From a virus, in the IMG/VR virus record IMGVR_UViG_3300020439_000018, positions 1-42,129 of that record: DNA of 42,129 bases; one strand, 5' to 3'. This document shows positions 1-42,129 of this stretch, in pieces. The position numbers were made by a program, and so were the translations under genes. Each line of letters opens with the position of its first letter. The stretch's first letter is position 1. The notes under the pieces were generated by a model, which saw nothing but the letters and a program-made list of their open reading frames with translations, was not told the origin of the DNA and searched no databases.

Positions 1-1977
1 TCAAGCAATGGCGAGGAACAAATAAGTGCCGCCACTGGTGTTCAGTGCAGCAGGTGCTGACGACGTAACTGTAAAGCCAGCGTTCAACGGATCAATGTAG
101 TCAGTGCTAGTTGTTTCAGTGTTTTGTAGATTTAACCGAAGATATGGGTCATTGCCGCTAACGATGCCCCTATCCGAATCCCAAACGTACCAATCAGCAG
201 TGGAGTCGGTGCGTTTAATTAAAACAAATCGAGCGCCTGCGGTAAATCCACAATCAACATCAACGTTGCTGCCAGTGCCACTATAAGTGCCGACTTTGCT
301 GATGCCAGACAGGGTGGCGAAGAGGTAGGCGATATAATCGTTGCTACTCCCATTGATAGAAGAATCGCTTCCAACGTAGAAAACTGAAGATGTGGGAGAT
401 GAAACGCTATTAAAAGCACTAAGGCCAGTTAATTTTGCGTTAGTTCCATTTAAAAAGAAACCTTCGGCGCTAGTAATTAAGTCATCAGTGGTAACTATCC
501 AGTTTTCAGAGGTAGTCAGGCGTTTTGTAATGTAAAGCTCAGGTATGGCACCTAGATTGTGATTGATTGCACGATTGGCAGATCCATTGCCAGACCAAGT
601 CACCACATCAAGAAAACCTGCGGCGCGTTTAAAAAACCAATCAACATAAGTGTGGCCGGACTGGTTAATGTCGTCTTCTTGCTTATATTTTATTGCATCC
701 ATATAAGCCCAAATTCTGTCACTAACGCTTGAGCCATGCACAAACCCAAGATTTAACGCTGCACTGCTATCACTTTGGAGTGTTCGGTAAGACAACAATC
801 TGCTTGACCACACCCACTTGGTGGCTGTAGTAGTTCTTTTTTTGGTAATTACAAAGTCAAGTGGCCCAATATCGCTGCTATTTGTAATTGTGCTATTAAC
901 GCCATTCCTTAACTTGCCGTCGTACACATCTGTTCCGGCCTCGGGCGGCTTATGCGGACGGCGGATTGCGACGTAGATGTAGTTGTAGTTATTGCCGTTC
1001 CAATCAGTGCCGTTTGCTGTAATGTCAAAACCAGTCGCTAATGGCTGAATACCAACGTTTACACTTTCCTCGGCATTACTTTTGTTTGGATAAAGCCTAT
1101 GACTATCAACGCCAGTCATGCCTCGCGTTACATCAAAAATATGCCAATCTTGACCATCACCATCAGTTCGCTTTACTAGCAACCATTGCGGCTCAAACCC
1201 GAGAGTGACAATGTTGCTGGTACTGCCGTTTCCGGTATAGCTTCCACACTTAATGATCGCCTCGTCGCTATTCGTGCCAAACGATTGATCGTCGTGGGCG
1301 AAAATGTAAGCAATGTAGTTTCTACCAGTTAAGTTTACGTTGCCGTCTGTTCCTACAGAAAAATTAGTCGATGTAGGCTCAGTGGAGTTCCACTCGTCAT
1401 TACCGGTATCCTGCGTTCCATTACTAGCGTTTAACTGCAAAAACTCATTATTAACTGCACTTATTCCGTTGTGCCAAACATACCAGTTGTTAGTTGCGTC
1501 ATACGCACGAACAATAATCATCCCTGGCACGCTGCCAAGGTTGTGCGAAATAGTACGCGCGGTGCTATTCCCCGCATAAGTCACAACATCAAAAAATCCC
1601 GGCGCTTTGCGGAAGGTCCAAGATGCGTAATCGTCCCCTGAGTCATTTACTTGATTAGAGCTTCCGAGAGTAAACCCATTAGAGTTAAATGCAGTCAAGT
1701 AATTACTAATTGTTCCTCCAGCATTAGCTGAGTCTGTACGCAAATACTCATTTGCGCCTCTTTCTGTATCAAACAACCAATGATTGTATGCTGAGTTTCT
1801 ATTTTTAATCCACGTTAATCCACCCTCACCGCTCAAATCAATTTCATTCGTGATCGTCTGCGTGCTGCTATTGCCGCCATACAAATAAGTGCTGAACACG
1901 TCATCGACGTACAACGCAGCACCTGCCGCACCCGCTCCAGCAGCACCAGCAGCAACAACGCGAGAAATCGGATCCAT
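1..1977 (-). CDS. Tail fibre protein with repeated DUF7483-type domains
   Basis: The 658-residue product starts with a short Ala/Gly-rich segment (residues 6-21). At least four related modules follow, each with a 'Y.GNG....I.HNLG..P' strand pattern and then a segment such as KRTDSTADWYVWDSDRG. I recognise this as the DUF7483-like repeat of phage tail fibres; such proteins are distal tail components that probably touch the host surface. The ATG lies 6 bases after the stop of the upstream fibre gene. The stop codon occupies the first three bases of the window, and the last 76 nt of the coding strand recur identically at the other end of the window. The gene looks complete. Role is inferred from family and position. 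Confidence 0.8.
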   Translation of the reverse strand: MDPISRVVAAGAAGAGAAGAALYVDDVFSTYLYGGNSSTQTITNEIDLSGEGGLTWIKNRNSAYNHWLFDTERGANEYLRTDSANAGGTISNYLTAFNSNGFTLGSSNQVNDSGDDYASWTFRKAPGFFDVVTYAGNSTARTISHNLGSVPGMIIVRAYDATNNWYVWHNGISAVNNEFLQLNASNGTQDTGNDEWNSTEPTSTNFSVGTDGNVNLTGRNYIAYIFAHDDQSFGTNSDEAIIKCGSYTGNGSTSNIVTLGFEPQWLLVKRTDGDGQDWHIFDVTRGMTGVDSHRLYPNKSNAEESVNVGIQPLATGFDITANGTDWNGNNYNYIYVAIRRPHKPPEAGTDVYDGKLRNGVNSTITNSSDIGPLDFVITKKRTTTATKWVWSSRLLSYRTLQSDSSAALNLGFVHGSSVSDRIWAYMDAIKYKQEDDINQSGHTYVDWFFKRAAGFLDVVTWSGNGSANRAINHNLGAIPELYITKRLTTSENWIVTTDDLITSAEGFFLNGTNAKLTGLSAFNSVSSPTSSVFYVGSDSSINGSSNDYIAYLFATLSGISKVGTYSGTGSNVDVDCGFTAGARFVLIKRTDSTADWYVWDSDRGIVSGNDPYLRLNLQNTETTSTDYIDPLNAGFTVTSSAPAALNTSGGTYLFLAIA

Positions 1978-1983
1978 CAGTTA

Positions 1984-2862
1984 TCAGGTGGTGTAATCAA
2001 CCAGAGAAGCAGCACGGAAGCTCGTGCCACCATCATTGGTCACAAAGAAGAATAGATGCGTCTTGCCCGACGTAAGCGTCGGTGCCGTAGCTGACGGAAA
2101 CGAAACAGATGACGGCCATGAAATCGTCCGATCACCCGTCACGTCAATCTCAACCGTAAATGCAAAGGCACGGCTTGACGGGATATTGCTGAACGTAAAA
2201 GTCGAATCCGCTGAAATGCTCTTGGTGAAGTAGTTGCCCGTTGAACAATCAATATCAAGCGCCGAAACTGCAACGACGTTTCCGGCATACGTTCCAGAAA
2301 CATCTAGATCCGTGTTGGTGGCTGCTGTTGCACCTGTACCAACGGCCCAGCTCGTGGCATAGGTCACTGCACCCGTTTGACCACCAACGCTGGTCACAGC
2401 GCCCGTGTTATCGGTAAAGCTCAGCGTTCCAGAGCCATCGGTCTTCAAGACTTGGTTGGCAGAGCCGTCAGCACTAGGCAGCGTGAACGTGACGTTGCTG
2501 CCGATCGTTGCAGCGCCCTGGAGCGCCACATAGTTGCTGCTGTCAGAGTCGGCAAAACGCACATCTGATTGCGCGTTCATCGTCACGTCACCCGTGAACG
2601 TTGCGCCTGACAACGCAGCCAGCCCAAGATTGGTGGCTGTAACGTCACTTGAAACAACGATCCAGGCAGAGTTTGCGCCGTTCCGGATCTTTAGCTGTGC
2701 AGGCGTAGTGCTGGTGTCAATCCAAAGCTGATACGCATTAGTGGTGCTGGGTGCAGAGCTACCGCTTTGCAGGCTCGACAATGCAGCAAGAATCGAGTTC
2801 AGCTCAGTCCGAAACGCCAGACCGCTTTGGTTGGCAAGTGTAATGTCCGTTGACTGAGCCAT
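1984..2862 (-). CDS. Tail fibre protein, 292 aa
   Basis: The protein is Thr/Ser/Gly-rich. It has an N-terminal segment with coiled-coil character (NSILAALSSLQ) followed by 'YQLWIDTSTTPAQLKIRNG', a block common in fibre proteins of marine phages. The middle carries 'VLKTDGSGTLSFT' type beta repeats, and the C-terminus is beta-rich. It is probably a trimeric fibre subunit or fibre adaptor. The start overlaps the stop of the J-like gene (TGATG), so the two are likely translated together. No catalytic motif is visible. Exact partners are unknown. Confidence 0.75.
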   Translation of the reverse strand: MAQSTDITLANQSGLAFRTELNSILAALSSLQSGSSAPSTTNAYQLWIDTSTTPAQLKIRNGANSAWIVVSSDVTATNLGLAALSGATFTGDVTMNAQSDVRFADSDSSNYVALQGAATIGSNVTFTLPSADGSANQVLKTDGSGTLSFTDNTGAVTSVGGQTGAVTYATSWAVGTGATAATNTDLDVSGTYAGNVVAVSALDIDCSTGNYFTKSISADSTFTFSNIPSSRAFAFTVEIDVTGDRTISWPSSVSFPSATAPTLTSGKTHLFFFVTNDGGTSFRAASLVDYTT

Positions 2863-5800
2863 CAGGTGATCTCCCGACCGTGACCAACGGCCTGATAATC
2901 GAAAGTCTTACTCACGATTGTATCGGAGCTGTTCTTAAAGGTCACGGTGAAGCCAGTCCGGCTAATGCTAGAAATCTGGAAGTAATCACCGCTGTCCATA
3001 TCCTGCGCTGTAATACCAACGCTTGGCCTTCCATAAAATGCAGCCGGGAACGTGATCGCCTTGGCTGACGTGCCACTGCTGATGTTGCGTTCTTGCTCGG
3101 TACGGCGTTGCAGCCTAGTCGTCACTCCAAGCTCTTCAATCGCGATGTTTTGCACTGGATCGTTGGTTGTTGCCTCAACCTTGAACTGGAACCCGCGCCC
3201 ACGCTTCGTGCCATTCACAAATGGCTGCCAAGCTCCATAAGTCGGTGAACCACTTGGATCATCATTTGTAGAACGCACATACGTCTCAGCGTTGACAAGA
3301 CTAATATCCGTTCCATCAATATCAGCCCAAGTGTCAATCAGACCAGTGCGGCTATCGAAGAAATCAGTCGGGACATACGCTCTGGATTTCAACGTTTGCA
3401 GAAGCTCAAGGTCATACTTGGCACCAAGATCCAACGTGGTTAAAAATTCATAAGAGCCGCTGCTATTTGTATCGCCAAAATTGTCCAAATCGGTCAGCTC
3501 GTCAAAATCAGTAACGTCATCAATTAGTCCTGAAGCGGTAAGAATTAAAGCTTCCTCTACGTCGCTATATGCCATATTTGTTGCAGCACCTTGGAACGGC
3601 GGTGTATCGTCATCCTCGCGATACGTTTGAGCAACAAACAAGTCTTGCGGTTCAGGCAGATCAACAACAACGCTGGCAGTGCCTGGCGACTCGTTTCCTG
3701 TTGAGTCAACTGCTCTGATGAAATAAGTGCCCTCAAGCAGCGGCACGATCTTCCGCGTACTGCTGCCATTTACAGCAGGAACAATATCGTTGGTTCGCAC
3801 CCAAGTTGCAGACGCTCCAATCTCAGGCGTGTGCCTGATGCGAATCGTTCCACCAACTCGCACATCAAGATCAACTGATTGCGGCCAATGCAGTTCAGCG
3901 TTGTGCTGGTCGATCGGCGCAATAAACAAATCAGGGATGGTTGCCGGTGGGGCAGACTTACCTACAGCCGTAAAAGTTTCTTGCGCTGGCGGCGAGTTCT
4001 GAAAACCAGCACTCTGACCAACAACTTCAAATTCATACGTTCCGTCTGTTGCGTTTAAAATTTCATAGTCGTTGGCGAACGTTACGAACTCGTTCCAGTT
4101 GTTGTTCTCATACCGCCAGCGAACAATGCTGCGAGCTGTATCTGTTCCAGGCTGCCAACTAAGGATAATTTTGACGTAAACCTGACCGTTTGCCTCATAA
4201 AGACGCTCATCAGGAACCAAGTTTGTTGGTTGACCGGCAGGGTTATCTAAAGCTGTAACGTCACGCCGCTGCAGCGGTACATCACGTTCAACAAAGTCAT
4301 ACTTTCCTGTCTCATGCGTCAGCGCAGTGACGCTGTATGTTCCTTCCTCGTTTTCAGCAACACCGATAACGCGCCAAAGGCTAGGGCGAACACCGTCCGT
4401 TCCAATCGCAAATACTGAGTTTGCAGTTGGTACATACTCAAGTTCTGACCCTGTTGGTAACGTAATCGTGTCACCGGTCCACTGAGCACTGTTAATACCG
4501 CCTACGGAAACCTGTCGAACAACATCTTGATCATTGTCTTCATCACGCACACGCAACATGATGTTGAAGTCAAACGTGTCAGGCGCACCATTCGGGAACA
4601 TGTCATCCTTGGTGCGATCTAGTTTGATCACATTGCCTGTAGAGCCCGGCTTAACCCGACCACCGCGAAAACGATTGGCGCGGAACGGATCTGCAACTTT
4701 GATGATCATGCCAGGGCGCACTTTTGTACCCTCTGCCATGCGTGTTGTAAAGCTGCAAGTTTCAGTTTCTCGGTTCTCTGAATACAACAACCATTCACCC
4801 AAGCGCCGTGCTTGACCACGCGAAGTGCAACCAACAGCCTTGATGCTTTTTTTGATTACGCCAAATTTTTTGATCGCATCTTCATCTTCAACCAGCTCAT
4901 AAGCGGTGTCCCTGATGTCTAGGTCCAAGTAAGAAACGCTTACACAGGTGTGGCGTGTCTTGATGCTGCTGCCGCTATAACTGAAACCTTCTTCAGTAAC
5001 GTTCGACTGTGTAAAAATAAGCTCAGGATCTTGCGGACGATCCATCGTCAACGCAAGCGCACCAGCAGACCAATACGGTTGCGCCCTAAAGATGGACGCC
5101 ATTTGGTTGATCAGGTCAAACGCTTCAGACTGCGTTTGGATGCTGATATTGCAGGCAAATCGTGGTTCTTGCCCGCCAAAACCATCAGGCACCAATGCAG
5201 CGCAATACTGCGAGCAGTCGTAAAAATTGAACTTGTTTAGCTGCTCTTCCTTGATGTTTTGACCAAAGCCATAACGCTTGTTGATCAACAAGTCATAAAG
5301 GATCCAAGCCGGGTCTGTTGTCCAAGCTGCTGTGCCAAACGTACCAGTCCACAGACCGTCGTAGATCAGCCTTCCGTTGTCTGCGTCAACAGTTGCGTTG
5401 TTTGGAATTTTGACCTTGATGCCACGGATCCGATACTTACGATCTGGAACACGGCTGAACTGCTTTGCGTCAATAACATGACCAAAAAGAGCGCTATGCG
5501 GGTAAGTAAATTTTCCGTAAACGTGTTCTGTATAACTTGACCAAATTATCTCAGAGTTGAAGGTATCGTCACCCGTGCGGTCTGCATCATTAACAGTGTC
5601 TCGAATGACGCGAATTTGAACAGGTTTTGACTGGCTCATGTCCAGCTCAAAGTATTTCTTTCGTTGATACAGGTCAACTGTGCGTCCTTTAATTGTGTCG
5701 GTAACAATGTCGGCAAATGCACCACCGTTGTATGAAACCTGAATCCTGTAGTCAACCGACGTGCCAGTAATGTCGCCGTTATCTCTGAATTGCTGCAGCT

Positions 5801-6272
5801 GGGGTACGTTTAAAGTGACGCGCACTGCTGTCACGTTTTGATCTGTAATTGTTCTTGTAACTGGCGTTCCGTTTGCTACAACGGTGCCAACAGCGACTTC
5901 TTCTTGAACTGACTCGCTTACCTCGCTTAAAGGGCCTTGCACTCCATGCTCAGCGCCGAATCTTACTGATACTTCGTATTGCTGAAAGTTTTGATCCCCC
6001 GGCGATACTCCTGAAGAAACATCAGCACCAGCCCGAACAATCGGCGTATTGTTGAAATAAACATCCTTCAACATCTCGTCGGCATAACGCACAGTTCCTC
6101 GCGTTAAACCCAGACGAGCAGGCGTTGCAGGGCCTTCAATCTCCCCTTCACTTACAAGGTCAACAATCCGGGCAACCTGGCGTGAATCAAGATTATCCTT
6201 TTCTACTTTCTGACTGCCACCAGCACTACGCTGACTGCCACCACCACCCGCACCAATGATTTGATCAGTCAT
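2862..6272 (-). CDS. J: Tail tip protein J (host specificity), lambda J-like
   Basis: At 1136 residues this matches the size class of lambda J (1132 aa). The N-terminus contains the family signature 'QVARIVDLVSEGEIEGPA' near residues 32-49. The central tip-attachment domain has 'GIKVKIPNNATVD' and 'PAWILYDLLINKRYGFG'. Fibronectin-III-like modules follow at about residues 690-860 ('VYVKIILSWQPG'). The C-terminal part is variable and fibre-like. J forms the central tail tip, contacts the receptor and helps open the path for DNA. The start overlaps the end of the I-like gene by 8 bases, in lambda order. Confidence 0.92.
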   Translation of the reverse strand: MTDQIIGAGGGGSQRSAGGSQKVEKDNLDSRQVARIVDLVSEGEIEGPATPARLGLTRGTVRYADEMLKDVYFNNTPIVRAGADVSSGVSPGDQNFQQYEVSVRFGAEHGVQGPLSEVSESVQEEVAVGTVVANGTPVTRTITDQNVTAVRVTLNVPQLQQFRDNGDITGTSVDYRIQVSYNGGAFADIVTDTIKGRTVDLYQRKKYFELDMSQSKPVQIRVIRDTVNDADRTGDDTFNSEIIWSSYTEHVYGKFTYPHSALFGHVIDAKQFSRVPDRKYRIRGIKVKIPNNATVDADNGRLIYDGLWTGTFGTAAWTTDPAWILYDLLINKRYGFGQNIKEEQLNKFNFYDCSQYCAALVPDGFGGQEPRFACNISIQTQSEAFDLINQMASIFRAQPYWSAGALALTMDRPQDPELIFTQSNVTEEGFSYSGSSIKTRHTCVSVSYLDLDIRDTAYELVEDEDAIKKFGVIKKSIKAVGCTSRGQARRLGEWLLYSENRETETCSFTTRMAEGTKVRPGMIIKVADPFRANRFRGGRVKPGSTGNVIKLDRTKDDMFPNGAPDTFDFNIMLRVRDEDNDQDVVRQVSVGGINSAQWTGDTITLPTGSELEYVPTANSVFAIGTDGVRPSLWRVIGVAENEEGTYSVTALTHETGKYDFVERDVPLQRRDVTALDNPAGQPTNLVPDERLYEANGQVYVKIILSWQPGTDTARSIVRWRYENNNWNEFVTFANDYEILNATDGTYEFEVVGQSAGFQNSPPAQETFTAVGKSAPPATIPDLFIAPIDQHNAELHWPQSVDLDVRVGGTIRIRHTPEIGASATWVRTNDIVPAVNGSSTRKIVPLLEGTYFIRAVDSTGNESPGTASVVVDLPEPQDLFVAQTYREDDDTPPFQGAATNMAYSDVEEALILTASGLIDDVTDFDELTDLDNFGDTNSSGSYEFLTTLDLGAKYDLELLQTLKSRAYVPTDFFDSRTGLIDTWADIDGTDISLVNAETYVRSTNDDPSGSPTYGAWQPFVNGTKRGRGFQFKVEATTNDPVQNIAIEELGVTTRLQRRTEQERNISSGTSAKAITFPAAFYGRPSVGITAQDMDSGDYFQISSISRTGFTVTFKNSSDTIVSKTFDYQAVGHGREIT

Positions 6273-6852
6273 CTTGCGTGTTGATGCCAGCCGATATAAC
6301 CACGCTACCGACTAACGTTTCGCCATACACCACTGGAACGACAACGCCTTGACGGCTTACGTTCTGAATACCAGAAAAGCTAATCGGATTACTGGCTGGA
6401 TCGGCCTCAAAATCAGGCACTTCAGGCACAGGCGTCAGCATTTGTGATACGCCGGTCAAAATTAAACCGCCGCCAAACACCCCAATAGCAGTCATTGCTT
6501 TGCCGCCGATCACTGCCCCCACACCAGGTAAAGCAAGTGAGAACGCCACTAACGCAATTCCAGCCAAAACCGAGCCAACACCCTGTCCGCCCGCACCACC
6601 AATCACAGGCACAATGCTGATCGCTTCGTCTCTTCCGGCTGGGTAACTCAGTTGTTCGGGATTGCTACCTGCTTGCAGCTCTAACGTTCCAACCAACACC
6701 TTGTAGTCATAATCCGCCATGTGAGCAGCAAGACCTTGGAAGTTGGCACGCAGAAAACTAATTGCCTCAACCGGCGTGCTCACTGCTGCACGAAAAACCT
6801 TTTGCCCCAAAAACTTTGCCAGGCTGCCGTAGACCTTAATGGTTTTGAGCAT
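6265..6852 (-). CDS. I: Tail assembly protein I, lambda I-like
   Basis: This 195-residue protein begins MLKTIKVYGSLAKFLGQ, the ubiquitin-like N-terminal fold typical of lambda I. It continues with 'AISIVPVIGGAGG' and a long hydrophobic, Gly-rich stretch (about residues 90-140) that could be membrane-active, then a polar C-terminus. The ATG at 6852 was chosen because the family's first strand begins here and the codon lies 2 bases after the stop of K; a 44-residue upstream extension would lie inside K. I is needed for tail tip assembly in lambda. Its biochemical role is not well defined. Confidence 0.85.
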   Translation of the reverse strand: MLKTIKVYGSLAKFLGQKVFRAAVSTPVEAISFLRANFQGLAAHMADYDYKVLVGTLELQAGSNPEQLSYPAGRDEAISIVPVIGGAGGQGVGSVLAGIALVAFSLALPGVGAVIGGKAMTAIGVFGGGLILTGVSQMLTPVPEVPDFEADPASNPISFSGIQNVSRQGVVVPVVYGETLVGSVVISAGINTQDD

Positions 6853-6854
6853 CG

Positions 6855-7562
6855 TCAGAACCTCGTCTCGTGACGCAAAAAACGACCAGTGTTCTTCAAA
6901 TAATATCCGTTCAAAACGTCTCGGGAACTTAAACGACCCCTGAGATGGTGCAAGATCTGCTGCTCTCCTAAATACACCGCGCAATGATTCACCCCACCAG
7001 CTCCATCAATGTTCATCAGTAATGCGTCCCCGCGCTGTAACTCCTCAAGTGGCACTTCCTTAAAACCAATCCCAGACCAGCAATCATCAAAGATCGGCTG
7101 TTCGTTGAACGTAGACAGCGGTGGCCGATCCCAATCGCGTAATTCCAAGCCGTCTTCTGCGTACCAATCGCGGACCAGCGTCCAACAATCGCTAACGCCC
7201 CAAACCCATTCACGTCCCAGTAACTCTTGCTTGTAGCCGGATGGCTTGATTTCGCACCAAGTGTTTGTAACAAGGCTGATGATGTGCCAAGGCAAGCCGC
7301 TTTTCTCGCACGCAACCTTGTCTGCCTCGCTTGCCTCTGCTTTTGTCGTCGGGTGACTGTGAACGACAGCCATTACTTCACCGCGATCTTCTGCTACTGC
7401 ATAATCAACTGGATCAAGGATGAACAGCTCTTCTGGCGACTCTGCCAAGTTCTTGCAAGGCAGATAACGCTCACGTCCTTTGATGATGACAAGCAACCCA
7501 CACGCCTCACGCGGCGCTTCAGATTGGGCATGTTCTAAAGCACTGGAACGCCAATCACTCAT
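6855..7562 (-). CDS. K: Tail assembly protein K: JAMM peptidase plus NlpC/P60
   Basis: The 235-residue protein joins two domains, as in lambda K. The first is a JAMM/Mov34 domain: Glu19 in PREACGLL, then HSHP at 68-71 with Ser78 and Asp81, a complete zinc-site pattern. The second is NlpC/P60: Cys126 in SDCWTLV and His193 in NHCAVYLG. It is likely a tail-tip enzyme that cuts peptidoglycan during DNA entry or processes tail proteins during assembly. The ATG at 7562 overlaps the stop of L (ATGA), which favours it over an upstream in-frame start inside L. Confidence 0.92.
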   Translation of the reverse strand: MSDWRSSALEHAQSEAPREACGLLVIIKGRERYLPCKNLAESPEELFILDPVDYAVAEDRGEVMAVVHSHPTTKAEASEADKVACEKSGLPWHIISLVTNTWCEIKPSGYKQELLGREWVWGVSDCWTLVRDWYAEDGLELRDWDRPPLSTFNEQPIFDDCWSGIGFKEVPLEELQRGDALLMNIDGAGGVNHCAVYLGEQQILHHLRGRLSSRDVLNGYYLKNTGRFLRHETRF

Positions 7563-9205
7563 GACAGATTCGTGCCAACACCAGGGAATGACCCGAATGG
7601 TAAATCTGCATATTCGCCAAAGCGAATCTTGCAACTGCTGACTCGTTTGCCGCAGACATCATCAAGCGGACTGCCATCTGTGATAACCATTGGCTCACCG
7701 CCTCGACCGCTGTTTGATTGCCACATAACCGTTCCATCAGTTGCTTGAATTTGCAGGTTGCCGGAATCTTGCAAGACCAACTTTGCACCATATCCTGTTG
7801 ATGCTGTAACCGTATAAGACGCACCGACTTGGTAGTACACGCCACCGGCAACTAATTTCTGATTACGCCAAGGGTTGCTTGAACTCGTGACGATTGAAAC
7901 CTCGAATATATCGTTTTGACGGAAGTTGCCAGTCGAGCTAACAACAGTGACTGGCGCGGTAAACGTATCAGTCGGGTTCTCCCAGCGACGATTGACGCCA
8001 AGAACACGCGCCGCAGAGTCAGGTGGCAAAAGAACACTTGAGGCCGTAAATCTCAGCTCAACCGTGCGCCCATCTGCAAGCGTAAAGGTCTTGTCACGCG
8101 TTTGACTGCCAGCCGAATAATCATCGGCATTCCCAAAAATCTCGTGGTAAAAACTAGCGTGCCTTCCAGGTGTTCCAGAGTCAGGTAAGTACCCGTTAAA
8201 CCTTGCAGTGCTTAACTGCCCCTCAAATTCTGTTGCGGTCTGCCACACCAGTCCGCCTGATGCGTTCTGAATAAATAAATCGCCGTTTGTGCCTACCTTA
8301 ATGAAACCACCTTCGGCTTGACCTGATGTTGCGCTCCTCCAACTCACATCCGTAATGTTGCTTGGGTCGTTGTTTTTGCCATAAACGAAAAAGTCGCCTC
8401 TCGTTCCAAACTGTGCTCTATACCATCCGTTTGATGACACAAGATATTGCCCAGCAGTCAAAGAGCTGCCGCTGCTTAAAATTTCGTCTCCGCTGCTATA
8501 AGCAAAATTCGTCGCCGCAGTCCCATTGAGCAAGTTGTCGCTTTCATCGTAGAAACGCATATCGTTAATCACACCATCCGGTCGCCACGGGCAACCCTCT
8601 AACGTTCCATCAGCGCCACCCTTGTATTGCCATTGGCAAATGTTTTGCAAACACTGCCGCTTCGGACCGCGAATGTTTTCAAGGTCTAAACTTGCTGCCA
8701 GCTCAAACTCAACAACGTCACGAGTTTCGAGCACCTTACGGTTTACAAAGTAGATCTCTTGCGGCAACTCCTCGTGCGTCAACGTGCCACCCGTTGGGAT
8801 GTACGGGTTTGTGCCATTGTCAAAGTTTTCTTCATCCAAAAAACGCGTTAGCGTTCTGCGGCGAATAACTTTTGCTCCAGTCAAATCGTTGCCGTAGGTT
8901 GTTTCGTTGACGTTTACCAGCAACGTTGAAACAACGCTAAACAGGTTGCCAACACGCAACGTCGGACGAGGAAAACCGCTTTGCCCAACCTTGTATTCAA
9001 AACCATCAGCTTCAACCGGCATTGCCGTATAAATCTTGCCTTGGTAAATAATTTCGCCTGTTGTTGTCTGGACAACAACGCCGTTGAAGAACCTGTAAAT
9101 CGTATCGCTGCCGTGAATCGCTAGGTCAAGATGCAGCTCAAACAGTTCAATAACTGCAAGCGGAGAATCCTTAAGCAGTTCGTCAAAAATAATAACGTCG
9201 CTCAT
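7559..9205 (-). CDS. L: Minor tail protein L with two B-lectin-like insertions
   Basis: Lambda L is about 232 residues; this protein has 548. Residues 1-205 match the family, including Cys185, Cys190 and Cys205 (GCPW). The family's last segment, with Cys518, Cys525 and LPFGSFPG, reappears only at 515-542. Between them lie two segments that read like bulb-type mannose-binding lectin domains. One is at about 240-325 (LTAGQYLVSSNGWYRAQF, then GDLFIQNASGGLVWQ). The other is at about 450-500 (KLVLQDSGNLQIQATDG). L sits at the tail tip and binds an Fe-S cluster in lambda. The insertion splits the cysteine-rich domain, so a surface-exposed loop is likely. Start overlaps the stop of M (ATGA). Confidence 0.88.
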   Translation of the reverse strand: MSDVIIFDELLKDSPLAVIELFELHLDLAIHGSDTIYRFFNGVVVQTTTGEIIYQGKIYTAMPVEADGFEYKVGQSGFPRPTLRVGNLFSVVSTLLVNVNETTYGNDLTGAKVIRRRTLTRFLDEENFDNGTNPYIPTGGTLTHEELPQEIYFVNRKVLETRDVVEFELAASLDLENIRGPKRQCLQNICQWQYKGGADGTLEGCPWRPDGVINDMRFYDESDNLLNGTAATNFAYSSGDEILSSGSSLTAGQYLVSSNGWYRAQFGTRGDFFVYGKNNDPSNITDVSWRSATSGQAEGGFIKVGTNGDLFIQNASGGLVWQTATEFEGQLSTARFNGYLPDSGTPGRHASFYHEIFGNADDYSAGSQTRDKTFTLADGRTVELRFTASSVLLPPDSAARVLGVNRRWENPTDTFTAPVTVVSSTGNFRQNDIFEVSIVTSSSNPWRNQKLVAGGVYYQVGASYTVTASTGYGAKLVLQDSGNLQIQATDGTVMWQSNSGRGGEPMVITDGSPLDDVCGKRVSSCKIRFGEYADLPFGSFPGVGTNLS

Positions 9206-9540
9206 AGGTCAAAGACCTCTTGGAACGTTGCCTGAATTGTGGCACGGTTCAAATATGGAATCGTCTTGCTCCAGTTCAAACAGATCCACTTGTAAGAAGT
9301 GGTCTCGTCTGGTGGCGTCCATGTGAAATACTCCGATCCACCACGCGCATCCAAAAAGGTTTCAATCGTGTCAGCGTCGGTCTCTGACACCTCAAAGGTT
9401 AGGTTCCACACCTTGGGGTCTTGGTTAAGGCCAAACGTCAATCTTTGAACGTAGCCGTCACCCATTTGGACCTGACGAATCTTGGGCTTGCTTCTTTTTT
9501 GTGCCCCGTAAGTTGGAGTGATTGAAGGAAAGTCAGCCAT
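9202..9540 (-). CDS. M: Minor tail protein M, lambda M-like
   Basis: The 112-residue protein starts MADFPSITPTYGAQ and contains the family features 'QVQMGDGYVQRLTFGLN', 'WNLTFEV' and a 'YFTWTPPDE' loop. It is a tail tip (distal tail) component, between the tube and the L/K/I/J complex. Length and neighbours agree with lambda M (109 aa). The start codon touches the tape-measure stop and the stop overlaps the start of L, so translation is coupled on both sides. Confidence 0.9.
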   Translation of the reverse strand: MADFPSITPTYGAQKRSKPKIRQVQMGDGYVQRLTFGLNQDPKVWNLTFEVSETDADTIETFLDARGGSEYFTWTPPDETTSYKWICLNWSKTIPYLNRATIQATFQEVFDL

Positions 9541-11870
9541 CAGCGTGTCAGCAAGCCTCCAGGTCGTTTTTGCTTGATCAACTCAGCTTGGACTGCAGCG
9601 CCAATCGCTTTGCCAAGTTGCGAAGCGGACTGGCTGTCGCCCTGCACCGATGACCCCGAAGCATCAACGTTCACAGTCACGTTAGCGGTGCCCATTGCAT
9701 GGTTTGGAACAATCGTTCCACTGCGATCAGGAATAAATAACTCAGGACCGCGCTCACCAACAAGAGCAGCTTTTCCAACTGGCGGGCGACCACCATCAGC
9801 AAAAGCGCCTGAAAAATCAAGCCCTGAAGTCAACACCTCGGGAGATGTAAAACCACCCGGTCCTGCAACACTTGTGCCGCCACCAAATATAGAACCGACA
9901 GCGCCTAACAATGTTCCAAAAAGACCGCCCGAGCCTGATTTGCCCATGATCGCCATTTCAAGCATTTGACTTCCAAGTTTTTTCAACATGCTGCTGGCGA
10001 TATCACCCAGCGTTTTGGTGCCGTCGATCATGCCCTCGATACCATTCAAGATTTCGTTGTTAATCGTGTCAGCTATTGACTTGAATTCTTCGGATAGCTC
10101 TTGCGTGTGACCAGTGAAAGTCAGCACGCTTGTATCAAGGTCTTGATACATGTCAAATTGATCTTGCAATGCCTGAGTAATTTGTTGATTTCTTTCTAAA
10201 CGCAGTGTTTCAAGATCATTCCGCTGTGCCGCTCGCAGGTTGCTGCGCTCTTGATCCGACAACGCTTTAGAAAGTAGATCAGCGTATTTAGCTTCTGTGT
10301 TCGCTTTCTTTAGAGCAAACTGCAGCCGTATTTTGTCGGTTGCACTTTGTTCACCCATGATTTTCAGTTCTGCGCTTGATATCCGCAGACGCTCGCTAGC
10401 GGCTTTATTTTGCCTTTGCGTCTGTTCAAGTAACCTTTTCTCCTCTTCAGTTAATGGCTTCGGTTTCATTGCCTCTTGCGCTTTCTTGATCGCAGCCTGC
10501 ACGGCACTAAAATCAAAAGCGCCTTGGTCAGGTCGCAAGTCAGTGCGTTGAGCGATTGCAGTTTGTACGCGCTGCAGTTTTGATTGCAACTCAGAAAGCT
10601 CACCTGATGCAACAGCGGCGCTAACGCCCATAGCGTCTAAAGATTCACCGCCCACTACGGCAGGTTTCTCTAGCTCTGCGATTGCTGTTTGAAGGCGGTC
10701 TGCTTCTTTTGTCAGGTCTTCGACTGATCCTGTGTCGATTAGATCTTGAAACTCAGTGACGCTTTTACTCAGTTCAAAAATCAACGCGGCTGATCCACCA
10801 ATAGCAGCCAAGCCAAGAACAATTTTCCCTAGTGCTGCGATCTGCGCCGTGCCCATAACGCTAAGAGTCGTAGCCAGACCACCGATCGCAGGCAATGCAA
10901 TAGCTGCAGCCGTACCGAGCAACAAAATGCCGCCCGCAGCTTGCTTTAAGGGTTTTGGCATCCCGCCAACTTGCTTGAGAAGCTCAGTTGCTTTTTCAAC
11001 AAATGGCGTGATAACTGGCAGCAGTTCTGTGCCTATAGCGGTGCTCAGTCCTGATACAGCGTTGCTAAACGCTTTGAACTTAGCTGCAGGCGATTGATTC
11101 AAAATTGCTTGAATCTTGTCCTTGTTTTGATCAAAACCTTTTGCCAGCGAATTAATCAGAATGTCTGCAGTAATCTTTCCTTCACTTCCAAGCTTTTTCA
11201 GGTCTGCAACATTTACCTTCATCTCATCAGCAACCAGTTTCAAGATTCCTGGCAGCTGTTCTGAAATAGACCGGAACTCGTCGCCTTGCAAGCGACCAGA
11301 TCCGAGTGCTTGGCTCAACTGCAAAAATGCAGCCGATGCAGAAGCGGCTGACGTGCCACTAACAAGCGCGACAGCATTAAATCCTTCAAACGTCGCTTGG
11401 ATCTCGTCAAGCGATTTGCCAACAGGACGCAAGCGAGCAAAAATATCAGCGAACTGATTAGAAGACTCAGCCAAAGATAGATTGAAATTCTTGGCATTTC
11501 TTGCAATCAATTTTTGCACCTGATCGTATTCACCATATTCACTTGCTAGCGCCTTGATTCGTATTTGCGTTTGAGCAAATTGTGCGGCTTGGCTGACGAC
11601 GCTTTTTGTCACTGCGCCAAGACCCAATCCAAGCAAAGCGCCCTTAAGGCCGCCTAACTTATCAGCCAGTGCTTTCGCGCCTCTTGCAGCACGGTTGAAG
11701 CCAGCGCGAATTTTTTTAGTTGCACGCTCGCCAACAATACCGAGGTTATACATCACACGCTGTGAACGTGTCATGACCTGCTGCAGCTTTTTGCCTTCTC
11801 TATTGACTTGCCGTAACGGGTTGATCGCCTTGACAGCGTTGACGATCAGCTCGATATTGGATACTGCCAC
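9540..11870 (-). CDS. H: Tail tape measure protein
   Basis: This 776-residue protein has the shape of a tape measure: a basic helical N-terminus, a conserved phage tape-measure domain (about residues 100-280, 'FQSISEQLPG'-like block reading FRSISEQLPG), a hydrophobic Ala/Gly-rich membrane segment (about 308-365), then coiled coil (about 450-570). The C-terminus has 'GGRPPVGKAALVGERGPEL', a common tail-tape ending. It sets tail length and is ejected before the DNA. At roughly 1.5 Angstrom per residue the predicted tail is near 116 nm. Translation starts at GTG. It follows the G/GT pair, as in lambda. Confidence 0.92.
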   Translation of the reverse strand: MAVSNIELIVNAVKAINPLRQVNREGKKLQQVMTRSQRVMYNLGIVGERATKKIRAGFNRAARGAKALADKLGGLKGALLGLGLGAVTKSVVSQAAQFAQTQIRIKALASEYGEYDQVQKLIARNAKNFNLSLAESSNQFADIFARLRPVGKSLDEIQATFEGFNAVALVSGTSAASASAAFLQLSQALGSGRLQGDEFRSISEQLPGILKLVADEMKVNVADLKKLGSEGKITADILINSLAKGFDQNKDKIQAILNQSPAAKFKAFSNAVSGLSTAIGTELLPVITPFVEKATELLKQVGGMPKPLKQAAGGILLLGTAAAIALPAIGGLATTLSVMGTAQIAALGKIVLGLAAIGGSAALIFELSKSVTEFQDLIDTGSVEDLTKEADRLQTAIAELEKPAVVGGESLDAMGVSAAVASGELSELQSKLQRVQTAIAQRTDLRPDQGAFDFSAVQAAIKKAQEAMKPKPLTEEEKRLLEQTQRQNKAASERLRISSAELKIMGEQSATDKIRLQFALKKANTEAKYADLLSKALSDQERSNLRAAQRNDLETLRLERNQQITQALQDQFDMYQDLDTSVLTFTGHTQELSEEFKSIADTINNEILNGIEGMIDGTKTLGDIASSMLKKLGSQMLEMAIMGKSGSGGLFGTLLGAVGSIFGGGTSVAGPGGFTSPEVLTSGLDFSGAFADGGRPPVGKAALVGERGPELFIPDRSGTIVPNHAMGTANVTVNVDASGSSVQGDSQSASQLGKAIGAAVQAELIKQKRPGGLLTR

Positions 11871-11894
11871 GGCTACCTAAGCGATAGCTTCATC

Positions 11895-12424
11895 TTATCG
11901 ACGCATCTTTGCACGCTGCATTGCGCGTTCTTCCTCTTCGTTTTTATGCGTGAAGTACGCCGCGTAGTAAACCAGCTCCGCATCGGTTAGTTCGTTGCGA
12001 AGCCGACTTACCGTCATCCCTAGTTCGCAGGACAAGAAAAACTCAAACGTGAGCCATTTGTCCTGCTTCAGTCGTTTTTTGCCTCGTCAAGCGATGCATC
12101 ATTCGCGATGCCGAACAAGAACAGTTCAAGTTCGTTCAACACTGATTCGGGCAGCTTGCGTTGTAGCTTGGCAGCATCAGCAGCAGCAAATGGTTTTGTG
12201 CCGTCTTCTAGTTCTGCCATTTGACATAGCATCTGCGTGCTCATGTCCAACGCTTCGTCAGACCCTGAAAGCTGTTGTGCCTTCTTACGATCTGCGCGGG
12301 TGATCGGCTTGAAGTACAGGTCAACGATCTTTGCGCCGTCTGCATTCTTCAGTTCAAACTTGCGCCGCTGGTTCAGGTCAAATGCATCGACCAATTCATC
12401 GACCAGTCGCTTAGATCCAGGCAT
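11895..12424 (-). CDS. GT: Tail assembly chaperone GT (-1 frameshift product)
   Basis: The G reading frame contains the slippery heptamer A_AAA_AAC on the minus strand (complement of 12074-12080), correctly phased as gcA AAA AAC and followed 4 codon-bases later by the G stop. A -1 shift there gives a 59-residue extension that runs to TAA at 11897-11895 and has no start codon of its own near its 5' end. The fusion would be 176 residues. In lambda the T extension binds the tail tube protein while G binds the tape measure. The extension contains LTFEFFLSCELGM and LTDAELVYYAAYF and is charged at its end. Confidence 0.88.
12068..12424 (-). CDS. G: Tail assembly chaperone G
   Basis: The 118-residue zero-frame product begins MPGSKRLVDELVDAF and carries a mostly helical acidic C-terminus. 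It lies between the tail tube and tape measure genes, where lambda G lies. It should coat the tape measure during tail assembly and is not in the finished particle. The ATG at 12424 is preferred because the upstream in-frame codons fall in a terminator-like hairpin. Programmed slippage near its 3' end makes the longer GT form. Confidence 0.85.
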   Translation of the reverse strand: MPGSKRLVDELVDAFDLNQRRKFELKNADGAKIVDLYFKPITRADRKKAQQLSGSDEALDMSTQMLCQMAELEDGTKPFAAADAAKLQRKLPESVLNELELFLFGIANDASLDEAKND

Positions 12425-12425
12425 T

Positions 12426-12451
12426 AAAAAGCGGGCCAAACTATGACCCGC
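12426..12451 (-). terminator. Hairpin plus T-run between tail tube gene and chaperone G
   Basis: On the minus strand GCGGG (12451-12447) pairs with CCCGC (12435-12431) across an 11-base loop, followed by five T residues (12430-12426) and then the ATG of G at 12424. This fits a partial terminator that lowers transcription after the abundant tail tube gene. The stem is only 5 bp, so read-through is expected. Confidence 0.6.
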
Positions 12452-12481
12452 CAACAGTAGCACTAAAGGCTCACAGATTCA

Positions 12482-12904
12482 TCACTCAAGGTTAGAAGTG
12501 ATAGCACCAGAAGTAACAAAGTTGCAGCTAACAATCACCAGCTCACCAACGGTAGAAGTGATTTCCATGTCGGTGATGATGCCAGCGAAGCTGACGCTGT
12601 CAGTTCCTGAAGTCGTGCCAGTGGTAAACAGTTCAAACGTTGCGTCTGAAGGGTCTGCAGTGGTTACAACGTCTTCTAGAAAGCCAGCCTGGCCGGTTGC
12701 GTCAGGGTCATAAACCAGCTCAACAGTGCCGGATCCGCTGATCATGCTGCCAACAAAAGACCGGAAGGTGTCGCCGTGATCGGTAACATCCAAGGTCTCT
12801 TTAGTGATCGACAGCGACCAGCTGCGAGTGCCAACAATGGTTGCATTAGAGCTGCCGGCAGCATCAAACTGCACAGCCCCTTGTTCACCGCGAAGAATAG
12901 CCAT
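12482..12904 (-). CDS. Major tail tube protein
   Basis: The 140-residue beta-rich protein has a typical tube start (MAILRGEQGAVQF) and the 'WSLSITKETLDVTDHGDTF' strand-helix pattern seen in phage tail tube proteins, then SGSGTVELVYDPDATGQ. It forms stacked hexamer rings. It lacks the extra C-terminal Ig domain of lambda V. A GAGG ribosome-binding motif stands 10 bases before the ATG, consistent with high expression. It follows the tail terminator gene and precedes G/GT. Confidence 0.88.
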   Translation of the reverse strand: MAILRGEQGAVQFDAAGSSNATIVGTRSWSLSITKETLDVTDHGDTFRSFVGSMISGSGTVELVYDPDATGQAGFLEDVVTTADPSDATFELFTTGTTSGTDSVSFAGIITDMEITSTVGELVIVSCNFVTSGAITSNLE

Positions 12905-12906
12905 GG

Positions 12907-13332
12907 TCAGAGTTCCTCAATGAATTCAAAGGTCACACGGACCTGGGTTTGGTAATACCCTTCTGGCGATGGTGTTGCCACTACCTCCGGGCCGACTGGT
13001 GCATCGAAGTAAACCCCCGACACAATGTTTCGATTATAGAGATCACGAATGCGCTTGCTAATTGTCAAATTGGCCCCGGCTCCCACACCTTTAGCGCTAA
13101 AAACGTTGATAACAACCACGCCAGTCATGCGGTTGTCGGATCCTGTAGGTAGCCCCTGCGTTAAATACGAACTGCTGCCAAAGCTGACATTGCACTGCGC
13201 CCACGATGAGTTTGGCGTTGGCTTATATGCCATGTTGTGAAACACAACCGGCACCTGCGGTGCTTTATTCAGCTCTGTAGCAAGTCGCCCTTCAATGGTC
13301 GATCTGATGGTGTTTAGGTTTGCCGCCGCCAT
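12907..13332 (-). CDS. Tail terminator / tail completion protein
   Basis: This 141-residue protein lies directly upstream of the tail tube gene, where lambda U-type tail terminators are found. It has an N-terminal helix (LNTIRSTIEGRLATELN) and a beta sheet ending in VRVTFEFIEEL, which fits this fold. It would cap the growing tube and join it to the head connector. Start directly abuts the stop of the upstream gene. Assignment rests on position, size and secondary-structure impression. Confidence 0.65.
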   Translation of the reverse strand: MAAANLNTIRSTIEGRLATELNKAPQVPVVFHNMAYKPTPNSSWAQCNVSFGSSSYLTQGLPTGSDNRMTGVVVINVFSAKGVGAGANLTISKRIRDLYNRNIVSGVYFDAPVGPEVVATPSPEGYYQTQVRVTFEFIEEL

Positions 13333-13817
13333 CAGCTTTGCCGCTTGATACGTTCATATTCTGCCTTCACATAATCACGGAGGTCATTGTTAATTAGATC
13401 AATCCAACCGGGCCCGTTGGTTTGGTGGCTGCTGCCCTTGCCGGGCGTTTCCCAGTTCGTGACCTTGCGGTTTGGGTCGTACCGTTGTTCTTCTTTCAAT
13501 CCTGAACCTGGTTGCGCATAGGCCAGCTTTTCTGCATACGGCAGGTTGTTGTGAATGCTGTAGTAGTTGCCAAGTTTTTCGGTGCCGTAGTTAGTTCTAC
13601 GAAGTTGCGGCTGCGTATTTCGGTAATCGCCCTTCGGTAATCCTGGAAATGGTGCAGCATTTTGACCAATCGCCCAGCTGTTCCTGAACCGACCAAGGTC
13701 AACCGGGCTTGCTTGTTTTAGTTGGCTGTCGGCGTGTAAAACGACCTTGCGAAGCAGTTTTTCCACCTGCTCTTCTATGTGATCGCCAATCTGATCAAGC
13801 CGAATCTCCTTAGCCAT
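13332..13817 (-). CDS. Head-tail joining protein, HK97 gp10-like
   Basis: The 161-residue protein has the pattern of the HK97 gp10 / tail completion family. There is an N-terminal helix with charged residues, then 'ASPVDLGRFRNSWAIG', then NNLPYAEKLAYAQPGSG; a 'tP.dtG.lr.sw' followed by 'Y....eyG' is the usual signature. It joins the connector to the tail. The C-terminus is a basic helix. It overlaps the next gene by one base (TGATG-like junction). Confidence 0.72.
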   Translation of the reverse strand: MAKEIRLDQIGDHIEEQVEKLLRKVVLHADSQLKQASPVDLGRFRNSWAIGQNAAPFPGLPKGDYRNTQPQLRRTNYGTEKLGNYYSIHNNLPYAEKLAYAQPGSGLKEEQRYDPNRKVTNWETPGKGSSHQTNGPGWIDLINNDLRDYVKAEYERIKRQS

Positions 13818-13819
13818 AA

Positions 13820-14176
13820 TTAGGCACGCAAGAACAGCTCGTAGGTAATCGCGGTGTTGTCCTGCTCAATCGTTCGGCGTTCGATGATTTGATGCACGAC
13901 ACTGCTAATCACCACTTGATCATTGCTTTCAGGAACAGTCGTCAACGCATTTGCTGCGATAGTCAGTTTCTTGTCATCAGCACGGATCAGCTCATTGACC
14001 TCGCGTTGCGATACGTTTTCGACAACACCACTGATGGTCACGTCACTGACAGAACGATTAATTTCACCCGTAGTCGTGTTGTAACTGCCTTCAGTCAAAT
14101 ACCGAATCGTGACATCACCGCCAAGCTTGCTGATGGCTTTGCCTGCAACCTTTTTCAGCGAATTAGCGAGTCCCAT
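13820..14176 (-). CDS. Head-tail connector / stopper candidate
   Basis: This 118-residue protein starts MGLANSLKKVAGKAISKLGG and continues with beta segments and a C-terminal 'ITYELFLRA' strand. Size and place, between the adaptor block and the gp10-like gene, fit a head-closure (stopper) protein. No specific motif is certain. It is translated two bases before the gp10-like gene. Confidence 0.55.
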   Translation of the reverse strand: MGLANSLKKVAGKAISKLGGDVTIRYLTEGSYNTTTGEINRSVSDVTISGVVENVSQREVNELIRADDKKLTIAANALTTVPESNDQVVISSVVHQIIERRTIEQDNTAITYELFLRA

Positions 14177-14433
14177 CAGATCCGATAAGCAATGCAGGCA
14201 CCGTTCTGCAGCTGAATGCTTGTGAACACTCCAACGATGTGAAAGCCAGCGGGAAACGTTTCACCAGCCAAAGTGTTGCCGGTGTAATTTTCACTGGCAA
14301 TAGCGGTCACAGTTGTGTTTTCGTAAAAATCAATATGCTTAAAGCGGCCAGTATGAGCCGCTGCATCAGTAATTACTTCCGCGCCAAGCGTGTAATCAAT
14401 TCCTACATCACCTTGTCCGAAACCTTTTGCCAT
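14176..14433 (-). CDS. Small structural protein, paralogue A
   Basis: The 85-residue protein shares a clear pattern with its upstream neighbour at 14436-14663: 'AAHTGRF', then '.TGN....', then a G-V-tSI-L--G--iAYR ending. It is likely a small virion component such as a decoration or head-spike subunit. It has no signal peptide or membrane segment. The start overlaps nothing, but the stop overlaps the connector gene start. Confidence 0.6.
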   Translation of the reverse strand: MAKGFGQGDVGIDYTLGAEVITDAAAHTGRFKHIDFYENTTVTAIASENYTGNTLAGETFPAGFHIVGVFTSIQLQNGACIAYRI

Positions 14434-14435
14434 GA

Positions 14436-14663
14436 TCAGAGCCGGTAAGCCATTACAGAGCCGCTAGTCAGCGTGATGCTTGTAATCACGCCGCAAATCT
14501 CGCAGCTTGCCTTCAATGGTGCTGCAGCCATTGAATTGCCGGTGATGTCTTCAGTGTCGATTGCAGCGATTACTGAATCTTCAAGGGCAACAATCTTGCC
14601 GAAACGACCTGTATGCGCTGCGGTGTCGTCGATGTATTCAGCGCCCGGATACATGTACTGCAT
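14436..14663 (-). CDS. Small structural protein, paralogue B
   Basis: This 75-residue protein is a tandem paralogue of the next gene downstream. Shared landmarks are AAHTGRFGKI, the TGNS block and the SITLTSGSVMAYRL ending. It keeps two cysteines (CEIC) absent from the paralogue. Similar sequences that I recall occur in head regions of marine phages, which suggests a capsid-surface role, but no function is proven. Confidence 0.6.
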   Translation of the reverse strand: MQYMYPGAEYIDDTAAHTGRFGKIVALEDSVIAAIDTEDITGNSMAAAPLKASCEICGVITSITLTSGSVMAYRL

Positions 14664-14665
14664 GA

Positions 14666-15226
14666 TTAACTCCGTTTAATGGATACGTTACCCGGCCCAC
14701 TGATTCTAATGCCGTTCAAATAACCCTGAACAATCGGCGGAATGCGATCCAAACCAACTGCACCGAACTGATTCGGTGTGACATTTAGGCTGCCAATGCT
14801 GACGTTCTTGTAATCCTCAAGACCGCTTAGGCCAATGCCATCTTTGTTGTTGTTGAGATACACCGCAAGCACCGCTTGTGCTTTCTTGACCCGCTCAGGG
14901 ATCTCTTCGTCGGTGTAGTAATCCGTTGTGATGCGAAACGGAAAACCAACGCTGTAGGTATTGATATACGTCCCAGGGCGGCGAACACCAGTGCGCGGCC
15001 ATTCGAGTGCCTGCGTATCAGTCGCCTTTGCACCTAGAAACCGCTCGCGATCAATACGCTGCGCAGCGGTATATAGGGCGCGATTCTTTTGATCTGTCGT
15101 TGCACTTGCCCATGCAACAACATCATCATCTTCGATCAAGCCGTCGATGATATCTTGCGCGTCACTCAGCGTTAGGTAGCTGTTGGCGCTTGCGCCGCCC
15201 GCCGTTGCGTCGATTGAGATTGCCAT
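14666..15226 (-). CDS. Head-tail adaptor protein (DnaT-like family)
   Basis: The 186-residue protein opens with ATAGGASANSYLTLSDAQDI. It then has 'QKNRALYTAAQRIDRERFLG' and 'ALEWPRTGV', the combination seen in phage head-tail adaptor proteins often labelled DnaT-like. It would bind the portal ring. A short tail of 'GNVSIKRS' ends it. The upstream small basic gene overlaps its first 65 bases in another frame. Confidence 0.75.
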   Translation of the reverse strand: MAISIDATAGGASANSYLTLSDAQDIIDGLIEDDDVVAWASATTDQKNRALYTAAQRIDRERFLGAKATDTQALEWPRTGVRRPGTYINTYSVGFPFRITTDYYTDEEIPERVKKAQAVLAVYLNNNKDGIGLSGLEDYKNVSIGSLNVTPNQFGAVGLDRIPPIVQGYLNGIRISGPGNVSIKRS

Positions 15227-15335
15227 CGGGCTTCACGGTCTGTTTTTTAGATTTTGGCGCTTCTACAGAAGAAGAGGCCACCGCATTTGCGGCAGCCTCA
15301 ACCTCATGTTTTCGCCGGAAAGCGAACAACCCCAT
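15162..15335 (-). CDS. Small basic protein, 57 aa, in the head cluster
   Basis: The ATG at 15335 overlaps the stop of the decoration gene (TGATG), and the frame stays open for 57 residues, filling the otherwise empty 108-base gap before the adaptor gene and overlapping that gene by 65 bases. The product has an Ala/Ser-rich middle and a strongly basic C-terminus (NRRNGGRRKRQQ). Coupling and position suggest a real head-region gene; function is unknown. Confidence 0.6.
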   Translation of the reverse strand: MGLFAFRRKHEVEAAANAVASSSVEAPKSKKQTVKPDGNLNRRNGGRRKRQQLPNAE

Positions 15336-15697
15336 CAGGAAGCTGCACTCTTGATGACAACAAAGTTCAGCACAAGGGCTTCACCTGCAGTCGTACCGAC
15401 GTTGGAAAGGGTCACATCAAAAGACCCAGCAGCAACGGCACTCACACTTGCGATGTAAGTACCGGTGCTTGCACCAGATTGAACGCAGACAGACACCACA
15501 TCGGTGGCGGCCACTTCGCTGTTGGTAACGGTGAAGGAAACTTCAGCCGCACCAGCGAGGGAAGCGTCAGAAGTAGTGATCTGACCGCAAGGCTGGTTCA
15601 GGGTTACACCAGTTGACTTGTCAGTGTCCTGGGTAACAGCGCCGCCTTTGACATAGCCAATGGCTTTGCCGGCGGTTACTTCAAAGAGGGATGCCAT
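15335..15697 (-). CDS. Capsid decoration protein candidate
   Basis: This 120-residue protein is rich in beta strands and Ala/Ser/Thr/Val. It sits directly after the major capsid gene, the usual place of decoration or head-stabilising proteins. A GAGG motif lies 9 bases before its ATG. Segments such as GGAVTQDTDKSTGVTLNQPC and SFDVTLSNVG read like capsid-surface proteins of marine siphoviruses. Assignment is by position and composition. Confidence 0.65.
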   Translation of the reverse strand: MASLFEVTAGKAIGYVKGGAVTQDTDKSTGVTLNQPCGQITTSDASLAGAAEVSFTVTNSEVAATDVVSVCVQSGASTGTYIASVSAVAAGSFDVTLSNVGTTAGEALVLNFVVIKSAAS

Positions 15698-15708
15698 GGT
15701 TAATTACC

Positions 15709-16734
15709 TCAGTCTTGGTTGGAAACGTTGGTAATACGCACGATGCCCACGTTCTTGGTCTCAAAAACTTTGCTCCAGTTAGAAGCAGTTTCAAGAACAG
15801 TGCGGGTCGGGTTCACCGTAGAAGAACCGTACTTAGCACCAACGGGGTGGTACACATAATGAGCGTCAAGGCTCATTGCATCGCTTTTGGCAAGGATGTC
15901 CCGGTCTTGCTCGATGTCGAGACCGGTTTGCTCGCCAGATGCAACGGCGCCAGGCTTGAAGGCATAAGTTGCATACTCGGTTGAAGAACCAGAGCCTGCA
16001 GTTTGCACATCATCGCTGACAATCACACGCATTCCCATGTAAACGGGAACGGAAGGATTGCCAAACTGGCCGCTTACATCACCACCAGACTGGGTGGTAG
16101 AAGTGCCGCGTGCATCTTCAGTGCTGACGTACTGAATAGCGTTGCGCTCAACGAGGTCGTAGTAAACCTTGCTGTGCATACAGAGCACAGAAAGCTTCTC
16201 GCCTTGGTCGCCCAGAATTGAACGAGCTTTTGCAATCTGACGCGCAGAAAGTGCGGTCGGAGTGTCACCAGACTCGGAGTCAATGCACAGATCAAAGAAT
16301 GCGCTGCTGCTGGTGTTGGCGTTCAGGGAACCGAACACACCGCTAAGGGTGGAAATCAGATCTTTCTGACGCTGGTGCGCAATGTAAGAAGCAAGCTTCT
16401 GACCAATCGCGGCCATCGGGTCAGAACCTGCAGCCAGTGCGGCGAGGTCGCGTGACTCAAATGCACGTCCCCTGTGAAGGATCACAGCGGTTTGCTGGTT
16501 GGTTGTGATCTTGCCAGGAGTCAATGAAGAGCTATCAGTCAGCACTTCAAAGTCGCCAGCCAGGTTTGCTGCGAAAGCAGGAACCTTTACGAAATCACCG
16601 CCCTCGGTGGCATTCAGTTCCGCCATCGGAGACACAACACCGGACTGCAGAAATGCATCCCGACGGGTGGTCTCTTCAATGATGTACGGGGTAAATACCT
16701 CGGGTACGATGATATCGCTACGCAGGGTAGCCAT
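15709..16734 (-). CDS. Major capsid protein
   Basis: The 341-residue protein begins MATLRSDIIVPEVFTPYI. It has the coat-protein pattern 'GDFVKVPAFAANLAGD', 'HRGRAFESRDLAALAAG' and 'DPMAAIGQKLASYIAHQRQ'. These fit an HK97-fold coat protein of the type with a separate scaffold. It lies between scaffold and decoration genes. The leader before the ATG is A/T-rich with no clear ribosome-binding motif, and a hairpin with a T-run lies just upstream. Confidence 0.9.
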   Translation of the reverse strand: MATLRSDIIVPEVFTPYIIEETTRRDAFLQSGVVSPMAELNATEGGDFVKVPAFAANLAGDFEVLTDSSSLTPGKITTNQQTAVILHRGRAFESRDLAALAAGSDPMAAIGQKLASYIAHQRQKDLISTLSGVFGSLNANTSSSAFFDLCIDSESGDTPTALSARQIAKARSILGDQGEKLSVLCMHSKVYYDLVERNAIQYVSTEDARGTSTTQSGGDVSGQFGNPSVPVYMGMRVIVSDDVQTAGSGSSTEYATYAFKPGAVASGEQTGLDIEQDRDILAKSDAMSLDAHYVYHPVGAKYGSSTVNPTRTVLETASNWSKVFETKNVGIVRITNVSNQD

Positions 16735-16745
16735 AACAAATTACC

Positions 16746-16788
16746 AAAAAAAGGTTTACTGAGTCGGGCACAGCCCTTATTGGCTCAG
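16746..16788 (-). terminator. Hairpin with T7 run upstream of the capsid gene
   Basis: On the minus strand a nested stem forms: CTGAG (16788-16784) with CTCAG (16763-16759), and inside it GGGC with GCCC (16766-16769, 16773-16776). A run of seven T residues (16752-16746) follows after a short spacer. It lies between scaffold and capsid genes. It could be a partial terminator, an RNA processing site or a stabilising 5' hairpin for capsid mRNA. Confidence 0.5.
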
Positions 16789-16811
16789 CACAGCCTCGCC
16801 GTGATTAGATA

Positions 16812-17486
16812 CTAACGACCAGCAGCAACTTTGAGCCTTTCGTACAAATCACGATCAGTGCGAGCTAAACGCATCTGTTCAGTGATGTTGTAATGTTCTG
16901 GGCTAAACGGATTTTTTGTTCCAGCAGGAATGTCACCGCCGCCGCGACTGGTTGGTGCGCCAGAACCCTGTGGTTTAGGTGCTTTTTGCATCCAGTCAGG
17001 CACATTTTGTTTTGCCCAGTCAGACACAGGCGTGCGCTGATAACCGTCAACCACGACGACAGTGCCATCAGATTCGCGTTCAATCTGATTGCGATCTAGC
17101 TTTGTGTTCAGCACTAGCTCAGGATCATGCACAACATCAGCCAATGCACTAACGGCAGGGCTGATTAACTCAAGCTCACGAATGCGGGCTTCAAGTTCTG
17201 CAATCCGCTTGTCTTTTTCAGACGTTGCCTCACGAAACTGTTGTTCAAGTGCTTGACGGGCTTCGTCGTACTTACCCTTTGACTCAAGCTTCGATTGTTC
17301 GACGCTGCGTTTGAACTCGATCAGTTCCTTAACGTCGACGCCATCAGGAACAGCTTTTGCCTGTTGCTTGGCTTTCTTGTACTCATCCAAAAGCTCGGCA
17401 TTTTTGCGCCGCATTGCTTCTAGTTCGTCTTGCAGATTAGACAGTTCTGCATTTTGCTCCACAGGAGCAGTTTGCTCTTCAGACAT
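16812..17486 (-). CDS. Capsid scaffold protein
   Basis: This 224-residue protein is acidic at its N-terminus and then forms a long predicted coiled coil (about residues 12-110, LSNLQDELEAMRRKNAELL). A flexible Pro/Gly segment follows, with a basic helical end (MRLARTDRDLYERLKVAAG). This is the usual plan of scaffold proteins that guide procapsid assembly and then leave or are cleaved. The capsid gene follows directly. Confidence 0.85.
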   Translation of the reverse strand: MSEEQTAPVEQNAELSNLQDELEAMRRKNAELLDEYKKAKQQAKAVPDGVDVKELIEFKRSVEQSKLESKGKYDEARQALEQQFREATSEKDKRIAELEARIRELELISPAVSALADVVHDPELVLNTKLDRNQIERESDGTVVVVDGYQRTPVSDWAKQNVPDWMQKAPKPQGSGAPTSRGGGDIPAGTKNPFSPEHYNITEQMRLARTDRDLYERLKVAAGR

Positions 17487-17552
17487 TTAACCCACAGGGC
17501 TAATTTGCAGGCTTAGTTTACACCTTTTCTGTAAATCAGCCCCAGACAGGTT

Positions 17553-17777
17553 TTATTTACGTTTCGGTGCGGAACGCAACTGTGAACGACGTTTCAGCAC
17601 AGGGTTGCCCGTGCTTTCTGACTTGATGCGGATCACTGGGTCTTCTTTGGTCCCCACTCGGGTGACAGTGCCACCGCTCGGGCCTTTGACAGATGCCCGT
17701 GTGCCTGCAGAACCAGTTACAACACCAAAGGTCCGCTTGCCTTGATACATCCAACTAACGCGCTGTCCCCGTTTCAT
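17553..17777 (-). CDS. Small HVA1/TUDOR-like protein
   Basis: The 74-residue protein begins MKRGQRVSWMYQGKRTFGVV and contains 'VKGPSGGTVTRVGTKEDPVI'. This resembles the small DUF2945 (HVA1, TUDOR-like) family, a barrel that may bind nucleic acid or protein. It is strongly basic at its C-terminus. It lies between the MuF-type head protein and scaffold, coupled to a tiny Lys-rich gene (ATGA overlap). Its role in the head region is unknown. Confidence 0.65.
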   Translation of the reverse strand: MKRGQRVSWMYQGKRTFGVVTGSAGTRASVKGPSGGTVTRVGTKEDPVIRIKSESTGNPVLKRRSQLRSAPKRK

Positions 17778-17845
17778 TTTTTCTTGCTCCCTTTTTTCTT
17801 GACCGGTTTGGCGGGCTTTTTAGGGCCTTTCATGTAGCCAGGCAT
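17774..17845 (-). CDS. Tiny Lys-rich protein, 23 aa
   Basis: An ATG at 17845 opens a 23-residue frame rich in Lys and Pro (MPGYMKGPKKPAKPVKKKG...). Its stop overlaps the start of the HVA1-like gene as ATGA. It fills the gap after the MuF gene. Coupling is the main support; it may be a leader peptide rather than a functional protein. Confidence 0.45.
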   Translation of the reverse strand: MPGYMKGPKKPAKPVKKKGSKKK

Positions 17846-17863
17846 GACAATGAAGACGCTGCT

Positions 17864-19081
17864 TCAATTTATCCGGCCGTAACGTCTTCGCAGATCATCC
17901 AGTGTTAATTCGCTGCCGTCATCGCGTACAAGCTTTGCGATTGCATCACGCGGGCCATACTTACGGGAAAGCCTTTTAAAGTATGGAACTCGTGATTCTC
18001 CTAATGCTTCTACTTGTCGTGATTTGCTTTGCTTAGAAAGCCATTCGCCATAACTCTGATTTGCAGGAACCATGCCACCCTGCGCAGCACGACGGCCAAC
18101 TGGTAGCGGTGTTTCGCCTTCCTCTTGTTCAATCACCGGAACAGTCGTAGACCTGCAGTTGAAATGCTGCGGTGGTTTTGGTCCTTTGCCGTATTCAAAT
18201 TCGCGGCCATCAAGTGCGCGACAAATTGCAGATGTGCGCGTATCCAGCGTGGCGACGTAACGGTATCGCTTGGTGATGTCTTGGTTTGCTTCGTAAACCT
18301 GTTGTGATGCAGCGTTTGCGACTTGATTCACGCTGGTGCGAACAAGGGTCAATACTTGATGGCCTGCCGCTTTGGTTATTTCACCGCCTGCAAGCTGTAA
18401 TTGTTTCACAGATTTTGCGCGTTGCCCGAATTCCAGCCTTCCGACAAGCCTGCTTGCAATTTCTTGTGTTGGCTCACCCGTTAGCAAACCTTGCCGCACA
18501 ACTTGCGAAAATCGTTCAGCTTGTTGTTCAGCAATACCCCTGAAAGTTTTTTCTACGACCTTGCCATTTGGCAGTGTGATCATCGTGCCTTGAGCAGCAG
18601 TCAGGCTGAACGTTTGCGGTGATCCATACGCTGCAGCAAATAAATCATCAGACAATGAGACGACCCCGATCTGAGTCGGGTCAGTCATCACAACCGATCG
18701 CGCAAACTGCGGCGAAATTTCAACCGTGTTGACAGCAGTACGCGAGCCAGCTGGCAAAGCTTGCTCCAGCTGACCTTGCACAAATTCAGACTGCAGTTCA
18801 GCCAAACCCTGCAACTCTGACGCAGTGAGTAACGCGCTATCACCTGCCCAAGTGTCAAGTGATTCCTTGAGTTGTGCCAATATCGACCGCAACCGTGCGG
18901 CCTTTGCTGGCGCAGTAATCGGCTGTAACTCACCTTCAGTGACGTTAGGGATCAACCTCTGCAGTTGATCCACAGAGTCCAAAATAATATCGTTGTAAGC
19001 AACAATGATCTGCCGCGCAACACTGTTGCTGTAACGATTTAGATCAATCGCATTTCTGAACAATACGGAAGGCGTGCTCAT
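17864..19081 (-). CDS. Minor head protein, MuF / SPP1 gp7 type
   Basis: The 405-residue protein has a helical N-terminal half and then the MuF landmark: 'LDTRTSAICRALDGREFEYG' followed by PPQHFNCRST, with paired Cys residues. MuF proteins associate with the portal inside the head and are often injected. It lies after the portal and one small gene, and before scaffold, the standard order. The start overlaps the preceding stop (TAATG). Confidence 0.88.
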   Translation of the reverse strand: MSTPSVLFRNAIDLNRYSNSVARQIIVAYNDIILDSVDQLQRLIPNVTEGELQPITAPAKAARLRSILAQLKESLDTWAGDSALLTASELQGLAELQSEFVQGQLEQALPAGSRTAVNTVEISPQFARSVVMTDPTQIGVVSLSDDLFAAAYGSPQTFSLTAAQGTMITLPNGKVVEKTFRGIAEQQAERFSQVVRQGLLTGEPTQEIASRLVGRLEFGQRAKSVKQLQLAGGEITKAAGHQVLTLVRTSVNQVANAASQQVYEANQDITKRYRYVATLDTRTSAICRALDGREFEYGKGPKPPQHFNCRSTTVPVIEQEEGETPLPVGRRAAQGGMVPANQSYGEWLSKQSKSRQVEALGESRVPYFKRLSRKYGPRDAIAKLVRDDGSELTLDDLRRRYGRIN

Positions 19082-19344
19082 TACTCATGCATCCCCACTT
19101 CTTCTGGGTCATAAGGGCATTGCAAGCAAACCTCAGCACCACCTTGAATTGCAGTTTTCATGACTTCGGCAAAACCAGCGATAGTTTCTTGGCCTTCGTC
19201 AATGATTCGCACTTCATCCACTTGTTCTGCCCCATGCTCTGAAAACCAAGTCATTCGCACGATGGCAAACAACGGGTGCGGCAACTCGCGCTGAACGTAG
19301 TGGATCTGATATTTCTCGGATTTATTTGGCGTGTCCGATTCCAT
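19081..19344 (-). CDS. Hypothetical protein, 87 aa, between portal and MuF
   Basis: It starts at ATG 19344 (MESDTPNKSEKYQ); a TTG two codons upstream is less likely. The protein is acidic, with segments 'FAIVRMTWFSEHGAEQVDEV' and a C-terminal CLQCP motif. No family is recognised. Its stop overlaps the MuF start, so it belongs to the head operon. Confidence 0.7.
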   Translation of the reverse strand: MESDTPNKSEKYQIHYVQRELPHPLFAIVRMTWFSEHGAEQVDEVRIIDEGQETIAGFAEVMKTAIQGGAEVCLQCPYDPEEVGMHE

Positions 19345-19375
19345 GATCAATCCGCCACTAATCCATCATGCCCGG

Positions 19376-20764
19376 TCATTCAATGATCGTGTCTTCGGGC
19401 GCAGCATCAAGCAAACCGCCAACCTGCGTGGCTTCCAGTTCACCTTCGATGTCAAAGTCATCACCCAGCACTTCGTTGTCGCTGAGTTGTGACAGCAAGG
19501 TTTCTTGCGTAATCGTGCCAGCGGTGTAGAGCTGCAGCAGTGCTTGAATCTCTTGCGGTTCGAGGCGTGTGCCAAGGAAATCGCGGTTGACGTAACAGCT
19601 GCCGGGTTGGCGATCGTTCAGGTATTGCGCATGGAACTGCAGGCAGTTGTCAATCATGTCCTGCATGTTTTGCGCGATGACCATCATGGTGCTGTCACCT
19701 TGACTGCGATCAAGACGCTTGGCCTCTGCGGTTTCGGCGCTTAGCTTTTGACCAAGCACAGCAGACAGGCCTAGTTCGTTGATCTGCTTTTCGATCTGAT
19801 CTAGTCGCTGGAATTGCGATGCAAATGCATCTGATGGCGGGGCAATATATTGCGCGTCACCTTCGGCAGGGAAGCTAATCGCTTCACCAGGGCCAGCACT
19901 AACCTCTTCTGCGCTAGACGGGAAACCCTTGAAAATCAAGAATGGCACCGCGCTGATGTGCAGTTGGTTGTCAAGATCGCTTTGCACCTGATATGCCTTC
20001 AGGTTCAACATCGCGATATCTTCCAACGGCGGACGTGACTCCATATAATTCACGCGGTTAGCGTATGCAACGCTGAATGGGATATCTTGCAGGCTCGTCG
20101 TGCCTTCGTCGACGACTTCCATCTTGCCTTTCTTCTCGTCTTTCTGAAACAGCTTGTATTCACCAGGGGTTAAGACACGCACCTGCTGAACTTGCTTTTC
20201 GCCATACTCACCATCTGGGAGCGTCACCGTTTCAGACAGCCTCAGCTGAATTAGCTTTTGCTGGCCGTCGATAATTTCATGCCTGAAGCCCAAGATTTGG
20301 CGCGGGGTATATGTCACCCAGTAAGGTCTGCCGTTGCCATCAGTTGGTGCATCAACAAGAACGCCAATATGGCCGTAACGAATTAGCTTGCGTGCTGTTT
20401 CATAAGTCCAAACATTGAGGTCATCTTGCAGGTCAACGTTGAACAGCTGTTCGCGGATCTGATCTGACGTGTCGTTAAGGCGAACCGGCTTACGGGTCAA
20501 CATGCCCGCCAGCATTTTTTCAAGGCGCTGCAGGTAGGGGGGAACAACCGACCTGCTCAGGCGATGGTCATAGCTGATATCTTGCTCTCGTTCTTCCTGT
20601 GGCAAATACCGGCGATGACGACGCCGCACTTCGTAAGTGCCGCCAATCAAATCTTCAATTAGACCCCAATGCGGTTCCTGATTGTGCCAGGCGGCATTAG
20701 GGTCTGAGACCTGCGAAACTTTGCTGAATCGCTGGCGATCGTAATGAGAAAAACCAGAATACAC
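19376..20764 (-). CDS. Portal protein, DUF4055 type
   Basis: This 462-residue protein has the DUF4055 portal features 'WGLIEDLIGGTYEVR', 'YDHRLSRSVVPPYLQRLEKM' and 'YGHIGVLVDAPTDGNGRP', then a helical wing region and 'LGLSAVLGQKLSAETAEAKR'. It would form the dodecameric ring for DNA entry and exit. The C-terminus is acidic. It starts at GTG 20764. Position after the terminase block and before MuF fits. Confidence 0.9.
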   Translation of the reverse strand: MYSGFSHYDRQRFSKVSQVSDPNAAWHNQEPHWGLIEDLIGGTYEVRRRHRRYLPQEEREQDISYDHRLSRSVVPPYLQRLEKMLAGMLTRKPVRLNDTSDQIREQLFNVDLQDDLNVWTYETARKLIRYGHIGVLVDAPTDGNGRPYWVTYTPRQILGFRHEIIDGQQKLIQLRLSETVTLPDGEYGEKQVQQVRVLTPGEYKLFQKDEKKGKMEVVDEGTTSLQDIPFSVAYANRVNYMESRPPLEDIAMLNLKAYQVQSDLDNQLHISAVPFLIFKGFPSSAEEVSAGPGEAISFPAEGDAQYIAPPSDAFASQFQRLDQIEKQINELGLSAVLGQKLSAETAEAKRLDRSQGDSTMMVIAQNMQDMIDNCLQFHAQYLNDRQPGSCYVNRDFLGTRLEPQEIQALLQLYTAGTITQETLLSQLSDNEVLGDDFDIEGELEATQVGGLLDAAPEDTIIE

Positions 20765-20797
20765 AGCTAATCTCGCAGGCCAATGCTGATAGTTTAC

Positions 20798-21400
20798 TCA
20801 GTGCAAAAGCGACAGTTGATCTGCAACTGGCGGCAATGGTCGACCGCCCCATTGATCACCAATCGCTTCGGCAACACCTAAATAGGTTCGGCTGCGTTCT
20901 TTCCAGCGATCGGGGCTTGGCGGCATTTTGATGATGTTTGACTCTCTGCCTTCGACACAATTACTAGCCTTTAGACGCGGTAAGTTTTTCAGCCAAAAAC
21001 AAGTCGCTTTTGTTTCACCATGCCCATGTTCCCAAGGCTGAATGATTTGATCGGGTTTGCGGATTGAAGTGCTGATCATGCTGATGGGATTTTCTATGCA
21101 CCAACGGTCGATAGGCGCATCCATTAAAAATCGCACAAAGTCAAGCGCATCTTCAGTTAATTTCCAATCACGCTTGCCTTGATAGGTCGCCCACATTCCA
21201 CTAATCGCGAGATATGTGCAGGGTGGGTGGGCAACCATTAAATCCCAGCCATCGTTGATGATGTCCTGCACAGGCCCTTGATAGTGAAACTCAGGGTCGG
21301 CTTCGCATTCCAATAAATCGCAACTCAAAGCAAAATGTCCGCGACGCCGGAAGGCATCACGGACACGGCCGCTGTATTCACAAGCAACAAGGACGCGCAT
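20798..21400 (-). CDS. DNA cytosine-5 methyltransferase-like protein
   Basis: The 200-residue protein opens with RVLVACEYSGRVRDAFRRRG, a motif I type cofactor loop. It has HPPCTYL (Pro-Pro-Cys, catalytic motif IV) near residue 59 and 'CIENPISM' (motif VI region). It then has 'GHGETKATCFWLKNLPRL', a block common in short phage cytosine methylases. It is shorter than full enzymes (300+ residues) and may lack a target-recognition domain. It could protect phage DNA from host restriction. The start touches the cyAbrB stop. Confidence 0.75.
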   Translation of the reverse strand: MRVLVACEYSGRVRDAFRRRGHFALSCDLLECEADPEFHYQGPVQDIINDGWDLMVAHPPCTYLAISGMWATYQGKRDWKLTEDALDFVRFLMDAPIDRWCIENPISMISTSIRKPDQIIQPWEHGHGETKATCFWLKNLPRLKASNCVEGRESNIIKMPPSPDRWKERSRTYLGVAEAIGDQWGGRPLPPVADQLSLLH

Positions 21401-21744
21401 TACTCAGCGTTTGCAGCAGTCAGAACAACGCTGTTGCGACCCACCTTGATGTCAAACTTTGCGCCAGGTTCCAGGCCCAGTTCGTTGACATATGCGCTGC
21501 CGATAAGCAGCTTGCCATCTTTCTGAATCTTGGTTTGATGCGTCAGCTTGCGACCCATCCGCTTTTCAGTCTTCAGGACAAGACCTTTTGCGGCAAGCAA
21601 GGCTTCATAGAACTCGGTGAACTTGATACGTTCACCTTGTCCATCAGGACGCTCGGCAACATAACCACAGGCACGCACCAAGTCAGACTTTGACAGATGC
21701 GAACCCTCGCGACATTTTGCGAGCAAATCAGCGCCTTCGAGCAT
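21400..21744 (-). CDS. Cyanobacterial AbrB-like transcription regulator (cyAbrB)
   Basis: This 114-residue protein matches the plan of cyanobacterial cyAbrB. The N-terminal helical part (residues 1-60) contains 'GADLLAKCREGSHLSKSDLV' and 'RACGYV', and reads on to FTEFYEALLAAKGL. A C-terminal swapped-hairpin AbrB domain follows (about 68-110), with LLIGSAYVNELGLEPGAKF. In cyanobacteria these proteins repress or tune nitrogen, carbon and other genes. A phage copy may alter host transcription or control its own head operon. It is the best single host indicator in the window. A 41-base A/T-rich gap lies upstream and may hold a promoter. Confidence 0.88.
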   Translation of the reverse strand: MLEGADLLAKCREGSHLSKSDLVRACGYVAERPDGQGERIKFTEFYEALLAAKGLVLKTEKRMGRKLTHQTKIQKDGKLLIGSAYVNELGLEPGAKFDIKVGRNSVVLTAANAE

Positions 21745-21785
21745 GATTCAATAAACAGAACAGGACTAAATTACACCTAAGACAA

Positions 21786-21917
21786 TCAGTTGTCTAGTGT
21801 TTTGTCTTTGATAATTTTGGCCTTGCCGTTGGCATCGACCTTGATCACTTGATGCTTGCGTGGTTTGCCGTTTTTTGGCTGCAGCATCCGACCAACCGCC
21901 GTCACTTTAGGCTTCAT
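21786..21917 (-). CDS. Small basic protein, 43 aa
   Basis: Starting at ATG 21917, the product is MKPKVTAVGRMLQPKNG followed by a Lys-rich segment. It overlaps the upstream 46-residue gene by 11 bases. It is very basic and could bind nucleic acid. No family is recognised. An upstream in-frame extension would lie entirely within the neighbour and is rejected. Confidence 0.55.
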   Translation of the reverse strand: MKPKVTAVGRMLQPKNGKPRKHQVIKVDANGKAKIIKDKTLDN

Positions 21918-22047
21918 CGTCGTCAACCTCGAACAGGCTTTCCAGCAGTTCTGCCTTTGTGATTTCAAGGGCACCGATCATTTCGACGAGCGATACCCCT
22001 TCTTGGTCAGCGATCAGATCGTTCAGCTTGGTGAGGAATGATTCCAT
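21907..22047 (-). CDS. Small acidic helical protein, 46 aa
   Basis: The ATG at 22047 gives MESFLTKLNDLIADQEGVSL and ends with the acidic FEVDDDEA. It appears to be a two-helix protein. It overlaps the basic 43-residue gene at its 3' end; the opposite charges of the pair suggest possible interaction, which is speculation. No family is recognised. Confidence 0.6.
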   Translation of the reverse strand: MESFLTKLNDLIADQEGVSLVEMIGALEITKAELLESLFEVDDDEA

Positions 22048-22083
22048 GATGGAAGCATGTAGCGGCTGAACTATAGATCAGAT

Positions 22084-23001
22084 TCAACGCATTGACCTAG
22101 GCATCCTGAAACCACGGCGCGTTTTATTGACTGACTTCAAGGCTTTTTTCGGATCCTTGTAAAACTCAAGGGCTCTTTCAGCGCGAAGATTGCCGCGTAT
22201 CATCTTTTGAGAAGGTCGCCTGATCATGGTTGACCCTGGCTTGTTGCGAGTGTCAGCAGTACGCGCAAGGTTTGCCTGTGCTCTTAATTGGCGAGCTGAC
22301 TGACGACGCATTTCAGCAATGCGAGCACGAATTAACTGGTCTTGCTTGTCGGACTTGGCCTTTTGCTTGGCGGTTTGTTTTGGTCGAGTTGCAGACATCC
22401 GAGTTTGCAGCTGTAGTTTTTCAAGCCTTAAGCCGGCGGCATTTGTGCCAGCGTCTTTAATTTTTTGGTTTAATCCCTTTAATCGCTTGTTTTGTGTTTT
22501 CCTGACATCTGCCAACATGATGTCACGACCGTCCTTTGATTTTGCGGCTTGCCGCTTGCTTGTTTTCGGTTTTGTTGCTGCTTTTGCTTTTGCTGCAGTC
22601 AGCTTTTCGCCCACCTTGGGATCGCGTTTCACCCTGCGGCTAAGACGAACAGATGATTCAGGCAGGCCAGTCTTTCTGCGTGCTGCTTTCGCTGCTGCGT
22701 TTGCTTCAACTTTTTTGGCCTTAGCTGCGCGTGCCAAGAAGCTATCGCGTGGCATTCCTTGACCGCCCAGGTTTTTAGGAAGCGTCAGCCTTGCATGTGC
22801 AACTGAAGCATCGAAACTGCGCTTGCCAGCTGCTTTAGATTCAGGCGATCTCAAAATATGTCGTTCACCGCGCTTTTGGCCGCCAACTTGGCGGATATTG
22901 CCCTTGCCGCTTTTTAGTCGCGCACCCCGGCCGCCAGTTTGTCCGCTATATCCTTTCGGTGCAAAACGACCCCTTGCATCGCGTACATATCGACGGGCCA
23001 T
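22084..23001 (-). CDS. Highly basic, Ala/Lys/Arg-rich protein
   Basis: The 305-residue protein starts MARRYVRDARGRFAPKGYSG and is extremely rich in Lys, Arg, Ala and Gln, with long helical stretches (for example KAKAATKPKTSKRQAAK). It has no enzyme motif, signal peptide or membrane segment. Composition resembles eukaryote-like H1 tails or internal virion DNA-binding proteins. It lies between TerL and cyAbrB. It could be a minor head protein or nucleoid-like DNA binder. Confidence 0.7.
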   Translation of the reverse strand: MARRYVRDARGRFAPKGYSGQTGGRGARLKSGKGNIRQVGGQKRGERHILRSPESKAAGKRSFDASVAHARLTLPKNLGGQGMPRDSFLARAAKAKKVEANAAAKAARRKTGLPESSVRLSRRVKRDPKVGEKLTAAKAKAATKPKTSKRQAAKSKDGRDIMLADVRKTQNKRLKGLNQKIKDAGTNAAGLRLEKLQLQTRMSATRPKQTAKQKAKSDKQDQLIRARIAEMRRQSARQLRAQANLARTADTRNKPGSTMIRRPSQKMIRGNLRAERALEFYKDPKKALKSVNKTRRGFRMPRSMR

Positions 23002-23019
23002 GACTTGCAGTCGATTAAC

Positions 23020-24357
23020 TCAATAAATTCTAAAACCAGTACTACGTCCAGCCCGCATTTCCAAGAGGCTGAATTGTTTCCATACCAAGTAACCCAGCGC
23101 GTCAACCATGTGGTCATACCCTGCGTCTTTATCTGGGTCGCCTGCTTCCGTGTAGGACTGCAGCTCAAGGCATTCGATCAGCTTGGTGCAGTGCTTCGCT
23201 ACTTGCAATCTGACTTCCCCTTTGCCGTTCTCCAAAGCAGCTTGAACAGTAGAAACCCGATCGCGGACGGGAGGATTTGACCGACCCGACTGGTTAATGA
23301 ACCCATAGGATTGCAAGATCTCGATGTCAGTTCGTGTGGCGTTCGTGCTTCGATTTCCGCCTGATGCATCAGGGTAGATATATATCTTGGATCTTTGCCC
23401 AGCTCGTCGTTTAATTTCTTGTGCCAGCGAATCGGTGTCATGACTGCCACTGATCTCATCGACAATAAAAATCTTATCCCCGTCGCGCACACCAATAACG
23501 GCAGACATATTGCCGACGTTGAAATCTAGGCCAACATGCCATGGCTCGTCTTCATATTTTGCAGGCGTACAAAGGTGCTTGTCTCTATCGAACCTGTCGT
23601 AAACCTGTCCAGTATTTAAATTAACAAACTCTCCATTCAGGTATGCCTGCAACATTGTCGGATCATAATTTGCCTTCAGGCGTTCAATAAAGTCAGGCGG
23701 CAGATGCGGGTTGTCTTGGGTGCGCATACGAATCAACTTGCGATCCGTGCGCTGTTGTGCTTCAGGGCTGCCGAACTCGTTGTAGAGCCACCTAAAGCCT
23801 TCTGGCGTGCTTGCTACCGCAAACTGTCGAACATGACCAGACCGCAAGCGACCAAGGATTTTTGGGAATGCCTTCGCCGCTATTGAGTATTGAACAGTGT
23901 CCACCTCGTCAACGATGACGTGCGATAGGTTGACACCCACGATCCGTCCGACGTTTTCATAACTGCGGCACAAAATGTGCGTGTCACCCCCAGGCAAGTG
24001 CAGGGTGTAGTTCGGAAGCGGACTTGCACGGAAGCTGTACGGGATCTCGTACTGCTCAAGGTAGGAATCGAATTCACTGATCCAAATATCGCGGATCATC
24101 GGCCCAGTGGGCTCCATGACGCACCCGGTGAACCCTTGATTTGCAATCGCAAGGCACACAGCTTTGCAAAGCAGCGATCTCGTTTTGCCTGCGCCATACC
24201 CGGCGCTGATCGCAAGGATTTCTGATTCTTGGTCTTCAACAAAAGCAAGCTGACCTGGGTGTAGGTCTGCCTTCATGCGTTTAAGCAGCATGTCAGTGTC
24301 AAAGCCCGACGAATCACCGAGCACATGACCTAGCGGTGCAGCGTCAAGGATTGACAT
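23020..24357 (-). CDS. terL: Terminase large subunit
   Basis: The 445-residue protein (start MSILDAAPLG) has Walker A SAGYGAGKT (51-59), Walker B HVIVDEVD (Asp150-Glu151) and a coupling motif near 'VASTPEGF'. The nuclease residues are Asp278 (HVGLDFN), Glu301 (FIVDE) and Asp415/419 (GYDHMVDALGY). It packages DNA and makes the end cut. The ATG at 24357 was chosen because the upstream 14 in-frame codons lie in the neighbouring gene. It overlaps a 53-residue gene at its 5' end. Confidence 0.95.
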   Translation of the reverse strand: MSILDAAPLGHVLGDSSGFDTDMLLKRMKADLHPGQLAFVEDQESEILAISAGYGAGKTRSLLCKAVCLAIANQGFTGCVMEPTGPMIRDIWISEFDSYLEQYEIPYSFRASPLPNYTLHLPGGDTHILCRSYENVGRIVGVNLSHVIVDEVDTVQYSIAAKAFPKILGRLRSGHVRQFAVASTPEGFRWLYNEFGSPEAQQRTDRKLIRMRTQDNPHLPPDFIERLKANYDPTMLQAYLNGEFVNLNTGQVYDRFDRDKHLCTPAKYEDEPWHVGLDFNVGNMSAVIGVRDGDKIFIVDEISGSHDTDSLAQEIKRRAGQRSKIYIYPDASGGNRSTNATRTDIEILQSYGFINQSGRSNPPVRDRVSTVQAALENGKGEVRLQVAKHCTKLIECLELQSYTEAGDPDKDAGYDHMVDALGYLVWKQFSLLEMRAGRSTGFRIY

Positions 24358-24505
24358 TGCGCAAACACGCCCCACGCAGCTGGGCACGCTTCTCTTCAAT
24401 CAAATGCATCGACGACACAGTGCAGCTCATGGTCACATCGTCGATCTTCATGAAGACGCGGTACATGTCGTCTTCAGTTGGCTCGTACCAGAACTCTTCG
24501 GTCAT
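24344..24505 (-). CDS. Small protein between TerS and TerL, 53 aa
   Basis: The ATG at 24505 overlaps the TerS stop as ATGA and its 3' end overlaps the TerL start. The product begins MTEEFWYEPTEDDMYRVF, is acidic at first and basic at the end, and has two or three conserved-looking Cys. No family is recognised. Tight coupling on both sides supports translation. Confidence 0.65.
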   Translation of the reverse strand: MTEEFWYEPTEDDMYRVFMKIDDVTMSCTVSSMHLIEEKRAQLRGACLRNVNP

Positions 24506-24825
24506 GAGCAAAGCTGTGCAAGTTTTGCGGCGGTGTTGATGGCACCCAGGGCGATGTGATATTGCCCTTTTGCGCGTGCTTCCTGCTGCAAGGTGGCGCA
24601 TTGCGACAGGAGGTCTGCGACCATCTGCGGTCGTTCAACGTCCCAATCGGCCTTCAGCTGGTCGCGTGCGAGCTGCAGGTAGAGGTTGCAAGCGGATTCC
24701 TTTAGCCCCCAGTTTTCTTCGGCGTATTTGATGCAATCCGACCGCCGACCGCCATTAGCGATGATGCGTGCAAACTCGCGGGCACGAATAATTGACTCTG
24801 CTTTTGTGCCTTTTTTCGCAGCCAT
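24502..24825 (-). CDS. terS: Terminase small subunit candidate
   Basis: The 107-residue protein has an N-terminal helix-turn-helix-like part (residues 8-50, 'REFARIIANGGRRSDCIKYA' and ENWGLKESAC). A coiled segment follows with 'LLSQCATLQQEARAKGQYHI' and ends in ALGAINTAAKLAQL, a pattern I recognise from phage small terminases. It would recognise phage DNA and recruit TerL. It is one small gene upstream of TerL. Confidence 0.82.
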   Translation of the reverse strand: MAAKKGTKAESIIRAREFARIIANGGRRSDCIKYAEENWGLKESACNLYLQLARDQLKADWDVERPQMVADLLSQCATLQQEARAKGQYHIALGAINTAAKLAQLCS

Positions 24826-24853
24826 TAGTAACAGGCTTTCGCCCTAATGATAA

Positions 24854-24979
24854 CTAGGGCTGATCAATACAATGCGGACGATTGGGGTTGTTGCGGTCTT
24901 CGTAGAGCGCAAGGTGATAGCAATCAAGTAGTTCCAGCAGTTCGCCCAGTTTCTTGTCGCATCTGATGTGCGATTTCAA
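24854..24979 (-). CDS. Possible small protein, 41 aa, TTG start
   Basis: After the ribbon-helix-helix gene, a frame with GELLELLDCYHLALYEDRNN stays open to TAG at 24854. No ATG is available; a TTG at 24979 gives 41 residues and overlaps the upstream gene by 56 bases. The C-terminal part has a protein-like composition and fills the gap before TerS. Start is uncertain. Confidence 0.4.
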   Translation of the reverse strand: MKSHIRCDKKLGELLELLDCYHLALYEDRNNPNRPHCIDQP

Positions 24980-25199
24980 CGATTGCGATTGCGGCGGCTT
25001 GCTCGGCTTGCTGTGCGGTAAATACACCATGAAAGCGTTTACGGATTGCACTGGTGACGCGATGCAGTGCGCCGCTACCGAAGCCGGATGAACGCAGCAG
25101 TTGACGGATGATCTCTGAACGGGACACACCTTCCTGCCGCGCCATTCGGTCGTAAGTTTCAATGTCTTCCGGCGACAAACTAACTTTTACGTCTCTCAT
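24924..25199 (-). CDS. Ribbon-helix-helix DNA-binding protein
   Basis: This 91-residue protein begins MRDVKVSLSPEDIETYDRMA and continues with GVSRSEIIRQLL, a clear ribbon-helix-helix (CopG/Arc/MetJ) pattern: a strand followed by two helices. The C-terminal half is helical and may multimerise. It could repress early or initiator transcription. It overlaps the upstream gene by 20 bases. Confidence 0.78.
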   Translation of the reverse strand: MRDVKVSLSPEDIETYDRMARQEGVSRSEIIRQLLRSSGFGSGALHRVTSAIRKRFHGVFTAQQAEQAAAIAIVEIAHQMRQETGRTAGTT

Positions 25200-25410
25200 A
25201 AACCGATGCAGCCGTGAACAGATATTCCTTGATCATCTCAAGGTCTTTAGCGAAAGATGATACCAGAGCCATTGGTATTTGCCGCTGTTCGTCAAAGGCG
25301 TTGTCAGAAATTGCAGCAGCGGTTGCAAGGGCATCTTCCATGATCGTTTCTAGTTTTGCGATCACAGGTTCTTGACGCTTAGAAACGTCGATCAAGTCGT
25401 TAAGCGGCAT
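25180..25410 (-). CDS. Hypothetical helical protein, 76 aa
   Basis: I chose ATG 25410 (MPLNDLIDVSKRQEPVIAKL) because it overlaps the preceding stop by 11 bases; an upstream in-frame start would add 19 residues lying inside the previous gene. The protein is helical and mildly acidic. No family is recognised. It precedes and overlaps the ribbon-helix-helix gene. Confidence 0.6.
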   Translation of the reverse strand: MPLNDLIDVSKRQEPVIAKLETIMEDALATAAAISDNAFDEQRQIPMALVSSFAKDLEMIKEYLFTAASVYERRKS

Positions 25411-25915
25411 GGGACATCCGCAAGTCTTTGAGGATTCCTGTGGAAGCTGACAGTTGTCGTTTGACATTGGTTGCAGTGGTGTTTGTTGGTGTGGGTTGAA
25501 GCTGCTGCTGATTCATGAATGCAGCGGTTTCAATCCATTGCTGTTTACGGCGCTGGTGCAGTTTGCGTGCGGTGTCTTTGTCGATTGAAATACCTACAGA
25601 ACGCGGCCCAGCATCGGTTTGAACGGTGATGGGTTCTGATGTTCCAGAGTCACGCAGACCACCGCGTACGGTGCTGCCGTCTGGTGCGTAAATGGTGTAG
25701 GCGCACTTGCAATGACAAATCAACGCAAGATCTGCACCACCGCGACGATGCAGGTTGCCGTCGATGATTTCAGCGTCGTAATCCGGCAGGTACTCATTAA
25801 CGAGACCGTCTGAATTGCTGATAATTCCCGAATCGTTGCAGGCGAAACAATCGTGTGCGGGCGGCCGCCACGAAGTATCACGGCTTTGCGCAAGCCGTTT
25901 GTGATGTGCAGTCAT
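25400..25915 (-). CDS. Zinc-binding protein candidate, 171 aa
   Basis: The protein contains CFAC (near residues 23-26) and CHCKC (near residues 88-92), enough Cys/His for a zinc site. A basic helix follows (KLHQRRKQQWIETAAF) and then a Gln/Thr-rich tail. It lies two genes after the replication initiator, where helicase loaders occur in other phages, but no ATP-binding motif is present. Function is not assigned. Confidence 0.6.
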   Translation of the reverse strand: MTAHHKRLAQSRDTSWRPPAHDCFACNDSGIISNSDGLVNEYLPDYDAEIIDGNLHRRGGADLALICHCKCAYTIYAPDGSTVRGGLRDSGTSEPITVQTDAGPRSVGISIDKDTARKLHQRRKQQWIETAAFMNQQQLQPTPTNTTATNVKRQLSASTGILKDLRMSHAA

Positions 25916-25922
25916 GACGCGA

Positions 25923-26279
25923 TCAAATCACCGTTTTGGTGGCGTGATTCGGGTCGGTGCTGTCTAAGTGTGCTTCGGGGCCGAAACCTTCAGCAGCGAT
26001 CCGTTGACTAGGAAAGTCTGCCTGCAGTTTTTCGTCTGTATCGAAGGAATCAAACCAAGCGATCAGTTGATCGCGTGTCGCAGATCCTTTAGTGAGACGC
26101 AAATGGCGACGAATGTCAGCCGGGTCATGAAAGAACCTGGCGGTGTTGCGGTAGTGCAGGACGAAGGTCGGTGATGGACCTTCGCGTGAAATCAGCCGGT
26201 GTACCTGTAGGCCACCAGCCCGAAAGGTGTTCGGCTTCAAAGTTGCGGGTCCCGCGCTCACGGGAGGGCGAAAAATCAA
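25923..26279 (-). CDS. Hypothetical protein, 118 aa, after the initiator gene
   Basis: The start overlaps the initiator stop as ATGA. The product has a 'VLHYRNTARFFHDPADIRRH' segment and an acidic C-terminus. No motif is recognised. Operon position suggests a role in DNA replication or its control. Confidence 0.6.
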   Translation of the reverse strand: MIFRPPVSAGPATLKPNTFRAGGLQVHRLISREGPSPTFVLHYRNTARFFHDPADIRRHLRLTKGSATRDQLIAWFDSFDTDEKLQADFPSQRIAAEGFGPEAHLDSTDPNHATKTVI

Positions 26280-27118
26280 AACGGGTCATCCCCGTTCGGC
26301 GCATGATCACGCGGGTCGAATGGTTTTTCAACCCCTGCGGCACCGTTCTCAAGGAACGCTTCATATTTGCCGTCACGCAGCCAACGGAAGCAATCGGGAA
26401 ACGAAGTTGCAAATGCCCCTGGGGTGCGTTCTGCGCGTGACTGTTCGTTGACAGCAGCCCTTAGAGCGTCCTGCAAGGCGCTGTGAGGCGCTTGACGCAG
26501 TGCGATGGCGTATTCCTTCGCAGCTTTCGGTTTGGACTGCCCTGAAGCCTTTTTGTCGATGGCTTGGTACTGCTTCCAAAAGGCGTTGAACTCGTCGGTG
26601 TAGGTCGTGCGCTTGCGGGCTGTTTTTGGAACTTGTTCCGTTTGTGCCTGCCGTTGGATTCGATCTGTCTCGCCTGTGTCACATGTGTCGTTTGGCGGGA
26701 ATCCAACAGTTGTTTTATTTGGGTTCTTATTAACTGGGTTTTTATTCGTGGGTACCTTTTGGGCCCCGGGTACCTGAGTACCTTTTGGTACCTGGGTACC
26801 TTTTAGGCCCCACCCCATTTGGTCCCCGGGTCGCTGCATCAACACCGTGTAAACACTGGTTCGACCTGGGCGCGGTGTCTTCACCACCCAGCCCTGCTGA
26901 ATCAACCAACGCAGCGCGGTTTGCACGTCTTTGACCTTGATGCCGGTTCGGTTCGCGATCGTTGCCCGCGATGCCCAGCAACCCTCGTCACTGCCCCACC
27001 CGAAGCGGTGCAGCCACAGGTAGACGCAGATGACCTGTTTGCCACCACGCATGGTCATCAGGTCCATCAGCTCGTAAGGGACCGATGCGAAGCGTGCTGT
27101 GCGAAATGCTTTTGTCAT
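26276..27118 (-). CDS. Replication initiator candidate (lambda O-like layout)
   Basis: The 280-residue protein has an N-terminal winged helix-turn-helix (about residues 10-95; CWASRATIANRTGIKVKDVQ, then ALRWLIQQGWV). A linker of tandem repeats follows: KGTQVP at 106-111 and 112-117, then NKNPVNKNPNK. A basic C-terminal domain (about 165-260, 'EFNAFWKQYQ') completes it. Phage initiators such as lambda O bind repeats located inside their own gene, and here the linker DNA forms exactly such repeats. It is the first of a leftward operon with ATGA coupling to the next gene. I see no primase or helicase in the window, so the host replisome is probably recruited. Confidence 0.7.
   Translation of the reverse strand: MTKAFRTARFASVPYELMDLMTMRGGKQVICVYLWLHRFGWGSDEGCWASRATIANRTGIKVKDVQTALRWLIQQGWVVKTPRPGRTSVYTVLMQRPGDQMGWGLKGTQVPKGTQVPGAQKVPTNKNPVNKNPNKTTVGFPPNDTCDTGETDRIQRQAQTEQVPKTARKRTTYTDEFNAFWKQYQAIDKKASGQSKPKAAKEYAIALRQAPHSALQDALRAAVNEQSRAERTPGAFATSFPDCFRWLRDGKYEAFLENGAAGVEKPFDPRDHAPNGDDPF
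26704..26804. repeat. Iteron-like repeats and A/T-rich stretch: candidate origin
   Basis: Two adjacent 18-bp direct repeats lie at 26769-26786 and 26787-26804 and differ at one base (GGTACCTGAGTACCTTTT versus GGTACCTGGGTACCTTTT). A partial copy, GGTACCTTTT, lies at 26751-26760. Five (A/G)GTACC cores occur at spacings of 18, 8, 10 and 8 bp. Directly beside them, 26704-26750 is about two-thirds A/T and holds a 15-bp imperfect repeat (26721-26735, 26736-26750). The layout of 18-bp iterons beside an A/T-rich region inside an initiator gene matches lambda ori in form. Confidence 0.6.
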
Positions 27119-27165
27119 GGTATTTTCGGTGCGGGGTCGGCATACCCTCAGAGTGCGTTTGGCTT

Positions 27166-27195
27166 GACGGTGTGAGCAACACCGTCATTTTTTTT
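27166..27195 (+). terminator. Strong intrinsic terminator pointing rightward
   Basis: GACGGTGT (27166-27173) pairs perfectly with ACACCGTC (27179-27186) over a five-base loop and is followed by A and eight T residues. The T-run is on the plus strand, yet all nearby genes are leftward. It lies just upstream of the initiator gene and overlaps the stop of the 82-residue gene. It would end an antisense transcript; in the leftward direction it would be only a hairpin. Confidence 0.7.
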
Positions 27196-27433
27196 GCCCG
27201 TCCATTGCGGCAAAAAACGCTTTCAGCGTTTCTTCGTGCTGCGTCAGCATCAGACCTGAATCCTGTCTGACCTGTTCCGCTTCGCTGCGGGTCACATCGC
27301 GCCAGATACCGGTTTCCCAGTACAGGGCCTCTTCATGCTCGCGTTGCTGCCGCAAGAAATCAACCGTCTTGCGGGTTTGCTCTAGATCCTTTCGCAGCGC
27401 CTTTAACAGCGCATCACGTTGTTCTGGCGTCAT
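27185..27433 (-). CDS. Coiled-coil protein, 82 aa
   Basis: This charged helical protein (LLKALRKDLEQTRKTVDFLR) is predicted to form a coiled coil along its first half. Its start overlaps the preceding stop by four bases (ATGA). No family is recognised. It lies between the 171-residue gene and the initiator gene and may share their promoter. Confidence 0.62.
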   Translation of the reverse strand: MTPEQRDALLKALRKDLEQTRKTVDFLRQQREHEEALYWETGIWRDVTRSEAEQVRQDSGLMLTQHEETLKAFFAAMDGQKK

Positions 27434-27945
27434 GCTTCAAGACCTGCTTTCATTGCGGCACGAATGATGTCCATCACGGCTTTTGATCCAGCCGTGTTGC
27501 CTGTGTAACCCTTCTTTTGCGCAACTTCCCGGCAATGCTGCGCAAGGAAAGATTCGTTAATGGTCACGCGCAACGGATCGGCACTTACGGGCTCGATAAC
27601 TGCACGACGGATCTGCACAACCTTCGGCAGCTGCTTTTCTTGCGGGTTGGCAGCTTCCTGGACCCAGATCGGTTGTTCAGCCAGCGGTCGCATATAAGCA
27701 CGCCACTTTGTGCCGCGTGACTTGGTGTTTTCTTTCGGTTGGCGAATGTGAACGATGGTGCCAACTTCAAGCACGTCTAAAACGTTCTGTTCGCCGTAGG
27801 CAGGATTTAGAATCGCCTCTTCAAATTTGCCTGATGGCGCCTGCCATTCACCGAAGAACATTTTGCGATCTTCTGTGATGTGGTAGATCTTGAGTTCGAT
27901 AAACGGATTTACGCTTTCTTGGTGGAAGCCGATCTGTTGAATCAT
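27430..27945 (-). CDS. Hypothetical protein, 171 aa, first gene of leftward operon
   Basis: The protein has a beta-rich N-terminal half (FIELKIYHITEDRKMFFGEW, VGTIVHIRQPKE) and a helical basic C-terminus. No family is recognised. It is divergent from rusA, and the two ATG codons share the palindrome CATG at 27943-27946, so any promoter for each gene must lie in the other gene's coding sequence. Confidence 0.65.
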   Translation of the reverse strand: MIQQIGFHQESVNPFIELKIYHITEDRKMFFGEWQAPSGKFEEAILNPAYGEQNVLDVLEVGTIVHIRQPKENTKSRGTKWRAYMRPLAEQPIWVQEAANPQEKQLPKVVQIRRAVIEPVSADPLRVTINESFLAQHCREVAQKKGYTGNTAGSKAVMDIIRAAMKAGLEA

Positions 27946-28402
27946 GAAAAATGAAGCGGATGATAATAAGCGTGAATTTGAGCCAATTCACATTGCAATC
28001 AATGGAATTGACCCAGCTCCGCAAGGCTCAAAACGCCATGTCGGTGGCGGCAGGTTAATCGAGGTTTCTAAGCGATGCAAGCCATGGCGCATGGCGATTG
28101 TTGGCGCGTGTCCATCTGTTTCGCGTCCGATGGATGTGCCTGTAGCGGTGTCGATTGTGTTTCGTTTCGCTCGACCTAAGACTCATTTGACGACTAACGG
28201 TCAACCGCGTGCAAATGCACCGAAGCAGTACACGGTGAAAAGGAATGACATCGACAAGTGTTGCCGCTCGACCCTGGACGCGCTGGTGGATGGTGGGGTG
28301 CTGCAGGATGACTGCTTTGTCGTTGTGTTGAATGCGAGCAAGCGGTATTGCCTGCCGTATGAACCAGCGGGCGCGATCATCACGGTGATCCCTCAATACT
28401 GA
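27944..28402 (+). CDS. rusA: RusA-type Holliday junction resolvase
   Basis: The 152-residue protein has 'PAPQGSKRH' near the N-terminus and FRFARPKTH. It then has the RusA core 'NDIDKCCRSTLDALVDGG' and a Asp-Asp pair in LQDDCFVVVL; the metal-binding Asp residues of RusA are in these blocks. It cuts four-way DNA junctions, probably before packaging or during recombination. The ATG at 27944 is the only start that keeps the full N-terminal strand. Confidence 0.88.
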   Translation: MKNEADDNKREFEPIHIAINGIDPAPQGSKRHVGGGRLIEVSKRCKPWRMAIVGACPSVSRPMDVPVAVSIVFRFARPKTHLTTNGQPRANAPKQYTVKRNDIDKCCRSTLDALVDGGVLQDDCFVVVLNASKRYCLPYEPAGAIITVIPQY

Positions 28403-28427
28403 TCAGGGTGCATCAGGGTGCTATGAT
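28401..28427 (+). promoter_or_regulatory. Tandem 10-bp repeats plus -10-like element (site 1)
   Basis: GATCAGGGTG (28401-28410) and CATCAGGGTG (28411-28420) are adjacent copies, one helical turn apart. They are followed after one C by TATGAT (28422-28427), a good -10 hexamer. No recognisable -35 exists. A second site of the same design lies at 28670-28707. The promoter probably drives the small gene at 28476. Confidence 0.6.
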
Positions 28428-28475
28428 GATCCCGCGCACACGCGCACTTTTAACGCACCTCTAAAACAAAAAAAC

Positions 28476-28619
28476 ATGGGACGCATCGCAGATCAGCTCG
28501 GCGAGTTGTTGAAGCGCATGGAGGAGTCAGATCGACGACTTCAGCGATTGACTGAACAACACATCGCCGACACCCGCAAAACGCTCGATGAGCTGCAACG
28601 ACTAAACAGCGATCAATGA
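28476..28619 (+). CDS. Small coiled-coil protein, 47 aa
   Basis: ATG at 28476 opens a 47-residue frame, MGRIADQLGELLKRMEESDR then a second helix ending LQRLNSDQ. It is a highly charged helix likely to dimerise. It has its own upstream promoter-like repeats and its own downstream terminator, so it is a monocistronic unit. Function is unknown; a small host-takeover or regulatory protein would fit the placement. Confidence 0.65.
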   Translation: MGRIADQLGELLKRMEESDRRLQRLTEQHIADTRKTLDELQRLNSDQ

Positions 28620-28624
28620 ACACG

Positions 28625-28646
28625 GGGGCCGCAAGGCCCCTTTTTT
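28625..28646 (+). terminator. Intrinsic terminator after the 47-residue gene
   Basis: GGGGCC (28625-28630), loop GCAA, GGCCCC (28635-28640) and six T residues make a textbook terminator six bases after the stop codon. A GNRA tetraloop caps a perfect 6-bp G/C stem. Confidence 0.92.
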
Positions 28647-28669
28647 GTGCCAATCAAGCCCCTGTCACA

Positions 28670-28707
28670 CGTCAGGGTAGACATCAGGGCACATCAGGGT
28701 GCATACT
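28670..28707 (+). promoter_or_regulatory. Triple 10-bp repeats plus -10-like element (site 2)
   Basis: CGTCAGGGTA (28670-28679), CATCAGGGCA (28682-28691) and CATCAGGGTG (28692-28701) are followed at once by CATACT (28702-28707), a weak -10-like hexamer. Site 1 has the same arrangement. The gene at 28733 starts 26 bases later. Binding sites for an activator, repressor or alternative sigma factor are plausible. Confidence 0.58.
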
Positions 28708-28732
28708 TAGATCAGTTCAGACAAGCGCACCA

Positions 28733-28873
28733 ATGACCAAGCAACTCACCCAATACGACGCTGAGATGCTCACCGCGCTTTACAAGTCTCTGGACTACCT
28801 GCAGTGCTACGACTTGCCCGGTCAGCAAGAACTAATCACTGCCATCGAAAACATCGAAGCAAAAGCCAAGTGA
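28733..28873 (+). CDS. Small protein, 46 aa
   Basis: Starting at ATG 28733, the product MTKQLTQYDAEMLTALYKSL continues to a second helix, ITAIENIEAKAK. The frame is open further upstream but that part crosses the terminator and operator repeats, so it is not used. It is first in a run of four coupled genes. No family is recognised. Confidence 0.62.
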   Translation: MTKQLTQYDAEMLTALYKSLDYLQCYDLPGQQELITAIENIEAKAK

Positions 28874-28983
28874 TTCAAATCATCCGCAAGCAACGCCCGG
28901 TCCTTCCGGGCGAACAGACCCCACCCCCACCAGTGGTCTGGAACAAACCCGCACCGCAACTTCCCAAGCTGCCCCAAAACTGA
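28870..28983 (+). CDS. Small Pro-rich protein, 37 aa, GTG start
   Basis: GTG at 28870 overlaps the preceding stop (GTGA), and the TGA overlaps the next ATG (TGATG). The product is Pro-rich (PGEQTPPPPVVWNKP). Exact fit between neighbours on both sides supports translation. Function is unknown. Confidence 0.55.
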   Translation: MIQIIRKQRPVLPGEQTPPPPVVWNKPAPQLPKLPQN

Positions 28984-29246
28984 TGGAAGACTTCCACAAC
29001 TATTCGCTGCGTTACAAAGAATGGCTCGAAGACACCGTTGACGAGTCTGAAGTGCTGCCAAAAGACCGCGCAGAGGTTTACTACCTCGAAGCACGGCGGC
29101 GCAGCATTTGGCGTCGCTTGCTCAACCTTCAGGGTCGCGTGATGTGGACTGAATGGGTCAACGACCTGAGCGATGCACAACCGCTAATCGACGAAGCCAC
29201 CGACGCTGGTTACGTCATCACCATCGAAGCTCAACCGTTGCGCTGA
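28983..29246 (+). CDS. Hypothetical protein, 87 aa
   Basis: The helical, acidic product (MEDFHNYSLRYKEWLEDTVD) contains a basic-aromatic middle (EARRRSIWRRLLNLQG) and ends in a strand-like ITIEAQPLR. Both junctions are TGATG. No family is recognised. It belongs to the same early mini-operon as its neighbours. Confidence 0.65.
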   Translation: MEDFHNYSLRYKEWLEDTVDESEVLPKDRAEVYYLEARRRSIWRRLLNLQGRVMWTEWVNDLSDAQPLIDEATDAGYVITIEAQPLR

Positions 29247-29692
29247 TGCCTGCCGCATATCAACTCGAACAAGCACGCAGCAGGGGTTTCTGCACGTCCT
29301 GCTGTATGCGTCCCGCACGACCTGGCCGTAAGTCATGCGCACACTGTCGCCTGAAATCATCCATCTACGGATTGTTCAGGACACGCCGCAAGACCTCCAC
29401 ACAGGGTCACAACTCACTCGTCAAGGGCTACGAAAAAGCTTGGGTCAAACAAGTGCTCGACACCTTTAACGGTCGATGTGACTACACCGGAAAGCCGATC
29501 GAAATCGACGGCAAGGAAACCGCTGCGGTCGTTTTAGACATCCCCAGGTCTTACGTTCCCATTCATGGGCAGTCAAAGATCCATCACCCATCCAACGTCA
29601 AATGGTGTCACCGCGACTTTGTTGATTACAAACGCGGTATGACGGGCACTGAATTTAAAGACCTGTGGATCTTTATCAATGACGGCAAATGA
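29246..29692 (+). CDS. HNH-nuclease-like zinc protein, 148 aa
   Basis: I chose ATG 29246 because it overlaps the preceding stop (TGATG). The N-terminus has five Cys in CTSCC (16-20) and CAHC (31-34). The C-terminal part has the outline of an HNH fold: 'GRCDYTGKPIEI', then VVLDIPRSY, then HHPSNVKWCHRDFVDYKRGM. The usual Asp-His pair is replaced by Leu-Asp, so catalysis is uncertain. It may be a degenerate homing-type nuclease or a DNA-binding derivative. Confidence 0.6.
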   Translation: MPAAYQLEQARSRGFCTSCCMRPARPGRKSCAHCRLKSSIYGLFRTRRKTSTQGHNSLVKGYEKAWVKQVLDTFNGRCDYTGKPIEIDGKETAAVVLDIPRSYVPIHGQSKIHHPSNVKWCHRDFVDYKRGMTGTEFKDLWIFINDGK

Positions 29693-29774
29693 CCTAGGTC
29701 TGATGATCTTGCTGCTACTGCCAGCAATGTTGATGAGCTGCATCCTTTTATGGACGTTTGCAGCTGGTGGTTAA
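29679..29774 (+). CDS. Single-span membrane peptide, 31 aa
   Basis: ATG at 29679 lies inside the last codons of the HNH-like gene and opens a 31-residue frame: MTANDLGLMILLLLPAMLMS and a short hydrophobic end. It is almost entirely one membrane helix. Overlap with the upstream gene suggests coupling. A small membrane toxin, pinholin-like or leader role is possible; it is too short to classify. Confidence 0.45.
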   Translation: MTANDLGLMILLLLPAMLMSCILLWTFAAGG

Positions 29775-29968
29775 TGGTTGCGGACTAGGGCCGACTCACG
29801 CATCCGCACCCCTCGCACCCTGTCCGCTGAGGGTGACTTGTCCTTCGCCCGTTTCAGGGTGAAGAGACCAAAGCATAACAGCAAAAAACGGCAATGTCTT
29901 GCACTGACGAAAAAACCGGTTTAAGCTGCGCTGACCCCTGTGGCACCCTGATGTTTTCTTGATTAACC
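29775..29968 (+). promoter_or_regulatory. Intergenic region with repeat copies and a small hairpin
   Basis: This 194-base gap has CACCCT (29816-29821) facing AGGGTG (29830-29835) over an 8-base loop. TTTCAGGGTG lies at 29852-29861, and GGCACCCTGATG at 29942-29953 is an inverted copy of the CATCAGGGTG motif seen at 28.4 and 28.7 kb. It probably carries the promoter and operators for the recombination genes that start at 29969. No clear -35/-10 pair is visible. Confidence 0.5.
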
Positions 29969-30202
29969 ATGCTTTACTTGAAGACCAAAGACGCTGAAAA
30001 AGAATTGTCCATCAGCGCATCAACCCTGCGTCGAAATCGCGACATTTTTGGCGGCTGCTTGATTGAAGGCAAAGACTATCTCACAGGTTTAACGCCTACC
30101 GCTCCAATTCTTTGGAATATCCACGCCATCAGGATCAAATTTCATCATCAAGGAATGATTTTGCGAGGCTTTCATCATGTCATGCCCAATCCTTATACAT
30201 GA
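29969..30202 (+). CDS. Small putative DNA-binding protein, 77 aa
   Basis: The N-terminus reads like a helix-turn-helix (LKTKDAEKELSISASTLRRN). The rest is short strands with 'FGGCLIEGKDYLTG'. It ends with an ATGA overlap into the exonuclease gene. Being the first gene of the recombination operon, it could be an autoregulator. No family is certain. Confidence 0.6.
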   Translation: MLYLKTKDAEKELSISASTLRRNRDIFGGCLIEGKDYLTGLTPTAPILWNIHAIRIKFHHQGMILRGFHHVMPNPYT

Positions 30203-30972
30203 AAATTTCCAACGCGGAATATCACGCGGACCCTGCGGTTTCGGCCTCACATCTGCACGCAGTGTTGCAATCCCCGCAGCACTATTTCAAAAAGTACATT
30301 GATCCCAACCGTCCCAAAAATGAACCGACTGCTGCGATGCGGCTTGGCACTCTCGGCCATACTGCTGTGCTTGAACCCGATGAACTCAAAAAGCGACACC
30401 CTGTTGTCTCATCACGGCGAACTAAGGAAGCACAACAACTCATTAACGACGGATTTGAACCTGTTCTGCAGTCAGAAATGGACACCGCAGAGCAAATGGC
30501 CGAATCAGTCCGTAATCACCCTGAAGCAGCATGGTTGCTGTCAGTGGGTGAAGCCGAATACTCACTTTGGTGGAATGACGACGAGCACGGATTGCGATGC
30601 AAATGTCGACCCGACTGGTGGGCTGGTGATCTAGTCGTCGACCTGAAAACGACGCAAGACGCTTCACCAAAAGCGTTCGCAAAGTCGGTTGCGAACTTTG
30701 GTTATCACCGGCAGCAAGCGCACTATGTCAAAGGCACAAACTGCGCCAGGTTTATTTTCATCGTCGTCGAAAAAACCTATCCTTTTCAGACGGCTGTGTA
30801 TGAACTAGACGCCGAAGCATCTGCTATCGGTGAGGATCAACGCAGACGCGCCATGAATCGCATTGCGACTTGCAAGCAACGGGACGAATGGCCCGGTTAT
30901 GGCGACAACGTGCAAACCCTTTCACTGCCCAGTTGGGCGACCTACGACGAAATTCCTTTTTCTGACTTCTAA
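30199..30972 (+). CDS. RecE/YqaJ-like PD-(D/E)XK exonuclease
   Basis: The 257-residue protein from ATG 30199 has 'GTLGHTAVLEP' (50-60) and the nuclease core Glu120, Asp139 (CRPDWW), Asp148-x-Lys150 (VVDLKTT) and 'YHRQQAHY' (169-176). This is the DUF3799/RecE C-terminal pattern. It degrades one strand from double-strand ends to make tails for the annealing protein encoded next. The start overlaps the upstream stop (ATGA); an upstream 29-codon extension is inside that gene. Confidence 0.88.
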   Translation: MKISNAEYHADPAVSASHLHAVLQSPQHYFKKYIDPNRPKNEPTAAMRLGTLGHTAVLEPDELKKRHPVVSSRRTKEAQQLINDGFEPVLQSEMDTAEQMAESVRNHPEAAWLLSVGEAEYSLWWNDDEHGLRCKCRPDWWAGDLVVDLKTTQDASPKAFAKSVANFGYHRQQAHYVKGTNCARFIFIVVEKTYPFQTAVYELDAEASAIGEDQRRRAMNRIATCKQRDEWPGYGDNVQTLSLPSWATYDEIPFSDF

Positions 30973-31574
30973 TGTCTGAACTAACAAAAGCCCTGATTCA
31001 GTTCCAAAAAGACGTTGACAAGATCGAGAAAAACGCACGGGCCAACTACGGCAAGTTTGCGGACCTTGCCAACGTGCTGTCAACGGTGACGCCTGCGCTG
31101 AACAAAAACGGCTTGGCGTTGACTCAAACATTCCTTGACGATGCATTGATCACGACGCTGCATCACGAAAGCGGTGAAACGATTCACAGCAGCTGCAAGC
31201 TGGTTGTCTGCGACGGCCGCAACAACACCCAGGAATGGGGCAAAGCGGTGACGTATCAACGTAGGTTTTCGATCTGTTCCATCCTCGGCATCGTGGCCGA
31301 CATGGACACCGATGACGTGCCTGATCTGCCGCCGTCAAACAACGCGCCGGCAGCCAAGCCAGCAGCGAAACCAGCTGCAAAAGGTCAAAACAGCATGGCC
31401 TTTAATCAAGGCGCAAAAATGATCAACGCCGCCAAGGATCTCGCAGCGTTAAAAACGCTAAGCAAACGCGTTGCTGAACGCAATGAAGCGAACGCCTTCA
31501 AAGACGACGAATATAAGCAGCTGATCGAACTTCTTAAAAACCGCGAAGCACAACTGAAGGAGCATCAGAAATGA
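30972..31574 (+). CDS. ERF-family single-strand annealing protein
   Basis: The 200-residue protein has the ERF outline: 'NYGKFADLANVLSTVTPALN', KNGLALTQTFLD, SGETIHSSCKL, and 'WGKAVTYQRRFSICSILGIV' followed by acidic residues. A linker of AAKPAAKPAAK repeats and a helical C-terminal part follow. It anneals complementary single strands and pairs with the exonuclease encoded directly upstream (TAATG junction). Confidence 0.9.
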   Translation: MSELTKALIQFQKDVDKIEKNARANYGKFADLANVLSTVTPALNKNGLALTQTFLDDALITTLHHESGETIHSSCKLVVCDGRNNTQEWGKAVTYQRRFSICSILGIVADMDTDDVPDLPPSNNAPAAKPAAKPAAKGQNSMAFNQGAKMINAAKDLAALKTLSKRVAERNEANAFKDDEYKQLIELLKNREAQLKEHQK

Positions 31575-31816
31575 TGAACTCAACCAAATGTCTCGGCGAC
31601 TTGGGCCGGCAGTGTAAAAACTGCGCTTTTTTTGCGAATGATGGCTTTGAGCGTTATGGCACTTGCCACCGATATGCGCCAAAACCTGTTGTCTATGACC
31701 TCAAAGACGAAGGGGAAATGTGTATTGTTCAGCCTGCCATTTGGCCGGCTGTTGAGCCTCACGAATTCTGCGGTGAATTCGTCGAGGATTGTCAAATACC
31801 TACAAAAAATGACTGA
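31571..31816 (+). CDS. Cys-rich small protein, 81 aa
   Basis: The protein has CKNCAFF near residues 15-21, then GTCHRYAP and FCGEF; these Cys/His could bind zinc or a metal cluster. Such short proteins are common in phage recombination operons, but no function is assigned. The start overlaps the ERF stop (ATGA). Confidence 0.68.
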   Translation: MMNSTKCLGDLGRQCKNCAFFANDGFERYGTCHRYAPKPVVYDLKDEGEMCIVQPAIWPAVEPHEFCGEFVEDCQIPTKND

Positions 31817-32027
31817 CGACATCCAGACTTATCTAACAACTGAAGATCTTGCTATCCGTTATGGCGTCACCTATGGCACCATTAAACGCTGGCGGCGTGA
31901 AGGTCGCGGGCCTGTCTATCAAAAACTTGACAAGCTCGCATTAGATCCCAGACTGCCTCGCGTCAGGTATTACCTGGCCGACGTTCTTGCTTTCGAGCAA
32001 GCCAAAAACATCACACCTCTGACCTGA
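31809..32027 (+). CDS. Excisionase-like / MerR-type helix-turn-helix protein
   Basis: From ATG 31809 the 72-residue product reads YLTTEDLAIRYGVTYGTIKR then WRREGRGP, the winged helix motif of excisionase/HTH_17 proteins. A longer in-frame reading begins inside the previous gene and is not used. Since no integrase is seen, it is more likely a transcription regulator than an excisionase. It overlaps the upstream gene by 8 bases. Confidence 0.72.
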   Translation: MTDDIQTYLTTEDLAIRYGVTYGTIKRWRREGRGPVYQKLDKLALDPRLPRVRYYLADVLAFEQAKNITPLT

Positions 32028-32028
32028 A

Positions 32029-32370
32029 ATGACCCTGCAAGCAAGCGGCATCATCCGCATCTTGAGTGACATCGAACTGAAAAACGTCGGTGACACCACC
32101 GTCGCCAAGTTCTACGGCGGCATCAACGAAGGCAAAGACAAAAACGGCAACTGGATCAACAACGCCATCGACGTTGAAGTGTGGGGCCGTTCTGGTGAAG
32201 TTATCAAAGAAAAGATGGGTCAGGGCGATAGCTTTTATGGCATCGGCAAAGTTGTCATGAACGAATGGGAATCTGACGGTGGCAAACGTCGCAAGCACAT
32301 TTTTAAATGTGGTCGCTTTGAATTTCTGCCCCGCATCAGTGATACTTCAACGGGTGACGTCCCCTTTTGA
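32029..32370 (+). CDS. ssb: Single-stranded DNA-binding protein (SSB-like)
   Basis: The 113-residue protein has an OB-fold-like start ('ASGIIRILSDIELKNVG', 'NNAIDVEVWGRSGEVIKE') and 'GDSFYGIGKVVMNEW'. It ends in GDVPF, close to the DDIPF tip of bacterial SSB that recruits repair and replication proteins. It would protect single strands made by the exonuclease and may link to the host replisome. Confidence 0.85.
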   Translation: MTLQASGIIRILSDIELKNVGDTTVAKFYGGINEGKDKNGNWINNAIDVEVWGRSGEVIKEKMGQGDSFYGIGKVVMNEWESDGGKRRKHIFKCGRFEFLPRISDTSTGDVPF

Positions 32371-32387
32371 TTAACTGACTTTTAGCA

Positions 32388-32422
32388 GCAAGGCTGATAG
32401 CCTTTGCGTTATTCAGCCTTGC
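32388..32422 (+). promoter_or_regulatory. Perfect 10-bp hairpin at the sigma factor start
   Basis: GCAAGGCTGA (32388-32397) pairs perfectly with TCAGCCTTGC (32413-32422) over a 15-base loop, and the GTG start of the sigma gene follows after one base. No T-run follows, so it is not a standard terminator. The 3' arm covers the ribosome-binding position, which suggests translational control. Confidence 0.6.
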
Positions 32423-32423
32423 C

Positions 32424-33353
32424 GTGACTGATTCATTCAAGTTTTACCTAGACAGCATTGGTAAATATCCACTGCTTACTGCTGACCAAGAAATTGAGCT
32501 GTCAAGGCGGATTATTGCTTGGCAAGAAATTGAAGAGCAACGCCAAGAAATAACTGACCCGCCACCCTTGACGGCGAAAGAAAAACGCGCAATCAGATCC
32601 GGTGAACGCGCAAAGAAACAGCTGATCAACAGCAACCTGCGACTGGTTGTAAGCCTTGCGCGAAAGTATGCAAACCGCATTCAAGGTACGGGTCTTGAAC
32701 TTGCCGACCTGTGCCAAGAGGGCTGCATCGGTCTTGCACGCGCTACAGAAAAGTTCGATGGCGCTCGTGGTTACAAGTTTTCGACCTATGCCTATTGGTG
32801 GATCCGACAGAGCATTACACGGTCGATTGATCATCACAGCCGGATGATTCGCATCCCAACTAACACGATTGAAAACATCAACCGGTTAGCGGCATGGAAC
32901 AATCAATTTCAGCAGCTGCACGGCAGGGCACCATCACTGCAAGAAATGGCAGATCACGTTGAACGCAAGCCTGAAGAGCTGATGATGTGGTTTGAACGTT
33001 CATCACCGCATCGCAGTCTTGATGCGCTTTGCCATGAAGACGGATCGCCGTTAATGGATCAAATTGCTGACTCATCAAAAGAATCTGACGTTGTTAGCCA
33101 CGTCATTAAGACAGAAGAACACGAAAGGCTCAGCCGCGCAATCAACAAGCTGACAGCCCGTGAATACGACGTGCTTACGCGCTATTACTCAGGGACAAAA
33201 GGGATGCCATTGGCGCACATCGGCGCAGAGCTTGGAATCTGCCGTGAACGCACCAGGCAGATTAAAAACCGTGCGTTGAGAAAACTACGACTGATTGCCG
33301 CGCAAGATTACATGCCACCACGGTCGTCGGACGGGCTCAACCGCTTTGAGTAA
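32424..33353 (+). CDS. Sigma-70 family RNA polymerase sigma factor, cyanobacterial type
   Basis: The 309-residue protein holds region 1.2 (FKFYLDSIGKYPLLTADQEI, 5-24), region 2 (65-140, with GYKFSTYAYWWIRQSI for -10 contact and melting), region 3 (about 145-220) and region 4 with its helix-turn-helix (about 263-289, LAHIGAELGICRERTRQIKN). It lacks region 1.1, like group 2 cyanobacterial sigma factors. A charged insert lies at about 35-63. It could direct host polymerase to phage middle or late promoters. GTG at 32424 is chosen because region 1.2 begins immediately. Confidence 0.93.
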   Translation: MTDSFKFYLDSIGKYPLLTADQEIELSRRIIAWQEIEEQRQEITDPPPLTAKEKRAIRSGERAKKQLINSNLRLVVSLARKYANRIQGTGLELADLCQEGCIGLARATEKFDGARGYKFSTYAYWWIRQSITRSIDHHSRMIRIPTNTIENINRLAAWNNQFQQLHGRAPSLQEMADHVERKPEELMMWFERSSPHRSLDALCHEDGSPLMDQIADSSKESDVVSHVIKTEEHERLSRAINKLTAREYDVLTRYYSGTKGMPLAHIGAELGICRERTRQIKNRALRKLRLIAAQDYMPPRSSDGLNRFE

Positions 33354-33563
33354 CTGCGCATCATCAGCAGCAAGCTCTAGTTCAATGATGTGCTTTGTAG
33401 CGTTACGGATCAAGAGGGCGTAATGATGATTTTGCTGCAAAAGTGACTTACACAGATCTTTTATGGTCTCGGTATCACATTGCTCCGAAATTGCTCTAAT
33501 TTGATTCTCTACAGTTAATTGCTCCTCTAAGGGGAGTTCTGCCGCCATCCAGTCAAAAGTCAT
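33285..33563 (-). CDS. Small helical protein, possibly NblA-like, 92 aa
   Basis: The N-terminal 65 residues form two amphipathic helices: WMAAELPLEEQLTVENQIRA, then TIKDLCKSLLQQNHHYALLI. The LxLEEQ opening, ExQ and a Leu/Gln-rich second helix recall NblA, the phycobilisome-degradation adaptor known in cyanobacteria and some cyanophages. The match is weak and the key basic C-terminal residues are not obvious. The C-terminus is Trp-rich. It overlaps the sigma gene tail and shares CATG with the divergent neighbour. Confidence 0.5.
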   Translation of the reverse strand: MTFDWMAAELPLEEQLTVENQIRAISEQCDTETIKDLCKSLLQQNHHYALLIRNATKHIIELELAADDAQLLKAVEPVRRPWWHVILRGNQS

Positions 33564-33918
33564 GGAAAAGAAAGCTTTTGCGCAGGATACTCACAAGACG
33601 ATCCCCAAACTTGAAGTAATCGAAACGAAGTTAGGGAAGCTGTATCGCGTTTGCTACGGCGGCATGTGCCGCGAACATTACCAAGAGATCGCCGCCCGCC
33701 AGCTGCATGAACAGCTGCTGGACATGTGGCGCCATCGCTTCATGCTGAACGCGACACTGCAATATCTGGCATCACAGTCTGATGGTTCATGTAATGAGCC
33801 CCACCACGTTGATCTGGGTAGCTCAGAACAGGGGTTTCATCCATCCAATGAAAAACCATCTGACCGATTTTTAGACCGGGATATAACGGCAGCGGATGAT
33901 ATCGACGATTGTTTTTAA
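33562..33918 (+). CDS. Hypothetical protein, 118 aa
   Basis: The first 60 residues (KLEVIETKLGKLYRVCYGGM, then CREHYQEIAARQLHEQLL) read like a real compact protein. The last 60 overlap the dcd gene on the other strand and are of low complexity. It is divergent from the 92-residue gene with overlapping ATG codons. No family is recognised. Confidence 0.5.
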   Translation: MEKKAFAQDTHKTIPKLEVIETKLGKLYRVCYGGMCREHYQEIAARQLHEQLLDMWRHRFMLNATLQYLASQSDGSCNEPHHVDLGSSEQGFHPSNEKPSDRFLDRDITAADDIDDCF

Positions 33919-34318
33919 GTTCGACGGTTAATTTACTGCCCGCCCAGCCTGGGTCTGCCCAGCCGGCGAGAGCGTGATCATACCCGGCACGCGCACGGGA
34001 AGACTTAAGAACAAATTGTGCGCTAATTGTATTTGGCAGATTAAACGTTTCACGGGTTTCACCCAGTACAAACTCACCAGGGTCTAGCAGCCACGGGTTG
34101 TCTTCGGTGTGCTCTGAAATGTCAACCCTTACCAAGTCAAAATTGCTGGGGTCTTCAACCATAATGTAAGGCCCCAAAACAACATCCAAAGAGGCAGGGT
34201 TAAGCAGGTCCAAAACAAAACCTTCGACCATAGGCGAAGCACCTTCGCAGCGACTACGGATCTGCCAATCAGCAAGAACACCCACCGTTTCATAATTATG
34301 CTGCAGCAAGATTATCAC
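33740..34318 (-). CDS. dcd: dCTP deaminase-like protein
   Basis: The 192-residue protein has the Dcd fold signatures: 'LLDPGEFVLGETRETFNLP', KSSRARAG (105-112), DPGW (122-125), catalytic Glu133 in TVELKN and 'YPGLKIGQMVF'. It should convert dCTP to dUTP, feeding dTTP synthesis during phage replication. The GTG start overlaps the HNH stop (GTGA). The loop around KSS and the C-terminus are somewhat divergent, so a dUTPase-like activity cannot be excluded. Confidence 0.85.
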   Translation of the reverse strand: MIILLQHNYETVGVLADWQIRSRCEGASPMVEGFVLDLLNPASLDVVLGPYIMVEDPSNFDLVRVDISEHTEDNPWLLDPGEFVLGETRETFNLPNTISAQFVLKSSRARAGYDHALAGWADPGWAGSKLTVELKNNRRYHPLPLYPGLKIGQMVFHWMDETPVLSYPDQRGGAHYMNHQTVMPDIAVSRSA

Positions 34319-34626
34319 CCATCAATCCATTTTTCAATCCATTGCTCACGATATTCGTCGTAAAAAATTTGCCGCTGATACCAGTCGTGCCAGTCTTGGT
34401 GGCCTTTTGAGCTATTACAACCAAGGCAACAACTTACAAGGTTGTGTTTGACCGTCAGGCCGCCGTTCGCTTTCGCTTCTACATGATCAAGCGTTGCATC
34501 ACGCTCTGATAATTCACGACCGCAATATGCACAAGACCAACCCCATGCATTATGAATTGAGCTGCGAAAGCGTTCCTTTGCTTTTTTGCGTGGAATTAAA
34601 ATCGTTTCGTCGATTTCATGTTCCAT
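34315..34626 (-). CDS. HNH endonuclease
   Basis: The 103-residue protein has CAYC (32-35), LDHVEAKANGG with Asp47-His48, Asn62 in KHNLVSCC and CLGCNSSKG (67-75): a complete treble-clef HNH with four Cys. It may nick or cut DNA, for packaging or as a selfish nuclease. It is coupled to dcd downstream. Confidence 0.88.
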   Translation of the reverse strand: MEHEIDETILIPRKKAKERFRSSIHNAWGWSCAYCGRELSERDATLDHVEAKANGGLTVKHNLVSCCLGCNSSKGHQDWHDWYQRQIFYDEYREQWIEKWIDG

Positions 34627-34689
34627 GCAGTTGCCTGATAGAAGTCATTGGCCGACATCTGCAACTGCAAACATTGTATCCAAGGCAAC

Positions 34690-35367
34690 TTATTGCGTAA
34701 TAATCATCCAACCAGTGCCATCGCCTTCAACTTCCCACCTGGGCTTAAATGCTTGCCGACTGATGCGCACATAATCAGCGCGGTCATTGTTTTTATGTCC
34801 GCCGTTGATCATGTCAGGCATACCCATCGGATCATGCACGATCAGCTCTTCGCGGTTGTAGCCAACAACAAGCACGACATGACCGCAGCCATCGTCGTTG
34901 CACACAGGCTCAGTAACAGAACCTCGATGCAGATACATAACGATGACCGGACGGCCTGCATCAATCTCAATTTCTAAGTCATCAAGCCTGCCATCGGTCC
35001 TGAATTCAGCGTCAAGACCTAACGTCCGCAGCGCGTTTAACTGCACGTCAACCGACGTTGTATCACCCAGGTGCTTTCTGATCCGGTTGTAAACGTCGAA
35101 ACTGTCTACGCGACCATGAAACGCGGCTGCCATTCCAGCCACCGCAGAAAAGCACTCGCGGTAGCCGTAACCGGTCCTTGAAGTTAGTTGGTGGTAATAC
35201 GGCGCATGAACTTGCTGTTCAACGCCTGCTGCTTTCCACGCTTGCAACCATTCGGCGTCTTCATCCTTCAAATGCTGGGGCAAATCCTGTTCCAGCTGCG
35301 CTATCGCTGCGTGCTGGTACGGGTTGCCAAATCTGAAGTGCTCGAAATACTTCAACAAATCAAGCAT
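34690..35367 (-). CDS. C39-type cysteine peptidase, candidate endolysin
   Basis: The 225-residue protein from ATG 35367 has a papain-like C39 triad layout: Cys72 (YRECFSAVAGM), His163 (CGHVVLVVGY) and Asp179 (IVHDPMG). The N-terminus is helical with no signal peptide from this start. ATG 35367 is chosen since it overlaps the stop of the 54-residue gene by 8 bases. No other cell-wall hydrolase is visible outside the tail, so it may be the lysis enzyme, but a role in processing is possible. Confidence 0.68.
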   Translation of the reverse strand: MLDLLKYFEHFRFGNPYQHAAIAQLEQDLPQHLKDEDAEWLQAWKAAGVEQQVHAPYYHQLTSRTGYGYRECFSAVAGMAAAFHGRVDSFDVYNRIRKHLGDTTSVDVQLNALRTLGLDAEFRTDGRLDDLEIEIDAGRPVIVMYLHRGSVTEPVCNDDGCGHVVLVVGYNREELIVHDPMGMPDMINGGHKNNDRADYVRISRQAFKPRWEVEGDGTGWMIITQ

Positions 35368-35524
35368 TAGGGGGGAGCAGATTACGCTCAACAAGAGCAA
35401 CCAGTTGATCATCTACGGTATTTGTCGATTGCTTGGCTGCCGCCTTAAGCAAGTCAATCAACAACTGGCGCACCGCCCTACTGTTGATGAATGACATCAA
35501 GATCGGCTTGAATAGCAACAGCAT
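35360..35524 (-). CDS. Small protein, 54 aa, upstream of C39 peptidase
   Basis: ATG at 35524 opens a frame of 54 residues: a hydrophobic start (MLLLFKPILMSFI), then VRQLLIDLLKAAAKQS and DDQLVALVERNLLPPN. Similar short proteins occur in cyanophages as I remember them. It fits exactly between the 83-residue gene and the peptidase gene. Membrane association is possible. Confidence 0.65.
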   Translation of the reverse strand: MLLLFKPILMSFINSRAVRQLLIDLLKAAAKQSTNTVDDQLVALVERNLLPPNA

Positions 35525-35550
35525 GGCGAAAAACCAGCAACGCGCAAAGT

Positions 35551-35802
35551 CTAGGCGCGTTCTTGTTTCGCTTCAAGCCTTGCCACTGAAGCCTCTAGAT
35601 TCCGCAACCTTTGAAAGACTTCACTGTCTTTGCGCATCACGTCGTCGTGAAATACATTCAAACGTTCAGCCAAATTTTCGACCGCAATCGTCAAACGTGC
35701 CAACGTTTCACGGGTCTGCAGGTTCTGCCTGCCTGCATTATTTATGGACATCGCAGCAGCTGTGACGCTGGCACCTGTGACGGCCGCAAAAATCTCTAGC
35801 AT
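35551..35802 (-). CDS. Membrane-anchored coiled-coil protein, holin-like, 83 aa
   Basis: An N-terminal hydrophobic segment (IFAAVTGASVTAAAMSI) is followed by a long charged helix with heptad Leu (LAERLNVF..., LRNLEASVARLEAK). This outline recalls haemolysin XhlA or Rz/holin-accessory proteins. It begins the operon that ends with the C39 peptidase, HNH and dcd genes. Confidence 0.55.
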   Translation of the reverse strand: MLEIFAAVTGASVTAAAMSINNAGRQNLQTRETLARLTIAVENLAERLNVFHDDVMRKDSEVFQRLRNLEASVARLEAKQERA

Positions 35803-35828
35803 GACAATCGACGGTCGTCCTAACCATC

Positions 35829-36074
35829 ATGGCTGATCCGACTGAACCGCAAGAACAGGAACAAGAACATTCACGGCTTGGTGATCTTGTAAAACTTGCT
35901 GTTCTTGCATGGAGCATGGCGATTCTTACCGCCAATTATTTGGGCGTCTTCAAGCAGTCGCTCGATCCGACTTTTCCCGCCAGCTTGCTCACGGGGACGA
36001 TGGCGGCGATGGGTGTCAATATCAGGCAGAACAAAAAAAAAGATGAGCCCAAACAACCCACCACGGTCAAATGA
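35829..36074 (+). CDS. Small membrane protein, holin-like, 81 aa
   Basis: After an acidic N-terminus (residues 1-18) come two hydrophobic segments: LVKLAVLAWSMAILTANYLG (20-39) and PASLLTGTMAAMGVNI (50-65), then a Lys-rich C-terminus. Charges at both ends and two spans fit a class II holin. It is divergent from the operon with the C39 peptidase, 26 bases away, and coupled to the next gene (ATGA). Confidence 0.6.
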   Translation: MADPTEPQEQEQEHSRLGDLVKLAVLAWSMAILTANYLGVFKQSLDPTFPASLLTGTMAAMGVNIRQNKKKDEPKQPTTVK

Positions 36075-36430
36075 AACGCTTACTTTCCCTCGCGATCCTG
36101 CTGACAGCCGCACCAGCAACCGCGCAAACAATTTCACCCAAGTTCACTTCTGCGACCGTTAATGCGACGACTACCACGACGCAGACCATTGACGAAGTAA
36201 TTGCACACGAAATCTTTGGCGCTGCCATCACCACTTATTCCGGCACTAATGTAAAGCCGAGTGCCGCTGACATCACCAACAGCTCCACTACATGGGACAT
36301 CGTTACGGAAGGCGAGGATTTTCAGCTGGAGATCACCACCAAGGCCGCAGGCATCATCGAAACGATCGACATCGACCGCACCATCGAAACCGAATCCACT
36401 ACCACTACGCTTTCGGTCTTTGCGCAATAG
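36071..36430 (+). CDS. Secreted beta-rich protein with signal peptide, 119 aa
   Basis: The N-terminus MKRLLSLAILLTAAPATAQ is a clear signal peptide with a probable cut after ATA. The mature part is Thr-rich and beta-like (ATVNATTTTTQTIDEVIAHE) and ends in TTTLSVFAQ. I recall related proteins in cyanophages. It may sit in the periplasm or outer envelope. Its stop overlaps the beginning of the next, start-less frame. Confidence 0.7.
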   Translation: MKRLLSLAILLTAAPATAQTISPKFTSATVNATTTTTQTIDEVIAHEIFGAAITTYSGTNVKPSAADITNSSTTWDIVTEGEDFQLEITTKAAGIIETIDIDRTIETESTTTTLSVFAQ

Positions 36431-37032
36431 TTTTTAGCGCTTCAGTCAATGCAGCAGAAGTGAGCAATATTGCTGGACCGCAAGCGGCGGCGACAAGTAA
36501 TAACACCAACACCTCAATGCAGTTCAACAACAACGGTGCTCCATCAAGGCAGCACATGGGGAAGGGCGTATCTTGCAACGGTCCAACCCTGAACGTCACG
36601 CCGTTTTATTTAGGCGCAGACACGCACACCACCAGTTACACAAGGTCTGGTAATTTTGGAATACAAATTGGGTTGGCTGCACCCTTGGATGGTTCCATCA
36701 CGGAAATGTGTAAGGAACTGGCCCGACAACGCATCTACAAAGACAAGCTTGACTCCCTGCTAGTTAGAGCAAAAGAATGCGCGAACCTATACGACCGTGG
36801 TTACATGCTTGACCCTAAGAGCCAGTTGGGTGCTCTTTGTTCCGGCGTCGTCTCAATCGCTGCCTACCAAAAGTTTCAGGCGCAGGACGACCCCGTAGCT
36901 TTGCAAGACGCTTCATACCAGTCTTCATTGCAGGCTTTAAAAGCTGAACGAGCCGCTTTAAAAGCGTTGATGCAACAAGTGTCCCAGCAACTGCAGCAAC
37001 AGAAGACGCCCCAGCCGTCACAATCGCAGTAG
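36427..37032 (+). CDS. Cys-containing secreted-type protein without a clear start
   Basis: The frame from about 36427 encodes a protein-like sequence: SASVNAAEVSN resembles the end of a signal peptide, then KGVSCNGPTLNVTPFYLG, EMCKELARQRIYKDKLDSLL and RAKECANLYDRGYML, ending in Gln-rich repeats. No ATG, GTG or TTG lies at a sensible place; an upstream ATG at 36292 yields an unlikely His/Arg-rich stretch antiparallel in frame to the previous gene. Options are an ATA start overlapping the upstream TAG (ATAG), a -1 frameshift from the 119-residue gene, or a lost start. Confidence 0.5.
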   Translation: MVFSASVNAAEVSNIAGPQAAATSNNTNTSMQFNNNGAPSRQHMGKGVSCNGPTLNVTPFYLGADTHTTSYTRSGNFGIQIGLAAPLDGSITEMCKELARQRIYKDKLDSLLVRAKECANLYDRGYMLDPKSQLGALCSGVVSIAAYQKFQAQDDPVALQDASYQSSLQALKAERAALKALMQQVSQQLQQQKTPQPSQSQ

Positions 37033-37357
37033 ATAAAATTTCTTTCCGTGGAACAGGGATGCTGATATCAGTCCCAGGTAGCGTGATTTCAGTTACTTCT
37101 TTGAACTGTGGTAAACCGTTCGGCAGCTTTGGTTTGCTTGGGGGCTTCTGTGGTTTTAAGCGTTCTAGGGTCTGTTCTTTACGCTCATCTAGCGCCTCTT
37201 GCTCTTCTTGAATCTGCTGCCTCATCTGCTTTGCGGAGGGCAACACCAAACCTTCCCCACGAGGAATTGAAAGTTCCAAAGGCGGCAGAACTGGTTCAAC
37301 CCCAAGTTCAGGATTTGCTGGCAGCCCCCAAACAGGAAGCACAGGAAGTTCAACCAT
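36815..37357 (-). CDS. Pro-rich membrane protein, 180 aa
   Basis: The N-terminal 100 residues are Pro-rich (VELPVLPVWGLPANPELGVE) with a charged coil (QEEQEALDERKEQTLERLK). One membrane segment follows (about 107-133, STAIVTAGASSVAAVAGTLV), then a basic C-terminus (RQRLRRRRNKE). Similar proteins are familiar from cyanophages. It overlaps the convergent Cys-containing gene by 218 bases. The ATG lies after a bidirectional terminator. Confidence 0.6.
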   Translation of the reverse strand: MVELPVLPVWGLPANPELGVEPVLPPLELSIPRGEGLVLPSAKQMRQQIQEEQEALDERKEQTLERLKPQKPPSKPKLPNGLPQFKEVTEITLPGTDISIPVPRKEILSTAIVTAGASSVAAVAGTLVASTLLKRLVQLLKPAMKTGMKRLAKLRGRPAPETFGRQRLRRRRNKEHPTGS

Positions 37358-37395
37358 GCCCGCCTTCCATGACTTTAATTCACCCTTATATGCAA

Positions 37396-37432
37396 TAAAA
37401 AAGCCCTTCCTGCCTCAGTTCAGGAAGAGCTT
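37396..37432 (-). terminator. Intrinsic terminator, probably bidirectional
   Basis: CTTCCTG (37406-37412) pairs with CAGGAAG (37421-37427), with an outer GC pair, an A-run on the left (T-run leftward) and TTTT on the right. It lies just past the stop of the 78-residue minus-strand gene and before the 180-residue gene. It likely ends the leftward structural/accessory transcript. Confidence 0.82.
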
Positions 37433-37440
37433 TTACAACG

Positions 37441-37677
37441 TTAGTCGTTTCCCAGCAAGTATTCACGTTCTTTAGCGTATGGAGCCGTCGTGTAGTAATC
37501 ACGCAGGTCCGATAAGTAAGGAACGATCCAAGTTGGCGGGAAACAATAACGCCAGTACGAAGGACGCAGGCACTGCATCACAACCACACGAAAAAATTCG
37601 TTGGCGTAGTTCAGTGCTTTTTGAAACTCAAAAGTTCCACTTAGCGCCGATTTTGGTTCCAATGGCAGGATTCTCAT
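37441..37677 (-). CDS. Hypothetical protein, up to 78 aa
   Basis: The product has 'KALNYANEFFRVVVMQCLRP', SYWRYCFPPTWIVPYLSD and a charged end; aromatic-rich with possible membrane contact. The start is uncertain: ATG 37677 overlaps the previous gene by 50 bases; a later start such as the GTG before MQCLRP is possible. Terminator follows directly. Confidence 0.55.
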   Translation of the reverse strand: MRILPLEPKSALSGTFEFQKALNYANEFFRVVVMQCLRPSYWRYCFPPTWIVPYLSDLRDYYTTAPYAKEREYLLGND

Positions 37678-37978
37678 CAGCAGTGATGAAGCTTACCTCG
37701 CCATAAACGCCGAAATTTTCAGTGGCCTGTACGCTGCCACCAATTTTGCCGGACGCTTCCATTTCAGAATCCTTTCCATCAGTCACAATGGCAGGACCGC
37801 CTTGAATGTAGAAACCATAGGTTCCGTCTCCGCCTTCGTAACCAACGTGCAGATCTGTCGTTGAGCCAAGATATCCATCTTGGTATCCAGCATTGTTTTC
37901 TACGTTGGCGAACGGGCCTGCAATAGCAGGTGTGCCAATCATCGCAATGGCACTTGCAATGGCAACGGATTTAATCAT
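37628..37978 (-). CDS. Outer-membrane-like beta protein with signal peptide, 116 aa
   Basis: MIKSVAIASAIAMIGTPAIA is a signal peptide, with cleavage expected before GPFANVENN. The mature part alternates hydrophobic and polar residues as in small beta barrels (DLHVGYEGGDGTYGFYIQGG, then GVYGEVSFITAD) and ends in Phe (AKWNF), the classic outer-membrane signal. I recall similar proteins in cyanophages and their hosts. It may alter the host envelope during infection, for instance superinfection exclusion; this is inference. Confidence 0.72.
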   Translation of the reverse strand: MIKSVAIASAIAMIGTPAIAGPFANVENNAGYQDGYLGSTTDLHVGYEGGDGTYGFYIQGGPAIVTDGKDSEMEASGKIGGSVQATENFGVYGEVSFITADENPAIGTKIGAKWNF

Positions 37979-38002
37979 AAAAAAAGTGAAACCGCTGCCA
38001 CC

Positions 38003-38128
38003 TTAAAGCGGATCTGGCTTGCCAGCAAGAATTGCTATCGCACGCTTATAGAAGTAGGAATCAGTCTTTCCTTGCCGTTCCAGCGTTTCTTTGATCAAAC
38101 GCCAGTTTTTCAAGGTGTGTTGATCCAT
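38003..38128 (-). CDS. Small protein, 41 aa (MDQHTLKNW type)
   Basis: The ATG at 38128 follows directly on the upstream TGA. The product MDQHTLKNWRLIKETLERQG then KTDSYFYKRAIAILAGKPDP is helical and basic. It is like a short conserved gene I recall from cyanophages. Function unknown. Confidence 0.68.
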   Translation of the reverse strand: MDQHTLKNWRLIKETLERQGKTDSYFYKRAIAILAGKPDPL

Positions 38129-38257
38129 TCATCGGCCTTGACCTCTATAACGCTTTTTACCCTTTTTGGGCAGGGAATGACGCCCCGAACCCTGATGAGT
38201 TTTTTTAGGTTTTCCTTCAATGAAGGGGTTTCCGCTTAAGGATCGGGGCTTTGCCAT
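38129..38257 (-). CDS. Small basic protein, 42 aa (MAKPRS type)
   Basis: ATG 38257 overlaps the upstream stop (TGATG). The product (MAKPRSLSGNPFIEGKPKKT, ending KKRYRGQGR) is very basic and rich in Gly and Pro, suggesting RNA or DNA binding or a ribosome contact. A related gene is common in cyanophage genomes as I recall them. Confidence 0.68.
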   Translation of the reverse strand: MAKPRSLSGNPFIEGKPKKTHQGSGRHSLPKKGKKRYRGQGR

Positions 38258-38445
38258 CAAATGTCAGTTGATTCCAGCAGGGCATACTTGTTCGCAAGAC
38301 CTGTAAATAGACCTCGCATTGGGTGTGACGCTTGGTCTCGGCCGTCAAGGAAGAACAGTGCTTCCATCCATTTTTGACGGTTATTTTGACAGGCAATATC
38401 CTCTGCACCGGGTTTGCAGGGGATCATCGGGTCAGGGCGTTGCAT
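38257..38445 (-). CDS. Small Cys-containing protein, 62 aa
   Basis: From ATG 38445 the product is MQRPDPMIPCKPGAEDIACQ, then KWMEALFFLDGRDQASHP and a final helix. Two Cys may pair. It is the first of a chain of three coupled tiny genes. Function unknown; I recall similar ones in cyanophages. Confidence 0.66.
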   Translation of the reverse strand: MQRPDPMIPCKPGAEDIACQNNRQKWMEALFFLDGRDQASHPMRGLFTGLANKYALLESTDI

Positions 38446-38481
38446 CAAAAAATGGCAGTCACGGCAATGTTAGTCGGCTTG

Positions 38482-39363
38482 TCAGGTGCCACGGTCCCAC
38501 ACGTCAACACCGTGACCATTCGCTCCGCAGATATAGAGGTATCTGCCATTTGGAGAAAAACACATATCCCTAGCCGCTCCCTCTTGGGTTCCGATATACA
38601 AGCTGCTATCGGCATCACTGTTAATTTGGGTTATATCCCATGCAGTGGTTAAATTCCAACTGTAGATGTAGTCCCGAGTTGTTCCAACGACATAAGCAAT
38701 TAAGCCGTCGTCACTCATCCAAAAGGCGATAGGAGTTGCTTCGTTAATAGTAGTGCTTACGTCCAGCAAAGAGCTTTGCGAGTGGTATGTCTCAGTCGTC
38801 ATATCCCATGCTGTACTCAAGCTAAACCTTTTGACCCTGTCAAGCGTATTGTCTATTCCAAACATTTTCGTGCCATCGGGCGAAAAATACACACCCCGGA
38901 AAGTGTCGAACTCAGCGGTAAAGCTTTGGTATCTTGTGTAAGATATGGTCGAAATATCCCAAGCTGTAGACAAAGTGTATTCGTACAAATGATCGTCAAC
39001 ATCGGAACACCACATTTTTGTCCCGTCGGGCTTAAAAAATATGCCGGTGGCCGCAGCATTTAAGCCGTTGCTATAGCTTGAAGTCCTTATGTTTGCTGTG
39101 CTAACCCTGTTACTATGCGACGTTATGTCAAAAGGCGTGCTTAGGTTGTACTCTTCCAGGTTTTCACCAACATCTATGTGGTAAAACTTAGTACCATCTG
39201 GTTTGATAAAAACGCCACGAAGATCGCCGACAGTAGCCCCAGAGTCAACAACAGTATCAAATGCAATATGCGTGTATTCGCTAGCTTCCCTATAGTCAAC
39301 ACCCTCTTCAGCAGAGCTGGTATTGCCTGCAGCCGCCATGAGGTATTTAGCCAGATTGCTCAT
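38482..39363 (-). CDS. Beta-propeller-like tail protein
   Basis: The 293-residue protein carries at least five repeats of roughly 45-50 residues with the pattern G-hFfkPDGTKM-----D--LyeY-LSTaWDIs, for example GVYFSPDGTKMFGID and 'EYTLSTAWDIST'. This suggests a beta-propeller of five or more blades. It ends the fibre gene run, so it is probably a distal receptor-binding module. The start overlaps the preceding fibre gene (ATGA). Confidence 0.78.
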   Translation of the reverse strand: MSNLAKYLMAAAGNTSSAEEGVDYREASEYTHIAFDTVVDSGATVGDLRGVFIKPDGTKFYHIDVGENLEEYNLSTPFDITSHSNRVSTANIRTSSYSNGLNAAATGIFFKPDGTKMWCSDVDDHLYEYTLSTAWDISTISYTRYQSFTAEFDTFRGVYFSPDGTKMFGIDNTLDRVKRFSLSTAWDMTTETYHSQSSLLDVSTTINEATPIAFWMSDDGLIAYVVGTTRDYIYSWNLTTAWDITQINSDADSSLYIGTQEGAARDMCFSPNGRYLYICGANGHGVDVWDRGT

Positions 39364-39782
39364 GCAACGTCTCCGACATGTGCGCCGTAAAGAGTGAGAC
39401 TAAACTTCCACAACACAACAACCGCATAACCAGTGGTTGGCAACGTTGGTGCGCTGCCACCTGTCCAAATCATTGACGGCCAAGTTGCTGTGTAAGACGA
39501 TCCATCAGCAAGGTGCAAAATCATTGCCTCGCCTGCTGCAACTGAATCCGTAAACGTAGTGTTAGCCCCTAGCGTTTTATATTGCACCGCACCATTGCCA
39601 GGATCCAACGCTGTCCCCGTCAGGTTGTAAACCGTATCGGTAAGGCCCACTTCAATCAGTGAGCCACCATCTGTCTTTGTAAAAACGCCGCCGTCTGTTG
39701 TGTTTAGCGCAAGCTCACCAACGACAAGATCGCTTGTTGTCGGATTTGTCGTGCCACGCTTTTGCTTGATTACATTCGCCAT
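39360..39782 (-). CDS. Tail fibre protein, 140 aa
   Basis: It starts with MANVIKQKRGTTNPTTSDLV and VGELALNTTDG, the short N-terminal fibre adaptor motif widespread in marine phages, and ends with a beta-rich C-terminal domain. It is likely a fibre subunit that attaches to another fibre through its N-terminus. It is coupled with both neighbours. Confidence 0.8.
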   Translation of the reverse strand: MANVIKQKRGTTNPTTSDLVVGELALNTTDGGVFTKTDGGSLIEVGLTDTVYNLTGTALDPGNGAVQYKTLGANTTFTDSVAAGEAMILHLADGSSYTATWPSMIWTGGSAPTLPTTGYAVVVLWKFSLTLYGAHVGDVA

Positions 39783-40861
39783 CAGAACGTTCCACCATCA
39801 ACAGTCGAGCTGTTTGACAAATAATCAGTGCCAGCAGTTGCAGCGGTAAACGCTCCAGTGCCGTTACCTTTCAAAATGCCGGTCAAAGTGGTTGCGCCTG
39901 TTCCGCCGTCTGCAACAGCAAGCGTTCCAGTAAGACCTGAAGCGCCAAGGTCTACCTGCATTGACTGGGGCGAGTCGCCTGTAAAAACTAAGCCGCCATT
40001 AGACAGCAGCTTGGTGCTAACCGTTGAACCGCTGACACTGATACCATTGCCAGCACTAACGCTTGAGCCGCCTGAAGACGCAATCGTGATTGAACCACTG
40101 CCTTCAGTGATCGTGACGTTGCTGCCTGCTGTCAGTGTTGCAAGCGTGTAACCACTTCCATTGCCAATCAGCAACTGACCATTAGATGGTGCAGCAGTTA
40201 AACCAGTGCCGCCATAAGCGCGACCAATGGTGCTGCCGTTCCAGGTGCCAGTGGCGATGGTGCCAACAGTAGTAAGGCTGGAGCTAGTAACACCAGAACC
40301 AAGAGTGCTAGCACTAAGAACGCTGGTGCCATTGATCTTAAATTCTTTGCCGGAAGCAATGTTGACATGCTCCGAAAAGTCCCAGCTGTCAGTGCTGTTC
40401 GTCCAAACAATCGTGTGATCAGTTGCGCCTTTCAGCGTGATGCCACCACCGTCAGCAGTTGTATCGGTAGGCGTAGCAACGCTGCCCAGCTCAATGTTTT
40501 TATCGTCAACAGTCAGCGTTGTTGAGTTGACCGTCGTGGTCGTTCCATCGACCTGAAGATTGCCTGTGACCGTCAGGTTGTTGCTAAACGTGGTATTGCC
40601 CGACAACGTGGCACCACTCAGGTCAACCGTTCCAGTAAATGTTTTATTGCCGCTGATCGTTTGGTTTGAGGTCAGCGTTGTAAACGCACCAGAACCCCCG
40701 ATCGAAATAATTGAACTTGCTTCGCCGCCACCGGCATCGCCAAACCCGTAATAGAGAATGTTATCGACTTCGCTAAAAGCGGGTTCACTCGGGGCAAGGC
40801 TGCTTGGAGCGCCAGACGCACCACCAGATGCACGCTTCTTCAGTCGGATGGTGTTTGCCAT
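39782..40861 (-). CDS. Tail fibre protein, 359 aa
   Basis: The N-terminus MANTIRLKKRASGGASGAPS with LAPSEPAFSEVDNILYYGFG is the adaptor motif also used by its neighbour. The rest consists of Thr/Ser/Gly-rich beta repeats (VDLSGATLSGNTTFSNNLTV, GNLQVDGTTTTVNST, 'YGGTGLTAAP'), typical of trimeric shaft domains. It is probably a tail fibre shaft. No enzyme motif. Confidence 0.82.
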   Translation of the reverse strand: MANTIRLKKRASGGASGAPSSLAPSEPAFSEVDNILYYGFGDAGGGEASSIISIGGSGAFTTLTSNQTISGNKTFTGTVDLSGATLSGNTTFSNNLTVTGNLQVDGTTTTVNSTTLTVDDKNIELGSVATPTDTTADGGGITLKGATDHTIVWTNSTDSWDFSEHVNIASGKEFKINGTSVLSASTLGSGVTSSSLTTVGTIATGTWNGSTIGRAYGGTGLTAAPSNGQLLIGNGSGYTLATLTAGSNVTITEGSGSITIASSGGSSVSAGNGISVSGSTVSTKLLSNGGLVFTGDSPQSMQVDLGASGLTGTLAVADGGTGATTLTGILKGNGTGAFTAATAGTDYLSNSSTVDGGTF

Positions 40862-40864
40862 GGC

Positions 40865-41134
40865 TTAAAAATTGCCTCCAAGGACAACGGTGCTAATGGT
40901 CCAGGTTGCGTCTGCCTTGTACTCCCCGGAAGCCGAGTCGTAATAGACAATGCTCTTGTCAACCTTAGCGGTTTGATCAAGGGTTAAATTAAAACCTGCA
41001 GCGCCTTGTGGGCCTTGTGGACCTGCTGTTGTTGCAGTCACCGTTGTTGTGACCGGGCTTTGAACAACTGTTGAAGAACCGTTCTCCGTGACGGTCACAC
41101 TGTTGTTCGTTGTGGTGACGTTTACTGTTGTCAT
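40865..41134 (-). CDS. Small fibre-associated protein, 89 aa
   Basis: The first half is Thr/Val-rich beta (MTTVNVTTTNNSVTVTENGS). A collagen-like GPQGPQGAAG turn (about residues 34-43) follows and then a globular end. Similar short proteins precede fibre genes in marine siphoviruses. It overlaps the preceding stop by 4 bases. Confidence 0.68.
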   Translation of the reverse strand: MTTVNVTTTNNSVTVTENGSSTVVQSPVTTTVTATTAGPQGPQGAAGFNLTLDQTAKVDKSIVYYDSASGEYKADATWTISTVVLGGNF

Positions 41135-41472
41135 GGTGCGGTGTAACCCTGACTGACAAAGATGACGCCTTCCAAGTAATACTCGCGAAGACCGCTTCCG
41201 TTTTCCAGCATCACGTCATACCGCAACTCATCAACAAACGTTGCCGTCTGTGTATCAGTAAGGCTGATCGTGATCTGACCGTTGGTGCGGTTTGTGTAAG
41301 CAATCGCGAAATCCGCGTACTTGGTGGTACGTCCTTCGTTCCAAGCTTGGGCATACGCGGTGTAACCAGTAAGGTCAATCACCGCATCACTGCTGTCCTT
41401 AAACTGCAGCAACAGGCTGTAATCAGCCCGACGCTGCAGCGTGATGTTGTACGTCCCAGGCTGAACAGTCAT
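41131..41472 (-). CDS. Baseplate/fibre-associated protein, 113 aa
   Basis: The product has 'GTYNITLQRRADYSLLLQFK', DLTGYTAYAQAW and 'GQITISLTDTQTATF', the immunoglobulin-like fold pattern of phage baseplate upper proteins. It ends in EGVIFVSQGYT. It is probably an adaptor between tail tip and fibre. Coupled to the next gene (ATGA). Confidence 0.7.
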   Translation of the reverse strand: MTVQPGTYNITLQRRADYSLLLQFKDSSDAVIDLTGYTAYAQAWNEGRTTKYADFAIAYTNRTNGQITISLTDTQTATFVDELRYDVMLENGSGLREYYLEGVIFVSQGYTAP

Positions 41473-41519
41473 GGCAAGCCTCCTGTGGCAAGTCTACTTG
41501 AACTGACTAGCCGTACCAG

Positions 41520-42026
41520 TCAAGAAGGTTCTGTCGGCCAAGTCATGGTGTGAGGGAAACCATCTGCTGCAGTGATGTCACGCAATGCGGTTCGATACGC
41601 CTTCCACTCTGTTTTCTTTGCAGTGGTCAACGGACTGTCAGCCAACACCGTCCAATCACAGGCTGAAAGCTTTTGATCACGCTCTGCACGAATCCTTGTG
41701 GCAACTGCGTTGTCGATTTCAGTGCGGTAAGCAGCTTCGTTGTCAGCGGCTGTGGTGACGTTTCCATCATCATCAGTGGTATCCGTGAAAATCGGACCAG
41801 CAACAAAACGAGTGAACCACTGGCCGTTGATCTCTTCAACGCCATCACGGGTGCTGACGCCATACGGTGCAGTCACCGTCGCTGCCGCACCATTCAAAAC
41901 AGCGTCATAACCAAAGTGGTCCAGCACTTCGGTTGTGATGTTCTTCGGGAAGCTGGTGTTGGGGTTTGCAGCTTTTAGCTGGCTTGTGGTGATGACTTCA
42001 CCAGTGGAGCGGTTGCGGATTTCCAT
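41520..42026 (-). CDS. Tail fibre-region protein, DUF4376-like C-terminus, 168 aa
   Basis: The N-terminus MEIRNRSTGEVITTSQLKAA is an adaptor-like segment and the C-terminal half is helical with acidic and basic residues (EAAYRTEIDNAVATRIRAER, 'DWTVLADSPLT'), which is the layout of phage DUF4376-type tail proteins. It starts 2 bases after the TGA of the DUF7483-type frame at the window end. ATG 42026 is preferred over a TTG further upstream. Confidence 0.72.
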   Translation of the reverse strand: MEIRNRSTGEVITTSQLKAANPNTSFPKNITTEVLDHFGYDAVLNGAAATVTAPYGVSTRDGVEEINGQWFTRFVAGPIFTDTTDDDGNVTTAADNEAAYRTEIDNAVATRIRAERDQKLSACDWTVLADSPLTTAKKTEWKAYRTALRDITAADGFPHTMTWPTEPS

Positions 42027-42028
42027 GA

Positions 42029-42129
42029 TCAAGCAATGGCGAGAAACAGGTAGGTGCCGCCACTGGTGTTCAGTGCAGCAGGTGCTGACGACGTAACTGT
42101 AAAGCCAGCGTTCAACGGATCAATGTAGT
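42029..42129 (-). repeat. Near-copy of bases 1-101: end of the DUF7483 fibre gene
   Basis: These 101 bases equal bases 1-101 except at four sites (16, 21, 22 and 25 of the first copy). Bases 26-101 are identical. All four changes are at third codon positions of the minus-strand frame and keep the residues Phe, Leu, Tyr and Thr, so both encode GGTYLFLAIA then stop. It is either the circular joint of the genome with strain variation, or the 3' end of a second fibre paralogue. Confidence 0.85.

Follow-up and report, generated by a model that had tools for sequence, protein, structure and literature searches.

Does the initiator gene of a phage carry the phage's own replication origin within its coding sequence? 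The question was raised by a group of repeats in the IMG/VR virus record IMGVR_UViG_3300020439_000018, whose 42,129 bases, analyzed as a whole, are referred to below as the window. A sequence-only reading had proposed that these repeats, lying in the linker of a winged-helix protein beside an A/T-rich stretch, form an origin of the phage lambda type. No relevant open-access paper on iterons or replication origins of cyanophages was found. The features of the locus are listed in Table 1.

Table 1. Features of the initiator locus (positions in the window)
Feature	Position	Strand	Basis
O-like replication initiator gene, 280 aa	26276–27118	-	Pfam HTH_36 and PHROG profiles
N-terminal winged-helix domain, residues 1–95, proposed iteron-binding domain	26834–27118	-	AlphaFold
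Disordered linker, residues about 99–169, encoding the putative origin DNA	26612–26824	-	pLDDT 31–41
Helical C-terminal domain, residues about 172–256, proposed helicase/loader contact	26351–26603	-	AlphaFold helices
Iteron array, (A/G)GTACC cores, dyad GGTACC-N2-GGTACC	26751–26804		Repeat searches
Iteron-like degenerate copies on the side away from the A/T tract	26805–26838		Repeat family D1
A/T-rich tract, proposed unwinding element	26704–26750		Base composition
Exchanged cassette (N-domain, iterons, and A/T tract)	26661–27113	-	Alignment to L004 and L005

Phage affiliation and gene content

The terminase encoded in the window was 64%–68% identical to those of the cyanophages KBS-S-2A, S-H1, MED4-117, and MED4-184, and by this sequence similarity the phage is grouped with the cyanosiphoviruses, as a relative of known viruses of marine cyanobacteria. 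Protein profile matches revealed genes for Erf, exonuclease VIII, and RusA. Polymerase and replicative helicase genes were not recognized among the window proteins scanned, and neither was a P-like helicase loader, with small unknown ORFs remaining. Among the terminase relatives, Synechococcus phage S-H1 has a gene annotated as DNA polymerase III beta subunit near the terminase, and no O-like gene was detectable within the 17 kb examined, which suggests a different replication module in that phage.

A sigma-factor-like gene was found at positions 32424–33353 (PHROG 351, 2e-75), and the phage may therefore redirect the host RNA polymerase. The 10-bp unit ATCAGGGTGC forms tandem pairs at 28402–28421 and 28683–28702 and has an inverted copy at 29936–29952; these units, located in the early region beside the divergent gene switch, are possible operator sites for a phage regulator. 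A 39-bp stretch at 28662–28700 is kept in relatives, although the DNA immediately around it could not be aligned; it matches two sites in the related contig L002, at 95% and 85%.

The initiator gene and its product

The gene harboring the repeats matched the Pfam family HTH_36 (6e-9), PHROG 270 "replication initiation protein" (4e-20), and the O-like PHROGs 678 (4e-10), 391 (4e-9), and 345 (1e-6); the same three O-like profiles are matched by lambda O. Its relatives also matched HTH_36, some with additional weak hits to DnaD_N or HTH_Crp_2. A search reported 142 relatives. The Pfam family Phage_rep_O (PF04492), found in lambda O at 6e-36, gave no match above the cut-off for the window initiator or its relatives. 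Direct homology to lambda O was rejected, since BLASTP revealed no meaningful pairwise similarity. For these two reasons, the locus is assigned as a candidate intragenic origin of the lambda type, carried by an HTH_36 initiator outside the lambda O family.

The AlphaFold model of the protein, of modest quality (mean pLDDT 59), comprises a winged-helix N-terminal domain, a disordered linker, and a helical C-terminal domain. The N-domain is modeled as four helices and a two-stranded wing, with pLDDT mostly 60–87 for residues 11–95. Its neighbors in PDB were winged-helix DNA-binding proteins of a generic kind, none of them at E <= 0.001, and no relatives of the N-domain were found in the genome contigs searched. 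The repeats fall exactly in the modeled linker, as the sequence-only reading had proposed.

Repeat array and A/T-rich tract

All coordinates previously given for the array were confirmed: two 18-bp repeats (26769–26786 and 26787–26804) identical at 17 of 18 positions, a partial third copy, GGTACCTTTT, at 26751–26760, and five RGTACC cores starting at 26751, 26769, 26777, 26787, and 26795, with spacings of 18, 8, 10, and 8 bp. On the sense strand of the gene, the linker DNA contains CCTAAAAGGTACCCAGGTACCAAAAGGTACTCAGGTACCCGGGGCCCAAAAGGTACCC, followed by ACGAATAAAAACCCAGTTAATAAGAACCCAAATAAAACAACTG. Degenerate CCCGGGG/GGGGCC copies, overlooked in the sequence-only reading, extend the array at 26761–26768 and across the distal stretch listed in Table 1. 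Contig L002 has 24 additional nucleotides comprising one extra full copy, CGTACCCGGGGCCCAAA, which makes the protein longer by 8 amino acids.

By two measures, no other repeat cluster in the 42-kb record is as strong as the array. Tandem Repeats Finder ranked the array first. Across 2,799 segments of 150 nt, the number of repeated 8-mers reached 15 in the array and 9 in the best segment elsewhere, while repeats with spacings that are not multiples of three reached 10 and 4, respectively. Synonymous randomization with the peptide kept fixed gave means of 2.4 and 0.07 against the observed 15 and 10 (p = 0.0016 for repeated 8-mers and 0.0002 for spacings that are not multiples of three). The 18-bp period itself, previously regarded as a likeness to lambda, was rejected as a lambda hallmark, since the iteron periods of relatives are 24 bp or about 40 bp and those of lambda are 20, 24, and 23 bp. 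Dyad symmetry was likewise rejected as a family-wide feature, being enriched only in some classes (L004, L005, L009, L015, and L071) and lacking significance in most.

The adjoining 47-bp stretch had been described as about 68% A/T with a 15-bp repeat of its own, and both properties were recovered. The A/T content of 68% is reached by 0.46% of the 47-bp segments in the record, and the tract carries TTCTTATT (26724) and TTTTTATT (26739), two copies of AATAARAACCC located 15 bp apart. This tract also includes the 40 nt of highest A/T content in the gene (72% A/T, with 24 A to 5 T on the sense strand). Among 74 homologues, 72 have the 40-nt stretch richest in A/T in the linker region (codons 105–170); judged by eye, the homologue tracts lie just past the repeats. 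The mean A/(A+T) ratio of these tracts on the sense strand was 0.78; the corresponding tract of lambda contains 25 A and 7 T.

GC skew near 26.75 kb, suggested earlier as a check, gave no independent support: the small local rise at 24–27 kb is confounded by gene direction, and this measure was rejected as uninformative.

Selection on the linker as DNA

A repeated peptide can yield DNA repeats only at spacings that are multiples of three. The cores of the window occupy two codon phases, with CCYAAAAGGTACC translated both as LKGT and as QKVP. All three frames are in use in contig L009, where (A)AGGTACC is read as KRY, GT, and VP (also as KRYLGT), and in L004 and L005 the motif GTGTMA-N3-TGACAC is read as GVNLTP and GCQSDT. 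Repeats in the linker block (codons 92–146) exceeded those in codon-shuffled versions of the same block in 26 of 26 homologues, and cross-frame repeats did so in 24 of 26; these homologues share kinship and do not represent 26 independent trials, the effect recurring across all iteron classes sampled. Four control blocks of the same genes showed an excess over shuffles in only 1–3 of 26. Lambda O, used as a positive control, behaved similarly: its ori block contains 18 cross-frame repeats against 0.4 expected, and the four iterons are read in phases 0, 2, 2, and 1.

Across 20 pairs of homologues, synonymous differences per site came to 0.094 for the linker, against 0.278 for the N-domain and 0.308 for the C-domain. 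Values for the linker were lower in 18 of the 20 pairs (paired Wilcoxon p = 1e-5, an indicative value, since the pairs were hand-picked and have common ancestry). The pair of the window and L002 is one of the two exceptions, with 0.122 in the linker and 0.104 in the N-domain. At the amino acid level, almost every one of the 20 pairs showed no less variation in the linker than in the N-domain. Cross-frame reading of the motifs, repeats beyond those of synonymous shuffles, and low synonymous divergence together indicate, at the level of sequence comparison, that the linker is under selection as DNA.

Cassette exchange among relatives

Outside the interval from 27113 to 26661, contigs L004 and L005 align to the window at about 94% identity on either flank; inside it, no DNA could be aligned. 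The upstream boundary of the swap is only 5 bp from the start codon. Contig L003 has the same replaced domain as L004 and L005, together with the C-domain of the window. The replaced cassette of these three contigs comprises another N-domain, repeats of the type GTGTMA-N3-TGACAC, and another A/T tract; the N-domain of L004 is MED4-184-like (58% identity to that of MED4-184). The opposite case is represented by KBS-S-2A, which retains the N-domain type and has a different C-domain. A short inverted repeat was noticed by eye past the A/T tract, near the downstream swap boundary; it reads CCAACAG-N6-CTGTTGG in L003 and CAAC-N-GTTG in the window (26704–26712).

As these alignments indicate, the exchanged unit is the N-domain together with the iterons and the A/T tract. 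Such joint exchange is expected if the N-domain must match its own iterons, as in the lambda-type system; Furth and Yates (1978, cited in PMC6022878) reportedly worked on lambda-phi80/82 hybrids. We consider, with moderate confidence, that siphoviruses of picocyanobacteria and their relatives possess origin cassettes of roughly 450 bp that form a large interchangeable family and are joined to exchangeable C-domains, the specificity domain, its own iterons, and the unwinding tract moving as one block between phages. Inspection by eye distinguishes about a dozen naturally occurring domain/iteron pairs, and, if such a family exists, they could serve as a data set for a recognition code.

Alternative explanations

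The occurrence of KGTQVP twice in the window, as well as the PPPKGG repeats in KBS-S-2A, would fit selection for a repeated linker peptide with the DNA repeats as its by-product. This explanation is already contradicted, since one DNA motif yields unrelated peptides in different frames, synonymous sites are conserved while linker amino acids vary, and the linker is predicted to be disordered; we regard it as the least probable of all. The sequence-only reading had assumed the reverse, that the KGTQVP repeats are a by-product of DNA constraint, and cross-frame reading and synonymous conservation speak for this. Homologues keeping the peptide repeat while losing the DNA repeat had been named as the contrary outcome; the opposite was found: translation of one motif in other frames alters the peptide, and the DNA repeats persist. 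Neutral tandem duplication by slippage within a permissive linker could produce the difference in copy number between the window and L002 (+24 nt), but the repeats were kept in 26 of 26 homologues tested, and the approximately threefold reduction in synonymous divergence of the linker already contradicts it, which makes such an origin of the repeats very improbable. Equally improbable is that the mRNA contains a structured RNA element or that the stretch is a different cis element: in some relatives, folding is stronger than in shuffled sequences (z of -3.7 for L004 and -3.0 for L071), as would also be expected of dyad-rich DNA, but the values for the window (-1.3) and KBS-S-2A (-1.5) are unremarkable, and the predicted folds vary by class, the shared feature being direct repeats with an A/T tract. 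RNA structure was rejected as inconsistent among relatives.

The repeats could also be bound by the initiator or by a repressor of the phage for autoregulation or copy control, with replication starting elsewhere. Domains of the winged-helix type frequently act as regulators, the nearest folds in PDB are of the MarR, ArsR, and AspA types, and DNA-level selection alone does not distinguish an origin from an operator. On the other hand, the array is located about 310–370 bp inside the gene, not at a promoter, and a search near it gave no promoter-like site. An operator also needs no A/T-rich tract, whereas a conserved one is linked to the repeats in 72 of 74 homologues, and the profiles name the protein a replication initiator. 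We therefore consider a regulatory role unlikely, albeit less so than the other alternatives.

Proposed origin function

With a probability of about 0.88, the feature is the lambda-type replication origin of the phage, located inside its own initiator gene. This reading is suggested by the replication-initiator profiles and the position of the repeats exactly in the linker of the modeled winged-helix/linker/helical protein, by repeats beyond what the peptide needs, synonymous conservation, the linked A/T tract, and cassette exchange, and by the similar behavior of lambda O in the same repeat test. The central claim of the sequence-only reading is thus well supported by sequence evidence, from which we infer the activity.

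In lambda, O dimers bind the iterons, stress the adjoining A/T-rich region, and display the DNA for P and DnaB (PMC6022878, PMC7466680). In the window phage, dimers of the winged-helix N-domain would bind the GGTACC iterons, and the resulting complex would strain and then open the adjoining A-rich tract. The C-domain, for which contact with the helicase or a loader is proposed, would bring the host helicase on its flexible linker tether, directly or via a putative loader, and replication would start. Direct contact with the host helicase may occur, since no P-like gene was recognized.

Comparison with known systems

Parallels were found among other cyanophages. The hypothetical protein CPKG_00028 of cyanophage KBS-S-2A has an N-domain 64% identical to that of the window initiator, as well as a linker with repeats (CCCAAAAGGTGGYA, 24-bp period) and the tract AATAAAAACCCAGT, but differs in the C-terminal domain and the iteron. 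The replication initiation protein of Prochlorococcus phage MED4-184 / P-HS2 shares the architecture, a related C-domain, linker repeats, and the A/T tract AACTAAAACAA, while its N-domain class and iteron are different. In cyanophage MED4-117 (L101, 4095–4863), the initiator is annotated as two genes, with one extra base after the linker compared to MED4-184, a difference that reflects either a genuine interruption of the gene or an error in sequencing. The IMG/VR contigs L003, L004, and L005 share the phage backbone and C-domain with the window but not the N-domain, iterons, and A/T tract.

A testable candidate replication origin is now located in a cyanobacterial phage group. The cassettes are candidate plasmid origins for cyanobacteria, and their natural swaps provide matched initiator/iteron pairs for studying DNA choice by winged-helix domains. 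Origins of this kind are already known; of greater interest are the exchange of cassettes and the range of iteron types.

In lambda (NC_001416), as in the window, the iterons of ori lie within gene O in the linker of a two-domain initiator, are read in several codon phases, and are followed in gene sense by an A-rich tract; DNA is bound by the N-domain, as predicted for the window protein. Extra iterons also lengthen the protein in both systems: one extra copy adds 8 amino acids in L002, and two extra iterons make the protein of Stx phages 13 amino acids longer (PMC7466680). The latter paper also describes an assay of P27 plasmids in which the repeats were disrupted and the protein left intact. 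The lambda iterons are unrelated in sequence to those of the window and differ in spacing from its 8/10/18 bp, and the window initiator matches HTH_36 rather than Phage_rep_O, lacks pairwise similarity to lambda O, and is accompanied by no recognized P gene. The lambda solution, an origin placed in a disordered linker, thus appears to recur in a different initiator family, with iterons of unrelated sequence.
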